Source of the DNA: Bolinopsis microptera | Lineage: Eukaryota; Ctenophora; Tentaculata; Lobata; Bolinopsidae | DNA: 64,000 bases | Direction: 5' to 3' | Assembly (NCBI RefSeq): GCF_026151205.1 | Contig: NC_087080.1 | Location: 15,261,337-15,325,336 of the forward strand | Shown: in pieces, positions 1 through 64,000 of the stretch | How the letters are laid out: the number at the start of each line of letters is the position of its first letter | How positions within the stretch are numbered: the first letter of the stretch is position 1 | Program-made: the position numbers and the translations under genes | The notes under the pieces: model-generated | Databases searched by the model: none | What the model was told of the DNA's origin: nothing | The model's input: the letters and a program-made list of their open reading frames with translations, nothing else

Positions 1-1104
1 TTTGAGCTGAAGAAGTGGATATGGGTTTTGGCAGCTGCACCGAAAAAAAACTGAAAATACAGCGTAATTGATTTTTGAACACACGGTAAACACGGTAAAC
101 CCTTTTTTTACAAAGAGAGATGCATAAATATTGGAATAATCGATTAATTCCTGGACGGCCAGAGTCAAACAGTCCTAGTGGCGTCTTTTTTTGCAATTGC
201 TTTTCAGATTACAGCAAATCGAACTTCGCTTGCTTTTCTCTTTTCCAGTTTTCAGGCCGGCTGCTAATTGTTCTCGAACAGACTTCATTTTATCGCTCAT
301 CACTTTGGTTCCAGTTAGTATTGGCCAATTTGGAGGCTCATGATAGGTTTAATTAAATGCTTCTTTGATAAAGCGATTCGTGTTTCACAGGCGAGAGATT
401 TCTCCCACGGCAGAGATTCACACTGAAATCGCTCTCACCCATGTATGAAAAGATTTGAAGCATACAATGATGCACTTAGAAGGCTTTTCAAAAATGTTTA
501 CTATTTGCGCTAACATCAAAATCCCAAATACCATGTTTAACTTTGAAAGCTTAAATTGCCAGAAATCCAGAAAATTGCAGCCCAACGGAAATCAGCAATC
601 ATTTACTGGAAGTCGAAGTATCGATGTATCGTTTCCGTTTAGTGCGACCGCTTCTCCCTGTTTAAATTAACTGCTTAACGATGGATGCTCACTGCTCAAC
701 CTGCAAAAATCGGATATTTCGTTGCAAAATCCATGGAATCCTTTTAAAAAGAAGCTTTAAAAGAGCTTTTTTATTTTAACTTATTTTGGTTCGATCAAAA
801 GGACAATTTCTTTTGATACTGGAGGAGGACAGAGAAAGATATAAAAAAGAATCTCCAGCTTTAAGGAATCTTTTAGAATTTCTCTTAAACCCTGACTGGC
901 AAGGATTCTAATTCCACAAAATGTGATACTCACAATGGAATTTAAGATCCTCAGAAGATCACGTTCAGATGTTACGTAAGCGAGCTTAGGGAAAGGGGTT
1001 TGAAAAAGCATAAGCTATCGTAATTTCTACACAAGAGCTGTGTATGGCTTACAGAAATGAGAAAGGGGAGGAGGGTCTAAAATAAATAAAACCTAGCTAA
1101 CCTA

Positions 1105-1495
1105 ATAGTAATATGTGAACGACCCCTTACTAATGCAGGCGTAAGGCATGCATAACCAGTGAAGGATAGTTATATATGTACCAGTACATGTATTACGTAA
1201 TCAGCTGAGGGGGGCTGGGGGGTTTCCAAATGCTTACGGTTGATTACGGGGGGGGGGGGGGGGGGGGGGGGTTTGGTCGTTGATTACGTAATAAAAATTT
1301 ACTTTTTTACTTTTTTACCCTCTAGAATAATAACAATTTGACAATATTTTAATTCAAGGCCATAATTAGGTAATATTGCTGTTAGGAGGGGAGGGGGGGG
1401 GGGGTTGGGTCTGGATTACGGTCGATTACGGAGGGGTAAAAATTGCTAAAATATTGATTACGTAATATGTGAACGACCCCTAATATTACGTACGT
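1105..1495. repeat. repeat block with TTACGTAA-type ends
   Basis: The motif TAATATGTGAACGACCCCT occurs at about 1110 and again at about 1463. The related inverted motif GGTCGTTGATTACGTAAT lies at about 1275. Several GATTACG words and a long G run lie between them. Direct and inverted copies of one terminal motif suggest one or more small MITE-like elements, possibly nested. No target-site duplication was identified, so the borders are approximate. Confidence 0.4.
1248..1271. repeat. poly-G homopolymer
   Basis: An uninterrupted run of about 24 G residues inside the TTACG-rich repeat block. The length is prone to assembly error and to polymorphism. Confidence 0.9.
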
Positions 1496-2352
1496 ATTCA
1501 CGATTATGCAGAAACATTTGGATGAGGCGGAGTGAGACTATTATCTTGAGCGAAAACAGGGATTAGCCCATAAAAACTACATAAACGACATAAGTACCGC
1601 AGTTAATCTTGAGTAAGCTGTCATGCATGTCAACAGAACCATGTCAGATCGGACCACCTCACCAATGCTTATAAGACAAATGTTCGATTGTAATGACTAA
1701 AAGTTTTTGAAGACCAGCTCGTTAGCTGGACAGTATGTGACAGAATGAGTTATCTTATTTACCTAGTAAACAAAACGTGAGATGGCATTGACTGTTCAAT
1801 TTGTCTACCTGATCTCCACGACCGAATCGTTCAATTCCGGAAAATATTTCACCAACAAAAATTCTTTGAGAAACCTTTGAGATGCCCTACGAGAATAATT
1901 CACGCCACTTGTATCACATTTAAAATCCATAAATCGAGTACATTGACCATGCCTCCACCGGCCCGGTTTAACAATAATTTGTCTACCGTTGTTTCCAAAT
2001 AACAGTGAGATTGAAAATTTAAACAGACGTTCCAGACAGGCCTGGTATTTGGTGTCCGCCTCTTTAGACAGTATAAGAATGGGATCTACCGGTTTGCTTG
2101 CAAGTTCGGGTATCTCCTCTACTTACACAGCTAGAGAGCTGTTTCCTTGTTCATTTTTACCAGTCTCAGAGGTTTGTAAGAGTAGGATTGTCTCTTTCGT
2201 GTTGTTGGAGACATTGTGAGTTACAACCGGGGAATTTCATGGTTAGAACCACCTTTGTTCGGGTCATTATAAGAAACGTTATTGGACATGAGTGTTATAA
2301 TTATTGCGAAATTAGGTAATAAGGTAATAGACATGCATCTGCCAATTGTAGG

Positions 2353-2608
<256 letters not shown>

Positions 2609-2731
2609 TTAGGGAGATGGGAAAGTGCGATTTCGTGTTCAGTCCGTCGCTATATTTTGTCAGTAACACATATTAAACCGTGATCACGTTTTATTTTCTT
2701 CTCTTCGTTTAGCTGCTCTTTGTCAATCGCC

Positions 2732-5700
2732 ATGTTGAGGATTATGCCCGTGCCCAGTTCGAAATCGAACAGCAATCAACGCAACATCAACAATTCAGGT
2801 GACTTTATGAAGTTGCATGTAGGGGAATTTTATGGCTTGTTTGGTAATTTATAAATATAATACTAGTCGACACTTTTAATTAATAAAAACAGGAGTGGGG
2901 ACAAAGGATCAATTAATATAGGATTTTCCTGAAAGCTGGTGCTCAAGTCTAAACTCAATATGACACAGCGGTAATTGGATAATTACCATGGTAACAAGGT
3001 AATGGTCTCATTATCTTGGTGGTCTCATTATCTTGGTGCTCAGATAATCAGATCTCTCCCCAAAGAAACGATCAAGGATTTGATTTAACCGTGAACAAGA
3101 TGGTTCTGTAACGTAACTTATATTGAGGAACACGTCTATTCATGCGAAAATAAAGAGATAAAGAAGAATTTTCCGTAAAAATTGCAGCTGCTTATAGATT
3201 GAATAAACTAAAGTGATGAAGCTATGAATATATGACATGGTGCTTATGTACATATACATTAGCACCATGTCATCATTCTATACCCTGTATATATACAGGG
3301 TGTACCACAGAAAGTGTGATTTTTTGAGAAATGATACAAAATATTATGAAGGAGCAGTTGCTAAAGACTCTTCATCACACTGTGTCAATATATGTCGAAT
3401 TTATGCATACCAAATTTCAAGTCCCTATCAATTTTTGATTTCTCACAAATATATACTGTCACGTGTGTTATATCACGTGTATAATATCACGTGTTATACT
3501 GTCATGTGTTCAACGACAAATACAATAACACAATATTATAGCCTTCTTATTTGTGAAATTTAAATGTGACGAGTCAACGTATACCTGAAGTGGTTTGTAA
3601 TTAAATTTTTGTTGACGATGACTTTCAATTTCACCGTGGCAGTATGGGATTCTTCTTTTCTTTTTTGGGAAATGTTGTTGTTACCCGGTTTTCTTTTATT
3701 ATCTGGAGCTGGAAAATGCACGCTACCCCACTTTAAACTTGTACGATGCAGTAAACCATCTGAAATTCCGCACCTCTACCCAACCTTACATATTCAGTTC
3801 TAGTAAAATTGCAAGTTCCTGTTTCATTACAGCTTGAAGATTGTATTGCCAAGAGGTGAGAATACTAAATAATGGAAAATTTTAAGTCTACTTCAAAACA
3901 TGAAAGAGAATCTCATAAATTCATGGTTGAGGGTTAGTCTTGTCATGAACAATGACAGAGTTCTGGTCTGAATTCGGATGTTTCTACGTCAATATTTGTT
4001 TTTAAGTGTTTGCGAATGGCACTTTAACATGAATGGTTTCCAAGACCAGGGTTTTTGTATCTTGCCAAAAAGAAAAAAATAGAAGATTACAGGATACTGG
4101 TGGGGAGATGTTTTGTCGCATTTTGACAGTGATGTTTTTATAAGTCAATACTGAGTGTAGTGCATCCAGCCTCCACCTCTGCCTCTGCCGCTACCCCGCC
4201 CATCAATCATTCCAGCTCCGCTTATCCAAGATTGTACACCCTGAAGTCGAGAATGCAGTTGGAAACCTGCAGTCCTATGGTCACACTAGACCCGTGCTAT
4301 CACGTGCAAATATTGCACGTGCACTCTGTAGATATATGTGGAACTTCCTCCGGTTTTAAACCAGCTGATGCACATTGCACATATTCAACCGACCTGTAGT
4401 GATAATTTAAGACAATTACATTGATCCTCATTTTCCAAAGATTTCCCGACTTCTTCCACTTTCACTGTGATTAGCTGCAACGGTATTTAAACGATTTCGT
4501 TTAATGACGCCTAATCGAGCTTCTAGACAAATAGGCTAGCAGATGGCGTTTCCACCCCCAGGTTCAAACCCATTTTCATCATTAAGAATTTCTTTTGAGC
4601 ATGTAATTCAGGATTACTGCACAATCCCAGCTTTCCAGAATATTCTCATCAGATTTCTTCGGTAAGAATCATGACACGTTTTTGCTTCGATTATACAATG
4701 ATCTCAGAAGTCAAAAAGTCTTTTGATGCTTGAAAATAAATTTCTCCTCCTAAAATGGTAACGCAATTTTATGGGAAAACTTTTTATTGAATCCCTATCA
4801 GAAATGGAGCATCACGCCTCTTCGACCAACTTATGATAATGTTTTCAGTGGTCATGTTCATTTACACAGATTTGTCCTCTGAAACCTGCCAGGAACAATA
4901 CAACGGGTCTCCTAAATCGGGAGGTTTCAGAACCGAAAGTAAGTTTTATAAATTCTTGAGCATTCTTACCACGTGTCACAATTGTGAAAGTAAGCTCTTA
5001 ACGCAATCTCAGCCATCCTTCTCTACCTTAAACTATATGGGACATAATATTTATTGACATCCAAGCTCTTAGTCTTATAGTACGTTCGTCATCGTTGAAT
5101 TTCCGAAATAGATTGTGAAACTGTAACTGTAAAGCAAACTGTATTTCATCCATCGATGGCAAATAATACGGGCGGTTAGAATTAAGTCGTAGTTGCAATG
5201 TTGAATTTTGGTCAGATTACTGCCACAATTCCATAATTTATGTATGGGGTCCATGGATGCCCATCATATTTCATGGTTCTCAGAAAATACTGGTTTGTTA
5301 TCAAATATTAAAGTTTAAACCTAAAACCTGCAAGTCCTACTCCTAAAAGTCACGAAAATACTAATTTTGTGCGCGCACTAAACTTTTAGAAAAGTGTTGC
5401 CGGTTGGGCAAAATTATGGGAAGATAGGAATAAGTCAAGTTGACAATATTCATCGTTTGTGCGGTAGAGCAGTCGAGTTTTAGACATGGTAAAGTGCGTG
5501 GAAATTGAATAATGTCTCGATTTAATCACTGCACAGTTACTACAGCTAGGAACAGTACTATAGATCCCAGTTTTATCATGGTATATAATCAAATTAATCA
5601 TGGAACATTCTTGTAATCCTTCTGAATCACGAGAATCAATTGGCACGATTGTCTGTAACACACCTCTTCATAGATAAATGTAATAATTTTCCCAATCATC

Positions 5701-8199
5701 TTGGTTCCAGAAGTAACATTTTAGATCGCGTGGAAACTAGATTAACGAAAATCCGAAAATAGGGCTACTTAGTAGGGAATGTGGATCGGTAAAAACTCAC
5801 AAAAAATAGCATAATTATTGTAAAAGATAATGTCGGCTTCTCATCTTCTGGATTTCTGGACCAGGTAAAGTTAAACGCCGTTTAGCTTTTTTGCTAGTTG
5901 ATCCAGCTAGATCTTATAAACCAGGGCGATCTTGGGCTATTACAGTTCTTTGTTCCCCGATTTTACTGAGATCGTCTTCTCTCGAGTTTTGTAGTTTTTA
6001 ATGCGGGAAATCAGTAAAAGAGCAAAAGTGAGGGTTACAGGAACACCAGCAACAGTGAAGGTTACAGGAACAGCAGCAACGGGGGCCCACGGCAGCGCTA
6101 GAGGTTAGCAAAGTTAATCTTGCATGACAGTGGGATTACATTACTAAGAATCCAGAATTTAAAATTCTTTTAGTTTAATGAGTTTATAACTTGTTTTTGC
6201 AAGAAATTATTCGTTTTTACATTCGCAGTCTTACAGCGATCGTAGAGTAATACCCAGTCCGAGCTTCAATTGCAGTTTTGAATTATTCTAAATTCTAATC
6301 ACGCACGAATTTTCCCATGTGCTATTGATATGTGTGATGTGCAATGATCTTATGATGTATTATGCAACGAAATTGTTGACATATATCATCACATTTCCGT
6401 AATTCTGCTATTCATTGTCTCGCTTTAACTTAAACATTAATAAGATGGGCAAAAGTGAATTACAGTGTCCATCACTTAATAGAATAGGACATATTTTTCC
6501 ACACAATTTTACTCATAATTTTGTATTTACTTAGAAATTGAAGCAGGAAATCAAACTATCGACTCGCTTCCACAATAATTATCGACATTTTGGCTTGGGA
6601 TTAAAATCGGGCATTTTTCGTCCTTTCTTTACTCACGTCGTTTTCCTGAGAACATCAGCTAATTAGTATCTAATCATCGCTAAAACTAGTAATTATCGCG
6701 TTTCATATCGTTGTTTAGTGTTCATTGTTGTTTGTCGAAGTGCTTTTGGATGAAAATTTAACCTAGGCACGGATCAAGGCATCGTTCTAACTTCTAATTG
6801 TGGATTGAAAATCAAGGTGAGCGCCGGAAAACTGTTCCTTTAAAATTAAATTATGTTTGAAATATAATTATATGTAATGAAGTAAAACATTGTCGCTAAC
6901 AATACAAAGATTGTTTTGAAGAGACCTGTAAGAGGCAGGCTTACAAGAAGCCGTTAGAACACTCTTATCAATCACTAAAGTGTGATTATTTATCTCAAGT
7001 TGTCATTAATCAACTGCTATGATACTGGCAATACTGTCTCAACTTTTATATATTTTTACAGAGACAGTGCACCTTGCAATTTGCTATGTATTTGTAATAC
7101 TGCAGTGCGGAGTTGTGTGAAAGTATGAAGTTATCCATAGCAGCAATTATCAGCCAGACAACCAGCCTCCTAAAGACGTGGATCATTGCCGTCTGTTTGG
7201 AACAAATGAGTCCCGAGACAGACCGCTCCCCACCATATGTACATAGTATTATATCGAGATCTGGAGCACAGACTACACTCGTTTAGGCCGCACAAAGGGG
7301 CCCCATCAGCGCTATTATAGATTGTATTGTCATGGTAATGTACTGTCGTTTCTGAAGAGATTGTTATGGTGATGAACTGCATGATCGCTTCACAGTGATC
7401 TGGGAAAAGAGGTCGCCGGAATTGCCTCCTTACCGTTTGCGTACTCTCACTTTGCTCTTTGTAGGATTAGGATAAGTACATTCAGTCAGTATTACTTTGC
7501 TTAGTTATTTCAACTTTATCTCAACAACTTTTATATCTTAAGATGACTCACTTTGGCTAAGGTAGCAGAATATATTTGGACAAAGATTCCGGATTTCAGG
7601 ATTAGTCTGCCCAGAAACCAGAAAAAAAGGCATTGTCCCAGAAGTTACACACGTGTGGGAGAGCTCTTTACAAAGAATACAATTTTCTGGTGATATCGTT
7701 TTCGTCCCTTCCATCTCATAACTAAGCTGTTTTGATTTATTTTCCAGTTCTCAAGTGAATCCAGAGCAAACAGGAACCAGGAACACTCGCCATATCAGGT
7801 TAATATCGAAATTATCAGTATACCATTGTTACTTACTAAATAATAACTGATGATAATTATACGTGAACTATCCTATCTATCTAATTCTATGCCGATAAAT
7901 AAAGTTAAACCTAAAAATACTCTTACTTTATAACTTATTTCATTGTTTCTAAATATAAGCCAATGGAGGAAAGAAATCTATAATTTATTTCCACGACCGT
8001 TGCTGATGCTCCTTCCAAGAGAATCAATTACAATGTTGCTCAATGGCTAACTCTTGATTAGTGAAGTGGCGATCCCGGGTATATTTTATAATTACAGCTA
8101 CATAATTCGGTGTACATCGAGCCAGCCCTTTTCCGGACTGTTACTGAGAGTTTGGAGTTAGGACCAATATTATTTGGTTGTGTTTTTTACACCATTTGA
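2732..8199 (+). CDS. gene A: tentative multi-exon gene of unknown function
   Basis: A chain of small exons with compatible phases, built by eye. Exon 1 is 2732-2798, starting MLRIMPVPSSKS, and ends in phase 1. A pyrimidine-rich acceptor (AG at 2711-2712) lies 19 nt before its ATG. Exon 2 is 4849-4938, phase 1 to 1, encoding VVMFIYTDLSSETCQEQY and a Ser/Gly-rich stretch, with a GTAAGT donor. Weaker follow-ons are 6767-6816 (phase 1 to 0), 7748-7798 (phase 0 to 0, FSSESRANRNQEHSPYQ, very good acceptor TTTATTTTCCAG) and a possible last exon 8098-8199 that opens LHNSVYIEPALFRTV and ends in TGA. No domain is recognised. Exons 1 and 2 and the 7748 exon are the best supported. The links between them are inference, and the exons could belong to a longer gene downstream. 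Confidence 0.3.
3234..3272. repeat. perfect short hairpin
   Basis: GACATGGTGCT is followed after a 17 nt loop by its reverse complement AGCACCATGTC. The next palindrome, CCCTGTATATATACAGGG, lies about 12 bp downstream at the start of a MITE fragment, so this is probably part of the same repeat cluster. Confidence 0.6.
3292..3398 (+). mobile_element. MITE fragment, family 1 (copy 1)
   Basis: It starts TATACAGGGTGTACCACAG and continues nearly identically to the sequence at 52941-53040, differing at only a few positions over about 100 bp. The 3' inverted end present in the other copy is missing here, so this copy looks truncated or diverged. It lies in intron 1 of tentative gene A. Confidence 0.7.
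6001..6103 (+). CDS. candidate alternative first exon (gene A region)
   Basis: The ATG at 6001 follows a good acceptor (TCTTCTCTCGAGTTTTGTAG) by 6 nt. It opens a frame beginning MREISKRAKVRVTG, which runs in a Thr/Ala/Gly-rich style to a GTTAGC donor at 6104 in phase 1, the same phase as exons 1 and 2 of gene A. The exon contains an internal approximate duplication (GTGA.GGTTACAGGAACA). No homology is recognised, and it may be chance. Confidence 0.2.
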
Positions 8200-11100
8200 T
8201 TCTTTTCCAGTTCTCGTACAGTTCTTTTCCAGTTTTCCCCATTCGTTTTATTTGTTCTACCCCATTCGCGTTCGGTTGATCGTTTCATTTTTGTGTAAGC
8301 GGCATGTTCATATATTTCACTAGATATCTCAACCTGCAGAGCACACATAAATCTACCTGTGATCAGCTAAAGATTGAAGGTGACAACGAAATCGTACCAC
8401 GTCACTCACCATGTTCAGATAGTCAATCTTCTTCAAGTTAGTTCGATCCAGCCAACTGTTCTTGGTTTTTTTAATGACGAAAATAGAAAAACAGAAAATG
8501 AAATTCTTGAAATTCTTGAATTAGTCGTCTCAATTGCAAAACAGGCACTTTTGATTCCTTTTTGGAGAATTATAACGTCGATAGATTTCCCGGTCATGGC
8601 AATAATCAAACAATTCCGGGGAAACAGTGAAGGGGGTGAATGATGTCACCCCACTGATCAAAGGATACACATCAGGTCCATTTATAAGACTTTAAAGATG
8701 GAGTTCCCTGAATTTCACTGGATACGCTCATGATCATGATTGTTCACTGATGTACCACGTACCATCACACTTTTACTTGATCGGCAATTATATTGATAGG
8801 AAATTGAGTTGATCCGAAGCATAATTTACTAACCTTATTAAGATGACCACCAATGGAAATTTGAACTGACTCCTTTTGGTCCCATTTGAGTATAGGATGC
8901 TGTCGATTTGGCCAGCAAGCTCATGGCTAATATCTTCAAATCTATTGTCTTTACCAATGGTCGATCCTGGCACAAAAATATTCGGGGGAATTTGCGTATC
9001 CGCGTCATGACTAAGGGCAACCACCAACTCCACCTCCTTGAGTAGGTAGTGAGTAGTTATGCATTAGTTATACCGGGAAGAATCTGCCCAATCGGCATAA
9101 TATTAGCTTATTATCAGCCGGTGAAATTACTGGAATAAATGCTCCCACTGACTGGCACAATGATTTCGAGTGACTTGGAGAAAGAAAACTGGTAACTGTG
9201 TGCTTGGAATGCTGGTGACACTTTTGGGGTGAAGCAGGACTGGATTGAGGAGCCACAATGCCTGATCCTCCTCTGTTTACCAACTGATAATTCCCAGGTT
9301 ACTCGTCCAGACTGGTCGGGGAAGTGCCCTGGTAATGGCAAACAAAGTCACTTCAGCGGCTCCATCAACATATCAAGTGTTGGCTGTTCAGCGCGATTCC
9401 GGACATATTCACTTTTGAACAGGCTATTGTCCAGTTGATCTGGAATCCTCCTAATTTATTCTGAGCAGTATTTCTCATTTTTCTCTGACATGGTCAGTTC
9501 ATCCTATCCAATCTTCATTTTGATCTGAGATCTATGCTGGCTCTTTAAAGGAAGTTGTGATCTCATCTGAGAAGTGTAATCTGTCTTCCTTCACATCTGT
9601 AATCCAATCAGTGGTCACTTTGGTCTTGATCCCATCTAGTGATCCTTGCAGTGGTCATTCTTTTTGGAATCTGAGCTGGTTTTCTTTTCGTTTGGCCTGT
9701 TTGCGTGATGAGCAACCAAATAACAGGTTGGTTGGTTGGTTTTAAGTTTATCCTTACAGTTTTCAGCATCACCAACGCTCACAAAAACTAAATACATATC
9801 AACATTCTCTTTAATATCAAAAATTTAAAAACAGCAAAGATTGGTTATTATTTTTTATCACAATCTGGTCATATTATACGTGTAGATGCGCTTATTCTCT
9901 CTGTACTTCGCGATCGTCTTCGTTTGAAGGTATTCGAACTGAGGTCAAGCAACATATGAACAATGAACTATCTGTGAGCCGTTATCGAAGTCTTATTATT
10001 GACAAAACATCACATTATGTACAATAAAAACTGGTCACCTTTAACGGACATAAACACATTGATAAACAGTATCCGCGAACGCGGATGGCTTAGTCCTATT
10101 AAAATTCAAACAACTATTATAGACTACCGATAGACAATTGTACGTGAATTGTGACAATTGTGAATTGTGACAATTGTCCTAATCGTGACAATTTACGTAA
10201 GGCCACAAAGTGAAGTGTGTAGGTCACAGGATCCCTGGCCAGGCCGGGTTATAGATACACTAGACAATGGTGATCCTCGTGTACACACAATAGGTACTAC
10301 AAGGCAAGGCTTATCAATATGAGCTGTATAGATTATAACAGTTTATTATTACCGTACCTTTACTTAGGTAACATTTCTGGGTTGATCAATATACCTCGTT
10401 TACTGCAGTTGTGCGGGCCGCTGCAGCAAACGTGAGACGGAAAACATCACTTGGGTGACGTCCAAATACACGAATTACCTATACAACTCAGCGTTACGTC
10501 ACGTCAATAAAATAAAATATACTCACAAGTTACAAAATTACTCACATTTATTAGGTTTGCATAAGTTGAGAAACGATTACTCGATTAGCCTACACTTAGG
10601 TTTGTGTTAAGGAATACTTGATATTTCTTTTTGGAATTCAGTTATATTAGTTTGACAACGTGGAAATTGCTCTCCGATAATTGAAAGCGGAGTATTTGAG
10701 ATGGCTCACACTCGATTGTATTTGAGATGGCTCACACTCGATTGTATTTGAGATGGCTCACACTCGATTGTATATGAGGAGTGAGGAAGCATATCAGTTA
10801 CCTAGCTTTAAAAATTTAAAGTTACTTGGCCTTCAATTCAGAAACCCTAGCCTTACCTTGATTTAAAAACGTAGCCATTAAATACAATAGGGATCGTATA
10901 GCCTTAAAATTTAGAAGCCAACAATTTCTTAAATTTTAAAAGAACTTGATCTTAACTTCCAAATGATTCTGACCTGCCTCACTTTTCAATTTCAATTACA
11001 GAAGGATTTTAGGCTCCAATGTTTAAGTCATCAGTATACATATAATAACCCTTTATAAAAAATATCGTAATCAAAATTGAGGTCGACTGTTAAACAGTAA

Positions 11101-11754
11101 ACATGATTAACCTTATAGCTAGGATTGGCATCCAGGGTTCATTGTGATTTCCAATGTCGATTGTCGTGTAACTAATGACTAATGCTTCATAACCCGAAAT
11201 TAATCTATAAGGAAACATAATATGCCTGAGGCAATATTATGCTTGCCTTCATCAGCCCACTTGAAGCTAGATTGTCGGAGGCAGTTGTTATTGTGTTGCG
11301 TATTATTAATTTCAGTAGTGCTCAAGTGATACCATTTCTCTGACCTATTGTATTCCTTGATAATTGTTGCTATATTGGTCTTCCCTGCCCCTTGCTTCGT
11401 TGCTGCTCCACGACTGAGAAGACACTATTCGCAGCTGGTTGACTGAAATACGTTTCATATACTGGTCTCTCATACCCGATGCATGTTTTCTGTCAAAGAT
11501 CAAAAGCAGTTGCCCGACCGCACATAAACTTCTTATAGTAAGTGGACATGATAACCTAATGAATGAAGTATAAGATATTCAAATTTGCTACAAGTTATTA
11601 TATACTATAAGTTATTATTATACAGCTTAATCGTAATACTAATAATAATATCATCAGAAACTGGGTGTGTCGATATTTGATAAGTATAACATACATAATG
11701 ACTCCGATAATTGGAGATATTATGTTTAGGGTATGGTACTAATGACACACACTA
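8200..11754. other. gene-free interval
   Basis: Apart from a 26 bp minisatellite near 10.7 kb and a small cluster of ACAATTG palindromes near 10.14 kb, I see no exon with both splice signals and no recognisable protein. The 90-codon open frame at 8374-8643 starts with TTG and has no family features. Frames at 9.07-9.44 kb on both strands mirror one another and were not accepted. Confidence 0.45.
10693..10775. repeat. 26 bp minisatellite, 3 copies
   Basis: The unit TATTTGAGATGGCTCACACT plus CGATTG is repeated head to tail three times with almost no divergence, implying a recent expansion. It is in apparently non-coding sequence. Confidence 0.9.
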
Positions 11755-14178
11755 ACTTAGTTTATAGTTGCTAATCATTTCCGGTTTATTTATTGCTGTT
11801 GTATTTTTACTTTTTTCTTGTCGTTTCTATATTGTACTTTTCTATTTTTGATGTTGCAACAGGACGTGCAGTGCTGTTTTTGTTGAAATCGTGTGTCGAG
11901 GATTCCCTGGGCCCGTTTCAGAATTGAAGCAGCACACTCTCTTGGATCATCCTCGTGACAAGTAGATAGAGTCAGTCTTAAAGGGTCACAGTTAGAAGCA
12001 GTGAAAAAATCAGCTTATAGCATAACTTTTAAGTGGGACTAGGGCAGTTAGAAGCGAACACAAAGTGGCTCTCTTGTCAACCACCGCGAGTGGTATAGGA
12101 AGTGGCTCAAGACGGAACTCGGACCATCTTTTAGCAAGTGGTGATGTCAACGGTATCCATAAGGCATTTCTCGTTCATAAGGCGGGCAATGCCTTTAAAA
12201 AGTCAAAAGGTAATTTTAGATTAGCACCACCCGTACACAAAATTAGGAGCGTTTATTTTTCCGTGAAATATGAAATGATATTAATTACGAACCCAAGTGA
12301 AAGGCTGGAAAGTACAGTGCAGAAGCCTCCAAATCACAAATTGTTCAATTCAGATCAGTTCGATTTAAATAATATTGTCCGTTACTGTGCCCACAGATTT
12401 ATTTATCCCTACGACACGCGATTTTCCTTTTATAAATCTTCGGCAGAATTAAAATACACACCGGTGGTAAACTATATGTGGAGGCGACTGTGATCAAAGC
12501 CGTTTTAAACAAATAGTTTTAGAATCTATCTAAGGGCGCTCCCATGCGCCGATAAGTTCTGGTGCTATAAACTTAGTTTATAGTTGCTAATCATTTCCGG
12601 TTTATTTATTGCTGTTGTATTTTTACTTTTTTCTTGTCGTTTCTATATTGTACTTTTCTATTTTTGATGTTGCAACAGGACGTGCAGTGCTGTTTTTGTT
12701 GAAATCGTGTGTCGAGGATTCCCTGGGCCCGTTTCAGAAGCGAAGCAGCACACTCTCTTGGATCATCCTCGTGACAAGTAGATAGAGTCAGTCTTAAAGG
12801 GTCACAGTTAGAAGCAGTGAATAAATCAGCTTATAGCATAACTTTTAAGTGGGACTAGGGTAGTTAGAAGCGATCACAAAGTGGCTCTCTGTTCAGCCAC
12901 CGCGAGTGGTATAGGAAGTGGCACAGGACGGAACTCGGAGCATCTTTTAGCAAGTGGTGATGTCAACGGTATCCATAAGGCATTTCTCGTTCATAAGGCG
13001 GGCAATGCCTTTAAAAAGTCAAAAGGTAATTTTAGATTAGCACCACCCGTACACAAAATTAAGAGCGTTTATTTTTCCGTGAAATATGGAATGATATTAA
13101 TTACGAACCCAAGTGAAAGGCTGGAGAGTACAGTGCAGAAGCCTCCAAATTGTTCAATTCAGATCAGTTCGATTTAAATATTGTCCGTTACTGTGCCCAC
13201 AGATTTATTTATCCCTACGACACGCGATTTTCCTTTTATAAATCTTCGGCAGAATTAAAATACACACCGGCGGTAAACTATATGTGGAGGCGACTGTAAT
13301 CAAAGCCGTTTTAAACAAATAATTTTAGAATCTATCTAAGGGCGCTCCCATGCGCCGATAAGTTCTGGTGCTATAAACTTAGTTTATAGTTGCTAATCAT
13401 TTCCGGTTTATTTATTGCTGTTGTATTTTTACTTTTTTCTTGTCGTTTCTATATTGTACTTTTCTATTTTTGATGTTGCAACAGGACGTGCAGTGCTGTT
13501 TTTGTTGAAATCGTGTGTCGAGGATTCCCTGGGCCCGTTTCAGAAGCGAAGCAGCACACTCTCTTGGATCATCCTCGTGACAAGTAGATAGAGTCAGTCT
13601 TAAAGGGTCACAGTTAGAAGCAGTGAATAAATCAGCTTATAGCATAACTTTTAAGTGGGACTAGGGCAGTTAGAAGCGAACACAAAGTGGCTCTCTTGTC
13701 AACCACCGCGAGTGGTATAGGAAGTGGCTCAAGACGGAACTCGGACCATCTTTTAGCAAGTGGTGATGTCAACGGTATCCATAAGGCATTTCTCGTTCAT
13801 AAGGCGGGCAATGCCTTTAAAAAGTCAAAAGGTAATTTTAGATTAGCACCACCCGTACACAAAATTAAGAGCGTTTATTTTTCCGTGAAATATGGAATGA
13901 TATTAATTACGAACCCAAGTGAAAGGCTGGAGAGTACAGTGCAGAAGCCTCCAAATTGTTCAATTCAGATCAGTTCGATTTAAATATTGTCCGTTACTGT
14001 GCCCACAGATTTATTTATCCCTACGACACGCGATTTTCCTTTTATAAATCTTCGGCAGAATTAAAATACACACCGGTGGTAAACTATATGTGGAGGCGAC
14101 TGTGATCAAAGCCGTTTTAAACAAATAATTTTAGAATCTATCTAAGGGCGCTCCCATGCGCCGATAATTTCTGGTATT
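11755..14178 (+). repeat. three tandem copies of an ~806 bp unit, Helitron-like 3' end
   Basis: Unit starts (AACTTAGTTTATAG) are at about 11755, 12571 and 13377. The units are nearly identical. Copies 2 and 3 share a 7 nt and a 3 nt deletion relative to copy 1. Every unit ends with GGCGC-TCCCAT-GCGCC (5 bp stem, 6 nt loop), then 8 nt, then CTGG and T. After copy 3 the similarity stops exactly after CTGGT. A short hairpin followed at about 10 nt by CTRR|T is the 3' terminus expected of Helitrons, and head-to-tail multimers are expected from rolling-circle transposition. No Rep/helicase is present, so this would be non-autonomous. The 5' end is not diagnostic. A simple satellite array is the alternative. 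Confidence 0.6.
12065..12493 (+). pseudogene. open frame inside tandem unit, copy 1; no ATG
   Basis: Copy 1 keeps a 142-codon open frame with no ATG near its start (first usable codon GTG; upstream in-frame TAA at about 12023). It contains ASGDVNGIHKAFLVHKAG and ends in NYMWRRL. In copies 2 (12881-13177) and 3 (13687-13983) the 7 nt deletion truncates the frame at about 98 codons. Copy 2 differs by non-synonymous changes near the start. The protein is not recognised. The missing start and the frame-breaking indel argue for non-coding sequence or a decayed captured exon. Confidence 0.3.
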
Positions 14179-14760
14179 GAAAATCGCGGAGAATTCTCTG
14201 CAGTCGCGGAGAATTCTCTGCTGGGTCGCACATATACAGGGTGAAAGCTATGTGTAGGATTTCAAACGGCTATAAGTATAAGTTCTGAACAAAATCACTC
14301 CATGTTTGCAAATGAAAAGGTAATTTAAATTCAATTGTGATTTGATTATAATTATCGAATCACTACCATATTTGCAAATAAAAAGATAATTTAAGTGTAT
14401 GATGATTATAATTACACAATTAAAATACTTGATTATGAAAAATCACTCAATTTTTGCAAATGAGAAAGTAATTAAAGTGAATGATGATCAGAATTGCACA
14501 ATGAAAATACTTAATAATTAATAATTTGTACTTAATAATTTAAACTTAATAATTAATAATAATTTATAATTCATAATTTAAATTAATAATTTATACTTAA
14601 TAATTTAATAATTTAAACTTAATTATTAATAATTTGTCCTTCAGACAATTGTTAAACGCCTAGTTTCGTTTTTCTTCCTTTGTGGTGTTTTATTTTTCAG
14701 TTCCCTAGTTGTTCAGAGGTTAGGATAACTGATCAGCATAATATACTTAACTCATTATGC

Positions 14761-14820
14761 GACCCCCAATCCCAAAGATAGTTATAACAAGACCCCCAAT
14801 CCCAAAGATAGTTATCACAG
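14761..14820. repeat. 30 bp direct tandem repeat, 2 copies
   Basis: GACCCCCAATCCCAAAGATA plus GTTATAACAA is repeated once with two changes. Confidence 0.9.
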
Positions 14821-15571
14821 GACCAGGCGAGTATATGGTAGCAACAACTGTATTACATGATTGCTTGGTTATGTAGTCACATCTGCATGTCTACACTCTA
14901 CAAGCCTCAGAGCCCTCTTTTTACCGTAATTGCCTGAATATTAGCGATGAAATTAAAACTGCGTGCCAATTCCAGGTATTCTGTATATATATACAGAACT
15001 GCAGGTATATACTTGCCGTTTTTACGCCATTAAGGAAGCCAGAATAGCTGTTTAAATGCCCTATGAGTAACCCAGACACTGCACTGCATGGTCGTAATGA
15101 GACCTTATAAACACCTTGCCACGCAGACTGCAACACGCTATTAACACGCAACACTTTACAAGCACGTCTACCCCTTACAGTCACGGGTAATAAGGTAATA
15201 CCCAAACAATTTGCTCCAGTACAGTTACTCCTAGTCAGGCTGCAGATATGATACAGATGTACATCTCTATAGTATGATAGTATAACATTGATACGGTATG
15301 GTGTGGTAACATTGCCTTGAGGAACTCCTGAACTCTACAGACAATTGTCCGACAGTATCCAGCTGAGGCCCTGTCGTAGACGCTATCTCCTCAGTAAAGG
15401 TCGGCTGTTATTTACACTTTCAGATTATCACCTTTGAAGTGCTTGCTTATCTTATTTGTGCCCTAAAGGCTGGGATTTTGCTTTGTGTCTCTTCTGTTTT
15501 CTTTCTGTCCAGGTCAGAGGATTCGGCTGCACACTTTACTTGTGTGTACTGTTTAAGTTTGAGTTCCATTA

Positions 15572-15765
15572 AGATTGTTCCATTAAGCTATTAGTATTAC
15601 ACGAGGAAAACTTCTGGTCAATTTCACATCAGTATAAAACGCAGCAGAAACATTCAAATATTGCTGGACTGAAACCTAATTTCCTGCCACTGAAAGCTTT
15701 TAACCTCAATTAACAATCAATAGATATTAATGCGATCAGGAGAAACACTTAAACTATTCCATCTT
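15572..15765 (+). repeat. ~195 bp duplicated block, copy 1
   Basis: Over about 194 bp this matches 17576-17772 with roughly a dozen changes and one small indel, from AGATTGTTCCATTAAG to ATTCCATCTT. Copy 1 lies about 1.3 kb upstream of the first exon of gene B, and copy 2 lies in its second intron. No inverted termini are visible, so a local duplication is more likely than transposition. It is non-coding in all frames. Confidence 0.85.
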
Positions 15766-16869
15766 TTCTGACAGGACAACGTCTGATGTTTATAGAAATA
15801 AGAATTACCTCAATGTTCCTCAATGGGTACTGACTACTGATTGTAATGACTCATGACATCCTTTTGTCCATTCATTTAATCATTAGCAGCAACGTCTTGG
15901 GCAGTAAGGACACGTTCATTTGAGCTATTCATCCTTGATTAGTAATGCATTAAATTTTAGATGTGGTACTTACTATAAGACCACAGATGTCTTTCACTTT
16001 TCAGAGGCCAGATTTGCTGTCTGTTCATTCTATATTTGTGGTGGTGTGGGTCTCAGATCGTTCAATAGCCTGATAGTTAGTGATTATTGAGGTGAACCCA
16101 CTGTACCGGGGGACTGGCTGATTACAAATACAAAGGGGCTCCCGATAATTGCTAATTAAGTGGTAAAAGTTGCTGATGACTCCGTTAACTTTGTTTGGAA
16201 TCTTAACTTAGTCGACTTTGAAGTAGCGAACATTTAAATGATAAAGGCTGGCTCGGTTTAACGGGGTTTCGTGACAATAGGGCATCGATACGAGCTAAAG
16301 CTCAGACGTGAGTTCTGACAAACTTGCGCATTGCCTCAGTATATTGTGAGCTTCTTCCTGTGCTAATATTTGGAGGTAGGGTATTGAATATAATATTTCT
16401 GACTTAAAATGGGTGTGGGGCTAGTAATAACTCATTAATTTAGCTAATGACTGTTAACCATTATGACACAGAATTGAATTCATTTTCACTTTTAACATTA
16501 ATTACCCACGATGCTCATTAACGTGTATTTTCAATTTTCATTGATTTCTAGCTATAAGAAGTTTACAGACAGGAATCTGAAAGAGGACGTATATCCGAGC
16601 CAACATTTGAATAAGAAATATTATGTAAATTGTACAAAGTACACGGATATTGATTCTTGAAGTATGCTTCAAGTGCCAATAATCACTACGACACGATATT
16701 CCACATTTCACGAAGAAACCATGGAATTGAATATAATAAGTAATAACTGTTAAAATAAAAAATTTGCATATTAGTTTGATGACAGTTTGCAAACCCTAGT
16801 TTTGCAATCTGTAAAATTTGTGACTTTACTGACAACTGTGATCAATGAAGATTTGTTTCAGGTGTGGTA

Positions 16870-17956
16870 ATGGGGACCCAGGGCACTGTACTGGTGTCGT
16901 CAGCCCTCTACGGACAGAACGACGATGGAAGTCACGGCGCCCTCCTCCAAAACAAATACGAGGTCAGTCTTTTATTTTTTAATATCATTTTGTTGTAATT
17001 TTGTTTTTGAAATTTTGCGGGTTAAACTTAAAGTCAGCACTATATTTCATTATTTCATAGCTTGTCTTTATTTTTTGTTCCTTTTGTGTGCCGGATTTGT
17101 TTGTTGCTTAGTTCATATTCTGAATCTCCAATGACCCCAGAGTGTTAATTTGTTTCTTATTATGTTCAGAGTAGTGCAACTGCAGACAATATAAAATTTA
17201 GCCACAGCGGTCTCCTCCAGGAAAAATATGAGGTGCGTAAGCGTCCTTTTTTATTTTTTTATTTCTAAATTTAAATGTTTGTAGGAACTTGTCTTGTACG
17301 GCTCTATAGGGTCTGTGTTCTGATTTCTTTCAGAGTTTATATTTTTGATTTTGTACAATACGTGTTAATCGATTTCTTGTAAACTTCAGATTAGTCTAGA
17401 CCGATACCGAATTTAGAGTTCATTTTGTGACTGAACACAGAACCTAATGACATCCTCCACATGCCTAAAAGTGTATTTTAATTTAAGACATGGTAAGATG
17501 GTGGATTAAAAGGTTCCATCTTTTTGCTTATCTCGAAAGCTCTAAGTAAAAGCTGTACATGAATAAACCGCCTCCAGATTGTTCCATTAAGTTATTAACA
17601 TTACACGAGGAAAACCTCTGGTCAATTTCACATCAGTATTATAAAACGCAGGGGAAACATTCAAATATTGCTGGACTGAAACCTAATTTCCTGCCACTCA
17701 AAGCTTTTAACCTCAATTAACAATCGATAGATATTAATGCGATCAGAAGAAACACTTAAACAATTCCATCTTATTTCCGTTCAATTGCACCATTAATTGT
17801 TCCTTGCTCAACACCTTGATCTCGCATTTTTTGAAACCAACATCAGAACAGCTCCAGAAATCTCTTTCAAATATGCCTGATGTTGTCTCAATAAACGCAT
17901 CCCAGTCACAAGGTCAAGTCATGGACCAATGCAGGCTCATCAGTTTTGCGAGGGAG
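16870..17956 (+). CDS. gene B: three small in-phase exons, function unknown (5' part of a gene)
   Basis: Exon 1 is 16870-16962 (MGTQGTVLVSSALYGQ... ending LLQNKYE). Exon 2 is 17170-17232 (SSATADN... ending LLQEKYE). Exon 3 is 17852-17956 (LQKSLSNMPDVVSINASQSQ ... LISFARE). All junctions are phase 0 with donors GAG|GTCAGT, GAG|GTGCGT and GAG|GTAAGA. An acceptor CAG at 16858-16860 lies 9 nt before the ATG, and an in-frame TAA separates them, so the ATG is a true start. Exons 1 and 2 end with the same motif and resemble each other in DNA across the donor, suggesting exon duplication. No downstream exon was securely linked. The exons could be the 5' part of an unrecognised gene, or alternative N-termini of the K+ channel 19 kb downstream, whose first T1 exon also accepts phase 0. 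Confidence 0.5.
17576..17772 (+). repeat. ~195 bp duplicated block, copy 2
   Basis: Second copy of the block at 15572-15765, here inside gene B intron 2, 80 bp before exon 3. Conservation of a non-coding block near a gene start could reflect either recent duplication or shared regulatory sequence. The sequence alone does not decide. Confidence 0.85.
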
Positions 17957-19076
17957 GTAAGACCGTCCTGAAAAATTACTCCTCGTTTTGGTTTAATAGT
18001 TTATACCAGTGTGCATAATGAGAATGATTTTATATATTTATGTATACATATTATATGATTTTATAGTAATACCTGCAATAATGTTGGGCGGGGGTCGAAG
18101 AGAAGATAAATACTACTGTTCGCATGACAGCGGTTTCAATGACAAGGGTTTTCTGTTTGCTAGACGAGAGTCATGATTTTTTCTGCCATTAATTCCACGT
18201 GGAATGTCTATTGGGATTAATGTGACTGCAAGGTAAGTTTATTCTAATTTAAAGCTTTAACACGCTTTAAATGAGTGCTTAGATAGATTCATTTTGTGAA
18301 ATCAACACTAGAATCATGATTACAGTGTACTCAACTAATTTCACAATATGGATATAACATATATAATATATAATACACCAAAAATAAAAAGTTAATCATG
18401 ACTGATCATTTGTCTGGAGGCTTCGACTTTCAATACAGGACCAGGAAATCAAGAAGACTATCCTCTCGTAGTGTCTACTGAGTTGATTCTGCATAGAAGA
18501 GCTGTCTAGCTAATATTATGAGCTGGCAAACTAATTTTCAGGAAATGGACAAGCGACAAATGATGAGTTAAGTCGATAATAGAGAGAACCATTGATTTGA
18601 AATATTAACATTTATTTCCCTTTCTATCGGATACTCCCTCATTATCATGATATTTTGGAAAAAAATATAACCAATTATTTATAAGTGCGTGCAAAATTTG
18701 GTTGGTAAATGGAAAGATCTCGATACATAAGAAGAAGCTGTGATTTGAAGCTGTCGGTAAAGGTGAATGGCTCTAGACAGTAAATCAATGTTACTCGGTA
18801 CAATCTCCCTGATCTACAGTGAAATTAGTGGTGAACAAGCCACCACTGACTGGTCTCCACCTCGTCTCCAGTGAACTAATCATAGACCAAGGAGGGTCAT
18901 GATCAGGATAAAGCTAATTTTGCCGGATTTTCTTACGCTTTGATTGTCAACACTTAGAGGAGTATCAGGGTTATAAAGCCAACAGCTCTCTTTTTACTGT
19001 TGCATTGATCGTTTGGTCTTGAGTTGGCTGTTGCACTTTTTCTTGTGAAGAACAAAGGAGGAAGGCAGTTGATAAA

Positions 19077-19148
19077 ATGCAGGGTTCTGCTCTCACGACT
19101 TGTCTGAGCCGGGCAACAACGGTCAGCACCAACCTCATCACCTGTATC
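19077..19148 (+). CDS. candidate first exon
   Basis: The ATG at 19077 opens MQGSALTTCLSRATTVSTNL and runs 24 codons to a strong GTAAGT donor in phase 0. An AG (GGCAG) lies 8 nt upstream of the ATG, but the pyrimidine tract is poor. A 117-codon minus-strand frame (18954-19307) overlaps it and either may be chance. No family is recognised. Confidence 0.2.
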
Positions 19149-20914
19149 GTAAGTGTTTTTACTTTTGAGTTGACCAAAACAGAACAATTTACTGTAGGAT
19201 GTAAAATAAGAGCGTGACAGGCGAAAAGAAAGGGCATGGTAGGAGCGTGGATTTTTTGGTCGATTTAGAATTTTTTGGTCGTTAATAAATCTAAGAGGAA
19301 CAGACAACTTTGATATTTAATCATTTGTCGATATCCTGGGTATGTGAATCATCCTCCCAATGTATAACAGGGTGGAATATTTGGCTGCCAGACTTTTGAG
19401 CTCGAGATCATGCTGCCTTCCACCAAGCAAATCTTATCTGAGTGGAACTTGAATTTGAAAATTAATCGGAAACTGAGTTTGCTCATGTTCATCTGACTGA
19501 TTCTAAAAAACTAACTCCTGGTAGAAAAAGCATCCGAATGGAAAAACTTGAGAACCAATAAATCTTGAGAACCTATAAATCATTGCTTTGCAGTAGAATT
19601 AGGACATTCACGTTGTAATCTTGGACATGCTGCATTTAATAAAATTGTTACGATCAGATTAATGTACCTCTCCAGTCTCATTCCTTAAATTTGTCTTATT
19701 TAATGAGTTTAAAGAGTCGACATCAAATTAATTTATTTAACTTGTTAATATCCTACCTTAATTCTATTTAAGATTTATTAAGCTTAAGAAATGCCAAGGA
19801 CCTCTTTAAATTTAGGGATTTTGCCTTGAAAAGGATCAAGTGGCGAGCACTAATTACTGTTATTTAGACGACTTATTGGTTCAAAATTTTACAATGTTTC
19901 CTAAATGTTAGAGTGGAGCAAGTTAATTATATTAAATTAGTACAAATATATTAAAATATCTTATGAGCAATTATTTGAACAAACTACAATCTCGAAATAA
20001 ACGGGTCTGGAATTTGTAGTTGCAATACTCAATAGTAGCAGGTGAGCGTATATTGTGTTCCTATTCCGATGCTACGATGGTTCGAATCTTCAAGAACAGA
20101 TTCATCAAAGTATAACATTGAGTAGATCCAACTATTATCACGGATCAACCCGTTCATTATGTTATTTCGTTGTTATGATTGTTCTAACTTCTTGGCTTAA
20201 CATGCGGGATTCGAGTTTCTTATATGTATTAAATTTTATGATTATTTGTGCAAATATCGTAAAATACCTTATCGGCAATTATTCGGACAAACTCAATTAT
20301 AATCGATGAGTCAATACTGTCCATTCGAAATAATCTACGAAAATAAAAAGTTAAACGACCAAGGACACCTGTCACCTTCACAGGTTTCAGCACACAACAG
20401 TTTTACTGCATCGTATTACTATAATTAATTATGCATGGCCACAATACAGTTTATATTCTGTCACACACACACACACTTCCACACAACCCCCACTCCTACA
20501 ATCAATCACAGTGTCACTGCACTTGTCAACCCAGATCTCACTCACGGTATATCAACCTTCAATCATGACCAATTACCCTCCGAGGGAGCCTGTCACATGT
20601 AACCTGCTACTTGATTATTCATGTGCCTGCCCTCCCTGGACACAGGTCATGCAAAGTAGTACCTCAGTACCTGTGAGCTCGGTTCAATTTACATCTCAAC
20701 TATTTGTACATTTAGCATTACCTTGGAATTTCTCGCTTGGTAATTCGATTCTGTCTTCTCTGAAGCAGCCCGTTCCCTCTCGCTGCACTGGCTTCTGCTG
20801 TAATGACTGAGCAATATTTTATTAGAGTTGTGTTAACCGAGCGAAGGAGGCAGCGGATTTAGTCAAAGATGCAAATTGAAGATGCAAATCAGGATTATTA
20901 ACTTAATTCCCCCA

Positions 20915-20915
<1 letters not shown>

Positions 20916-20951
<36 letters not shown>
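20916..20951. repeat. poly-C homopolymer
   Basis: An uninterrupted run of about 36 C residues, which on the + strand would read as polyproline. No gene context supports translation. Confidence 0.9.
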
Positions 20952-20952
<1 letters not shown>

Positions 20953-21045
20953 TGATCACCTGGAAGTAATTACCAAATCTACTGATAGTTATACCCTCGT
21001 TACCACCCCTCCTCACTTATCGAACAATACGGGTCTAATTAGCAT

Positions 21046-21585
21046 TTATCCCACTTCTTTATTGATTTTTACGGCTAGCCATGCCACATACCTCAGCGAA
21101 GGTACAAGAGCTGAAGTTTCATGCCTCATGGTGTTAACCTCTTGAATATAAACATGCGGTAACGCTGGGCAGTAAGCTCTGCCTAATGGAGGGAACACTT
21201 TAAAGTGAGGTGAGTATTCGGGCATTGTCCTCCCAGCGAGGAGAGCAGCTCGTTTACTCCTTCCCTTTCCTGTTACTCTGTTAATACATATGCTCGTTCT
21301 CACTGGAGACAATGATATGCTGGGGACTACTTTTTGAGGGACTAGGTTGCTTGTAGGCACTGAGCTGCTAGTTTCGGGCATGGTCCCGGCACCATATAGT
21401 GGGCCTTGTGCTCCCTTTTTGTCTTTTCTAGCTTGCCCCAGCTCACGTGCTGTGCCTTTGTTTATGCTTTTGCTTGCACCCTTGTAGGCTACTGCATACA
21501 ACTTATCACAAGCTGGTGTATCTTCATGTATTTCGTTCAGTGCCAACGATTTGTCAACAGATCGCTCCCTTGATAACCAAAACAT
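21046..21585 (-). CDS. 179-codon ORF of unknown function, possible exon
   Basis: This is the longest open frame in the window, starting at ATG 21585 (MFWLSRERSVDKSLALNEIH) and rich in Ser, Lys and Ala. A donor-like GAG|GTATGT lies at about 21092 inside the frame, so the real exon may end there. No acceptor is obvious just upstream of the ATG, and an in-frame TGA precedes it closely. I recognise no domain. It could be an exon of a minus-strand gene, a decayed mobile-element fragment or chance. Confidence 0.3.
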   Translation of the reverse strand: MFWLSRERSVDKSLALNEIHEDTPACDKLYAVAYKGASKSINKGTARELGQARKDKKGAQGPLYGAGTMPETSSSVPTSNLVPQKVVPSISLSPVRTSICINRVTGKGRSKRAALLAGRTMPEYSPHFKVFPPLGRAYCPALPHVYIQEVNTMRHETSALVPSLRYVAWLAVKINKEVG

Positions 21586-21907
21586 GTCATGTCACAGGTG
21601 TAACAGTGTGCTTGAAGCCTTATGACGTTTTATATGACTTCTTCTACTCGTTTTAACAGCTGTGTAAGTATACGGAGCCTAGAATTGAGTAGCGAATCCA
21701 GCAACCATGATCAAGGTACAGTAGGCGTGTTCCAAGAGTGCTTACTATAGTCATATCATAATATGTTGCTAATCTTTATTTCTTGAGGATTCTTAGTTGT
21801 GACCTTCTCTTGCATTTTCATGGTTATGTATCAGAACTGTACCAAATGTAGACGGTGCTTAATCTATATGATAACAAGTTCTTGCAGATCCCTCTCTCAC
21901 CATCTGC

Positions 21908-22135
21908 AATACTTACGTAGTAGTTGCAATACTTATGTATAGTAGCAATACTTACGTAGTAGTTGCAATACTTACGTATTAGTTGCAATACTTACGTAGT
22001 AGTTGCAATACTTACGTATTAGTTGCAATACTTACGTAGTAATTGCAATACTTACGTAGTAGTTGCAATACTTACGTAGTAGTTGCAATACTTACGTAGT
22101 AGTTGCAATACTTACGTATAGTAGTAGTTGCAATT
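21908..22135. repeat. 20 bp minisatellite, about 11 copies
   Basis: The unit CTTACGTAGTAGTTGCAATA is repeated head to tail, with variants TACGTATT and TATGTATAGTAG. Each unit carries the palindrome TACGTA. Confidence 0.95.
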
Positions 22136-23234
22136 CAGAGTGACGTTTCTGTGCTTATCGGCTTGCATTTCCTCTAGTTCCTAGTAAAAAGTGCTGCCAG
22201 GCGAGAGCCAGGAACACAGGGATTACGTAAACCATGAGCACTTAAGAGGTGGGGGGTAACAGTAGCATTGTCCACTTAACGGAGCATTCTTGGCATTCTT
22301 GGCAACACTTCTTTACTGTGTATTACACGTACACCTATTAGGATAGAGCATCTCTCTCCCTCGCGCCCTACACCCTTGTACTGGTACATTAAGATAGTTT
22401 GAGGCCGATTAGTGGTTTTAGGACAGTAGAATCTCTCTCCGTTAAATTGCAAACCATAATTATCTCCCTTTGGTGGACCATGAGTTGCTCTTGCTTATGT
22501 GCACTTGTGATATTTTCATGAAGTCTGCTAATGCTACAGGTTATCGTATCATATTGATGAAGATTGGAAGCTTGGTTTCTGTAATATCGCGACTTTTCCA
22601 TCGTAACTTGTTCTGCACAGCTGTTTACGTACAACAGTAGCACCTGTATTTTTGTCTTGTGATATTTTCATGAAGCTTAAGTCATCCACATGATCTTGTC
22701 ACATTGATTAAGATTGAAAGTTTGGTTAACGTTTCTCAGAACTCTCCAACTTTCCATCCTTATCCAGCTGTCAACATGAAGCATGTGCTAATCGAGTGCG
22801 CTAATCATGTGCTAATCGAGTGTTGTGATGAAATCTTAATTAAGCTCCAGTTGTCCGGCCATCATATCACTTGGATGAAGATTGGAAGCTTGGCTTCTCT
22901 GATCTCGTCAATTTTCTCACTGTCTCTTAAACTGGCTGGCCGTTAACGAATAAAGCTTGCTTAAATGCACTATAATGTAGTACGTAGTCACTATTCATGT
23001 GTATAGTAAACAATCACCACTTGTTTGCAGAGCATGGTTAGTGTTACTTATTATGCAACTCACGATACTTTGACAGTTGACAAATTAATAAGTTCTTTGA
23101 TTTGTGAGTCAACGGGGCTGATGAGTCACCATTGTAACGCTCGAGCTTTACTCGCTATCAACCCACGCGTTTAAGAAAATGATCTGTTTAGGATTTGACT
23201 GATTTACTAACTAGTCTAACATAAAACGGGTGCC

Positions 23235-23985
23235 CAATGTGACATATTCTCACGTAACATCGTGCTCGCGATGTGACATATTCTCACGTAACATCGTGCT
23301 CGCAATGTGACATATTCTCACGTATAGTAACATCGTGCTCGCGATGTGACATATTCTCACGTAACATCGTGCTCGCAATGTGACATATTCTCACGTAACA
23401 TCGTGCTCGCAATGTGACATATTCTCACGTATAGTAACATCGTGCTCGCGATGTGACATATTCTCACGTAACATCGTGCTCGCAATGTGACATATTCTCA
23501 CGTAACATCGTGCTCGCAACAATGTGACATATTCTCACGTAACATCGTGCTCGCAACAATGTGACATATTCTCACGTATAGTAACATCGTGCTCGCAACA
23601 ATGTGACATATTCTCACGTATAGTAACATCGTGCTCGCAACAATGTGACATATTCTCACGTATAGTAACATCGTGCTCGCAACAATGTGACATATTCTCA
23701 CGTATAGTAACATCGTGCTCGCAACAATGTGACATATTCTCACGTAACATCGTGCTCGCAACAATGTGACATATTCTCACGTAACATCGTGCTCGCAACA
23801 ATGTGACATATTCTCACGTATAGTAACATCGTGCTCGCAACAATGTGACATATTCTCACGTAACATCGTGCTCGCAATGTGACATATTCTCACGTAACAT
23901 CGTGCTCGCAATGTGACATATTCTCACGTAACATCGTACTCGCAATGTGACATATTCTCACGTATAGTAACATCGTGCTCGCGAG
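23235..23985. repeat. 34 bp minisatellite with two indel variants, about 20 copies
   Basis: The unit is AATGTGACATATTCTCACGT plus AACATCGTGCTCGC. It has two independent insertions: +4 (CGTATAGTAAC) and +3 (GCAACAATG). Units with both, one or neither insertion are arranged in blocks. The ~88-codon frames here come from the repeat (units of 34, 37, 38 and 41 bp) and are not genes. Confidence 0.95.
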
Positions 23986-25189
23986 TTTATCGGATCGTTT
24001 TCATTATCTGAATTCATGAGATTGAACGTGGTTAATGGCTTCAAAAGTACTGTATTTTTAATCCTGATAAATAATTTATTTAACGTTGCCATCAGTTGAA
24101 AAGAAACTCGTGGTGATTGGAAAAAATCATATAAAATTGCAAAGCATTTTCTATGATAGCTTACAATTGGTGCTCTTCAATTGATGGACGGTAACTCTTT
24201 TTTCCATAATGAACCACTTTCATCTGTGGATATTTGATAAATATCCGTGACATCAAAGGAAAAAGTAAAACCGGTATTAATTAACCGGGCGAAAAGCTAG
24301 CAGATTGAATAAATAATTACTGTAATGATAGTGTCATAATCGTAACTCCTAAAGATTTGCTCTCATACTCCAGTAGAACTGCTAATTGGCACTAACCCTC
24401 CCTCCAATCAGGCCATATGTAGCTGTCACAAATTTAAACTTTGAAAGTAGTAATTTTGTTCAAATTGCCGTGATCGGAACACGTCCGCTTTCCGCGTTTC
24501 CGTTCCCGGTTTTGTGTTGCTACCACCTTGAGTATCAGCACATTATAGCACACCCGAGTGATGTCATAACTAGACCACGCGTCAAAGTTTTCATTCTGCG
24601 TAATTAACAACAATCACATATTAATAAATTGATCTCACTAACTTGGTATTTGGGTTTGGTATAAGTATGGACGCTATTTTTCTCACCGATCTATGGGTTA
24701 TAAGTCTGTGCAGGATAATCCCGCCATACGAGCAGTTGGAATGGTTATAAAATCGTGTGAGAATCAGTTGAAATTTTCATCCGTAATTCTCATAATCTTA
24801 GAAACATGCATCAGTTGCCATACATCAATTGTGAATATGATGAAGCTATAATAATTTTTTTTTTAAGATAGACTCGTTACATGACATTTAAACCGTCACG
24901 CTCGCATATTGCTTACTGCTGATGACGATCTGCTGGTGAACTTGTTTAGCTTGACTACTTTGACATTACTTTCAAACGAATTTGTGCTGTCAATCCGGCA
25001 ATTTTTCTAGATTCAGTCTGTTTTAATGGCTGTTTTACTGGTCTTGATTTTTTAACGCCATGTTGCTCGTACAATGAGCAATCTGGGTCAGCTTCTAGTT
25101 TTTACACTCAACTAATGATTTAAAAGCTCTGCTCACACCTCTCTGACCCGCAATATCCTTAGCACGCTCCAACTCAATAGCTCTGTATA

Positions 25190-25256
25190 CGCAGTTACCA
25201 GATAGTTACCAGATACAGTTACCAGATAGGTAGTCATGTCATGACGGAGTAACCAG
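25190..25256. repeat. short GTTACCAGATA repeats abutting a candidate exon
   Basis: GTTACCAGATA-type words occur three times and a related GTAACCAGATG forms the border of the ATG at 25257, so the possible acceptor AACCAG|ATG appears to be a repeat unit. Confidence 0.6.
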
Positions 25257-25373
25257 ATGAGGTCAGCCACCAGCTCCAAACAGAATGTAGTAGGGGGATT
25301 TGGTAGACCCTTTTGTGGGTATGTCGTTCCGGACACCAAGGCTCAGATGCTGATCGTCACGGACGTCACCGAG
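25257..25373 (+). CDS. candidate first exon, function unknown
   Basis: The ATG opens a 39-codon frame (MRSATSSKQNVVGGFGRPFC ... IVTDVTE) ending at GAG|GTAACA in phase 0. An in-frame TGA is 15 nt upstream, so ATG 25257 is the only start. The residue choice looks protein-like. It could be a first exon for the K+ channel, whose T1 exon has an acceptor directly at its ATG in phase 0. The distance (11 kb) leaves this unproven. Confidence 0.35.
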
Positions 25374-27035
25374 GTAACATATCAATCACGTGGTCTCGTA
25401 CAACCGGATTTTAGTTTTACATTATACTATTATATAACTTCAGATAACCTCACATTTCACTGCATCTCATGAACATTATAGCATTACCATAACATCATCA
25501 TGCCACTGCCATAACATCACCATGCCACTATCATAATAATTAAACCGTGGTATAACATGATGATAATATTTTGTAACACTTATAATATATAGGCAACAAT
25601 ATGGTTGATGATGAATCATGATGTTTGCTACTCAAGTACAATAACACAATGTTAGCTGAATGTATCACTGTAACACTGCATGTTACAGTGTTACAGTGAT
25701 ATCACTGTAACACTGTTAGGAAGAGTGCAAATGAGTACTGCAGCAGAAGGATAGAGAAATAATTATTTCGCTTTGCTGGAATATAGTTATAATTTGAGGA
25801 ATAAAGAAAGAAAAATAATAAATTAAAATTCATTAGACGCACAATTGCACTAATCGATCAGCTTAAGCTGCAGAGGAACAAACCAAACTGTAGACTTAAT
25901 CTCTCTCAATTTAGATTGCCGCTTTAACAGGGTAGTTCATTTTAACTAAAATCCAGGTCGACTTTAGAGCCAGTGTCCGTGTTTGACAGGTCCGTGTGGG
26001 TTCTTTGTTAGATCGAGCAGTGCTATACCTTTCAGTGTAATGATAAGAGATTTTAGTGCAATCTAAGGTCTGATCAGTGCTTTTTGAGATGTCGCGACGT
26101 AAAATGCAGGGTTTGCGTTTAAATCACGTAAGAAATCTATACTAAATGATCATTTTTTTGAACATTTAAAATATAATTTGGAACATTACAGTAACGTTAT
26201 TCAAATCTCAAACAGAAAAATGTAATATTATTGACTTAGCTTCAGGAGCCTGTTTGACACCAATAACATATTTCTGTTTACAAGTCATTCTTTAGTGAAT
26301 CATTTGCATCGTAAAACGTTAAAGTTCAAGTTTTACATTGTATCTTCCCACACCCAAGCAGACTTACCAACGATTAGAAGTAAGAGGTGACAAACATGCT
26401 AAAGATCAACTCTTCCATCCGTAAAGTCGACCAACATTTTGGTATAGAGGCGACAACCGTGCGAGACATCAGCAAGATCGAAAAAAACCTCTATAGAAAC
26501 CATATAACATTCAGATTTCAGACCCCCCTGTACTTCAGTCTTGAAACCTTCATTGAGACGTCCAGTAACAGACAACTGGGATCAAGCCACTTACACCTGG
26601 TTCAAGTCTAAACGCGAGAAAGTTGGAGTATTCATCAAGATTCTTGGTAATGTCGCAAAAGAAGATTACATAAGAAACTTTTGGGGAGTATCACATGTTA
26701 GTTATCTCAATAATAGAGGGATAGTCTACCAGTCTACATTTAGTACAATTACATTGTTATAAACTGATTTAACTGAGGAATCGTAACTACTTAACATTTA
26801 CTGTAAGCAATTCGCACACAATGACGATGGAAACAACCAACCAGCGCGTGAACCCACCATTATTCAACGTGAAGAGTGAAGAGTCTAATCAATTAACCCT
26901 ATTAGATTGCTGCCGATATCCATTACACAGCTGTTACATAGCTGTTACATACCTGTTGCATCCATGTTACATAACCGCCGGTATCAGTTTTAACAGCGCG
27001 GCTCAGACCACTGCACATAAAAGGCAGTGTGGACC

Positions 27036-27112
27036 GTGTGGTGCAGCTCTGTGCCACTTGTGCCATTCTGTACTACTCTGTGCCACTTGTGCCATTCTGT
27101 ACTACTCTGTGT
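27036..27112. repeat. 31 bp direct repeat
   Basis: TGTGCCACTTGTGCCATTCT plus GTACTACTCTG is repeated in tandem with minor change. It creates Cys-rich frames on the + strand that should not be read as a protein domain. Confidence 0.85.
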
Positions 27113-27907
27113 CACTTGATCCTCCGGTGTTGTGGTTTTGTCCAACCAGCTTGCTTTTACCATAGGATAATCGGCTCTGTGAGCTGGGAAACATTCTGTA
27201 AGAATGTTCTTTGGAGGAATTACTGTTGGTTTCTCGACAGGACAAGACTCAATATCTTCCAATTGACGCTTTAAGGCACTAGACTAAAAGCAGAGACTTT
27301 GTAGCTCGTCCTTTAATCACAGCCAAGATCATTTTATGAGAATGCTCATTGGCCTTTTCATTCCTCAAACGTGAGCTATTACGTTATTACTGGGTTATTA
27401 ACAAATCTTTCTGGTTAATAATGATTCAGTTGCAAGGTTGTTTTTCCCCGAATTTTCTTCTTTTTGATACTTTACTTTTGCATAAATTTTATCTTACTTT
27501 GCTTTAGCCTTGATCCCCCGATTTTGCAGATGTGACAGCTTTCTCGAATGTTGAATACAATATCTAAATCCTAAACTAGCTTGATAGTTTAGACAGTAGA
27601 GACTTACCATTTGATCACGTGATAATAGATCTGCTACCATCCCGCCTTTGATTTCGTGTTAATGCCATGGGAACCACTCCTCGTAACTAATGCTGCTGAT
27701 AACACAAGTAGTGAGCATAGAAATCCAACTATTGTTACTAACGCAACAGTGGTTAGGACTGAGAGTGTGTTGCCTAGTGACTGAGAGTGTGTTGCCTAGT
27801 GACTGAGTTACACCATCAGGGAACAGATCAGGGTGGTACAGACTCAGATCACCAGTGGAGAACAGTGGAGAAGCTCAGTTATATCTTAGTTAGGGTTGTT
27901 AGTTTGA

Positions 27908-28148
<241 letters not shown>

Positions 28149-28735
28149 TAATGGCTTGGTGGGAGAGAGGATAATGGATTTAGGTGCATTTCACTGAATG
28201 TCTATGTGTAATTTTGGTGTTTTTGCTGAGAGGAGGTATGTAATAAGGTGAGTAAGGGGTAAGGACAGGTGTTTTGTACATAAATTATATGAAAATGGAC
28301 ATAACTCGACTTTTAAGTGGTGTTCTGATTTACATGTATTACCTGGAGATCCCTGATGGCTAACTAAACTCGAATAAGAGAGGGGAGGTGAATTTCTATG
28401 TGCCAAATTTGAGATATCACTTCAAACACATGAAAATAGTTCTATCGGGCAGGAGTCGTGTTACCGTGAACTTTAAACACTTTGATGGATTTCAACTGTT
28501 TAAATTAGTATCAGAAATGATTGGATGTTGGATAATGAACATGACTAACAAAATGTATTCTCCGAGAGGTCCTCTTTCTTTCTATTATCAAGGCACTGCC
28601 ATAAAGTGTTGATCACCAATAATCGCCTAATCGGCTCCGGTTTGCGCGGTTGGATTATCCGCACTTATGTCTTATCTGTGATTTTATCTGTGATGTTATG
28701 AATTATGCACAAATCGTGAAAAACATTCTGCAGCA

Positions 28736-28882
28736 CTCTTGGTGTACAATGTACTTGGTGTACAATGTACTTGGTGTACAATGTACTTGGTGTACAATGT
28801 ACAATGTACAATTTACAATGTACAATGTACAATGTACAATGTGCAATGTACAATATACAATGTACAATGTACAATGTATAAC
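28736..28882. repeat. GTACAATGTAC short-period array
   Basis: It begins as a 15-16 bp unit (TGTACAATGTACTTGG) and changes into a roughly 8 bp period (TGTACAA). The unit is near self-complementary, so long hairpins are possible. Confidence 0.9.
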
Positions 28883-30854
28883 ATGTCCTTCTTTATCTCG
28901 GGCAGGGGGAGGGGCGTTAGTAAGGGTAGTGGCACTTTTCCATTATATTGGTCAATCTACTGGAGCCAGAAAGTCGGATAATAGTGAATAGTCTACACTC
29001 AAGGGACAATTTGTGAGGAAGAAGCGAAATTTAACAAATTTATTGGTTAGTGCAAAGAAGTTAGGTCAAGCATTTTAGAAGCGATGTAAACTTTTGACAT
29101 GCAACCTACAGGTTTGCTGGTGTTTCAAGATTTCATTGAAATTTCAATAAATGATTTATTCATATTATAAAGGATCTGGCATCTGTAGTCAAGAGAAAGA
29201 GAGCTGTACACCAATCAAATTTTGTGAAGGGTGCTCGGTTATGAAAATTTATCAAAATTAAGAAAACATTAGTTTCCGAAGTTCTACCAAACCAGTCGCT
29301 CGGAAAATAACGGAAAATAATAAGACTGAAATAGCTGAGCTCTCACCACAGAATCGACATTGTAATATAAGAATATTTCTTTCATACTTACAAGAAGACG
29401 GTGAGCCATTTTGTATCAAATGATTCGTTCCAACCGCAAAGTGCGATTATTACTTGAGAAAATTCCACACTTCTTTAGTCTTGTTTCAAGGAAGCCCTCC
29501 CTTGTTCTCTTCGAAAACTTGCAATGAGACCGATATATATTAACATTTCAGGCGATTTTCCATCGCAGAATAAATTATGACGGAGTGTTTTCTTCTTCGA
29601 GTTTTAACTGTCGCGTCAACAATCATCCCGATATCGCAGCCATTTTGGCATTTAAAAGTGTCAAATTGTGTCGGGAGTAAAATTTTTTACTGTTAGTCTT
29701 GCCGAGCCACGAGGAGTGCGGTCTTTTTGGAAAATTTGTTAAACGTAAAATTTTAAACATATCGAAAGACAGATTACCCCATGCCCATTGATAATCGACA
29801 TCTAATTGTAGTGAATCATGTCGAAAAGTTGAGATTCTGCAAGAAAGTTTCTTGTTTATGAACGATAAAATTTCCTTTGTTGCTTTTAGTTTTACTTGCA
29901 AACACGTGTAATTTACCCAATTTCTCAGTTTGAGGCACGTGAAGTGTAACTATATAATCACTGTCCACATGATCAGATAAAATAGGAATCCTGGATAAAT
30001 CTCACATTACCGTGCTCTTTACATCTTTGCAGCTGAACAAAACCGTGAACGTATTGAGTCTAGCTCGCAGAAAAGTTACCAGAGTTACCAGACAAGTTAC
30101 CAGGGTTACCAGACAAGTTACCAGACTTTGTCACTTAGCATCAGTTGTCAGGTTCCTCCTCCTCTGTGAGGATCCGAAGCTTTCTAAACGCTTTCCAGCT
30201 AATTTCGTGTGTGTGTGTGTGTATATGTGAGGGTGTAACCGATGATTTGCGATTAGTGTCGCCGAGTTTGACTCGGTACTTTTATCTTTTTATAGACTAG
30301 ACAGGAAGGGCTCTAAATCTGCTTATGTGGTGCATCTTCATCATTATCCGCCTCCAAGTTTGAGATATAGCTGCATTCATAAGAATCATTAGATATTGAT
30401 CGAAAAATGTAATAATAATGTCTGATAATGAGCGGTAATGATGATGGAGATGAAAGTGAGGGGGCTTGTCTCGCCAGCGATCCTTATATGGGCTTATGAG
30501 AGTACAATAACATTATATCAGGCTTACATCTACACTTGTACCAGGGCATATTGTGCTACAACCGGGGTACTAAAGTACTAGTGCTGCTGCAATCTGCATG
30601 CTTATATGTCTCTTTATTATATACACCTCACACTGTCCCTCTATGCTTGTCCTAGACGGCATATCTAGTATTTATCGTACTTTTAATGGTGACAGAAGTT
30701 TGGTAAGTTTAGTGCTCCTTGGTGCAGCTAGTCGTTACCTGCAGTTGAACTTTCGGCAAATAAACCTTTTATCAATTAGGAATTTTATAGCCAGTTGTTA
30801 GTTATTATTACTGCATTTTATTCTTTTATCAATTTATGATTCTAGACGGTACCC

Positions 30855-31290
30855 CAGTGATGCACGCCGGTTCATTTTTCGCCAACCGGCGGCGGCGTGC
30901 CCAAAATGGCCCGGCGTGGCGGCGTTCGGCGGCGTGGAACATAATTTTGTCAAAATTTAGGTTTGAATTTCCAGGCCCACAAAAATTGTGGCGTACTTGC
31001 GATCATGAAATAATGATGTAATAAGTGTGGTTTTTACAGCATTTATGGCGAAAACGTGGCTGAATGTGATGATGAACGTAACGAAGTGGCCTCATAGCAG
31101 CGAGTAGCCCCATAAAATACGACATCCACCCGCTGAACTACAATTATCAATGCTACCATCAGAAAACTCTAGTTTGCCCGGCTGCGCGTGCCCTAAAATT
31201 ATATTTTTCTAAATTGCAATCGTCCAAAAAAATTTGCCTTGAAATTTTTTTTAATTTTCACGCGGCGTCCGGCGGCGGCGTGCATCACTG
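30855..31290. mobile_element. hAT-type MITE with 8 bp target duplication
   Basis: Terminal inverted repeats begin CAGTGATGCACGCCG at both ends and are flanked by the direct 8 bp repeat CGGTACCC (30847-30854 and 31291-31298). An 8 bp target duplication with CAG-starting ends is the signature of the hAT superfamily. At about 436 bp with no transposase frame it is non-autonomous. The interior is GGCGGC-rich and stands out from the AT-rich surroundings. Confidence 0.85.
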
Positions 31291-34066
31291 CGGTACCCAT
31301 AGTTGATAAGAAATGAGCAGCTATATTTTGATATCGAATCAGCCGTGTAAGTGAAGATTATTTAACATAAATCTGCACATCTATACCAAAGTACCTCCTC
31401 GCCATAGATCCACATTATGAGAAATCTGAATATTCTGATTGCTAGAGCGGAGTATTATTTAATAAAACGCCTGAATAGCACACGAGCCTGCATACAAGGA
31501 CGGCCCCCTAGGGTTAGATTAATGCATCATGCATGACCCCATGCCTCTGTTATATTTTACTAGAACAACTCCTGGTCGTAGAGCTGGCATCAGAATGAAT
31601 TGATTAATGATTATACATGGAGGACGGAGGTGTCATGGAGGACCTAACTACCAACTGTTTACCGGTGTGGTTGCTGGTGTTCAACAAATCACAAGTTCTA
31701 ATATTTGAAAGTTAGGAAAGATTGTTGTGTGGGTATTACTAATAGTTGCCATTAGCTCAATTACATTGACGTCATCCTGACATCTGACGTCTGACGTCAC
31801 GTCAGTTAGTGTTTCCCATTTGGTTTCAATTTGACTGCCTTAAGCTGCCTTGTGAATCGTCAGCTATTTTGTAATCCGGTTGATCAGTATACGTACAATT
31901 CGTCAGGCCGAAATTTGGAATCTTGTCATAGATCGACAAATTTACACTCAGTGTTTTAATAGGTCCCTGAACGATGGGTGAATTTAAAGGTTTTGTTATA
32001 AAGATGAGCATACTATTAGGCTAAACATAATAATATTACAATTTTCTCGACTGACTGACAATGTTTCTTCTTTTTCCCCATTTAGAATACAAAGATTAGT
32101 ACATTTTAGCTTATGATTAATATTATATTTTTACCTATAGTTTACTTAGATTAGGTTTACGTAAAACATTTTTGTTGCTTCTCACATCTTTACATCGCAT
32201 CGATAGGGACTGAACATATAATATGAATTAAAAATAGTCAGTGCCAGTCGATGAGTTAAACTCATTGAGTTTACACGATGTTTATACTTTATAACCGTGT
32301 AATTGTCAGGGACTATGGCTTAATCTATCATATTCCTAAAGTCAGGGATTTTAAAACGCATTAAACTAAGAACCTTGAATTAACACTTCAATGTGTTGCG
32401 GAAGTTTTAGAGTGATTCTTTACGTAGGTCATGACTCACTAGTCACTAGTTTCTGCCAAGAAATGGTAAGCATTATAAACTGTGGGAGTTTATTGCCTAC
32501 CGTTTTTTATCTGCACCAGAGGAAGAGTCGCCAGTTAACCCCTATGATCATGTTCAAGTGTCTCAATTTTTTTCCAGGGATATAGCACAGTTCACGAAAG
32601 AAATTTAGCTACATGGTTAATTTTAAGGTAACAATTTTCGGTCATTTGTCTAGGAGTAGATCGTTGATAACGAAATGAGTGACCAATTACGACAGAATAC
32701 TGAAATATGATGAGGTGGTGAGGTTGCCAATGAACTATCGGTGGAGCGATCAGAAATGACTGTTGAGTAACCCTAGACCGCCATTAGCTTTCCTCATTAT
32801 TCAGAGATGATAAGATAGGGGTATAGAGAGGAACAGTACTACTACTAGTTCTGGTCTGATTTCAATTCCGTTATTTGTTTGACTCTGACCCTCCCTGAAT
32901 TCGTTCCATGTAAGTATAATTTAAAATACTCCACGTCGTGATCGAAAGACAGAAGACGAATAATAGTTTAACGTCTTAAGAGCCAGAAGCGATGCATGCC
33001 AGAGGATTTCTTACAGTGTAACAGTATAACATTCCGCCCTGTCGATAATTAAGCGAAGAAGGCAATAAATTGAAGACGTGAAGGAGTGTTATTATGTAGC
33101 CGATGTCAGCTTGAATGGTACTCATTTTTAAATCAGGCAATATTTACAGCGTTATTACAAGCGAATATTAGCGTGGCGATTGCTTTAATTATCATCGGGC
33201 TATAATAATGTACTTTGATACATCGCTCAATTTACCTTTGTATCGATAATTGCAGATCACAATATTATTTGTATTTTCGTGTCTCCAGCGTTGTTATCAC
33301 TTACTCACAAAATTCAAAGTGTCTGGATCAAAGTGTCTGGATCCGAGTCTATTTAATTACCTGCACATAGTGTCATGTCATGAGTACTCAGTACATAGTA
33401 TCGATAGTATTGAGCTTATGGGCTAGTAAGTTTAACTAGGCTTGCACCCTGAGTCCTATAGCCCTCAGGTGAAGACTTTTGCGGTTTTCATCACAGTTTG
33501 GTGATTTTCCAATTGTAAGCTATTTTGTTATGGGTTTTATAATTGTGCGAATATATTTAGTATCACGATTTATGCTTTTTATTTTTTGCCCTTTGATTAA
33601 GTTCGAAACGCAGAGTTTAAGAATAAAGCTATAGAACTTAGAAGAGTATTTCTGTAAAAACTTCACGGTTTGACGTCTGAAAGTAACATCTAAATTGTAA
33701 AGCTGGAGAGTCATACTCACTTGCCAATTCACAGGAGTATCTCACAAGAAGACAATTTATAAGCTTTTAAACTTTTATAGCGATAACCGTCCACTGAAAA
33801 CATAAATCAGAGAGCGAACAGTTTTCTTACCCAAAAGGAGAGAGAGGAGCCATAGTCTAGCGATGCTAGAATGGTGTCAAACAGCAACGGACCAACGCAA
33901 ATTGCAGCAGCCGTGATCAGATGTTCACAGCAAATTACCCCTCAAGTTGCCTGGACGATGCCTCTCCAAGATGAGGTCTAGTACTTGTGCATGCCAGTAT
34001 CTGCTTTATAACTTAACTTTAGAATATACTTTATAACCACAGTAACAGACTTTTACACCCATGTTG

Positions 34067-34182
34067 TAGTATTACTGTGACAACTAACAATTATTACTGT
34101 AACAACTAACAATTATTACTGTAACAACTAACAATTATTACTGTAACAACTAACAATTATTACTGTAACAACTAACAATTAG
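34067..34182. repeat. 22 bp minisatellite, 5 copies
   Basis: The unit AACAATTATTACTGTAACAA plus CT is repeated with almost no divergence. Confidence 0.9.
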
Positions 34183-35048
34183 TCTCTTATTGGACTAATT
34201 TAAAGTATATTATTTCGTTCCAAAGACATCTTCACCGGCCACTAACTATCGAGGAGACCATTAACGGATCAGAAACAAACTATAGTAAGAAATGTTTGTA
34301 GATAAAAGTGACTACTGAAACTGAAAAGGATCAATGCTGAACTAGACGTCTTAAAAGGTGGAAGAATCCTTTAAAGACTGAAAGAGTGTCGGTTGTGAGA
34401 CCTTTCGTCCGGAAACGACAGAGGGATCTGTTATAGATTCAATCGAGTTTGTATCATACTGATCACTAACTGATCTTCTAGAACTTTTCATGGGACATCA
34501 AAGTCTTCTAAACAATTTTCAAAGTATCAGCTCCTGGCTCCTGTTCATTGCTCAATTTCCTGAAACCGGAGCTGAGTTAAAAGCAGTCATGAGCTATGCA
34601 GTACCGGGGTTTTGGACCGAATAAAATTGTTTGTCTTCTGAGACGTTCAAGTATTTCGTAATGTCGTTTAAATCATACTATTTTTACAGAATAACCTCAG
34701 TTGTACGCGTTGAGGTACGTTTAAATAGCTGCGATTATAATATGTAATCGGCATATTCCATAGCCAGACTTCGCTAGATGTTGGTCAAACTGATCAACCA
34801 TAATTCTGGCAGGCTGCAGTATTTTATGATGAAATTAAAAATGTCCTCTTCCCATTTATAACTTTATCTCTCTGTCAGTAATCCATGGATTCTGGATGAT
34901 GTGCGTAATTTAACTTATCTCCCCACCATCCTTCCACCCTGCTCTTTTACCGTATTTCCCCTCCATCCTATCAACTTCCAACTTTTCAGTCGATTCCTAC
35001 TCCTAATCTGTCTTCCGCTCATTACCTTCCTCGTTGCTGGCCCCTTCT

Positions 35049-35051
<3 letters not shown>

Positions 35052-35103
<52 letters not shown>
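35052..35103. repeat. (CT)n microsatellite
   Basis: About 26 CT dinucleotides. The frames through it are low-complexity artefacts. Confidence 0.98.
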
Positions 35104-35104
<1 letters not shown>

Positions 35105-36389
35105 TATTTATACTGCTTCAATCTTCTCTGTATATTCTTCAGTAGTGTTAACCCAGCCAACGACTCTTTTGGTTAAAAGCGTTATTAATTTGACTGATCA
35201 GAGAATTACTGAATAGTAATTACTGAACAGTAATTACAGTATAACGCTGTAACCACCGCTGTGAATTTTTAAATTTAGATTTAAGGATAATCCAAATCTA
35301 TCCGATACACTTGCTAAGGTGGGGTTTAACTTAAAATTGCTCTGTCCGCAGGTAGGACTATATTTAGGACTTATAATTGGGTAGATTTAAGGGGCACAGC
35401 TTGTACATTGATTTGGATCGATCAGGCGGGCAGCTTCATGAATTAATCCATCAAAATATGAATATAGCATTTAACTGGCTACACTCAGGCCACTGCCGTT
35501 TGAAATTATAAAGGATCTCCCCCCCCCCCCCCCCTACCCAGTGATATCTTAGCCCCGGTTATAATTGTAAGTGGAGCCTGGTATCACTAAGATACCGTGT
35601 GTATCATTACTATCTCGTTGACAATTTAGATGCCATCTTTAGTAGCCTCTTTTACAGCTATTATGATCGGGCTATAATGATTTGGCAACCTAAGTACTGA
35701 TATGTATTATTGTATAAATTTGTATTGGTCCCGTTTGATGCGACAAGGAAAAATGCTCTTATCAGGAAAGGATACCAATCCGGATTTTACATAAGTACTG
35801 ATACTTGGAATTACTTCATTTAATTGATCATAATATTAAATCATGATGGGTTCCAGATTAGTGTATGATTAGTTTATGATAATTAATAGGGCAATTAAAC
35901 ATTTTATTCGGGTCAAGAATAAGTATTTGTTAATTGATAAGTATTTGTTTTGTGATCAGTTTAACTTTAAGCGGTCTTAATGGGGAAATTATTTTCTACG
36001 AAAAATTTTCTTCGGGTAAAACATGGCGCGTCAGATTGTCCACATTTGGTTAGTTGATAATTCAATTCTTCTGTTGTTATTTTATTTTATGGTCAGAGGA
36101 GTAACATTTCATCACCGGATAACGTTTCCTGATGAAGAATACTCAGTCGACCTAATTGTTGTAATACCCTTTAATCTGCTCCTCCCAGTTTCTTCACTCA
36201 TCTTTACCATGTTTACTGTATTAAATAACTCTGCTAACACCGTGTATTAGACATTAGTTACAAACTTAATGTCTGTGAATAGCAATATAAATTTCACGAT
36301 TATTGGGTCTCAAAACCCCTTTAAAATTTAAACCTGTTTTTAAGAACCTCGTGCCGAGTTCAAATTTTTATCCCGTTTAAAACTTTCAG

Positions 36390-39300
36390 ATGGATCCGGA
36401 AGAGGAGGAGCCCAACTTCGACACTATAACTATTAATATATCGGGCAAACGGTTCGAGACCTGCTTGAGAACCCTAGAAAGATTCCCTGAAACCAGACTT
36501 GGCAACCCCATGGTAATCATAGCAGAATTATTCGTTTGAAATTGAGATCTAAGACAATGTTAGATATATTATGTTACATTTTCACACTCGAATGATTTAA
36601 ACTCGTATCTGAAGCTTTCTGGCTGTCAATATTATTTTTGTTTATATCACGATTGTTACATACTGGTAACAACTTCAAAACAAGAACAATGAAATATTGT
36701 TGAAAATTAATAATTGCGTGTAAAAGTTTTCTTTTTACCTTTTTAACGTCAAAATTTCAGCTGAGAAAAAAGTACTACAACAAAACGAGAGAAGAATACT
36801 TCTTCGACCGAAACCAGGAAGCATTCCATGCGATATTGTACTATTACCAGTCGCGGGGATCGCTCTACATACCTCCTGCTATTCAGGAACAAGTCTTTTA
36901 TCAGGTTTGAGGATGAATCTTAAAGACATTATTCTTAATAACGATTGATCAGAAGCAAATAATCGTTACATGTGATCAGGTTATTTCTGGCGAAGTTTAG
37001 TTTTTTAGTTGTCGAGTACACGTCCAATTAGAGGACGTGAATCCAAATAATCCTTCATCAATTAAATTTGATTACGAATGAACGAATCACTACTCATATA
37101 TATACAGATTCGTTAATGACTAAAGAGTACTTTTTTATTGCTATTATCTCAACATATTTCCAGGAACTTGATTTCTGGGGGATAAACCCGGAGCCAAGGG
37201 GAGGAGAGAATGGCTTCGCACTGATAGACGACACGGATCATAAGAAGGTAAGATTTACACAACGAAAAAAAGTTAAGGTTAAAGTTTAACTTAAATGATC
37301 AACATGATGAATATATATATTCATTGATTACGAATGAACGAATCACTACTCGAATATATACCGGTAAGATCACTACTCGAATATATACACAACGAAAAGA
37401 AGTTAAGGTTAAAGTTTAACTTAAATGATCAACATGGTCAATAGCGGTTTAAACTAGTTATAGTTACTTAACTAACTTTACTACTACTAAAGTTATTAAC
37501 TTTAGAAACTTAAAACAACATCTCAATTAAAAACAACAACCATCTCAGCCACCTCACGAGTTTCGATGGGGCAAGTTACAGAAGACGACGTACGTGTTTC
37601 TGAACAAGCCCAAGTCTAGTTTTGGGGCTAGGATCTGGGCATCCGTCGACATTTTCGTTATTTTGTGTAGTGTCATCAACCTGGTAAGTGCAACAATCAA
37701 CATGTATCACGCTTATTACGAGGAATTGTGAGTCTCCTCAGATATTCATTTCAAATAAACCCAGATATCTGCATTAAAATCACACTGATTTAATTTTCTA
37801 ATGATCATGAAGAGCTTACATATCACTTTATCATCTCACTTTATCACTTCTCAGGTAGTGGAATCCTATGGTAACAAGAACAGAAGCCCGGGCGACACAG
37901 ACACACCTTACTTTGCTGTGGACGCCGCGTGCGTCTGCTTCTTTTCCGTGGATATAGTGTTGAGGTGCCTAGTAGCCCCAGTAAGTGTCATATTCTTGTG
38001 CCACTGGTCTTAAATACTTAAATACAGTAAAACCCCGATTTAAATTTACCGCAAACCCCGATTTACCGCGAACAACAATTTACCGCGGCTGTTTCCTTTC
38101 CTCAAACTCTGCGGTAAATCGGGGTTTTACTGTATGTGACTTATAAATTCTGAGCAACTTTCAATTTAAGATTGTTGTGCATGCTCACCTCTGTATTAAG
38201 GGGCGGGGCTCGCACCGCACGAAATTGCAGTGCTATACTTTGTAGGCTTGAAAGATAGGTCCATAAAAAGCCAAGAAAATTATTGATCGTTTGATCTGTT
38301 AGTTCACTGTACAATACATTGATGGCACGACTCACCGGTCACGTTTTGAGGCCCACCACCCGATCACTTATTTATGATAATCCGTGTGATAATTCCCAGT
38401 CATCATCATGTACACATGCTTCAATATTGAACCGCGTATTTAACGATGAACCGGAATTAAATCGGTCAATCCCCACGTTTAATGAATGAGCTTTCTTTCA
38501 GGACATGGCGAGGTTTTTCAAGAAGCCGTTAAATTGGTTCGATTTCCTGGCAATAATGCCCTTCTATTTGGAGCTCTCGCTGGGTGGGTTCATGAGAACG
38601 GGAGCAATGAACAACAACATCATTATGCCTTTCAAAATATTGAGGTAAACTTATATAATTATGCCTTTTGAAATGCTTAGGTAAACGCTTATCAGGTTCT
38701 AGAACTGGTGATCTGCAATTGATGTGTATTACGGCGTTTGTCTTAAATCATTGAATGCTCAACAATAATGAGGGCCAATCATCTCTACAAAGACAGCTGG
38801 AGTTAATTGCTTGAGTGCAGATTATCGTCGATTGTACACGATTTTCGAAAATTCCAGATGTTCTTTCTTTATCTAATCAGACTAAAATAGCTGGTTTAAA
38901 GAACTAGAAGGACTAGAAGAACTAAAACCGTTATTATATAAAGGGTTATAAAGGGTTTATATATACATATTATGTATTCAGAAAAGTTTACAAAATGGCC
39001 AACCGTTTTAAGGTATTCAGAATGACGGACAATATTATCTTTGGATATTTTAAGTGAAATGATGTTTCCAAGCTTCGGATTATCGAATATTCAAAGCCGA
39101 ATAAAATCACATTTGAGGATATTTAGATTACGGTAACAAAGATAAGTAAGACTCATCGTTATTATTATATTTCAGGATATTTAGAATAACGAGGGTATTG
39201 AAACTTATCAGACATAGTGGCAGATTGATTCTCATGATTCAGGTATTGTACTATTTTTAAAATGATAACTAAATATTTGACCCTTAAACTGTAAAAGTCG

Positions 39301-42300
39301 ATCTAGATTTCACCATGATCATTTACCATAAAAAACAAACATTAAATTAACAATAAATCCACAGAAGTTAAAATCCACAGAAGTTAAAATCTAGGAATTA
39401 TTGGAAGTATTGTCCCAGGTGCTGTTAGACTGCGTATACGAGTTAGCCATGTTGTTAGTTATATGGCTCATGGGGGTGTTCATCTTCGGGACAATCATGT
39501 TCTACATTGAGCACGAGCAAAAAGACACCAAGTTCGAATCAATCATGCATTCCTGTTGGTGGAGCGTCGTTTCCATGTCAACGGTAGGTTTATGTGTTGT
39601 TTTGAAAAGCAATTATTCGTTGCACGTGCGATGATTTTACTATTCGTCCTTTTTTTTACTACACGGATTTTTGGTGCACTATTATACGTATTGTGCACGG
39701 ATTGGTGCACTTCCCTATAATCGTTAAGCCGTTTGAACTATTATATGTTGAACTATGTTGTTCTCTTGAAGAACGTTGCGTTATTCTTGACTGGTGCTGA
39801 ATTTATTTATCCGAGGCCAGAGCAGAGAGTCTAAATTTTGAGTGCAAGGAGCAATCCTTACAACTAATTTCATGCACAGTGCACACCAGTGGCGTAACGT
39901 TGCCTGTTGGCGCCCCCTGCCGAAAAGGCGCCCTCCTGTTGGCGCCCCCTCCCCTTTTGGTGCCCCTCCCTAAAATTGAACAAATTAGGTGATTTTAGAG
40001 GATACGCCGGTAAAATCTCTAAAAAAGTGTGTATCTAGAGCAAAACGCGCAGTTTTGCTAGTACTTTAGTTAAGTTTTCGAAATTGTCCCACATTCAAAC
40101 GACGATTTGGCGCCCCCCTAAGACGGCGCCCCCCTGCACAGCGGGGTCAGCAGAGCCCTTCGTTACGCCACTGGTGCACACCACGACAACATCATCATAC
40201 GTGAACAATAACCTCGTGAATTACAAGCGCACGTGCATAGTACGTCTAGCGCACGTGCAAACGTCTAGCGAGTTCTGTTCAGACAACGTGAGGTCGGTGA
40301 GAAGAAACGAAAATATAAGTATGATAATCAACGTGATTAAGTTGAACAACGCCTGCTTTGCATCATAATAGAGGACATCCAAAGCATCCGGATATTATAA
40401 ATAGAAAACATGTTGAGTTAGCTGGAGTGAGTTAGCTGGAGTGAGTTAGCTGGACCAGTGACAGTCACCGAAGTGTGGGTGAAGTGAGGTGGTCACTGTG
40501 ATTTGTGAAGTATGAAAATATGACAGTTAGATGTGAGAGATGTATTAGCCGATCCAATTGTGAGGAAGCTAGTTGTGTCCAGTGTAACATATCAAACCGT
40601 GAACCCAGTAGTGAGGAATTGCTAGTTGTGTCCGATGTTACATACCAAACCGTGAACCCAGTAGTGAGGAAGTGTCCGATGTTACATACCAAACCGTGAA
40701 CCCAGTAGTGAGGAAGCTAGTTGTGTCCAGTGTAACATATCAAACCGTGAACCCAGTAGTGAGGAAGTGTCCGATGTTACATACCAAACCGTGAACCCAG
40801 TAGTGAGGAAGTGTCCGATGTTACATACCAAACCGTGAACCCAGTAGTGAGGAAGTGTCCAGTGTAACATACCAAACCGTGAACCCAGTAGTGAGGAAGT
40901 GTCCAGTGTAACATACCAAACCGTGAACCCAGTAGTGAGGAAGTGTCCGATGTTACATACCAAACCGTGAACCCAGTAGTGAGATAGCTAGTTGTGTCCA
41001 GTGTAACATACCAAACCGTGAACCCAGTAGTGAGGAAGTGTCCGACGTTACATACCAAACCGTGAACCCAGTAGTGAGGAAGCTAATTGTGTCCGACGTT
41101 ACATATCAGAGTGGAAAGCCCAGTGTTACATACCAAACCGTGCACCCATTAGGTTGGCTATGGGGACATGTATCCCGAGACAGCACTGGGGAAAGTTGTC
41201 ACAAGTGTCTTGGTATTCTGTTCAATGGTGTTCCTCGCCCTGCCCATGACTATCATTGTATCAAAATTCAACAAAGCGTTTGAAACCCTCAAGAAGCCCA
41301 GAAGGAAAACACCTAAGGAGGACAAGTAAACGGTACGAAGATCAGAAATTTGCTGACCTTAAAGTTAAACCGTGACCTTGTTCGTGACCTTGCTGTAACT
41401 GTGCCATATATATCCTGCTTAAATATCTTTCCGAATGCGCCTGATATCTGTTGCACTTCATTTATTATCATTTTCCTAACTAAACAATTCGTTTTGATCG
41501 CACGAAAGATGCTAAAATTAGGGAGTCTAGTATTGCGAGTAAAATGTACGTCGTACATATTACCCCATAGCCCCTATAATTTAATATTTGTAGTCAGTAA
41601 AACCCCGATTTAACCCTGATTTGGGGAAAGCAAACAGCCACGGTAAATTGGGTTTCGCGGTAAATCAGATTTTTGATTGTTCATAGTTTTTTTTTTTTTT
41701 TTGTTACGGCACCCACTGACTACCGTCACAAGGTATGAGGTAGCGACCCTCCATGCGGAGTATCCTACTGGGGTCCACCTGGTTAGCATTTATACCCCAT
41801 TCCCCTGGGCTTCCAGATGATAATGTCTTGATAGACAACAGCCAAGTCGGGGTTGCCGCTCCTTTGATCACTATCAGATGATAGCAATCAGGCGAGCGAC
41901 TAACATAGTCCCTAGGGATGATTGGATTAACTTGATTGTTCATAGTGTATGAAATGCTCTCAATTAGGAGAAGAAAACAATTGTGGTAATTTGGGGTTTG
42001 GGGTAAATCGGGCGCAGTAAGTTTAGGTTTTACTGACAAAACTTAAAGTTAATATATAATATATCTATTAAGCTACAAACATATATTATATCACCGAAGT
42101 TCTCTCCATGTAGCTTTGCTTTAATGTTCATGTTTACATGTGATTTTGCTTGACATTCATGTATCACCTGCGAGTGTTGCTGTTTCAAACATAATTAAGG
42201 CCTGTCGGTCAATGATAATAACTTGACTGTTGAATATTTAACAGTAAACTTACTATTGAAGTATTGATCACTTTGAAATTACAGTGCATGGAGTGTTGAT

Positions 42301-43055
42301 TTTTCGTTAAAAGTTTAAGACAGTCTTACTATCATGCTTAAATGTTGAGTTGAATTTTAATTTGCATGTCAGCCGACCCATTAAAAACATCTCAATCATA
42401 CGCTGATGAACAACAAGTGCGTTACAGTGACGCGTCACACGCTACAATTGCTCCAGCATCTTAATACTCATACTATCGTCTAGAGTATTGTCAGGAAGAG
42501 AATATGTTAAATATGCAAGCTCAATTTAAATCTGAATGAACAATCTATTTATGTACTAGACCAGTTATATATAAGGCAGCTGTGTGACCGGCATGGTCGT
42601 GGTATCACCATTACCCGCGAATACAATGCTAAAGTAGGAGTAAAAATAGAAGATTCATAGTTAAATTGATGAGAATCTTAGATTCTGATTGGACGACAAG
42701 GCACCTGTCCGGAACTGCTATTTTGAGATCTATAATAATAATTATAAATTGCAATAATCAATTGTTATAGACAAAGATACTCTCTCAGGTGGGATACGGG
42801 GACATGTATCCAGAAACTTGGGCCGGAAAGTTGGTCGCCAGCATACTCGTCTTCGTGTCCATGATCTTTCTAGCACTTCCCATGACTATCATAGTATCTA
42901 AGTTCAACAAAGCCTTCGAAAAGTTCAGTCCAGAAAACGAAAAAAGGCAGCAGGCTCAGCAGGCGGCTCAACAGGCGGCCAAGCAGGCTCAGGAGCAGAG
43001 AAATGCAGGTTACCAACAGGTGGAAAAAGACCAAATAACTAACACGCAAACGTAG
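36390..43055 (+). CDS. Shaker-type voltage-gated K+ channel alpha subunit, two alternative 3' exons
   Basis: A six-helix Kv subunit that would tetramerise in the plasma membrane and pass K+ on depolarisation. Exons: A 36390-36512, B 36761-36904, C 37164-37247 (T1 tetramerisation domain, aa 1-117, with [20 protein letters not shown] and [19 protein letters not shown]); D 37549-37683 (S1); E 37855-37980 (S2); F 38502-38644 (S3); G 39176-39242 (S4); H 39395-39583 (S5, pore helix); then either I 41153-41329 or I' 42789-43055. All phases match: phase 0, except F|G which splits Arg252. S4 carries K249, R252, R255, R258, K261 and R264. The filter TVGYGD begins at T337. No Zn-binding HxxxxxC/CC motif is seen in T1, which favours a Kv1/Shaker-like type. 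Predicted length is 395 or 425 aa. The acceptor TTTCAG directly precedes the ATG, so further 5' exons or trans-splicing are possible. Confidence 0.9.
37065..37430. repeat. broken direct duplication around K+ channel exon C
   Basis: GATTACGAATGAACGAATCA occurs before exon C (37070) and after it (37327). ACACAACGAAAA.AAGTTAAGG with a further ~30 bp occurs at 37256 and 37388. GGTAAGAT of the true donor recurs at about 37363. This looks like a tandem duplication of the exon C region from which the second exon copy has been deleted. Confidence 0.6.
38025..38132. mobile_element. 108 bp MITE, Tc1/mariner-pogo-like
   Basis: Inverted ends CAGTAAAACCCCGATTTA are flanked by TA on both sides (38023-38024, 38133-38134), as expected for TA-targeting elements. 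It lies in the intron after K+ channel exon E. A larger relative lies at 41595-42035. Confidence 0.85.
38622..38690 (+). repeat. 36 bp duplication of K+ channel exon F end and donor
   Basis: The exon F 3' end with its donor (ATTATGCCTTTCAAAAT..AGGTAAAC) is followed 36 bp later by a diverged second copy (ATTATGCCTTTTGAAAT..AGGTAAAC). The donors are at 38645 and 38681. Reading to the second donor meets TAA at once (ATA TTG AGG TAA), so only the first gives a full channel. Confidence 0.7.
39887..40173. mobile_element. 287 bp hAT-type MITE with 8 bp target duplication
   Basis: Ends CAGTGGCGTAACG and CGTTACGCCACTG are flanked by direct copies of GTGCACAC (39879-39886 and 40174-40181). The interior is rich in GGCGCCCCC. 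It is in the intron after exon H, upstream of alternative exon I. The 94-codon frame across its right end is not a gene. Confidence 0.9.
40559..41152 (+). repeat. 44-52 bp minisatellite ending at the exon I acceptor
   Basis: About 12 units of GTTACATACCAAACCGTGAA with CCCAGTAGTGAGGAAGTGTC and CGAT. Some units carry an extra CTAGTTGT-type insert. The last partial unit (ACATACCAAACCGTGCACCC plus ATTAG) ends exactly at the 3' splice site of exon I, and earlier units have CCCAGTAG at the same position. Translated frames here ([12 protein letters not shown]... on the minus strand) are repeat artefacts. Confidence 0.9.
41153..41329 (+). CDS. K+ channel alternative terminal exon I (filter end, S6, basic tail)
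   Basis: It follows exon H in phase 0 and encodes [15 protein letters not shown]6 ([19 protein letters not shown]) and a short basic tail ([14 protein letters not shown]), then TAA. In the first 44 residues it shares 37 with exon I'. Because each exon contains its own VGYGD and stop, the two are mutually exclusive. No AATAAA was noticed close downstream. The S6 motif is ALPMT, where most Shaker-type channels have PVP. Confidence 0.9.
   Translation, partial: VGYGDMYPETALGKVVTSVLVFCSMVFLALPMTIIVSKFNKAFETLKKPRRKTPKEDK
41595..42035. mobile_element. second CAGTAAAACCCCGATT-family MITE, interrupted by a SINE
   Basis: The left end CAGTAAAACCCCGATTTA matches the 38025 element. The right end GGTTTTACTG is at 42026-42035. 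The inner parts (GGTAAATTGGG, GGGTAAATCGGG) are related. The extra length comes from a poly-T-headed insertion at 41687-41931. Confidence 0.7.
41687..41931 (-). mobile_element. SINE-like retroposon with poly-A tail and 14 bp target duplication
   Basis: On the minus strand the insert ends in a run of about 16 A. It is flanked by direct copies of TTGATTGTTCATAG (41673-41686 and 41932-41945). Poly-A plus a 14 bp target duplication means LINE-mediated retroposition. At 245 bp it is SINE-sized. Clear pol III A and B boxes were not identified, so the source RNA is unknown. The 111-codon minus-strand frame here is incidental. Confidence 0.8.
42789..43055 (+). CDS. K+ channel alternative terminal exon I' (filter end, S6, Gln/Ala-rich tail)
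   Basis: The acceptor CTCTCTCAG leads into [15 protein letters not shown]6 with the same [17 protein letters not shown] and a 45-residue tail. The tail is Gln/Ala-rich ([18 protein letters not shown]), likely helical, and ends QITNTQT before TAG. Differences from exon I in the pore-S6 part are mostly conservative (V/I, V/L, C/V), with A-L changed to W-A after the filter. AATAAA signals lie about 770 nt downstream. Transcripts using this exon must skip exon I and its poly-A site. Confidence 0.9.
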   Translation: MGYGDMYPETWAGKLVASILVFVSMIFLALPMTIIVSKFNKAFEKFSPENEKRQQAQQAAQQAAKQAQEQRNAGYQQVEKDQITNTQT

Positions 43056-43824
43056 AACACATACACGCGAGCACATGTGCGTATTACATGTGCTCATGCG
43101 CATGTTACATGTACATGCGCTCGTTTGCCTCACGATGGTGTTTTTATCAGATTTTAGTAGATTGAGAAGCTAATATAGTTTATTGTGTATATTCGCAAGA
43201 CGCCACCTTGGATTCGGAAATATCCAAGTGACATTATGTCGACGTTCAGCCAAGATTTGGAAATTATATAGTTTAGGGGATGCGCTGCAACGAAGCTGGA
43301 AATAATCAAAAGCAAATTGATCTTGATCGTCCCTTATCCATCCCTTTGTACCTGAACTGAGGACTTAGGACAATCCTGAGATTTTTAAATTGTTGATTGT
43401 ATTTGGGAATTCTTTTAATCATGTGACGCTTTTTGATAAAGTGGTTAGCAAATTATTACATGTAACATGTTAGGAGGGGCCGTTCTATATCCATTTAATA
43501 GAAGGTGCCACTAATTAACCTTATATTTGCTGTCATATGAAATATATTATCCAATCAAACATTAAATTTTAAGGCTGTGAACAGAGAACTGAGGTACTTT
43601 TGATATTCATTATTTTCAACAAATCAAAAATTAACGGATATTCATTATTCAACTTAGTTTAGCTCACATATTTAATAATGTTGTTTAATACGAGTTGCCA
43701 TGGTTACTGTTGTTTGGATTTTTATAGATCATTCATAAATTATTGTACTAGAGTTTTCACAAAAGTTTTATTTCAACATTTTCAATTGTTTGCTTTTTAT
43801 AATGACAATGGTGTATCGATTGTT

Positions 43825-43838
43825 AATAAATGAATAAA
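43825..43838 (+). promoter_or_regulatory. overlapping poly-A signals for the K+ channel
   Basis: Two AATAAA hexamers (43825 and 43833) lie about 770 nt after the exon I' stop with no other gene between. Position and spacing suit a 3' UTR end. This is inferred from the hexamers only. Confidence 0.4.
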
Positions 43839-45564
43839 ACAGAGATTTTCAATTGATCTAGAGAAGATGAGTGTGATAAAAAACAGACGAGGGTACCCAT
43901 TCCCGCATATTCACTTTTAATCATATGGTAATGGGATGGTAAATACCATAAAGAAGATACTAATGTATATGAATTCAATATGAGTACAACTACAAGCATT
44001 TTATAGAGAAATTTGTATCGCCATGCCTTGTCTGTGTCAGCTCTAACTCTTAAGTTTTTGAGTTAACGTTTTTGGCTTGAGAAAACAGTTATAGTGGCGG
44101 ATAGACAAATTACTAGTTCAGTCCTAGGAGCCGTCCTATTATATATATTATAGGCTAATTTCTGGTCTTGATTTTGGCTTAAACGTCTAAAAGTTTGAAC
44201 CAATTTGAAATAAAATCTAAATTTGATGCCTAATGTTCTAATGTCGTAATAGAAGTGCGTAATTAGACTTTTTTCGGTTCTAAATTGCTTCGGAAAATTG
44301 CTTATAATTGCAAATAATCTTAAATTAGCTCTGATTTCGTAAATGGTTTGGAATGTAAAACAGAGGCACTATAATTTATATCCAGAAAATAAAGGGGTGA
44401 TTAAAAACACTCACCCGACCAGTCGCTCATCTTCTGCTGTGGAATTGGAAAAATAGCAAAACGGACGAATGTTAGCTGAAACGCGTAAGCAAATAGCTTT
44501 TACTAATTTTAATCAATATTAGTTTAGCAAAAACCCTGGCTTATTCAGAGTATATAAATACCACAATCGTCATGATCACGGGGACCAGGCGACACTAACT
44601 TAACTGGCTACACCATGAGAGTAAACTGTAAAACTTATAGAACCATGATCCACATCAGATCGCTGAGAAAGGTCCATTGACAACGCGATGTTATATATTA
44701 AAAGAATGTTACTTCAAAACTTGAAAATCGCTGGCTTATTATAAAAGGTTGCCATGTGGCTGAGACGGAGGGTGAACTTAAAATACATATCCGGTGGCCT
44801 GTGCTATAATTACTGATTGTGTAATGTTTATATTCCATTGATTGAAGTGACAGCTCAAGAAACCGTTATAGTAGATATAAGTATAACTTAACGTAATTTA
44901 TGTTTCATGGATAATACAAATGAACGCGAACGGATGGAGGAATCAAAAAGTAAAAACAGACAACTTGAATTACATTTACCACGAACTCAAAAGTCTCGTA
45001 ACAACAAAAATGACTCGCCTTTCATAAATACATTTCTCGTGTAACTGTATGAAGTTTAAATTTGATCACTTTTGGTCAGCACCTTTAAGTTTATATGCAC
45101 TTTACGTGCCCACACGATTCAACTTCAATTGCGACAAGCCGCCCCAGCGCCGCGCATCTGAAAACAGTTCCAACTACGAAACATAAATAAACGATATAAT
45201 AATAAATGTGTGGGAACTTTCGAAAGACCCCTTAGCTTAGGGCTACCAGAGGTCACGTGTCATAAATTAACCTATTGGAGTATTGGAGCGCGTTATCATC
45301 GCACGTGGGTGCGCGCGCGTAAAAAAACACGTGCGATGTGTCTGATGTACAATATTCGTTCAGTGAACGTTGTATATCGAGTGTAACTTTGTTCATGTTT
45401 ACGTGTTGTATGTCAGATAGCCTCGTTTGTACCAGCTGTTCACTGTTCAGTTCTATAAGTCGGCAGTCGCACCCGAGAGTCGATTGTGGCTTATAATGTA
45501 ATATGCATGTGCAAGGAAAATACTTGACCATTGTTAATGATCTGGCCCGGCGCGCGCTACTTCG

Positions 45565-45635
45565 TAGCACTTGCCATTTTTCGAGAAGAAAGCGGCGCGC
45601 TACTTTGAAGAAATTTAGACGAGTAACATCCGTCA
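45565..45635. repeat. dispersed repeat, also at 63660-63717
   Basis: CGAGAAGAAAGCGGCGCGCT and GAAGAAATTTAGACGAGTAA plus CATCCGTCAA recur near the right end of the window (CGAGAAGAAAGTGGCGCGGG...). The family is unknown and the borders are not resolved. Confidence 0.7.
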
Positions 45636-46021
45636 AGGAAAATACCAATTCCTATTTTTTGCAACTTTCTTGTTCTGACGATAACGTAACTTTGTACTTT
45701 GATAAGCGCCTATCGGCAGATCGGCTATCCTGAGTTCCCGATATTGATTCATTGGATCCAGGATCATGTTCCGTTATAATTTGGAGGTAATTGGTTAAAA
45801 TTGATTCAATTCTAAATTGTACGTTGTGAGTTGTCTCTCAGTGGGATTACCTCACTTTCATCGCATTATAGTTTATACATTGTAAATTGTACATTTTATA
45901 GTGGCTTGGGTACATACTGAGCATTTTCTAAGTAAAATATTTTCTTACTTCAATAAATACAACATTTTATATTACTTTATACTACTACAGCTACTAAGTA
46001 CTACTATACTTTTTTATAATA

Positions 46022-46505
46022 CTATGTCGGAACTAAGTCCGATCTACGCCAGATAACCCCCTCCATATATATTATATCCCTGTCCCGCATCAGGGTTCGC
46101 AGTTCCTCTTTAGAGTTTGTCCCAACTTCCTTCAGTAACATAGACAAGTAGCTTTGTCTTGGTCGGCCTTGCTGTGCTCTACCAATCTACCATGCATAGG
46201 TTTCTATAAGACTAAATCACGGGCAAGTAGCTCAGGATTTCTGATGCAGTGTCCCGCCATTTTTAATCTCAGCTGCTTCGTAACTTGTTTGACAGCCTCG
46301 GTAGGCACTAGGCTACCATACAAAGTTATATTGCTGACCTTTCACCTTGTCTTTCCATGAGACCCAGCACCATACCCAGCATCTTTGTGTATGTCCCGTC
46401 CGAACTTTTCTCTTGAGCCTTTGTCAGTGTCCAGGTTTCTGATCCGTATTATTGCAGTACTGACTCACAAGCCGCTATGAACAATCTAATCTGAAGGCTC
46501 TTTGA
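46022..46505 (-). pseudogene. remnant of LINE reverse transcriptase C-terminal region
   Basis: The minus strand reads as the C-terminal end of a non-LTR retrotransposon protein with several stops and frame changes. In order: ACESVLQ*YGSETWTLTKAQ, EKSSDGTYTKMLGMVLGL, MAGHCIRNPELLARDLVL, GRPRQSYLSMLLKEVGTNSK and EELRTLMRDRDIIY...VPT* ending at 46022. These match the conserved layout of LINE tails (YG.ETWTLTK, LDG.YTRMLR, AGHC.R.PE, GRP..). Only the 3' end remains, as is usual after 5' truncation. No poly-A or target duplication was found. Confidence 0.85.
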
Positions 46506-47919
46506 TAAAAAATTTTGAGAGGGTATCGTATTAACCTGTTACATACCTTCTAGCACCTACTGATATGACGTCTGACCTATTAGTATAATTAATGTTATCG
46601 TGGTTCATACTTTGCATGTTCGTCATGTTTCCAGTCTATTGATATTTGACACCAGCTGATTAACTTTTTCAGCTGAACAGAGACTTTATTCAATTTCGTC
46701 GGTTCATTAGTTAGTTGACGTTGATTACCTTACTCGGTAGAACATTGGTCACATTTTCCTGATTTTTTATGAATATGGTATTCAAATTTGAAATGCGATA
46801 GGATTAGAAAGAGCATACAATTATCAGTTTATATCTAGATACACTGCAGACGATAACATAACTTTGTACTTTGATAAGCGCCTATCGGCTATCCTGAGTT
46901 CCCGATATTGATTCATTGGATCCAGAATCATGTTCCGTTTCGGAGGTTGGTTAAAATTTATTCGATTCTCAATTTTAAATTGAATGTTGTCTCCCAGTGG
47001 GATTACCTTACTATTGAGGAACAAAGAGAGCATGAATTTATTGGGAAAGATATGATGCGGACGCGATAAATAATTATAAATACGTGATATAAAGACCAAA
47101 TAGAGATAATGATATCACAATTCTCACTATGATAATCATCAATGCATAAAGATTGGAGAAACTTAATAATTTCTTATTTCAAATAAAATTCGACCCATTT
47201 TTATCTACAAGAATCGCAAATTTACGCTTTATCAGTATTTGCACATTTCGAATTCATTTTGCTCAGTTTAAATTTCAGCGTTAATTTCACCTCCTGCAAA
47301 ATTGGAAATGTAATATTTTATGATTTATCACATACTACTCATAATCACCACCGAGGTGTATTAAGATTACAGACATGCTTTAAAAAAAGATAAGACTGTA
47401 CGTTTTTAAAGATAAGACTGTACATTTTGCGAGACTGTATATCTTGAGAGATTGCGCCGTCTGGTCTAGTGACTCTATACGTGTAATTTGAACCCTCCTG
47501 CCACTTGACTACGTAAGGAGTACGTTTCCTGTTATCTTTTTCATGTATTAATTCCTTCCTTGTTCTGACTATATTAGTACATGGTGTGCGTATCGTTTCA
47601 AATCACAATTTTACTTATTCTAAGAATTGGTGCGTAATATTGTTAAGTCACAGAAATACTGTATGCCATTTATTCGAATGGTTGAAGTTTCTAACTTTAC
47701 TTATAAATTCCGTTTCCCTTTTTAATTTGTAGCTTGAAATTTTTCTTGTTGAGTTTTAGTTTATTGTTCTAATTAAGTCGTGGTTTGTATCGTTAATATT
47801 ACATCCAAGTCTTGTTTAAAGCAATTCGTTATCCAGCTGTTCATTGTACTTTTAGACCTTCTGTGGAAAATAAAATCAACCCGATTTCACATAAAATTTA
47901 CCTCACTCCAGCTTTCAGA

Positions 47920-50900
47920 ATGAACGAAGGAATCCCTGTCAGAACATTTAAACAGTCAATCAACTCTGAGGGGAGCGAGTATGAGGTAGGTCAACAGTGA
48001 ACAGAGTAATGAGAAGTTTCACTCCGCATACGTTCTCTCAGACTTGCAGTAACAAAATAATCCCTGTTATTCCAGTCGGAATCAGATTCTCCTTCATCAT
48101 TTTACATCCATACCATTATCAGAATTATACACAAAAGCTTTGTAAGTATCGGTGCTCAACGTAGGTTATTCAAACTCCCTCAATTCAAGCTTAACCAACC
48201 CTTACCATCCGCAGGAGGATGTACCGGAGATAGGGATGGTACCTGCTTTCATCATGTCCATAAACTTCATCATCGGAGCCGGGTTCTTCTCCATGCCCTA
48301 CGTGTTCTACCACGGGGGTATAATGTGGGGAGCTATGACTCTAATTTTAGTAACATTGACCCTTGTTATTACTAGTAATTGGACCCTGGAAACTTGCTCC
48401 AGAGCACAGGTAACTGCTATTTTTATAAACTTTTCTTATTTATTTGATATTCCAGCAACGTACAAAACATATTATGTACATTGTACAGTCAAAATTTTTC
48501 GAAGTTTTCGAACTGAGGATGTTTCGAATAAAAATTCGATCAGCGAGAATTTATCATTATTATAATTACATCCTCGTGATGGCTAGAAATTTATATGTAT
48601 CTATTAATGCTTTTCAAACAAAGTTACAACGAATTCTTCATGTAGTGCATCCTGGGTTTGGACAGGATATGTCCGTTTAAAATATTTCCATCACGTTACA
48701 TTACATAATTCTCAATAAATGTAATAGCTTTGTAGTGTTGTTATTAGTTTAAAACTGTGTTTTAAAACTGTGTTTTAACCACTGTGTTTTAACCAGGCTT
48801 TAGACACAGTGATCAGAGAATCGGATATTCCAGATCTCAACTTCCATGACGTCTCCATCGTTGGTAGAAGGTACGTCCTAACGTCTTAACAACTATTTAA
48901 TAACTAATCAGTACTCAGTAGGTCAAAAGTTTTAATTATAACTAATCCGTAATCAGTAGGTCAAATGATGGATAGTTGATGCCCCTACTTTCAAGTTTCA
49001 TAGTTCGAAATTTTTATACGGTCCAGTCTTTTAAAATGTTTTTTTTTGTAGGTTTACTCTGGCCATCAACTCAAACTGCCTATCGCGCGATATAACGAAT
49101 TCTATTTTCTTATTTAATTTAATTAATTGATTTATTCTGCTGAGTATATAAGTTTTATCTTAATAGTGGTGTTACTTAAACTTAGATTTTTATTATTCCT
49201 ACAGGAATAACACCTTTGGTAGTGTCAACTCAAGGACCAGACTGTTAAAGCCTAAATATGAGATAACAGCTGCCAGGAAGTTTGAGTTTACAGAGCTGAT
49301 GGAGGTATTCTTTGGGAAACCCGGCCGGATTATTACTGCTTCTTTGATTATTGTGAGTTTTCTGTATCGGTTGGATTATTACTGCTTCTTTGATTATTGT
49401 GAGTTTTCTGTATCGGTTGGAATATTACTGCTTCTTTGATTATTGTGAGTTTTCTGTATCGGTTGGAATATTACTGCTTCTTTGATTATTGTGAGTTTTC
49501 TGTATCGGTTGGGTTATCACTGCTTCTTTGATTATTGTAAGTTTTCTGTATCGGTTGGAATATTACTGCTTCTTTGATTATTGTGAGTTTTCTGTATCGG
49601 TTGGAATATTACTGCTTCTTTGATTATTGTGAGTTTTCTGTATCGGTTGGATTATTACTGCTTCTTTGATTATTGTGAGTTTTCTGTATCGGTTGGAATA
49701 TTACTGCTTCTTTGATTATTGTGAGTTTTCTGTATCGGTTGGAATATTACTGCTTCTTTGATTATTGTGAGTTTTCTGTATCGGTTGGAATATTACTGCT
49801 TCTTTGATTATTGTGAGTTTTCTGTATCGGTTGGAATATTACTGCTTCTTTGATTATTGTGAGTTTTCTGTATCGGTTGGAATATTACTGCTTCTTTGAT
49901 TATTGTAAGTTTTCTGTATCGGTTGGAATATTACTGCTTCTTTGATTATTGTGAGTTTTCTGTATCGGTTGGAATATTACTGCTTCTTTGATTATTGTGA
50001 GTTTTCTGTATCGGTTGGATTATTACTGCTTCTTTGATTATTGTGAGTTTTCTGTATCGGTTGGAATATTACTGCTTCTTTGATTATTGTGAGTTTTCTG
50101 TATCGGTTGGAATATTACTGCTTCTTTGATTATTGTGAGTTTTCTGTATCGGTTGGAATATTACTGCTTCTTTGATTATTGTAAGTTTTCTGTATCGGTT
50201 GGAATATTACTGCTTCTTTGATTATTGTAAGTTTTCTGTATCGGTTGGATTATTACTGCTTCTTTGATTATTGTGAGTTTTCTGTATCGGTTGGATTATT
50301 ACTGCTTCTTTGATTATTGTGAGTTTTCTGTATCGGTTGGAATATTACTGCTTCTTTGATTATTGTGAGTTTTCTGTATCGGTTGGAATATTACTGCTTC
50401 TTTGATTATTGTGAGTTTTCTGTATCGGTTGGAATATTACTGCTTCTTTGATTATTGTAAGTTTTCTGTATCGGTTGGAATATTACTGCTTCTTTGATTA
50501 TTGTAAGTTTTCTGTATCGGTTGGATTATTACTGCTTCTTTGATTATTGTGAGTTTTCTGTATCGGTTGGAATATTACTGCTTCTTTGATTATTGTGAGT
50601 TTTCTGTATCGGTTGGAATATTACTGCTTCTTTGATTATTGTAAGTTTTCAGTATCGGTTGGAATATTACTGCTTCTTTGATTATTGTGAGTTTTCTGTA
50701 TCGGTTGGAATATTACTGCTTCTTTGATTATTGTGAGTTTTCTGTATCGGTTGGAATATTACTGCTTCTTTGATTATTGTGAGTTTTCTGTATCGGTTGG
50801 ATTATTACTGCTTCTTTGATTATTGTGAGTTTTCTGTATCGGTTGGAATATTACTGCTTCTTTGATTATTGTGAGTTTTCTGTATCGGTTGGATTATCAC

Positions 50901-53900
50901 TGCTTCTTTGATTATTGTGAGTTTTCTGTATCGGTTGGAATATTACTGCTTCTTTGATTATTGTAAGTTTTCTGTATCGGTTGGATTATTACTGCTTCTT
51001 TGATTATTGTGAGTTTTCTGTATCGGTTGGATTATTACTGCTTCTTTGATTATTGTGAGTTTTCTGTATCGGTTGGATTATTACTGCTTCTTTGATTATT
51101 GTGAGTTTTCTGTATCGGTTGGATTATTACTGCTTCTTTGATTATTGTGAGTTTTCTGTATCGGTTGGATTATTACTGCTTCTTTGATTATTGTGAGTTT
51201 TCTGTATCGGTTGGATTATTACTGCTTCTTTGATTATTGTGAGTTTTCTGTATCGGTTGGATTATTACTGCTTCTTTGATTATTGTGAGTTTTCTGTATC
51301 GGTTGGATTATTACTGCTTCTTTGATTATTGTGAGTTTTCTGTATCGGTTGGATTATTACTGCTTCTTTGATTATTGTGAGTTTTCTGTATCGGTTGGAA
51401 TATTACTGCTTCTTTGATTATTGTGAGTTTTCTGTATCGGTTGGAATATTACTGCTTCTTTGATTATTGTGAGTTTTCTGTATCGGTTGGATTATTACTG
51501 CTTCTTTGATTATTGTGAGTTTTCTGTATCGGTTGGATTATTACTGCTTCTTTGATTATTGTGAGTTTTCTGTATCGGTTGGAATATTACTGCTTCTTTG
51601 ATTATTGTGAGTTTTCTGTATCGGTTGGATTATTACTGCTTCTTTGATTATTGTGAGTTTTCTGTATCGGTTGAGTTATTACTGCTTCTTTGATTATTGT
51701 GAGTTTTCTGTATCGGTTGAGTTAAGTTAGAAAGTGGACGAATCTCATTTGGAGCTCTGTTCCGCTGAGTAATTTTAATAAATTCACGTTTTTTCTGTAT
51801 CATGACGATTATTAATCGCAACTAAATGATTCATCAATAAATTATTGGTTTTACATAGTTAATTGTCTAAAACTAATTTTTCTTTAGGTATACCTGCTGG
51901 TTACGCTATGTGCATACGCTACAATATTCGCTTCTACCTGGTCTCTGGTAATACCGTACAATACCTCCATCCACTCTCTCGGCCTGTGTAATCTATCTGA
52001 CTACGAGGGGCTGCTACCTGGGGGAGACTGTCTCAACTCTTACAGGCAATTAAAACTAATTAATTAATTAAGTTAATTAATTAAATAAAGTAACTACTAA
52101 TTTACTAACTGACAGGCAAGTAATTACTTTCCATTTAAGTTATGACAGATCTTCTGAATCGCAGAGGGCTAAAGTGAATGAAGTACAACTACATGGTGAT
52201 AAGTTGTGCATGTTTTCTTTCTATTTCTGTATCAGACTACCAGAAATACTGCTGACACGCTTTGTCTCCTCAGATTTTCAGTCTTGATATTTGCGTGCAT
52301 AGTGATACCAATATCAGCCATGGACGTGAGCACTATGAAGCCCTTCCAGATAGCTCTTAGCTTTATCATGCAGGTAAAAAGTAAAATCTTCTTTAGAAAT
52401 AAGATTGATAGATCATAATAAAGGGTTCGCTGTACTTCATTGCACTTCTTTAGTGTTTAACAGCTTATATAAATATTATTATTATATTCGAATTAGAGAA
52501 TTAGAGGTTGGAGCTGTATATATCCTTGGAGAACCCGGTGGATGTCCTTGCTGTACGGCAGTGTTAAACAAGGAACTGAAACCGAGGGGTTCCGTTCAGG
52601 CCCTTCACACTTTGTTTCTGTCTAGTTCTTATGTACCGTCACAATAGTGACTTTAATATATTAAATTTTTTCAGTTCACAATAGGTGTAGGTATAATACA
52701 CTGTATATACGGGCTCGCTACGGGTAACATTGCCGACGGTGAGCATCAACCCCATCCTACACGCTTTTTCGCCTTTGATTTCACAAGTAAGATTTATTTT
52801 TTTCAATGTTTTAAAGTCGACGCTTGATAATATATATTATACATAAGTTTAAATAAATATCTTTGGTGTTCTACTATAAAATCTAACTCGATGAATATCC
52901 AATATTTAGCTTTTGCACCAAAACCTCGCACAATTACAACTATAGGGTGTACCACAGAAAGTGTGATTTTTTGAGAAATGATACAAAATATCATGAAGGA
53001 GCAGTTGCTAAAAACTCTTCATCACATTGTGTCAATATATTGTGTCGAAAAACTATTAAAGTGGAAGAAATTCACACTTTGTGGTACACCCTGTATACCC
53101 ACTACCCAGGTTTCGTGAACATGGTACCGATTGTGGTATACTCCCAAGTTCTACACGAGGGTATCCCCATGATAGCGCAACCTGCCCGGGACAAGAAAAA
53201 TCTACACAAGCTGTTCGCTGGTGCCCTGTCTTTCGCTTGTAAGTCTTAACTTTACTTGTCAGTTTGTTCGCTGGTGCCCTGTCTTTCGCTTGTAAGTCTT
53301 AACTTTACTTGTTTGCATGTTGTATCGCATTATTTCACGGGACCTGTGACTTTAATGATATCAGTGACTGATATATATTTGGCGTATGTTCTAAAATTAG
53401 ACCAAATTTCCTGATATCTCCTCAAGTATCACATTTGAGTTCAACGGAAAAAATAAAGTGAAAATTACATTACTCGTTATCTTATCTCTGCTATCATGAC
53501 AGGCTTTATGTAATTTATTGCTTTAAACTTCAAGCAGACTGTCATCACGCTTCACCTTACCAAGGGCTTTACTTTCATTTGAAATTCGGAAAAAGAAAAG
53601 AGTTCTCTTTAGATATTTGAAGTTCCATTTCTAATGATACTGGGTGCGCCATCGTGGATTTTCTAAACCTTTATCTGCTATGATGAAGCCTTGTGCCGTT
53701 GTTATTTTTTAAAATTTATTAAGATAAGACTAAAAAAGTACTAAAGTTCGTGTTGAAGTGCCATGCATCGCATTCCACGCCCTCGGCCTCATGTGAATAT
53801 TAAATAATCAACAAGGCCTTTTATCCTGTCGATTACGTGACACTGTCGCAAATAGAATTTAAGTCACACAAGCTGTTTCCAGTGCAAGTCAGTGACGATA

Positions 53901-56900
53901 TAACGTTATTATTGAGCCGGGACAAAATGCTGCCTTTTAGTTCGATACAATTTCGAATCGACCAGATATCTTGGTTAAGGATTTCCTTATTCTAAATCAT
54001 GCAGACTGTTGAATGCTCTACTTCTCGTCGCCAGGAACGCGCATTCAAAATCCTTGGTAGATGGCTGTTTTTCTGTTTTACACAGGAGAGCAATGGAACC
54101 GTCTTATGATACGATTTTACAACGGTTTTCGGACGACCACGCGCCAAACTCCTAACTAAGCCGTTTTGATTAAGCAACCACTAACCTCCACAATCAAGAT
54201 TTCTAGAGTAGACCCCGTGCGTTTCAGTCACTCTGTCCCCGTATCTCTTCCTTTTTAGGTAGCACTTTTGACCATAATTCTGCATTAAACCCACGGACTT
54301 ACAGTCGTCAGTTTCGCTGCATTTTGACAAGCAGTCCATCATGGAAGGTGAATTCGCTATCCAGGATATATCGTTTCCATAGAAATCAGTATCCTTCTTC
54401 GTGCATATATCTTGTGTAAAATATAAGTTATTTATCCAATTTTGAGCTATGATTGAACGAAATACCAATAAATTCTAATTTACATCAAATTAATATATTT
54501 TTTCCTTACCGTAAAACGGATCATTCGAAGATGGTGGCGGCATAAACACCAGCATGATGAATACATGACAAATTTTCTCCATCGTCTTGGGACTTGGTTG
54601 CTATTTGTAAGGAAGATAAATTAGAGTATTGTCTCTAAAAGCCATAAAAAGCCACTACAGAGAAATCTTGCATAGCTGAACGTATAAATTATATGATGGT
54701 TCACCATGACATTTCCGATTTTGATGTCAAAGTAAGATCTTCTTTAACAAGATCTTCTTGTTTAAGCCTGCATAACCAATTTAAACAAATGAGCAAGACT
54801 GTGTACTATAATAGGGGGAAGCCAAGGGGTATTTTGGGGTATTATGGGGATTGGGGAATGGCTTAATGGATTTTGGAAATCCCCCATAATAAAGTCCCCA
54901 TAATACCCCAAAAGTACCCAAAATTATTGTAAATATTCATCGTGGCCAACTGTTTATGTTTTTCACGAACCAGTTTCAGTCCATCGTTCAGTGCATGTTT
55001 TAGTTGAAATTTAAGTCTGCCTAGATTATAAATTAGAGCAAAAAAACATATTTTTTAGACTCAACAGCCAAATTTCTGAACTGTTCCTCTGCTCATGCTT
55101 ATGACTTATAGTTTTTAAATTATTATATTCCCCTTTATATCCACCAGCGGGCTATATTTTGTCTTCTGACCTCTCGCAGCCCGATGTAACAAGACACAGT
55201 GCGCGTCCAGCCCGCTTAAAATACAGCACGCGAGCAGATGATACTTAAAGTGACAAGTAACAATACAGCCCGGAGCACTTTCACTTTCAAACAAATTTTT
55301 GGGGCCTAAACTATTAAACTTTAACTATAACAAGACACGTACACCATATTTATGTCACTAACACTACATCTTAATGGTTCCCACGGCTCAAGGAATGCAC
55401 TACCTATATCACTTATCGGCCTCAGTCCCTATACCACGCAGTGCAATATGATTGGCTGACATTGAACACGTGACGTGTTACCATGGTTGCAACAATTAGT
55501 GGCGACTTTAAGTCTAGAGTTGATGTTTATACAGTATACACCATACACGCCCCATTGTTTATTTCAACTGATTTCCATTTCCATAATTGCTCAAGCTATT
55601 TCGAGTAATAATTCTTGAAATTTTAGGCCGGAATTTTACGTGTAATTCTATTGTGTTCCCGAAAGAAATTTTGCCCTGTTTTTTGTTTTGAAACTATACC
55701 GTCTACTACTAATATTGATGTGATGAATTTGATCTTTTACTCAACGTAAAATATATATAATATATATTCAATGTCCCTTCGTGCTTCGTTATCTTGAGCT
55801 CTCTTGGTAACTGCAGATGGCATTCAGTTTATAGTTACACAGTTGTTAAAGTTATGCCGAGCACTCTTTTTGATAGTTTAAGCTGAATTTATTGTTTGAC
55901 CGGCCCTACACACTGTGTACTGATTAACTCTCATTGTACATCTGACGTGTTGTCATGGTAACAGGAATTCTGTGTTACTCGTAGTATGGATTGACGGAGA
56001 TACACAATTTTTAATCTATGTTAATGATTAACATCCCGTTGACTGTTCATCAATTTGGTTGGTGTGTAATACCATTATAGTACGTGGGATTTCAATTCTT
56101 CTATTGTGTTATATAATCAGTAATGTTGCCCTGTTCTGCATCTTACACCAAAGGCTAAAGCATGATTTTCTATTAAATTTGCAGCTTTAGTTCGAAATCT
56201 TTTACTTCTATTTGCTATGATTGTTGAAAACTGTAAAGCGCCCGCTCATGGATATACACGATATCATTCCTCGCCATGAGGGCGGAACTATCGTATAGCA
56301 CTCGGGCCCGTTGGGCCCTCCGTGCTATACGAAAATATCTCCGCCTCGGGCTAGCGCCCTCGTGGAGATATAAAATATTGCACGCGCACGCGCGTGCAAT
56401 ATTTAGTACCGCCCTCAAGGCTGCGGTGATATCTATATATACTCATGGATCAGGTAACATTCCCGTCTAAAACATTTTAGCCCCGGGGCCGGGTTAAAGA
56501 ATTGGAATACCTCAAGGAACCGATCGGAAACAAATTTGGCTTGGGTAGAAATTGTAACTATGGAGTATGATGCAGTTTTGCGCAATCGACCACGCTTTTT
56601 TTGGCGCTTTTGCGACTTCGAAATAAAACTTTGGCCTCTGATTAAAGTCAAAAGCCACACTTGGGCATAAAGATATCCAGCATTATCACATTTAGGGGTG
56701 TACAGCATAATTAGGACATTTAGGGGTGTACAGCATAATTAGGACATTAGTTATGAGGCTGCACCTATTTGCACTCTCGTGATAATATTAATAGCAATTA
56801 CAGCACTTTAAATCAAAATAACTCGGTTTCTGATTGGAGTTAAGAGCTTAAATTGGGCAGTTAAATGATCATACTGAGTTTCAACGGGGTAAAGGCATCA

Positions 56901-59900
56901 GGCTGTCGAATTAATAGACCAAAAGCTTGTAAATAGACCAAAAGCTTGCAAATTTCATCATCTAGAAAAGCCAGTTTTTGTCAAGGCAACAGCTCCAAGT
57001 TGGCGTTTTCAATATTGCAACGCGAGTAATCTCGCTGCTAGGCCTAGGGTAGGCGAGGCTATGACATTATTGTGCTAATCCCCTGGGGCTCTTAAAAGGA
57101 TAGGGGGGGGGGGCTCATGTTTTGTGTCTGTTTTTGTACGTGCGGTACCCTATATTTTCAAGACGGACAAAAAATACGGCGGACAAAAATGGACAAAAAA
57201 TGTTATGGAAATAACATTTCGATGCTTCTTTTCTACACCGATTAGACTCATGCTTATCAGTTATCAGTACTAGCAGGAACCCGTCTAACTCTAAAGTGGT
57301 GTTCAGCAGATTAAGAGCAAATGGGAGGTGAATGACAGAGGAACCTATATCGATAGAACTAGAAGTAGAACAGGCAACTATGTAAAGAAGAGTTGACAGA
57401 TTTCGTTTTTTTGTGTGGACGAAATATCTCAAAGCTAGACAGTTTTCTGGCAGTCCGATCACAAAGCAGGCAAAGAACCCGAACGCTAGTCGCTAGCAAG
57501 CCATCATAAATTCTGTACTGAGTAGTTTCCAGGATCGAAGTCTCATTCATCCTAAAACTTATAATTAGCGTAGCTTGAATCAATATATGGAAAGTTTCTT
57601 GGACTACTTTATCACAAACGTATGTTAAGACCTTTAAGTACTGAATAAAACCGATAATTATTTAAAGCTGTGGCTCACTGGTAACTTTTCTGTATTTATA
57701 ACCTAAGACACCGGTATAAACGGTATAGTAATAAAATAATTAATGAGGGAACAACTCATAAGCCGGGGCAGGGTGCGCTAATAGACCGCGTTGTTAAGAT
57801 CTGTAATGTACGTGATTAAAGGCACGTGATTACAGTGATAACTGTTGATTGACCCTTTCAGATCGTAGAGGTCTGCAACACATGCTCGCTTTGCATATGC
57901 ATTGTTTTTATCTCGCTATGACTATAATAATAAAGTAATAAGAAATTTAAACTATTAAAGTCACTAGCAGGAACCCGTCTACCCTAAAGTGGTGTCAAGA
58001 CTCGAGAGAATAAAATAATTATTACCTATTTAATTCGCGTTTTTGACACCACTTGGGAGTCCAAATTTTGGGCACTAAAATTATTATTCCTTGGCCAATT
58101 TTTAATTTTTTCATGCTGATTTGAAGGCCATTAAGGCATTTGACCCAGTCAAAAAAGTTTCAGTTGTATATCTTTTACGGTTTTTGCGGAAAGTTGCGTT
58201 AAAGTTGATGCCGTGGTGTCAGTAAAATGGCACGGATATATACATACATATATATCGTCTCGCTTTATATATAGTAAGATGTCCGTAGCCCGCTCGTCGC
58301 ACGTGTATTGATTATGAGTAATTAAACCGATCACAAAGCAGGCAAAGAACCTGAACGCCAGCAAGCCATCAGAATTTCTGTACTGAGTAGTTTTAGGTGC
58401 ATTTTTACCGTTTAATGCTGTTTCCCTATAGGTAAGTGACAGTATTGTTTGTAAAATGAAGGATTATATGATTCATTAAAATTTGAAGGGAGTAACCGAG
58501 GATCTTATATAGCTGGTGTAGCGGCTAGCGATAACTTGCTATAACTTGCGATAACATTTGGCAATTGACTTATTCGACTGAAAACTGTGAAGGGTTAGGA
58601 GATTATTGTATGCTGTAAAGTAGTGTATTTATAACGTTATAACCATGTGTACCCACTAGGAGCGTTCCACATGCTCGGGAAGTAGCGCACTTGGATGATG
58701 CTACCATGACGTTGGTCATTGGTGGCCCTGTTAACGAGCGTTGCTAAGCACCGCGGACTTGTTAACGAGCGTTGCCAAGCACCGCATGCGCCTCAGATAA
58801 CAATTTGTAGTGCAGACCATTGTTTGTAGTGCAGACCATTGTAGAATGTAGATCTTATGTATAAGATCATTACAGAGGCTCTTATATGATTATGCTCTTA
58901 TCATAATCACGTGAACTGCAACTCACCATCAGCAAAAAGTATAGATCACTACGATATTGTACGTGATGACGCGTCATAGCAATACAAACAATCCAATGTC
59001 ACTAATCCAATGTCAGTTGAGCTATCTCGGGAAACTAGAAGAATTCACTAGTTAAGTATGACGTTACAGTTAGTCCAAATAGAAGAGACAAATAAAACCA
59101 CAAAAACCACAAAGATCATGCTTTGATGGCTGCTACTATAGTATTTCAGGTGCGTTCTAAGACAAGTGTGCAGCTACTGTAGTATTTCAGGTGCGTTCTA
59201 AGACAAGTGTGCTACTGTACTATTTCAGGTACGGTCTATCTGACCTTTTCAATCCTGACAGCTCTGAGATTCCGGGAGGATGTGGCAGCCACTGCTTCTC
59301 TTAACTGGGCAAGTTTTGAAAATTCACAATAATTATTAATTGTGATGGATGGTTATAATAAACAATCAAATGGTCTTTCTGTCCTTGAACACATTTAAGA
59401 GTAATCAGTAAATAGACTCATCGACGGATGGTTAACTAATAGTAATGATTATTTCAGAACGTCACCAGACAACCTGGAAATCCGATGCTGATCCGTATGA
59501 TCAGCTATCTTATCATGTTGACACCGAGTGTAGTTGTGTGCAGCGCCTACCCTCTGTGTGTCATCACCATGGTCGCCAACCTTGGTCTTCTTATCACCGG
59601 TTAGTAATATCTTGGATACCAAATTCCAACCTTCCCCTTATTACCTATATATCACCCTTGGAGCATATCACCCTTGGAGCCAGCCTCTTTCCCCACAATC
59701 ATTTATTTATTGCCCTGGCCCTGTTGCTATCAAACTATAGTGCTAATAACAGCATAACGAACTAATTTTCCAGGACGCGATTTGAGCACGGACCCGAAGT
59801 ACAAGAATAAACTGAAGCTTGTCGGTTGTTTCATTTCTATAATTCCTATCAGTGGTGCTCTTTTCATCTCAAATCTGAAGACTCTCTCAAAATATGCAGG

Positions 59901-61835
59901 TATCTAAATCTAATGAACTGTTGAATAATGGATTGTGAAATATTTTTAAATGGCAGCCATGTCCACATTCATCAGCAAAATTCCAAATCTCCAATGAAGG
60001 GTTTTACGGGTTTAAGTGAGTCTTCCGAACTCAAACACTAAAATAGTTAATCTACAGGTCTGATAGCATTCCTGTTAATAGGGTTCATCCCGATCATGCT
60101 TCAAGTTCAGAGCAGAAGGAAGTGCAGGAGAGTGTTCGGTAGAGTAGACGCGTGGATTGAGAAGAGCATTTCTGCTAGTTTGTCTTTCCGGGAAGAGGAC
60201 CGGATGCAGCTGCTGGACAAATACGCTAAGGTATTTGCAATTCTTTATTTAACTTTTATCACTTCTCATAAATGACATTTGCAATTAAACGGATGTCGAG
60301 CTTGGTGAAGCGATGGAGTATAGACATACGGGTAAATGCCTCACAGAATGGCTAGCCTCACAGAATGGCCAAATTTGTAAATGTTTTTGTAACTAATTTT
60401 TTATAAAAGACTGGTAGGTTTTGTGGATACCATATGAAACAAAAGTCTTCTGGCAACACTTCCTGTGGTGAAATCATTAACTAGGACCACATTTTCTGGC
60501 ATAAATATGACTGTTTATGTAGAAATTTTGAGCACTGAAAAATTTGTTTTCAAATTTTTGAACTAAGTTTACATTTTGGTGAGAACTTCTGGCACCAGTA
60601 TGACAGAAGATGTTCAAAGAATAGTATTCATCAAACAAAACGAACATTGTTCAATATAGGAAGAAAAAAATGCTAAAATGGCTACACGCCTCACAAAATG
60701 GCCAAAATATGCCTCACAAAATTTGTTTTCAAATTTTTGAACTAAGTTTGCATTTTGGTGAGAACTTCTGGCACCAGTATGACAGAAGATGTTTAAAGAA
60801 TAGTATTCATCAAACAAAACGAACATTGTTCAATTTAGGAAGAAACAAAATGTTAAAATGGCTAAACGCCTCACAAAATGGCCAAAATATGCCTCACAAA
60901 ATGGCCAAAATTTAAAACTCCTTTTATTCAATGAAACCATAAGTCTAAAGTATTCACAAGCTATTTATCATACAATAACACCCCAGATGGAGTGTTTTTA
61001 CAGCCGAATGAAGGTTATAAATCATGAAATCAGGGAATATGAACAACGCCACACAAAATGGCCATTTTTGGTGTAGGAAATTATGCCCTTTTTATTCAGT
61101 TCTAAGAAATTTCACCTATATAGGGGTGTTAACAAGGCATATTAATACCAGCAGCATGCCTGAAACAAGAGCCAAAGGTTTTAGAAAAATAAAATTTTCT
61201 CGTTTTCTTTTTTTTTTGCCATTTTGTCAGGCATTTTTTCTTTTTTGTGAAATAATTTTTCACAGCTCAGTTTTTTCGTGAGTTTTAGGTTATTACCCCA
61301 TTCCTTAATAGGTTTTCTAAGAACGTGTGGTGATAGAAATTTAAAAAGTATCTCCATCAACAAAATTATAGAAATTCAGATTTAGCCATTCTGTGAGGCA
61401 TGTTTTTTTGGAGGAAGATTTTCCGGCCAATTTTTCTCAAAGAAAAAATGGTTATGAGATTAAATGAACCCCCGGGAAGAAAAATATGAGTGTCAACTTA
61501 GCTTCTTATGAGATAAAAACTAGAATAAAGTGTGTTTTGTGACTTTGAGAGACCTTCCTTTTTTTTGGCCATTCTGTGAGGCAAATACCCGTAGTCTAAT
61601 TAATCTGTGTTAGTGTTACTATATTTTCTCGACCAATAATAGCAGTAACATGTATGCTATAATACTGATACAGTGTACGATTATTGAAAACCCCCCTCAG
61701 TTGCGTGACGTCATGACAATGACACCGTACTACAGTTCCTGGTGGAGCCGGACCTGGGTGGTTGCCGTGGTTACCGTCATTTGTACTCTCCTCTTCATTC
61801 TGGGAATCATATCTGCGTTCTCTGTTGCGCACTAA
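47920..61835 (+). CDS. AAAP-family amino acid transporter, 14 exons
   Basis: A multi-pass transporter of the amino acid/auxin permease superfamily (relatives of SLC32/36/38). Substrate is unknown. Exons: 47920-47985, 48076-48141, 48215-48409, 48797-48870, 49205-49352, 51888-52045, 52274-52373, 52675-52786, 53110-53238, 59229-59308, 59458-59599, 59774-59899, 60058-60230, 61701-61835. All phases join and give 567 aa. TM1 has the family look (FIMSINFIIGAGFFSMPYVF). Later come RKFEFTELMEVFFGK, AYATIFASTWSLVIPYN, HEGIPMIAQPARDKKNLHKL and a C-terminal helix WVVAVVTVICTLLFILG, for about 11 helices. A CTTTCAG acceptor lies 1 nt before the ATG. Exon 2 (47920/48076 linkage) is the least certain. Introns 6 and 10 appear to start with GC. 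Exon 5 ends in a large donor array, and intron 9 (6 kb) hosts an antisense gene. Confidence 0.85.
48749..48796 (+). repeat. tandem ACTGTGTTTTAA repeats ending at the exon 4 acceptor
   Basis: Three copies of AACTGTGTTTTAA (the last two with CC) lead directly into the acceptor AACCAG of transporter exon 4, so the pyrimidine tract and splice site are part of the repeat. Confidence 0.75.
49328..51724 (+). repeat. 46 bp x ~52 array carrying copies of the exon 5 5' splice site
   Basis: The last ~24 coding nt of exon 5 (ATTATTACTGCTTCTTTGAT plus TATT) and its donor GTGAGTTTTCTGTATCGGTTGG form one unit that repeats head to tail. Donor-like GTGAGT/GTAAGT sites recur every 46 bp from 49353 to 51699 (51 steps). 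The units differ mainly at AATATT/ATTATT, GTGAG/GTAAG and a few single bases. Only the first donor keeps the reading frame into exon 6. Extension hits TGA in the third unit, and use of donor 2 shifts exon 6 into a stop. Confidence 0.95.
52941..53097. mobile_element. 157 bp MITE, family 1 (copy 2), ending 12 bp before an acceptor
   Basis: The left end TATAGGGTGTACCACAGAAA and the right end (reverse complement TATACAGGGTGTACCACAAA) form inverted termini. The inner sequence matches the fragment at 3292-3398. It lies in transporter intron 8, and its right terminus (GTACACCCTGTATA) occupies the pyrimidine-tract region just before the exon 9 acceptor CCACTACCCAG (AG at 53109). Confidence 0.85.
53214..53311 (+). 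repeat. 53 bp tandem duplication of exon 9 end plus donor
   Basis: TTCGCTGGTGCCCTGTCTTT and CGCTTGTAAGTCTTAACTTT followed by ACTTG occur at 53214 and again at 53267. Each copy contains 25 nt of exon and an identical GTAAGT donor (53239 and 53292). Use of the second would read GCT TGT AAG TCT TAA and stop. Confidence 0.9.
54181..54582 (-). CDS. small secreted PAN/apple-domain protein, nested antisense gene
   Basis: Two exons on the minus strand inside transporter intron 9. Exon 1, 54582-54510, encodes a signal peptide (MEKICHVFIMLVFMPPPSS) and ends in phase 1 before GTAAGG. Exon 2, 54410-54181, begins after ACACAAG and encodes one domain ending NLDCGG*. The product is about 100 aa. After the leader there are six cysteines (residues 27, 51, 55, 61, 74, 98) in the PAN/apple pattern, with DCLSKC, DDCKSVG and the typical CYLKRKR strand. 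PAN domains bind proteins or carbohydrates, so an extracellular adhesion or recognition role is likely but unproven. An AG lies 18 nt before the ATG. A donor-like GAG|GTTAGT overlaps the stop, so the gene could continue. AATAAA on the minus strand lies near 53.72 kb. Confidence 0.75.
54829..54925. mobile_element. small foldback MITE
   Basis: The left arm GTATTTTGGGGTATTATGGG and the right arm CCCATAATACCCCAAAAGTA pair after a ~50 bp centre that also contains CCCCATAATA. It is in transporter intron 9, upstream of the antisense gene. No target duplication was identified. Confidence 0.65.
56247..56447. repeat. multi-branched hairpin element
   Basis: An imperfect outer stem (56247-56285 with 56409-56447, CATGAGGGCGG against CCGCCCTCA..G) encloses three consecutive strong hairpins. 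These are 56291-56332 (TCGTATAGCAC with GTGCTATACGA around GGGCCC-GTT-GGGCCC), 56335-56371 (ATATCTCC with GGAGATAT) and 56375-56403 (AATATTGCACGCG palindrome). It folds like a cloverleaf of ~200 nt. GC-rich stems in an AT-rich intron suggest a foldback-type element. The short frames on both strands here mirror each other and are not genes. Confidence 0.7.
57455..57535. repeat. ~75 bp direct repeat, second copy at 58328-58395
   Basis: CCGATCACAAAGCAGGCAAA with the following CCATCA..TTCTGTACTGAG and AGTAGTTT recurs about 870 bp downstream with small deletions. A shorter pair (ACTAGCAGGAACCCGTCTA, at about 57269 and 57963) lies in the same intron, suggesting one diverged local duplication. Confidence 0.75.
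59131..59228 (+). repeat. triplicated 3' splice site before transporter exon 10
   Basis: CTACT.TAGTATTTCAGGTGCG and GTTCTAAGACAAGTGTG occur twice, then CTACTGTACTATTTCAG|GTACGGTC opens exon 10. The acceptor AGs are at 59149, 59190 and 59228. From the upstream acceptors the frame reads TGT GCG TTC TAA, a stop, so only the third gives the full protein. Confidence 0.85.
60321..61598. mobile_element. 1.28 kb element with ~32 bp inverted termini in the last intron
   Basis: The left end TAGACATACGGGTAAATGCC plus TCACAGAATGGC matches the reverse complement of the right end (TAGACTACGGGTATTTGCCT...). The interior contains several GCCTCACA(A/G)AATGGCC words in both orientations and a ~178 bp tandem duplication (about 60541-60715 and 60720-60895). 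No transposase was recognised. The short frames inside are repeat-rich. It is probably a non-autonomous DNA transposon. Superfamily and target duplication are unresolved. Confidence 0.75.
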
Positions 61836-62050
61836 AGAGCCAGGAGGAGGTCATTCGCCGGCCCGAAAGTACTTTTCAAGAATATCCAGAATTTAAACTG
61901 AGGACTTTATATTAGCAATTGGCGATAGTTGACAAAAATCCTAAAGGGCCGGTTCATATAACTGTCTCATTCTCAATGACCATGACACGTGAGCTGGGAA
62001 GTCTTTAAAGTGAGCTGGGAAGTCTTTAAAGTGTAAAGATAGCTGTTTTA

Positions 62051-62056
62051 ATAAAA
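62051..62056 (+). promoter_or_regulatory. poly-A signal for the transporter
   Basis: AATAAA lies 216 nt after the transporter stop codon, a usual distance for a short 3' UTR. Confidence 0.5.
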
Positions 62057-62290
62057 GAGCCACATTTAGTGGAGTATGTGCTGTTTTAGTTTAGGGTGTA
62101 TTGATTCAGTTTTGCTTGTGTCAAAGAGCTATGAATTACTGTACTTACAATCAAGTTATTTTCATTCAGGATTATATTACAATATAATAATCATGTTGTC
62201 AGAATTGTTAGATCGAGATTTAGAATTACTGTACGAACTCACGACAATTTAATTAATTTACGAGTTTTACTAAGTGCACCTTAGAAATTC

Positions 62291-62627
62291 TTGTCATACG
62301 TTGTATGACCCGCCGCGCACGAGTGCGCGGCTCCCCCTGTATCGTAGAAACTCTACAGGGGTGAAGCGACAGGGGTCACCGCGATAGTGGGGGTCACCGC
62401 GTGATACAAAGAAATTCATCTAGTCTCGATAAGTAGCCCAGAAATTGTTGTCAGACGGCCAGACGTTGCCCGACTCCTGACTCATCATCTCATCGGGCCG
62501 GCGGAGATGGAGGGTGCATTTGTATCACGTGGTGACCCCCACGGTCGCTTCACTATAGTGAAGCGTCTTCGACGCTACAGGGGGAGCCGCGCACTTCGTG
62601 CGCGGCGGGTCATACAACGTATGACAA
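62291..62627. mobile_element. 337 bp TIR element with nested hairpins
   Basis: TTGTCATACGTTGTATGACC opens the left arm and its complement closes the right. The arms match discontinuously for about 110 bp to TTTGTATCACG. Within the arms are further hairpins: GCCGCGCACGAGTGCGCGGC, CCCCTGTA..TACAGGGG and the perfect palindrome CGCTTCACTATAGTGAAGCG. The centre (~110 bp) is unique. There is no coding capacity and no clear target duplication. Its style is like the 56.2 kb hairpin element. Confidence 0.75.
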
Positions 62628-62877
62628 GGGTGCATGCGAAGCCGAACAAAGAAATTGGAGAATGGAGATGGAGCATGAATTTACGACCCAGCAAATGGCA
62701 AACCTTACTGTTGCGTCTTCACAGCGTGTTCGAGCGCCCGCTTAAGCTTATTGCACGCGTAACGCATTCCAGCTTCACGTAACACAATTCAGCCAACCAG
62801 GGGACATGATTATGAATCTGCAAAGTTAAAGTTGCAAGCTTTTATTTAATTTTTTTAAATTGAAATGAAACTTTTTT

Positions 62878-62965
62878 TTATTAAAATTAAACTTTTTTTT
62901 ATTAAAATGAAACTTTTTTTTATTAAAATGAAACTTTTTTTATTAAAATGAAACTTTTATTTATT
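62878..62965. repeat. ~24 bp AT-rich repeat, about 4 copies
   Basis: Units of AAACTTTTTTTTATTAAAAT plus GA repeat head to tail, with slight variation in the T-run length. Confidence 0.85.
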
Positions 62966-64000
62966 GAAATAACTTATATAGTAATAAATTTCCCCTGAAA
63001 AAAAAATCATTTTTACGAGACGAAAATTTTGCAAAAAACCGGAAGTATCTATCGCTATCTCCAAACTCTTTTCCTTTTGGAATTAAGCCGCCCCACTGGC
63101 ACTACCCCAGCCAGTATTCAGTAGGGTTTCCTGGAGAGTAAAACTCTTAAAATATTCGTCCCAAACTTAAATGTTGGCCGTCGACGAGTCCAACTAGAAC
63201 TTCATGTTCAATATTAACTTTAGTTCAGGTTAAGGTTTGCCCTAACGTGTAACGGGTGATATAACTCGTAAAAGATTTGTTCCAAATATTACCGCGTCGA
63301 TGAGTCCAACTCGGCGCGCGTCCTGGTAGGTTATAAACCTACAAGGTTTGCCAGGCTTGCTAGTCTATTTTCGATTTTCTTACGTATATAAATGTATATA
63401 TGTAAGAAGCTCGAAAAAAGCGCCGCGCAAAGGGATTGGCGTACCGTATCCTTCACATCACACATGTCACAGCTAATTAGCAATGGATTGTGGATTGATT
63501 TACATAACTTGCTAGTTTATTGCTTTGCACTTATATGCAAGAAGCTCGAAAAGGGCAAATAAAGATAAATTAAACACGTCTGGTAACACATTGTTAAGAT
63601 TTTGCAAGGAAGAGGAGCATTTTGTATAATGCATAGCACAGCGCCGTAGCATGTGCCATCGAGAAGAAAGTGGCGCGGGCTAATTCGAAGAAATTTAGAC
63701 GAGTAACATCCGTCAACCCAGTAATGCATAGCTACAATCTTGCAAAGAATTAATTTACGAAAAAAAAATATTTGACGAAGAAGCATTAATTTGACGCGCA
63801 GCATGGCCCACTAGTGCATCGCGCTACAAGCGTATGCAGTATGATGGATCGAATATTAATAATTAAATAAAAATATTATTAAATTGACTTTGTATAATAT
63901 TGTTTGAATGAAAATTATGAACATGGAATTTTATAAATTTTATTTTATTATTTAATTTGAAATTAAAATATAATTAAACCTTTTTTTCCGGATATAAATT

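Follow-up and report, generated by a model that had tools for sequence, protein, structure and literature searches.

A 46-bp tandem array at a predicted exon end of a Bolinopsis transporter gene, a probable long example of the mirage kind

The closest described systems are the mirages of amphioxus, which are minisatellite-like duplications of exon-intron boundaries, on the donor or the acceptor side, in Adh3, TnC, the globin genes BflGb6 and BflGb9, and PGBD5. According to the accessible parts of these reports, splicing is reportedly undisturbed and array length is unstable (PMC3087553, PMC3902484). The human gene IFI6 (6-16, G1P3) contains a minisatellite supplying multiple splice donors (cited as Turri, Cuin and Porter 1995), and in the excerpts available two downstream repeat units reportedly serve as donors, resulting in three mRNAs (PMC4526556). 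Tandem repeats at exon-intron boundaries, with units of about 30 bp on average, are described for human segmental duplications in the available text of PMC2812944. For UBC, the accessible part of PMC10809524 describes tandem dual-specific splice sites, with AGGT acting as donor or acceptor at the borders of coding monomers.

Artificial pairs have served to test how a donor is chosen among equals. When minigenes carried two equal donors, both strong (CAG/guaagu), and their introns measured 365 nt, splicing used the upstream one exclusively; weakening of both donors led mostly to skipping of larger exons, and intron definition, which applies to short introns, favoured the downstream donor (Carranza 2022). 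The array described here offers a natural set of 52 near-identical, evenly spaced donors.

The array is located in the window, the 64-kb stretch of the Bolinopsis microptera genome analysed here (Table 1). A preliminary description had placed 52 units of 46 bp at 49328..51724. TRF (49327-51719, period 46, 52.0 copies, match 98%) and the units read in register agree with this, and exact period-46 identity runs past 51719 by 5 nt to 51724. The array was also correctly described as multiplying an exon end and its donor, although the exon part, given as about 24 nt per unit, is 25 nt long. Donors start at 49353 + 46k and read GTGAGT in 44 units and GTAAGT in the other eight, the sole variation within the hexamer being G/A at position +3. 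Only six of the 46 columns are variable (1, 2, 3, 7, 28 and 36), seven unit types exist, and pairs of units differ by 1.0 per 46 bp on average. Adjacent units are more similar than in shuffled order (34 of 2000 shuffles were as low). With 52 near-identical tandem copies, a chance model is superfluous.

Table 1 Features of the transporter gene and further donor-spanning arrays in the genome (a slash within a sequence marks an exon-intron boundary or a junction)
Feature	Position	Strand	Unit and copies	Description
Transporter gene, seven-exon stretch A-G	48215..53238	+		One open frame, 305 residues
Exon C, Aa_trans (amino acid transporter) gene	49205..49352	+		Final 25 nt are the start of array unit 1
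46-bp array	49328..51719	+	46 bp, 52 units	Per unit 25 nt of exon end and 21 nt of intron with donor
Donor 1	49353..49358	+		ATT/GTGAGT; sole donor of 52 in frame with exon D
Distal array end	51628..51728	+		Junction of units 51 and 52 GAGTTA/TTACTG, 3' flank GAGTTA/AGTTAG; 3-bp microhomology TTA
Exon D	51888..52045	+		Acceptor TTTCTTTAG/GTATACC; predicted donor CAG/GCAATT (GC-AG intron)
Second donor duplication	53212..53312	+	53 bp x 1.9	Same transporter gene; end of exon G and GTAAGT
Dynein exon end			50 bp x 3	Donor-spanning array
ADAM-like exon end			44 bp x 8	Donor-spanning array
Sushi exon end			54 bp	Donor-spanning array, at least 44 donors
Sushi, another exon end			79 bp x 1.9	Donor-spanning array
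Dynein, another exon end			about 55 bp x 4-5	Donor-spanning array
LMF1_C exon end			65 bp x at least 7	Donor-spanning array
142-residue open frame without Pfam match			36 bp x at least 43	Donor-spanning array

Its tandem units lie across a predicted exon-intron boundary, each with exon end, donor and intron start, and the unit length, copy number and neighbour similarity are those of a minisatellite under concerted evolution. In both respects the array resembles the amphioxus mirages as far as these are described in the accessible text, and it probably belongs to this already described kind. It would be a long example: it has 52 copies of 46 bp, and the arrays of the two BflGb6 haplotypes consist of three and six units, each 150-160 bp long, while the Adh3 units measure 10-72 bp, again according to the available text. 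The host is a ctenophore instead of a cephalochordate, which extends the mirage idea past cephalochordates. The amphioxus mirages and the IFI6 minisatellite, even as partly accessible, contradict the earlier statement that no such family had been described. No report of mirages in ctenophores was found in the literature searched, and the word ctenophore was absent among the matches listed. TRF marks 13% of the Hormiphora genome, and the accessible text of that genome paper does not use the word minisatellite.

Based on the same partly available sources, the other systems share single features with the array. The IFI6 minisatellite likewise offers multiple donors; its downstream donors are reportedly used, whereas those of the transporter array break the predicted frame. 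The repeats in human segmental duplications are also minisatellite expansions at a boundary, but are discussed as formation of new introns, while the transporter array lengthens an existing one. The UBC sites are likewise splice signals in a tandem array, with AGGT at coding borders. In the transporter array the copies are noncoding and T, not AG, precedes GT (ATT/GTGAGT), which differs from dual-specific sites of the UBC type. A genome search with a 201-bp array query, which passes over very common words and scores the best candidates only, yielded a single candidate region, and all 50 matches listed fall within the transporter locus with its 52 units, unlike a dispersed-repeat family. A search of the assembly for COX1 yielded no match.

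The splice sites of the transporter gene are sequence predictions. With donor 1 joined to 51888, the seven-exon model is stop-free in one frame, and its protein matches Aa_trans (E = 1.4e-12). A close paralogue that could serve as a boundary control was not found (seven matches at E ≤ 0.01, all at the transporter locus), nor was a solved relative with E < 0.18. Two candidate peptides for later exons, at about 59.4-59.9 kb, have no Pfam match alone and, when added, bring the Aa_trans score of 47.4 bits down to 41.5 bits, and were therefore left out of the model. Measured from donor 1, the intron between exons C and D has 2535 nt; measured from donor 52 it has 189 nt (51699 to 51887), compared to 228-387 nt for the remaining five measured introns of the gene. 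An intron of 189 nt is a setting in which intron definition would prefer the downstream donor. The exon side of donor 1 is ATT, compared to CAG in the minigenes of Carranza (2022).

Reading through donor 1 leads to the first in-frame stop after 84 nt, within unit 3, where the preliminary description had also placed it. Donor 2 joined to exon D results in a stop in exon D, and from donor 3 onward the stop is residue 77 of the combined exon C and D reading. These outcomes were computed directly for donors 1-7, 51 and 52; since the residue-77 stop lies upstream of the remaining donors, these end at residue 77 as well. The claim that only donor 1 leads to the full predicted protein thus holds.

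Probably, the transporter array is a mirage that expanded from one microhomology-seeded duplication and is tolerated by choice of donor 1. The junction of units 51 and 52 retains sequence of the 3' flank, and this, together with the similarity of neighbouring units, is as expected from local duplication. From the sequence we infer a founder event, array growth, use of donor 1 and exon definition as the reason for this use. The GAGTTA junction presumably marks the founder, which would have duplicated 46 bp in tandem once, with the joint at the 3-bp TTA microhomology, and taken along the final 20-25 nt of exon C plus its 5' splice site. Growth and homogenisation to 52 copies may have occurred by unequal exchange, slippage or conversion. 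Exon C would be defined across the exon, from its own acceptor to the nearest good donor, which is donor 1, and the other 51 donor copies would be removed as intron. The array would be tolerated because the copies sit 3' of the real exon end.

Among the three readings offered earlier, a tolerated expansion with the 5'-most donor winning appears to be the best and is consistent with the minigene results (Carranza 2022). Given the 189-nt intron from donor 52, the ATT exon side and the downstream donor use reported for IFI6, use of donor 1 is a likely, but not a safe, prediction. Misuse of array donors would appear as a frameshift, and the same genome offers arrays of other lengths. Should transcripts use donor 1 only, this would argue strongly that donors are selected across the exon in a lineage remote from vertebrates.

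The array is not one of a kind in its genome, since seven further donor-spanning arrays at coding exon ends were read elsewhere in the genome (Table 1). The frame was settled for eight of ten array cases, the exceptions being dynein (L052) and LMF (L054). For the ADAM-like case, joining past donor 1 gives a protein that can be aligned to a solved relative, and the alignment has a two-residue gap near the join. We tentatively consider that tandem duplications in this genome start or survive preferentially at 5' splice sites, that donor arrays of 2-50 copies form the end of an appreciable fraction of coding exons, and that the spliceosome routinely takes the first of many near-identical donors. 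If this were true, the genome as a whole would amount to a natural experiment in donor choice, and the process would also supply new introns. It competes with a slightly more credible reading, itself short of an even chance, in which minisatellites are dense in the genome and some land on splice sites without preference. Such incidental placement is compatible with the main explanation of the transporter array and competes only with the genome-wide donor preference.

Array counts fit incidental placement. None of 36 arrays (period of at least 10) in six arbitrary 10-kb stretches contains GTRAGT (expected 1.0), which counts against a general donor bias. With the two arrays of the transporter gene left out, 2 of 43 arrays in the window contain it (expected 2.3), and the full 124-kb sample, of which 64 kb are the window itself with both transporter-gene arrays included, gave 4 of 81 (expected 3.6). 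For 11 of the 21 listed donor-word arrays that were read, no exon end was shown. The one donor-spanning duplication among 17 kinase exon ends, a small array, does not differ significantly from none among 20 exon starts (p = 0.46). Word counts speak against incidental placement. Genome-wide, triplets of AGGTAAGT number 1380 compared to 12 for the reversed word, a 115-fold excess, although the single words differ just 1.35-fold; the corresponding counts are 1294 and 185 for AGGTGAGT, and 350 and 95 for the acceptor word TTTTCAGG. Among the places listed, short-period clusters were found for 4 of 51 of AGGTAAGT and 1 of 98 of the reversed word (p = 0.047), and three of these four AGGTAAGT clusters are located at coding exon ends. 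In the transporter gene, two of seven donors are duplicated, again contrary to placement without preference. Splice words were also counted within duplicated sequence, but this tally was discarded, as the copies of one array are not independent of each other.

It is unlikely that the transporter array acts as a poison-splicing rheostat, in which some transcripts use donors 2-52, reach a premature stop and are degraded, so that array length tunes transporter output. Nothing was found in support of such a switch, which had been among the earlier proposals. It would fit the stops behind donors 2-52, a donor nearly invariant over 52 copies, the short intron behind the last donor and the precedent of IFI6, as partly accessible. 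However, homogenisation alone can yield donor identity, and similar arrays with different unit lengths in unrelated genes speak for a mutation process that acts generally and against a switch specific to one gene. Length-tunable output would become plausible if donor 1 were not the sole choice.

A positive role in the RNA, for example recruitment of U1 to enhance splicing or to prevent premature polyadenylation within the intron, is very improbable as the reason for retention of the array. All copies do retain a donor that we take to be U1-compatible, with no hexamer change beyond that at +3. Variation is, however, low across the whole unit, so that conservation of the donor is nothing special, and the folding of six array units is not better than that of shuffled sequences (z = 0.79). 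The same folding result led us to reject the idea that the donors are hidden by RNA structure. Tandem arrays are error-prone in genome assemblies, but an artefact, or a copy number that the assembler collapsed or inflated, is the least credible reading given seven unit types in non-random order, further arrays of the same kind with different units, and the PacBio libraries that, in the accessible record, are part of the published Bolinopsis genome project. Annotation of Bolinopsis reportedly drew on Iso-Seq reads.

The preferred reading of the transporter array as a tolerated mirage concerns the end of exon C; at the end of exon G, the second copy of the 53-bp duplication is identical over 48 nt.

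The array that the preliminary description placed at an exon end of a predicted transporter gene was confirmed with TRF (49327–51719, period 46, 52.0 copies, match 98%), with 52 in-register units at 49328–51719 followed by 5 further matching bases. Each unit comprises the last 25 nt of the exon, followed by 21 intronic nt that start with the donor hexamer, GTGAGT in 44 units and GTAAGT in eight. The units vary in 6 of 46 columns and fall into seven types. Neighbouring units show 42 differences, compared to a mean of 50.9 in shuffled order, with 34 of 2000 shuffles equally low. Folding of six units as RNA yielded nothing unusual. The junction between units 51 and 52 reads GAGTTA/TTACTG, the sequence following unit 52 GAGTTA/AGTTAG and the exon sequence preceding the unit GGATTA/TTACTG. 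In the simplest reading of these junctions, the founder would have been a single 46-bp duplication with TTA common to both ends.

The protein joined from exons A–G matches the amino acid transporter family Aa_trans with E = 1.4e-12 for a query shifted by one residue at each end. In a protein search of the genome with the transporter, all seven matches fell within this locus. Exon boundaries throughout the gene are sequence predictions. The intron between exons C and D would measure 2535 nt from donor 1, the 5'-most of the candidate donors, and 189 nt from donor 52, while the remaining five measured introns range from 228 to 387 nt. Exon D ends in CAG/GCAATT, and the intron predicted to follow it from 52046 is of the GC-AG type. 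As claimed earlier, only donor 1 gives the full predicted protein, its frame being open into exon D, and unit 3 indeed contains an in-frame stop, the first one, 84 nt past donor 1. The reading from donor 2 stops within exon D and those from donor 3 onward stop in unit 3; frames were computed explicitly for donors 1–7, 51 and 52, and the remaining donors also stop because donors 3 to 52 all lie beyond the stop in unit 3. A duplication also affects the end of exon G, which brings to two the number of duplicated donors among the seven predicted for exons A–G. Inspection by eye showed a MITE-like element (about 52946–53105; inverted ends GTGTACCACA...TGTGGTACAC) that stops right before the exon G acceptor, and a similar reading in the open frame 3228–3563.

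Features of the window and exons with boundary arrays elsewhere in the genome
Feature	Window position	Strand	Evidence or remark
Ion-channel exon	42771–43055	+	PF07885, 2.2e-8
Exons A–G	48215–53238		Seven predicted exons joined, one open frame, 305 residues
Exon C	ends 49352		148 nt, predicted
Exon D	starts 51888		Predicted
Second donor duplication	53212–53312		53-bp unit x 1.9, exon G end + GTAAGT, 48 nt without mismatch
PAN-domain open frame	54184–54474	-	PF14295, 1.3e-7
Dynein exon			Donor-spanning array; AAA_8 E = 1.7e-5, just under Pfam cut-off; PDB 0.003
ADAM-like exon			Donor-spanning array; PDB 5e-12; Reprolysin 0.0012, under cut-off
Two Sushi exons			Donor-spanning arrays; E = 0.002 (under cut-off) and 8e-7
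Second dynein exon			Donor-spanning array; PDB 7.9e-7; longer query without dynein family in Pfam
142-residue open frame			Donor-spanning array; without Pfam match
LMF1_C exon			Seventh donor-spanning array; 1.7e-28; within stretch fetched for neighbouring array
CDK1 exon			Acceptor-side array; PDB 5e-40, alignment ungapped over join
LMF exon			Acceptor-side array, by eye
C8-domain exon			Donor-side array; 8.9e-9, by eye
Exon without Pfam match			Acceptor-side array, by eye

Excerpts of two reports on amphioxus describe mirages, exon-intron boundaries duplicated in tandem, as variable in length and reportedly without disturbance of splicing (PMC3087553, PMC3902484). The same boundary-spanning tandem anatomy is found in the 52-unit array, which, judged by its sequence, is a real, long mirage and thus of a kind already known. 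Donor use cannot be read from anatomy, since repeat units downstream serve as donors in human IFI6, according to an excerpt of the report (PMC4526556). In the excerpted results of Carranza (2022), when two strong donors are equal, the upstream one is used exclusively under exon definition, and with near-equal donors under intron definition the downstream one is preferred. The first setting fits exon C, whose flanking introns measure 334 nt (upstream) and 2535 nt (downstream); the second fits the short intron left by donor 52. Donor 1 is the likely choice of the spliceosome at exon C, because the gene is otherwise open across the seven exons read.

Mirage-type arrays recur in this genome at several unrelated genes. 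Twenty-one places outside the window, from among the first 100 or so listed for each word, were inspected, namely nine from GTAAGT triplets, seven from AGGTAAGT triplets (two with one unit in common) and five from single-word AGGTAAGT (all four of its clusters plus a wider pair). Coding exon ends with donor-spanning arrays were found at 6/21 places, and by eye a further four carry arrays spanning or abutting a boundary in other ways; the remaining 11/21 did not reveal an exon end. Because all places had been picked for donor words, they show recurrence of the kind, not its frequency. Among these stretches, the dynein coding exon of L067 contains, directly upstream of its donor array, a 171-bp (57-codon) tandem duplication (260–586, 1.9 copies, 100% match). 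A single LMF exon in L054 is flanked by a 65-bp donor array and an acceptor-side 14-bp array of about 40 copies, and the CDK1 intron (L016–L020) is nearly all 41-bp repeat, the acceptor included in the units. A possible small donor duplication lies on the minus strand of L055 (about 344–474; 47 bp x 2, 28 bp x 2.2).

Words present in three copies at short spacing were counted across the assembly (264.65 Mb, 232 contigs), with the reversed word as control. Triplets numbered 17071 vs 3119 for GTAAGT, 1380 vs 12 for AGGTAAGT, 1294 vs 185 for AGGTGAGT and 350 vs 95 for the acceptor word TTTTCAGG; these counts include overlapping units, so that long arrays weigh heavily. As a single word, AGGTAAGT, the only counted word calibrated in this way, occurs 10758 times vs 7965 for its control (1.35-fold). 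Clusters with a spacing of at most 100 bp made up 4/51 distinct places among the first 100 listed for AGGTAAGT on the plus strand, nine of the 51 forming one run about 1 kb apart but counted singly, vs 1/98 among the first 100 listed for the reversed word on both strands (p = 0.047).

Less biased samples came from kinase exons. Twenty exon ends were picked from 136 matches by partial domain match, with flanks unseen beforehand; three run on with no donor found, and in the remaining 17 the donor was placed by eye, three times with uncertainty. A 39-bp duplication spans the donor at one of the 17 (L084); at three, a tandem repeat begins about 13 nt or less downstream, one by eye only. None of 20 kinase exon starts has a spanning duplication or adjoining repeat, and two have repeats at a distance of >200 nt. 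Comparison of ends with starts (4/17 vs 0/20) gives p = 0.036 under a distance limit chosen afterwards, p = 0.088 for the script-detected cases alone (3/17) and p = 0.46 for the spanning case alone. Six 10-kb stretches taken arbitrarily contain 36 arrays with a period of at least 10, and none of these includes GTRAGT (GTGAGT or GTAAGT; 1.0 expected from shuffles). Once the two arrays of the transporter gene are set aside, GTRAGT occurs in 2/43 arrays of the window (2.3 expected). All samples pooled yielded 4/81 vs 3.6 expected. Hence, the excess in word counts suggests that array seeding is biased towards donors, but the small samples do not bear this out.

Elsewhere in the window, three open frames of nearly identical reading (LLSGTR...) at 12026–13983 start 816 and 806 bp apart, a period exceeding the range of the TRF run. 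Arrays at 21905–22122, 23235–23964 and 40575–41105 have donor-like words in their units on the minus strand.

What the first reader, a model, noticed from the sequence alone, without database searches (positions are those of the whole stretch)
49328..51724. A 46 bp x 52 array multiplies an exon end and its 5' splice site
Every unit contains the last ~24 nt of transporter exon 5 plus a GTGAGT/GTAAGT donor, giving 52 near-identical candidate donors spaced 46 bp apart. Because 46 is not a multiple of 3 and the third unit contains an in-frame TGA, only donor 1 makes the full protein. This is either a remarkable decoy array that the spliceosome must resolve in favour of the first site, a repeat-length-tunable poison-splicing switch, or a young expansion that is tolerated because the 5'-most donor wins. 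I know of no described family like it.
Basis: partly seen in the sequence, partly recalled or inferred. Interest (0 to 1): 0.85.

Follow-up and report, generated by a model that had tools for sequence, protein, structure and literature searches.

The report
Exon end copied 52 times
In a comb jelly gene for a predicted amino-acid transporter, the end of one exon and its splice signal stand 52 times in a row, and only the first copy can give the full-length protein; splicing likely uses just that first copy and the other 51 are probably tolerated intron filler, a kind of repeat already described in human genes.

Summary
A 46-bp unit (26 nt of exon tail plus 20 nt of intron starting GTGAGT or GTAAGT) stands 52 times at 49327-51718, at the end of coding exon 4 of a Bolinopsis microptera Aa_trans gene (LOC134820452). 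Only donor 1 gives the annotated 545-aa protein; donor 2 gives 210 residues, donors 3-52 give 189. Two genome searches found no second locus. Without the 51 extra units the intron would be 189 nt, not 2,535. Best reading: a minisatellite seeded at the border and tolerated because the donor nearest the exon's own 3' splice site likely wins. A second, unrelated gene (activin-receptor-like, L041) has the same build: at least 27 donors, only the first open. The claim that nothing like it is described is wrong: human IFI6 and CBS repeats and human boundary repeats are precedents. Nothing I saw supports a poison switch. Counts that first suggested a genome-wide excess of donor-bearing arrays did not stand up to further control words. 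In two verified genes donors look about as open to tandem duplication (2 of 21) as random positions (about 7-9%), unlike exon interiors (1 of 432 positions); that sample is small and biased by the finding itself.

The parts
49205..49352 (+). Coding exon 4 of the Aa_trans transporter gene; ends ...ASLII at donor 1
   Evidence: splice; identical to P0001; acceptor tcctacag
49327..51718 (+). 46-bp x 52 minisatellite; each unit = 26 nt like the exon tail + 20 nt of intron start
   Evidence: no second locus found
49353..49358 (+). Donor 1 (ATT|GTGAGT), the only one of 52 that gives the full 545-aa protein
49399..51704 (+). Donors 2-52, spaced 46 nt; 43 GTGAGT and 8 GTAAGT; each gives a premature stop
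49437..49439 (+). TGA in the exon-4 reading frame, inside unit 3; ends any product of donors 3-52
49353..51887 (+). Intron 4, 2,535 nt; 189 nt if the 51 extra units are left out
51888..52045 (+). Coding exon 5 (VYLLV...), phase-0 partner of donor 1
53212..53312 (+). Second border repeat in the same gene: end of coding exon 8 plus donor CTT|GTAAGT, 53 bp x 1.9; the first donor fits the annotated protein
59129..59248 (+). Acceptor-side repeat of the same gene: TATTTCAG|GT region of coding exon 9 in three copies (41 and 38 bp apart), the last one diverged; the last acceptor fits the annotated protein
   Evidence: (95% and 68% identity to the first copy)

Best explanation
A 46-bp minisatellite made of the last 26 nt of coding exon 4 plus its 5' splice site stands in 52 copies at this exon-intron border, and splicing likely uses only the first donor because it is the one nearest the exon's own 3' splice site. 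Shown: the array, its position, that no second locus was found, and that donor 1 alone gives the annotated protein. Inferred: it began as one tandem duplication across the border and grew by ordinary minisatellite turnover; under exon definition each extra copy falls into the intron, so a coding-sequence copy, a new donor and a stop codon stay nearly silent, and the intron grows from about 189 to 2,535 nt. Donors 2-52 would be inert decoys rather than a switch. Donor choice can hardly rest on near sequence: donor 1 and donor 2 are identical for 26 nt upstream and 23 nt downstream, and 8 later donors carry the consensus-like GTAAGT.
For: Array and frame facts. Exon end. No second locus. Minisatellite-rich background: arrays with units of 10 bp or more cover 10.0% of the window and 10.6% of a 200-kb sample (20 x 10 kb, all from contig C1). 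Tandem copies (85% of 26 nt, within 300 nt) at 2 of 21 protein-verified donors and 0 of 21 acceptors (the diverged exon-9 acceptor falls below the cut), against 268 of 3000 random window positions, 220 of 3000 sample positions and 1 of 432 exon-interior positions. A second gene with the same build: L041 (C1:13000001-13010000), activin-receptor-like (PF01064, E 2.2e-4), at least 27 donors CCACCTG|GTRAG, only the first open, intron 1,016 nt of which 857 lie between first and last donor; three relatives (97, 77 and 73% identity; 3 of the 9 hits were looked at) read through that junction. In the four border repeats whose junction was checked against a protein (donor 4; donor 8 and acceptor 9, which are one junction; the L041 donor, against relatives) the exon-side copy is the one that fits. 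Minigenes with two identical donors used the upstream one exclusively under exon definition (PMC9225289, section 8 read).
Against: No transcript was seen: P0001 is an NCBI protein whose RNA support I could not check, and a full-length protein shows that donor 1 is used, not how often. The four cases are survivors: repeats whose intron-side copy was used would be lost. 16 of 21 verified introns here are shorter than 540 nt, where intron-side choice could prevail, and the last donor lies 189 nt from the acceptor. P0001 is 'isoform X2', so other isoforms exist and were not seen. The 2-of-21 rate is biased upward, since the window was chosen for one of the two.
Confidence: 0.72

Rival explanations
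1. Length-tunable poison switch: a share of transcripts splices from donors 2-52, gains a premature stop and is degraded, so that repeat number sets transporter output.
For: All 51 other donors give a premature stop, as such a switch needs; locally they are as good as donor 1.
Against: Border copies with a period that is not a multiple of 3 bring stops anyway, so the stops are no sign of design. No truncated product came up as a cluster of its own among the 4 hits, though a 210-aa one was in the length range (it could be hidden in P0001's cluster of 4 members). The unrelated L041 gene shows the same build.
Confidence: 0.08
2. Low-level mis-splicing only (compatible with the best explanation): some transcripts use donor 2 or later by error, giving a mild length-dependent cost without regulation.
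For: IFI6 transcripts use two downstream repeat units as donors (PMC4526556 passage); a paper title ties the CBS repeat to reduced enzyme activity (reference seen).
Against: Identical competing donors gave exclusive use of the upstream one in minigenes; no transcript data here.
Confidence: 0.3
3. Donor-bearing arrays are amplified in this genome because they carry donors (selected or driven, for example by U1 binding or R-loops).
For: GTAAGT three times at 20-50 nt gaps: 17,645 matches against 3,157 for the word read backwards; CAGGTAAGT three times: 447 against 0. In the 264 kb in hand: 29 GTAAGT triples against a mean of 6.9 for 90 permutations, rank 9; at score cut-off 10, 4 sampled units against a mean of 1.37 in 30 random draws, none reaching 4; donor-like sites of score 10-12 with a tandem copy 31 of 105, from 5 places only.
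Against: Further control words span the same range: GATTGA 1,599 (some of them GATT runs) and AGTTAG 21,486; CATGGAAGT 0 and TGAAGGTAC 187. Counted as distinct arrays in 264 kb, 3 carry GTAAGT against a mean of 3.4 for 90 permutations, rank 41; no clear excess at score cut-offs 6 to 9; sites of score 8-10 have a tandem copy in 4 of 258, of 12-14 in 0 of 13.
Confidence: 0.07
4. Assembly artefact: the array is expanded or collapsed by the assembler.
For: Consensus of noisy long reads can misjudge copy number in near-identical repeats (recalled).
Against: Long-read assembly in print; 7 unit types in irregular order with 28 runs, not one unit stamped out; a second array of the same kind in another gene.
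Confidence: 0.05

Closest known systems
Human IFI6 (6-16, G1P3) minisatellite giving multiple splice donor sites (Turri et al. 1995; title in reference lists, paper not held; use described in PMC4526556, passage seen)
   Same: Tandem units that serve as splice donors for one exon.
   Different: There two downstream units are used as donors, giving three mRNAs; here only donor 1 can give the full protein. Unit length of IFI6 (12 nt) is recalled.
Human CBS 31-bp VNTR across exon 13-intron 13, written c.1444_1467+7(16_21) (PMC2630376 and PMC1395315, passages; Lievers et al. 2001 not held)
   Same: Unit spans exon tail (24 nt) and intron start (7 nt); period not a multiple of 3; many copies (16-21).
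   Different: 46-bp unit, 52 copies, a comb jelly; population length variation not known here.
Internal tandem repeats at exon-intron boundaries of human genes in segmental duplications (PMC2812944, passages)
   Same: Repeat-number change at a border alters exon-intron structure.
   Different: Those cases were found by comparing paralogues and can form novel introns; here an existing intron is lengthened.
Intron gain by tandem genomic duplication (PMC4974935 and others, search listing with start of abstract)
   Same: Tandem duplication of exonic sequence with splice signals.
   Different: No new intron: the real acceptor lies past the array and is not a copy of the unit.
Cross-exon proximity rule for competing donors (PMC9225289, section 8 read and passages)
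   Same: Upstream of two identical donors chosen.
   Different: Tested with two donors in transfected minigenes, not with 52 in a natural gene.

Membership tests
Border minisatellites that multiply a splice donor (IFI6/CBS kind) | Tandem unit contains exon tail, donor and intron start | tested here: met
Border minisatellites that multiply a splice donor (IFI6/CBS kind) | First unit is the genuine exon end | tested here: met
Border minisatellites that multiply a splice donor (IFI6/CBS kind) | Copy number varies between individuals | not testable with these tools
   one assembly only
Border minisatellites that multiply a splice donor (IFI6/CBS kind) | Later donors used in some mRNAs (IFI6) | not testable with these tools
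   no RNA data; any such mRNA would carry a premature stop
Poison-splicing (AS-NMD) switch | Alternative junctions bring a premature stop | tested here: met
   51 of 51 other donors
Poison-splicing (AS-NMD) switch | Alternative junctions are used and regulated | not testable with these tools
   no transcripts
Poison-splicing (AS-NMD) switch | Element conserved between species | not testable with these tools
   the tool states that G000 has no relatives held
Intron gain by tandem genomic duplication | Intron ends derive from two copies of the duplicated segment | tested here: not met
   the acceptor at 51887 lies 169 nt past the last unit and is not a unit copy
Dispersed satellite or mobile element | Unit occurs at many loci | tested here: not met
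   only this locus found, besides two single 2-mismatch hits to a 21-nt word

The most novel reading that the evidence does not exclude
This array is one visible case of a genome-wide class: in a genome whose sequence is about one tenth minisatellite, roughly one donor in ten sits in a tandem repeat of its own exon tail, introns lengthen by copying the exon ends beside them, and the spliceosome always takes the exon-side edge (first donor, last acceptor). Comb jellies would then hold a natural series of loci with 2 to 52 or more identical donors that measures cross-exon against cross-intron choice in an early-branching animal.
Probability: 0.35. Interest if true: 0.68.

Novelty: new member of a known kind. 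Interest (0 to 1): 0.47.

Why it matters
Identical donors take local sequence out of splice-site choice. Here cross-exon choice predicts donor 1 and a working transporter; cross-intron choice predicts donor 52, a 189-nt intron and a truncated protein. One long-read cDNA experiment on existing animals decides between them, and the second gene gives a replicate. It also suggests a simple route by which introns grow: border duplications of donor plus exon tail cost almost nothing if the exon-side copy wins.

Tried and rejected
Rejected: genome-wide drive for donor-bearing arrays. The first two counts looked strong, but further control words removed the contrast. The 264 kb in hand is mixed: no excess by distinct arrays, an excess by triples and at the top score bins that comes from a few long arrays. 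Rejected: dispersed repeat family. Rejected: choice of donor 1 by strength (identical near context; 8 later donors are GTAAGT). L040 3894-4033 (67 bp x 2.1, minus strand) looks like another exon end with donor, but its 45-aa exon had no Pfam match, so I do not count it. Of the eight 3-kb loci I looked at six (L003 and L004 lie in the same array as L002) and saw no clear exon end in a repeat. Splice sites of further sampled genes (CNOT1-like L034, sodium/proton-exchanger-like L035; both names recalled from the peptides) were not worked out, so the rate at donors rests on two genes. Literature searches made. For comb jellies, one search (233 papers held 3 of 4 terms, 12 listings seen) listed nothing like this, which is a narrow test.
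Full report
What is there. At 49327-51718 a 46-bp unit stands 52 times, every spacing 46. Each unit is 26 nt like the tail of a coding exon plus 20 nt of intron beginning GTGAGT (44 units) or GTAAGT (8 units). Seven unit sequences occur; two, differing at one base of the exon part, make up 42 of 52, in a mosaic with somewhat fewer runs than shuffled order (28 against a mean of 34.2; 3.4% of 5,000 shuffles as low), as local copying would give. Two searches of the 264.65-Mb genome found no second locus: all 25 scored matches of a two-unit query lie here, and a 21-nt word with up to 2 mismatches gave 52 hits here and two single ones elsewhere.

Gene and species. Splicing eight exons by hand gives a protein 100% identical to an NCBI Bolinopsis microptera protein, LOC134820452 isoform X2, 545 aa, with an 86% relative in Mnemiopsis leidyi and the Aa_trans domain PF01490 (E 2e-12). 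All 545 residues map to 13 coding exons at 47920-61835. The three other hits run through the exon 4-exon 5 junction without a gap. So donor 1 is the productive donor.

Frames. Joined to exon 5 and on, donor 1 gives 545 aa and donor 2 stops after 210 residues in the downstream exons; donors 3-52 stop after 189 at the TGA of unit 3, which lies before donor 3; intron retention stops there too (rows for donors 1-6 and 52 printed, full length for donor 1 only). Donor 1 and donor 2 are identical for 26 nt upstream and 23 nt downstream, so near sequence can hardly explain the choice.

Not a single oddity. In the same gene the end of coding exon 8 with its donor is doubled (53 bp, 53212-53312), and the acceptor region of coding exon 9 stands in three copies, the last diverged (59129-59248); the annotated protein fits the first donor and the last acceptor. 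In a 200-kb sample (20 stretches of 10 kb from one contig) one more large case turned up: in L041 an activin-receptor-like gene (PF01064) ends an exon ...NVGYGEPP at CCACCTG|GTAAGT and then repeats exon tail and donor, mostly at 28 or 31 bp; 27 donors match CCACCTG|GTRAG, others are altered, and only the first gives an open frame into the next exon. Three relatives (97, 77, 73% identity; 3 of 9 hits looked at) read through that junction. In both genes the intron without the extra copies would be short: 189 and 159 nt.

How ordinary is it here? Arrays with units of 10 bp or more cover 10.0% of the window and 10.6% of the sample. With two protein-verified genes (the transporter and a Kv channel, P0014), 2 of 21 donors and 0 of 21 acceptors have a copy of at least 85% over 26 nt within 300 nt, against 268 of 3000 random window positions, 220 of 3000 sample positions and 1 of 432 exon-interior positions. 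The rate at donors is like that of random positions and unlike that of exons. The sample is small, both hits are in the transporter (0 of 9 donors in the Kv gene), and one of them is the finding itself.

Excess of donors in arrays? Whole-genome counts of a word three times in tandem: GTAAGT 17,645, read backwards 3,157, GATTGA 1,599, AGTTAG 21,486; CAGGTAAGT 447, read backwards 0, CATGGAAGT 0, TGAAGGTAC 187. A long array gives many matches, so these are not counts of arrays, and the donor hexamer lies inside the range of its controls; the 9-mer lies above its three controls. In the 264 kb in hand GTAAGT lies in 3 arrays against a mean of 3.4 for 90 permutations (rank 41), while its 29 triples rank 9 of 90. 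Donor-like scores in array units show no clear excess at cut-offs 6-9 and one at 10 (sample: 4 against 1.37); by site, 31 of 105 sites of score 10-12 have a tandem copy, from 5 places, but 4 of 258 of score 8-10 and 0 of 13 of score 12-14. I therefore do not claim that donors drive array growth.

Mechanism. A tandem duplication across the border leaves the first exon tail and donor in place and adds everything else to the intron. If the donor nearest the exon's own acceptor wins, the change is nearly silent. That rule was shown in minigenes with two identical donors, where the upstream one was used exclusively under exon definition (PMC9225289 section 8); the same paper's introduction says that earlier work found the downstream donor preferred across the intron (passage). 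Here the two rules give opposite products, and the intact reading frame implies the exon-side rule. The three donor repeats and one acceptor repeat with checked junctions all fit it, with the caveat that cases breaking it would not survive.

Known or new. IFI6, CBS and human boundary repeats show the same kind of thing (passages); the IFI6 and CBS source papers were not held. New here are the number of donors, the host lineage, and the hint that such borders are common in one genome.

Noticed in passing
L041 8101-8987 (G000:C1, about 13,008,100): Second exon-end-plus-donor minisatellite, in an activin-receptor-like gene, with at least 27 donors and only the first open.
   Followed up: yes
window 53212-53312 and 59129-59248: Intron 8 of the same transporter has a doubled donor at its start and a three-fold, partly diverged acceptor at its end; the exon-side copies are the ones that fit the annotated protein.
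   Followed up: partly
L040 3894-4033 (minus strand): 67-bp x 2.1 tandem repeat that starts inside a possible exon end (LEVCHG|gtgagt).
   Followed up: partly
window 52046 and 59309: Two of the transporter's 12 introns begin with GC (TTACAG|gcaatt, AACTGG|gcaagt) in the protein-matched splice.
   Followed up: no
G000:C8:7268823-7269127: Array of about 37-bp units reading CTTATTTCAG|GTAAGTAGT: an acceptor-like and a donor-like word back to back in each unit, like a zero-length exon of recursive splicing.
   Followed up: no
window 12026-13980: Three blocks about 810 bp apart with near-identical open frames (LLSGTRAVRSEHKVALLSTTASG...), a longer period than TRF was set to find.
   Followed up: no
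window 21905-22122 and 26923-26973: Short arrays that carry donor-like words on the minus strand (TAC|GTAAGT in a 20-bp unit x 11; CAG|GTATGT in an 11-bp unit x 4.6), not tied to a known exon.
   Followed up: no
L041 9393-9569: A 12-bp array begins about 16 nt behind the donor of the next exon of the activin-receptor-like gene.
   Followed up: no
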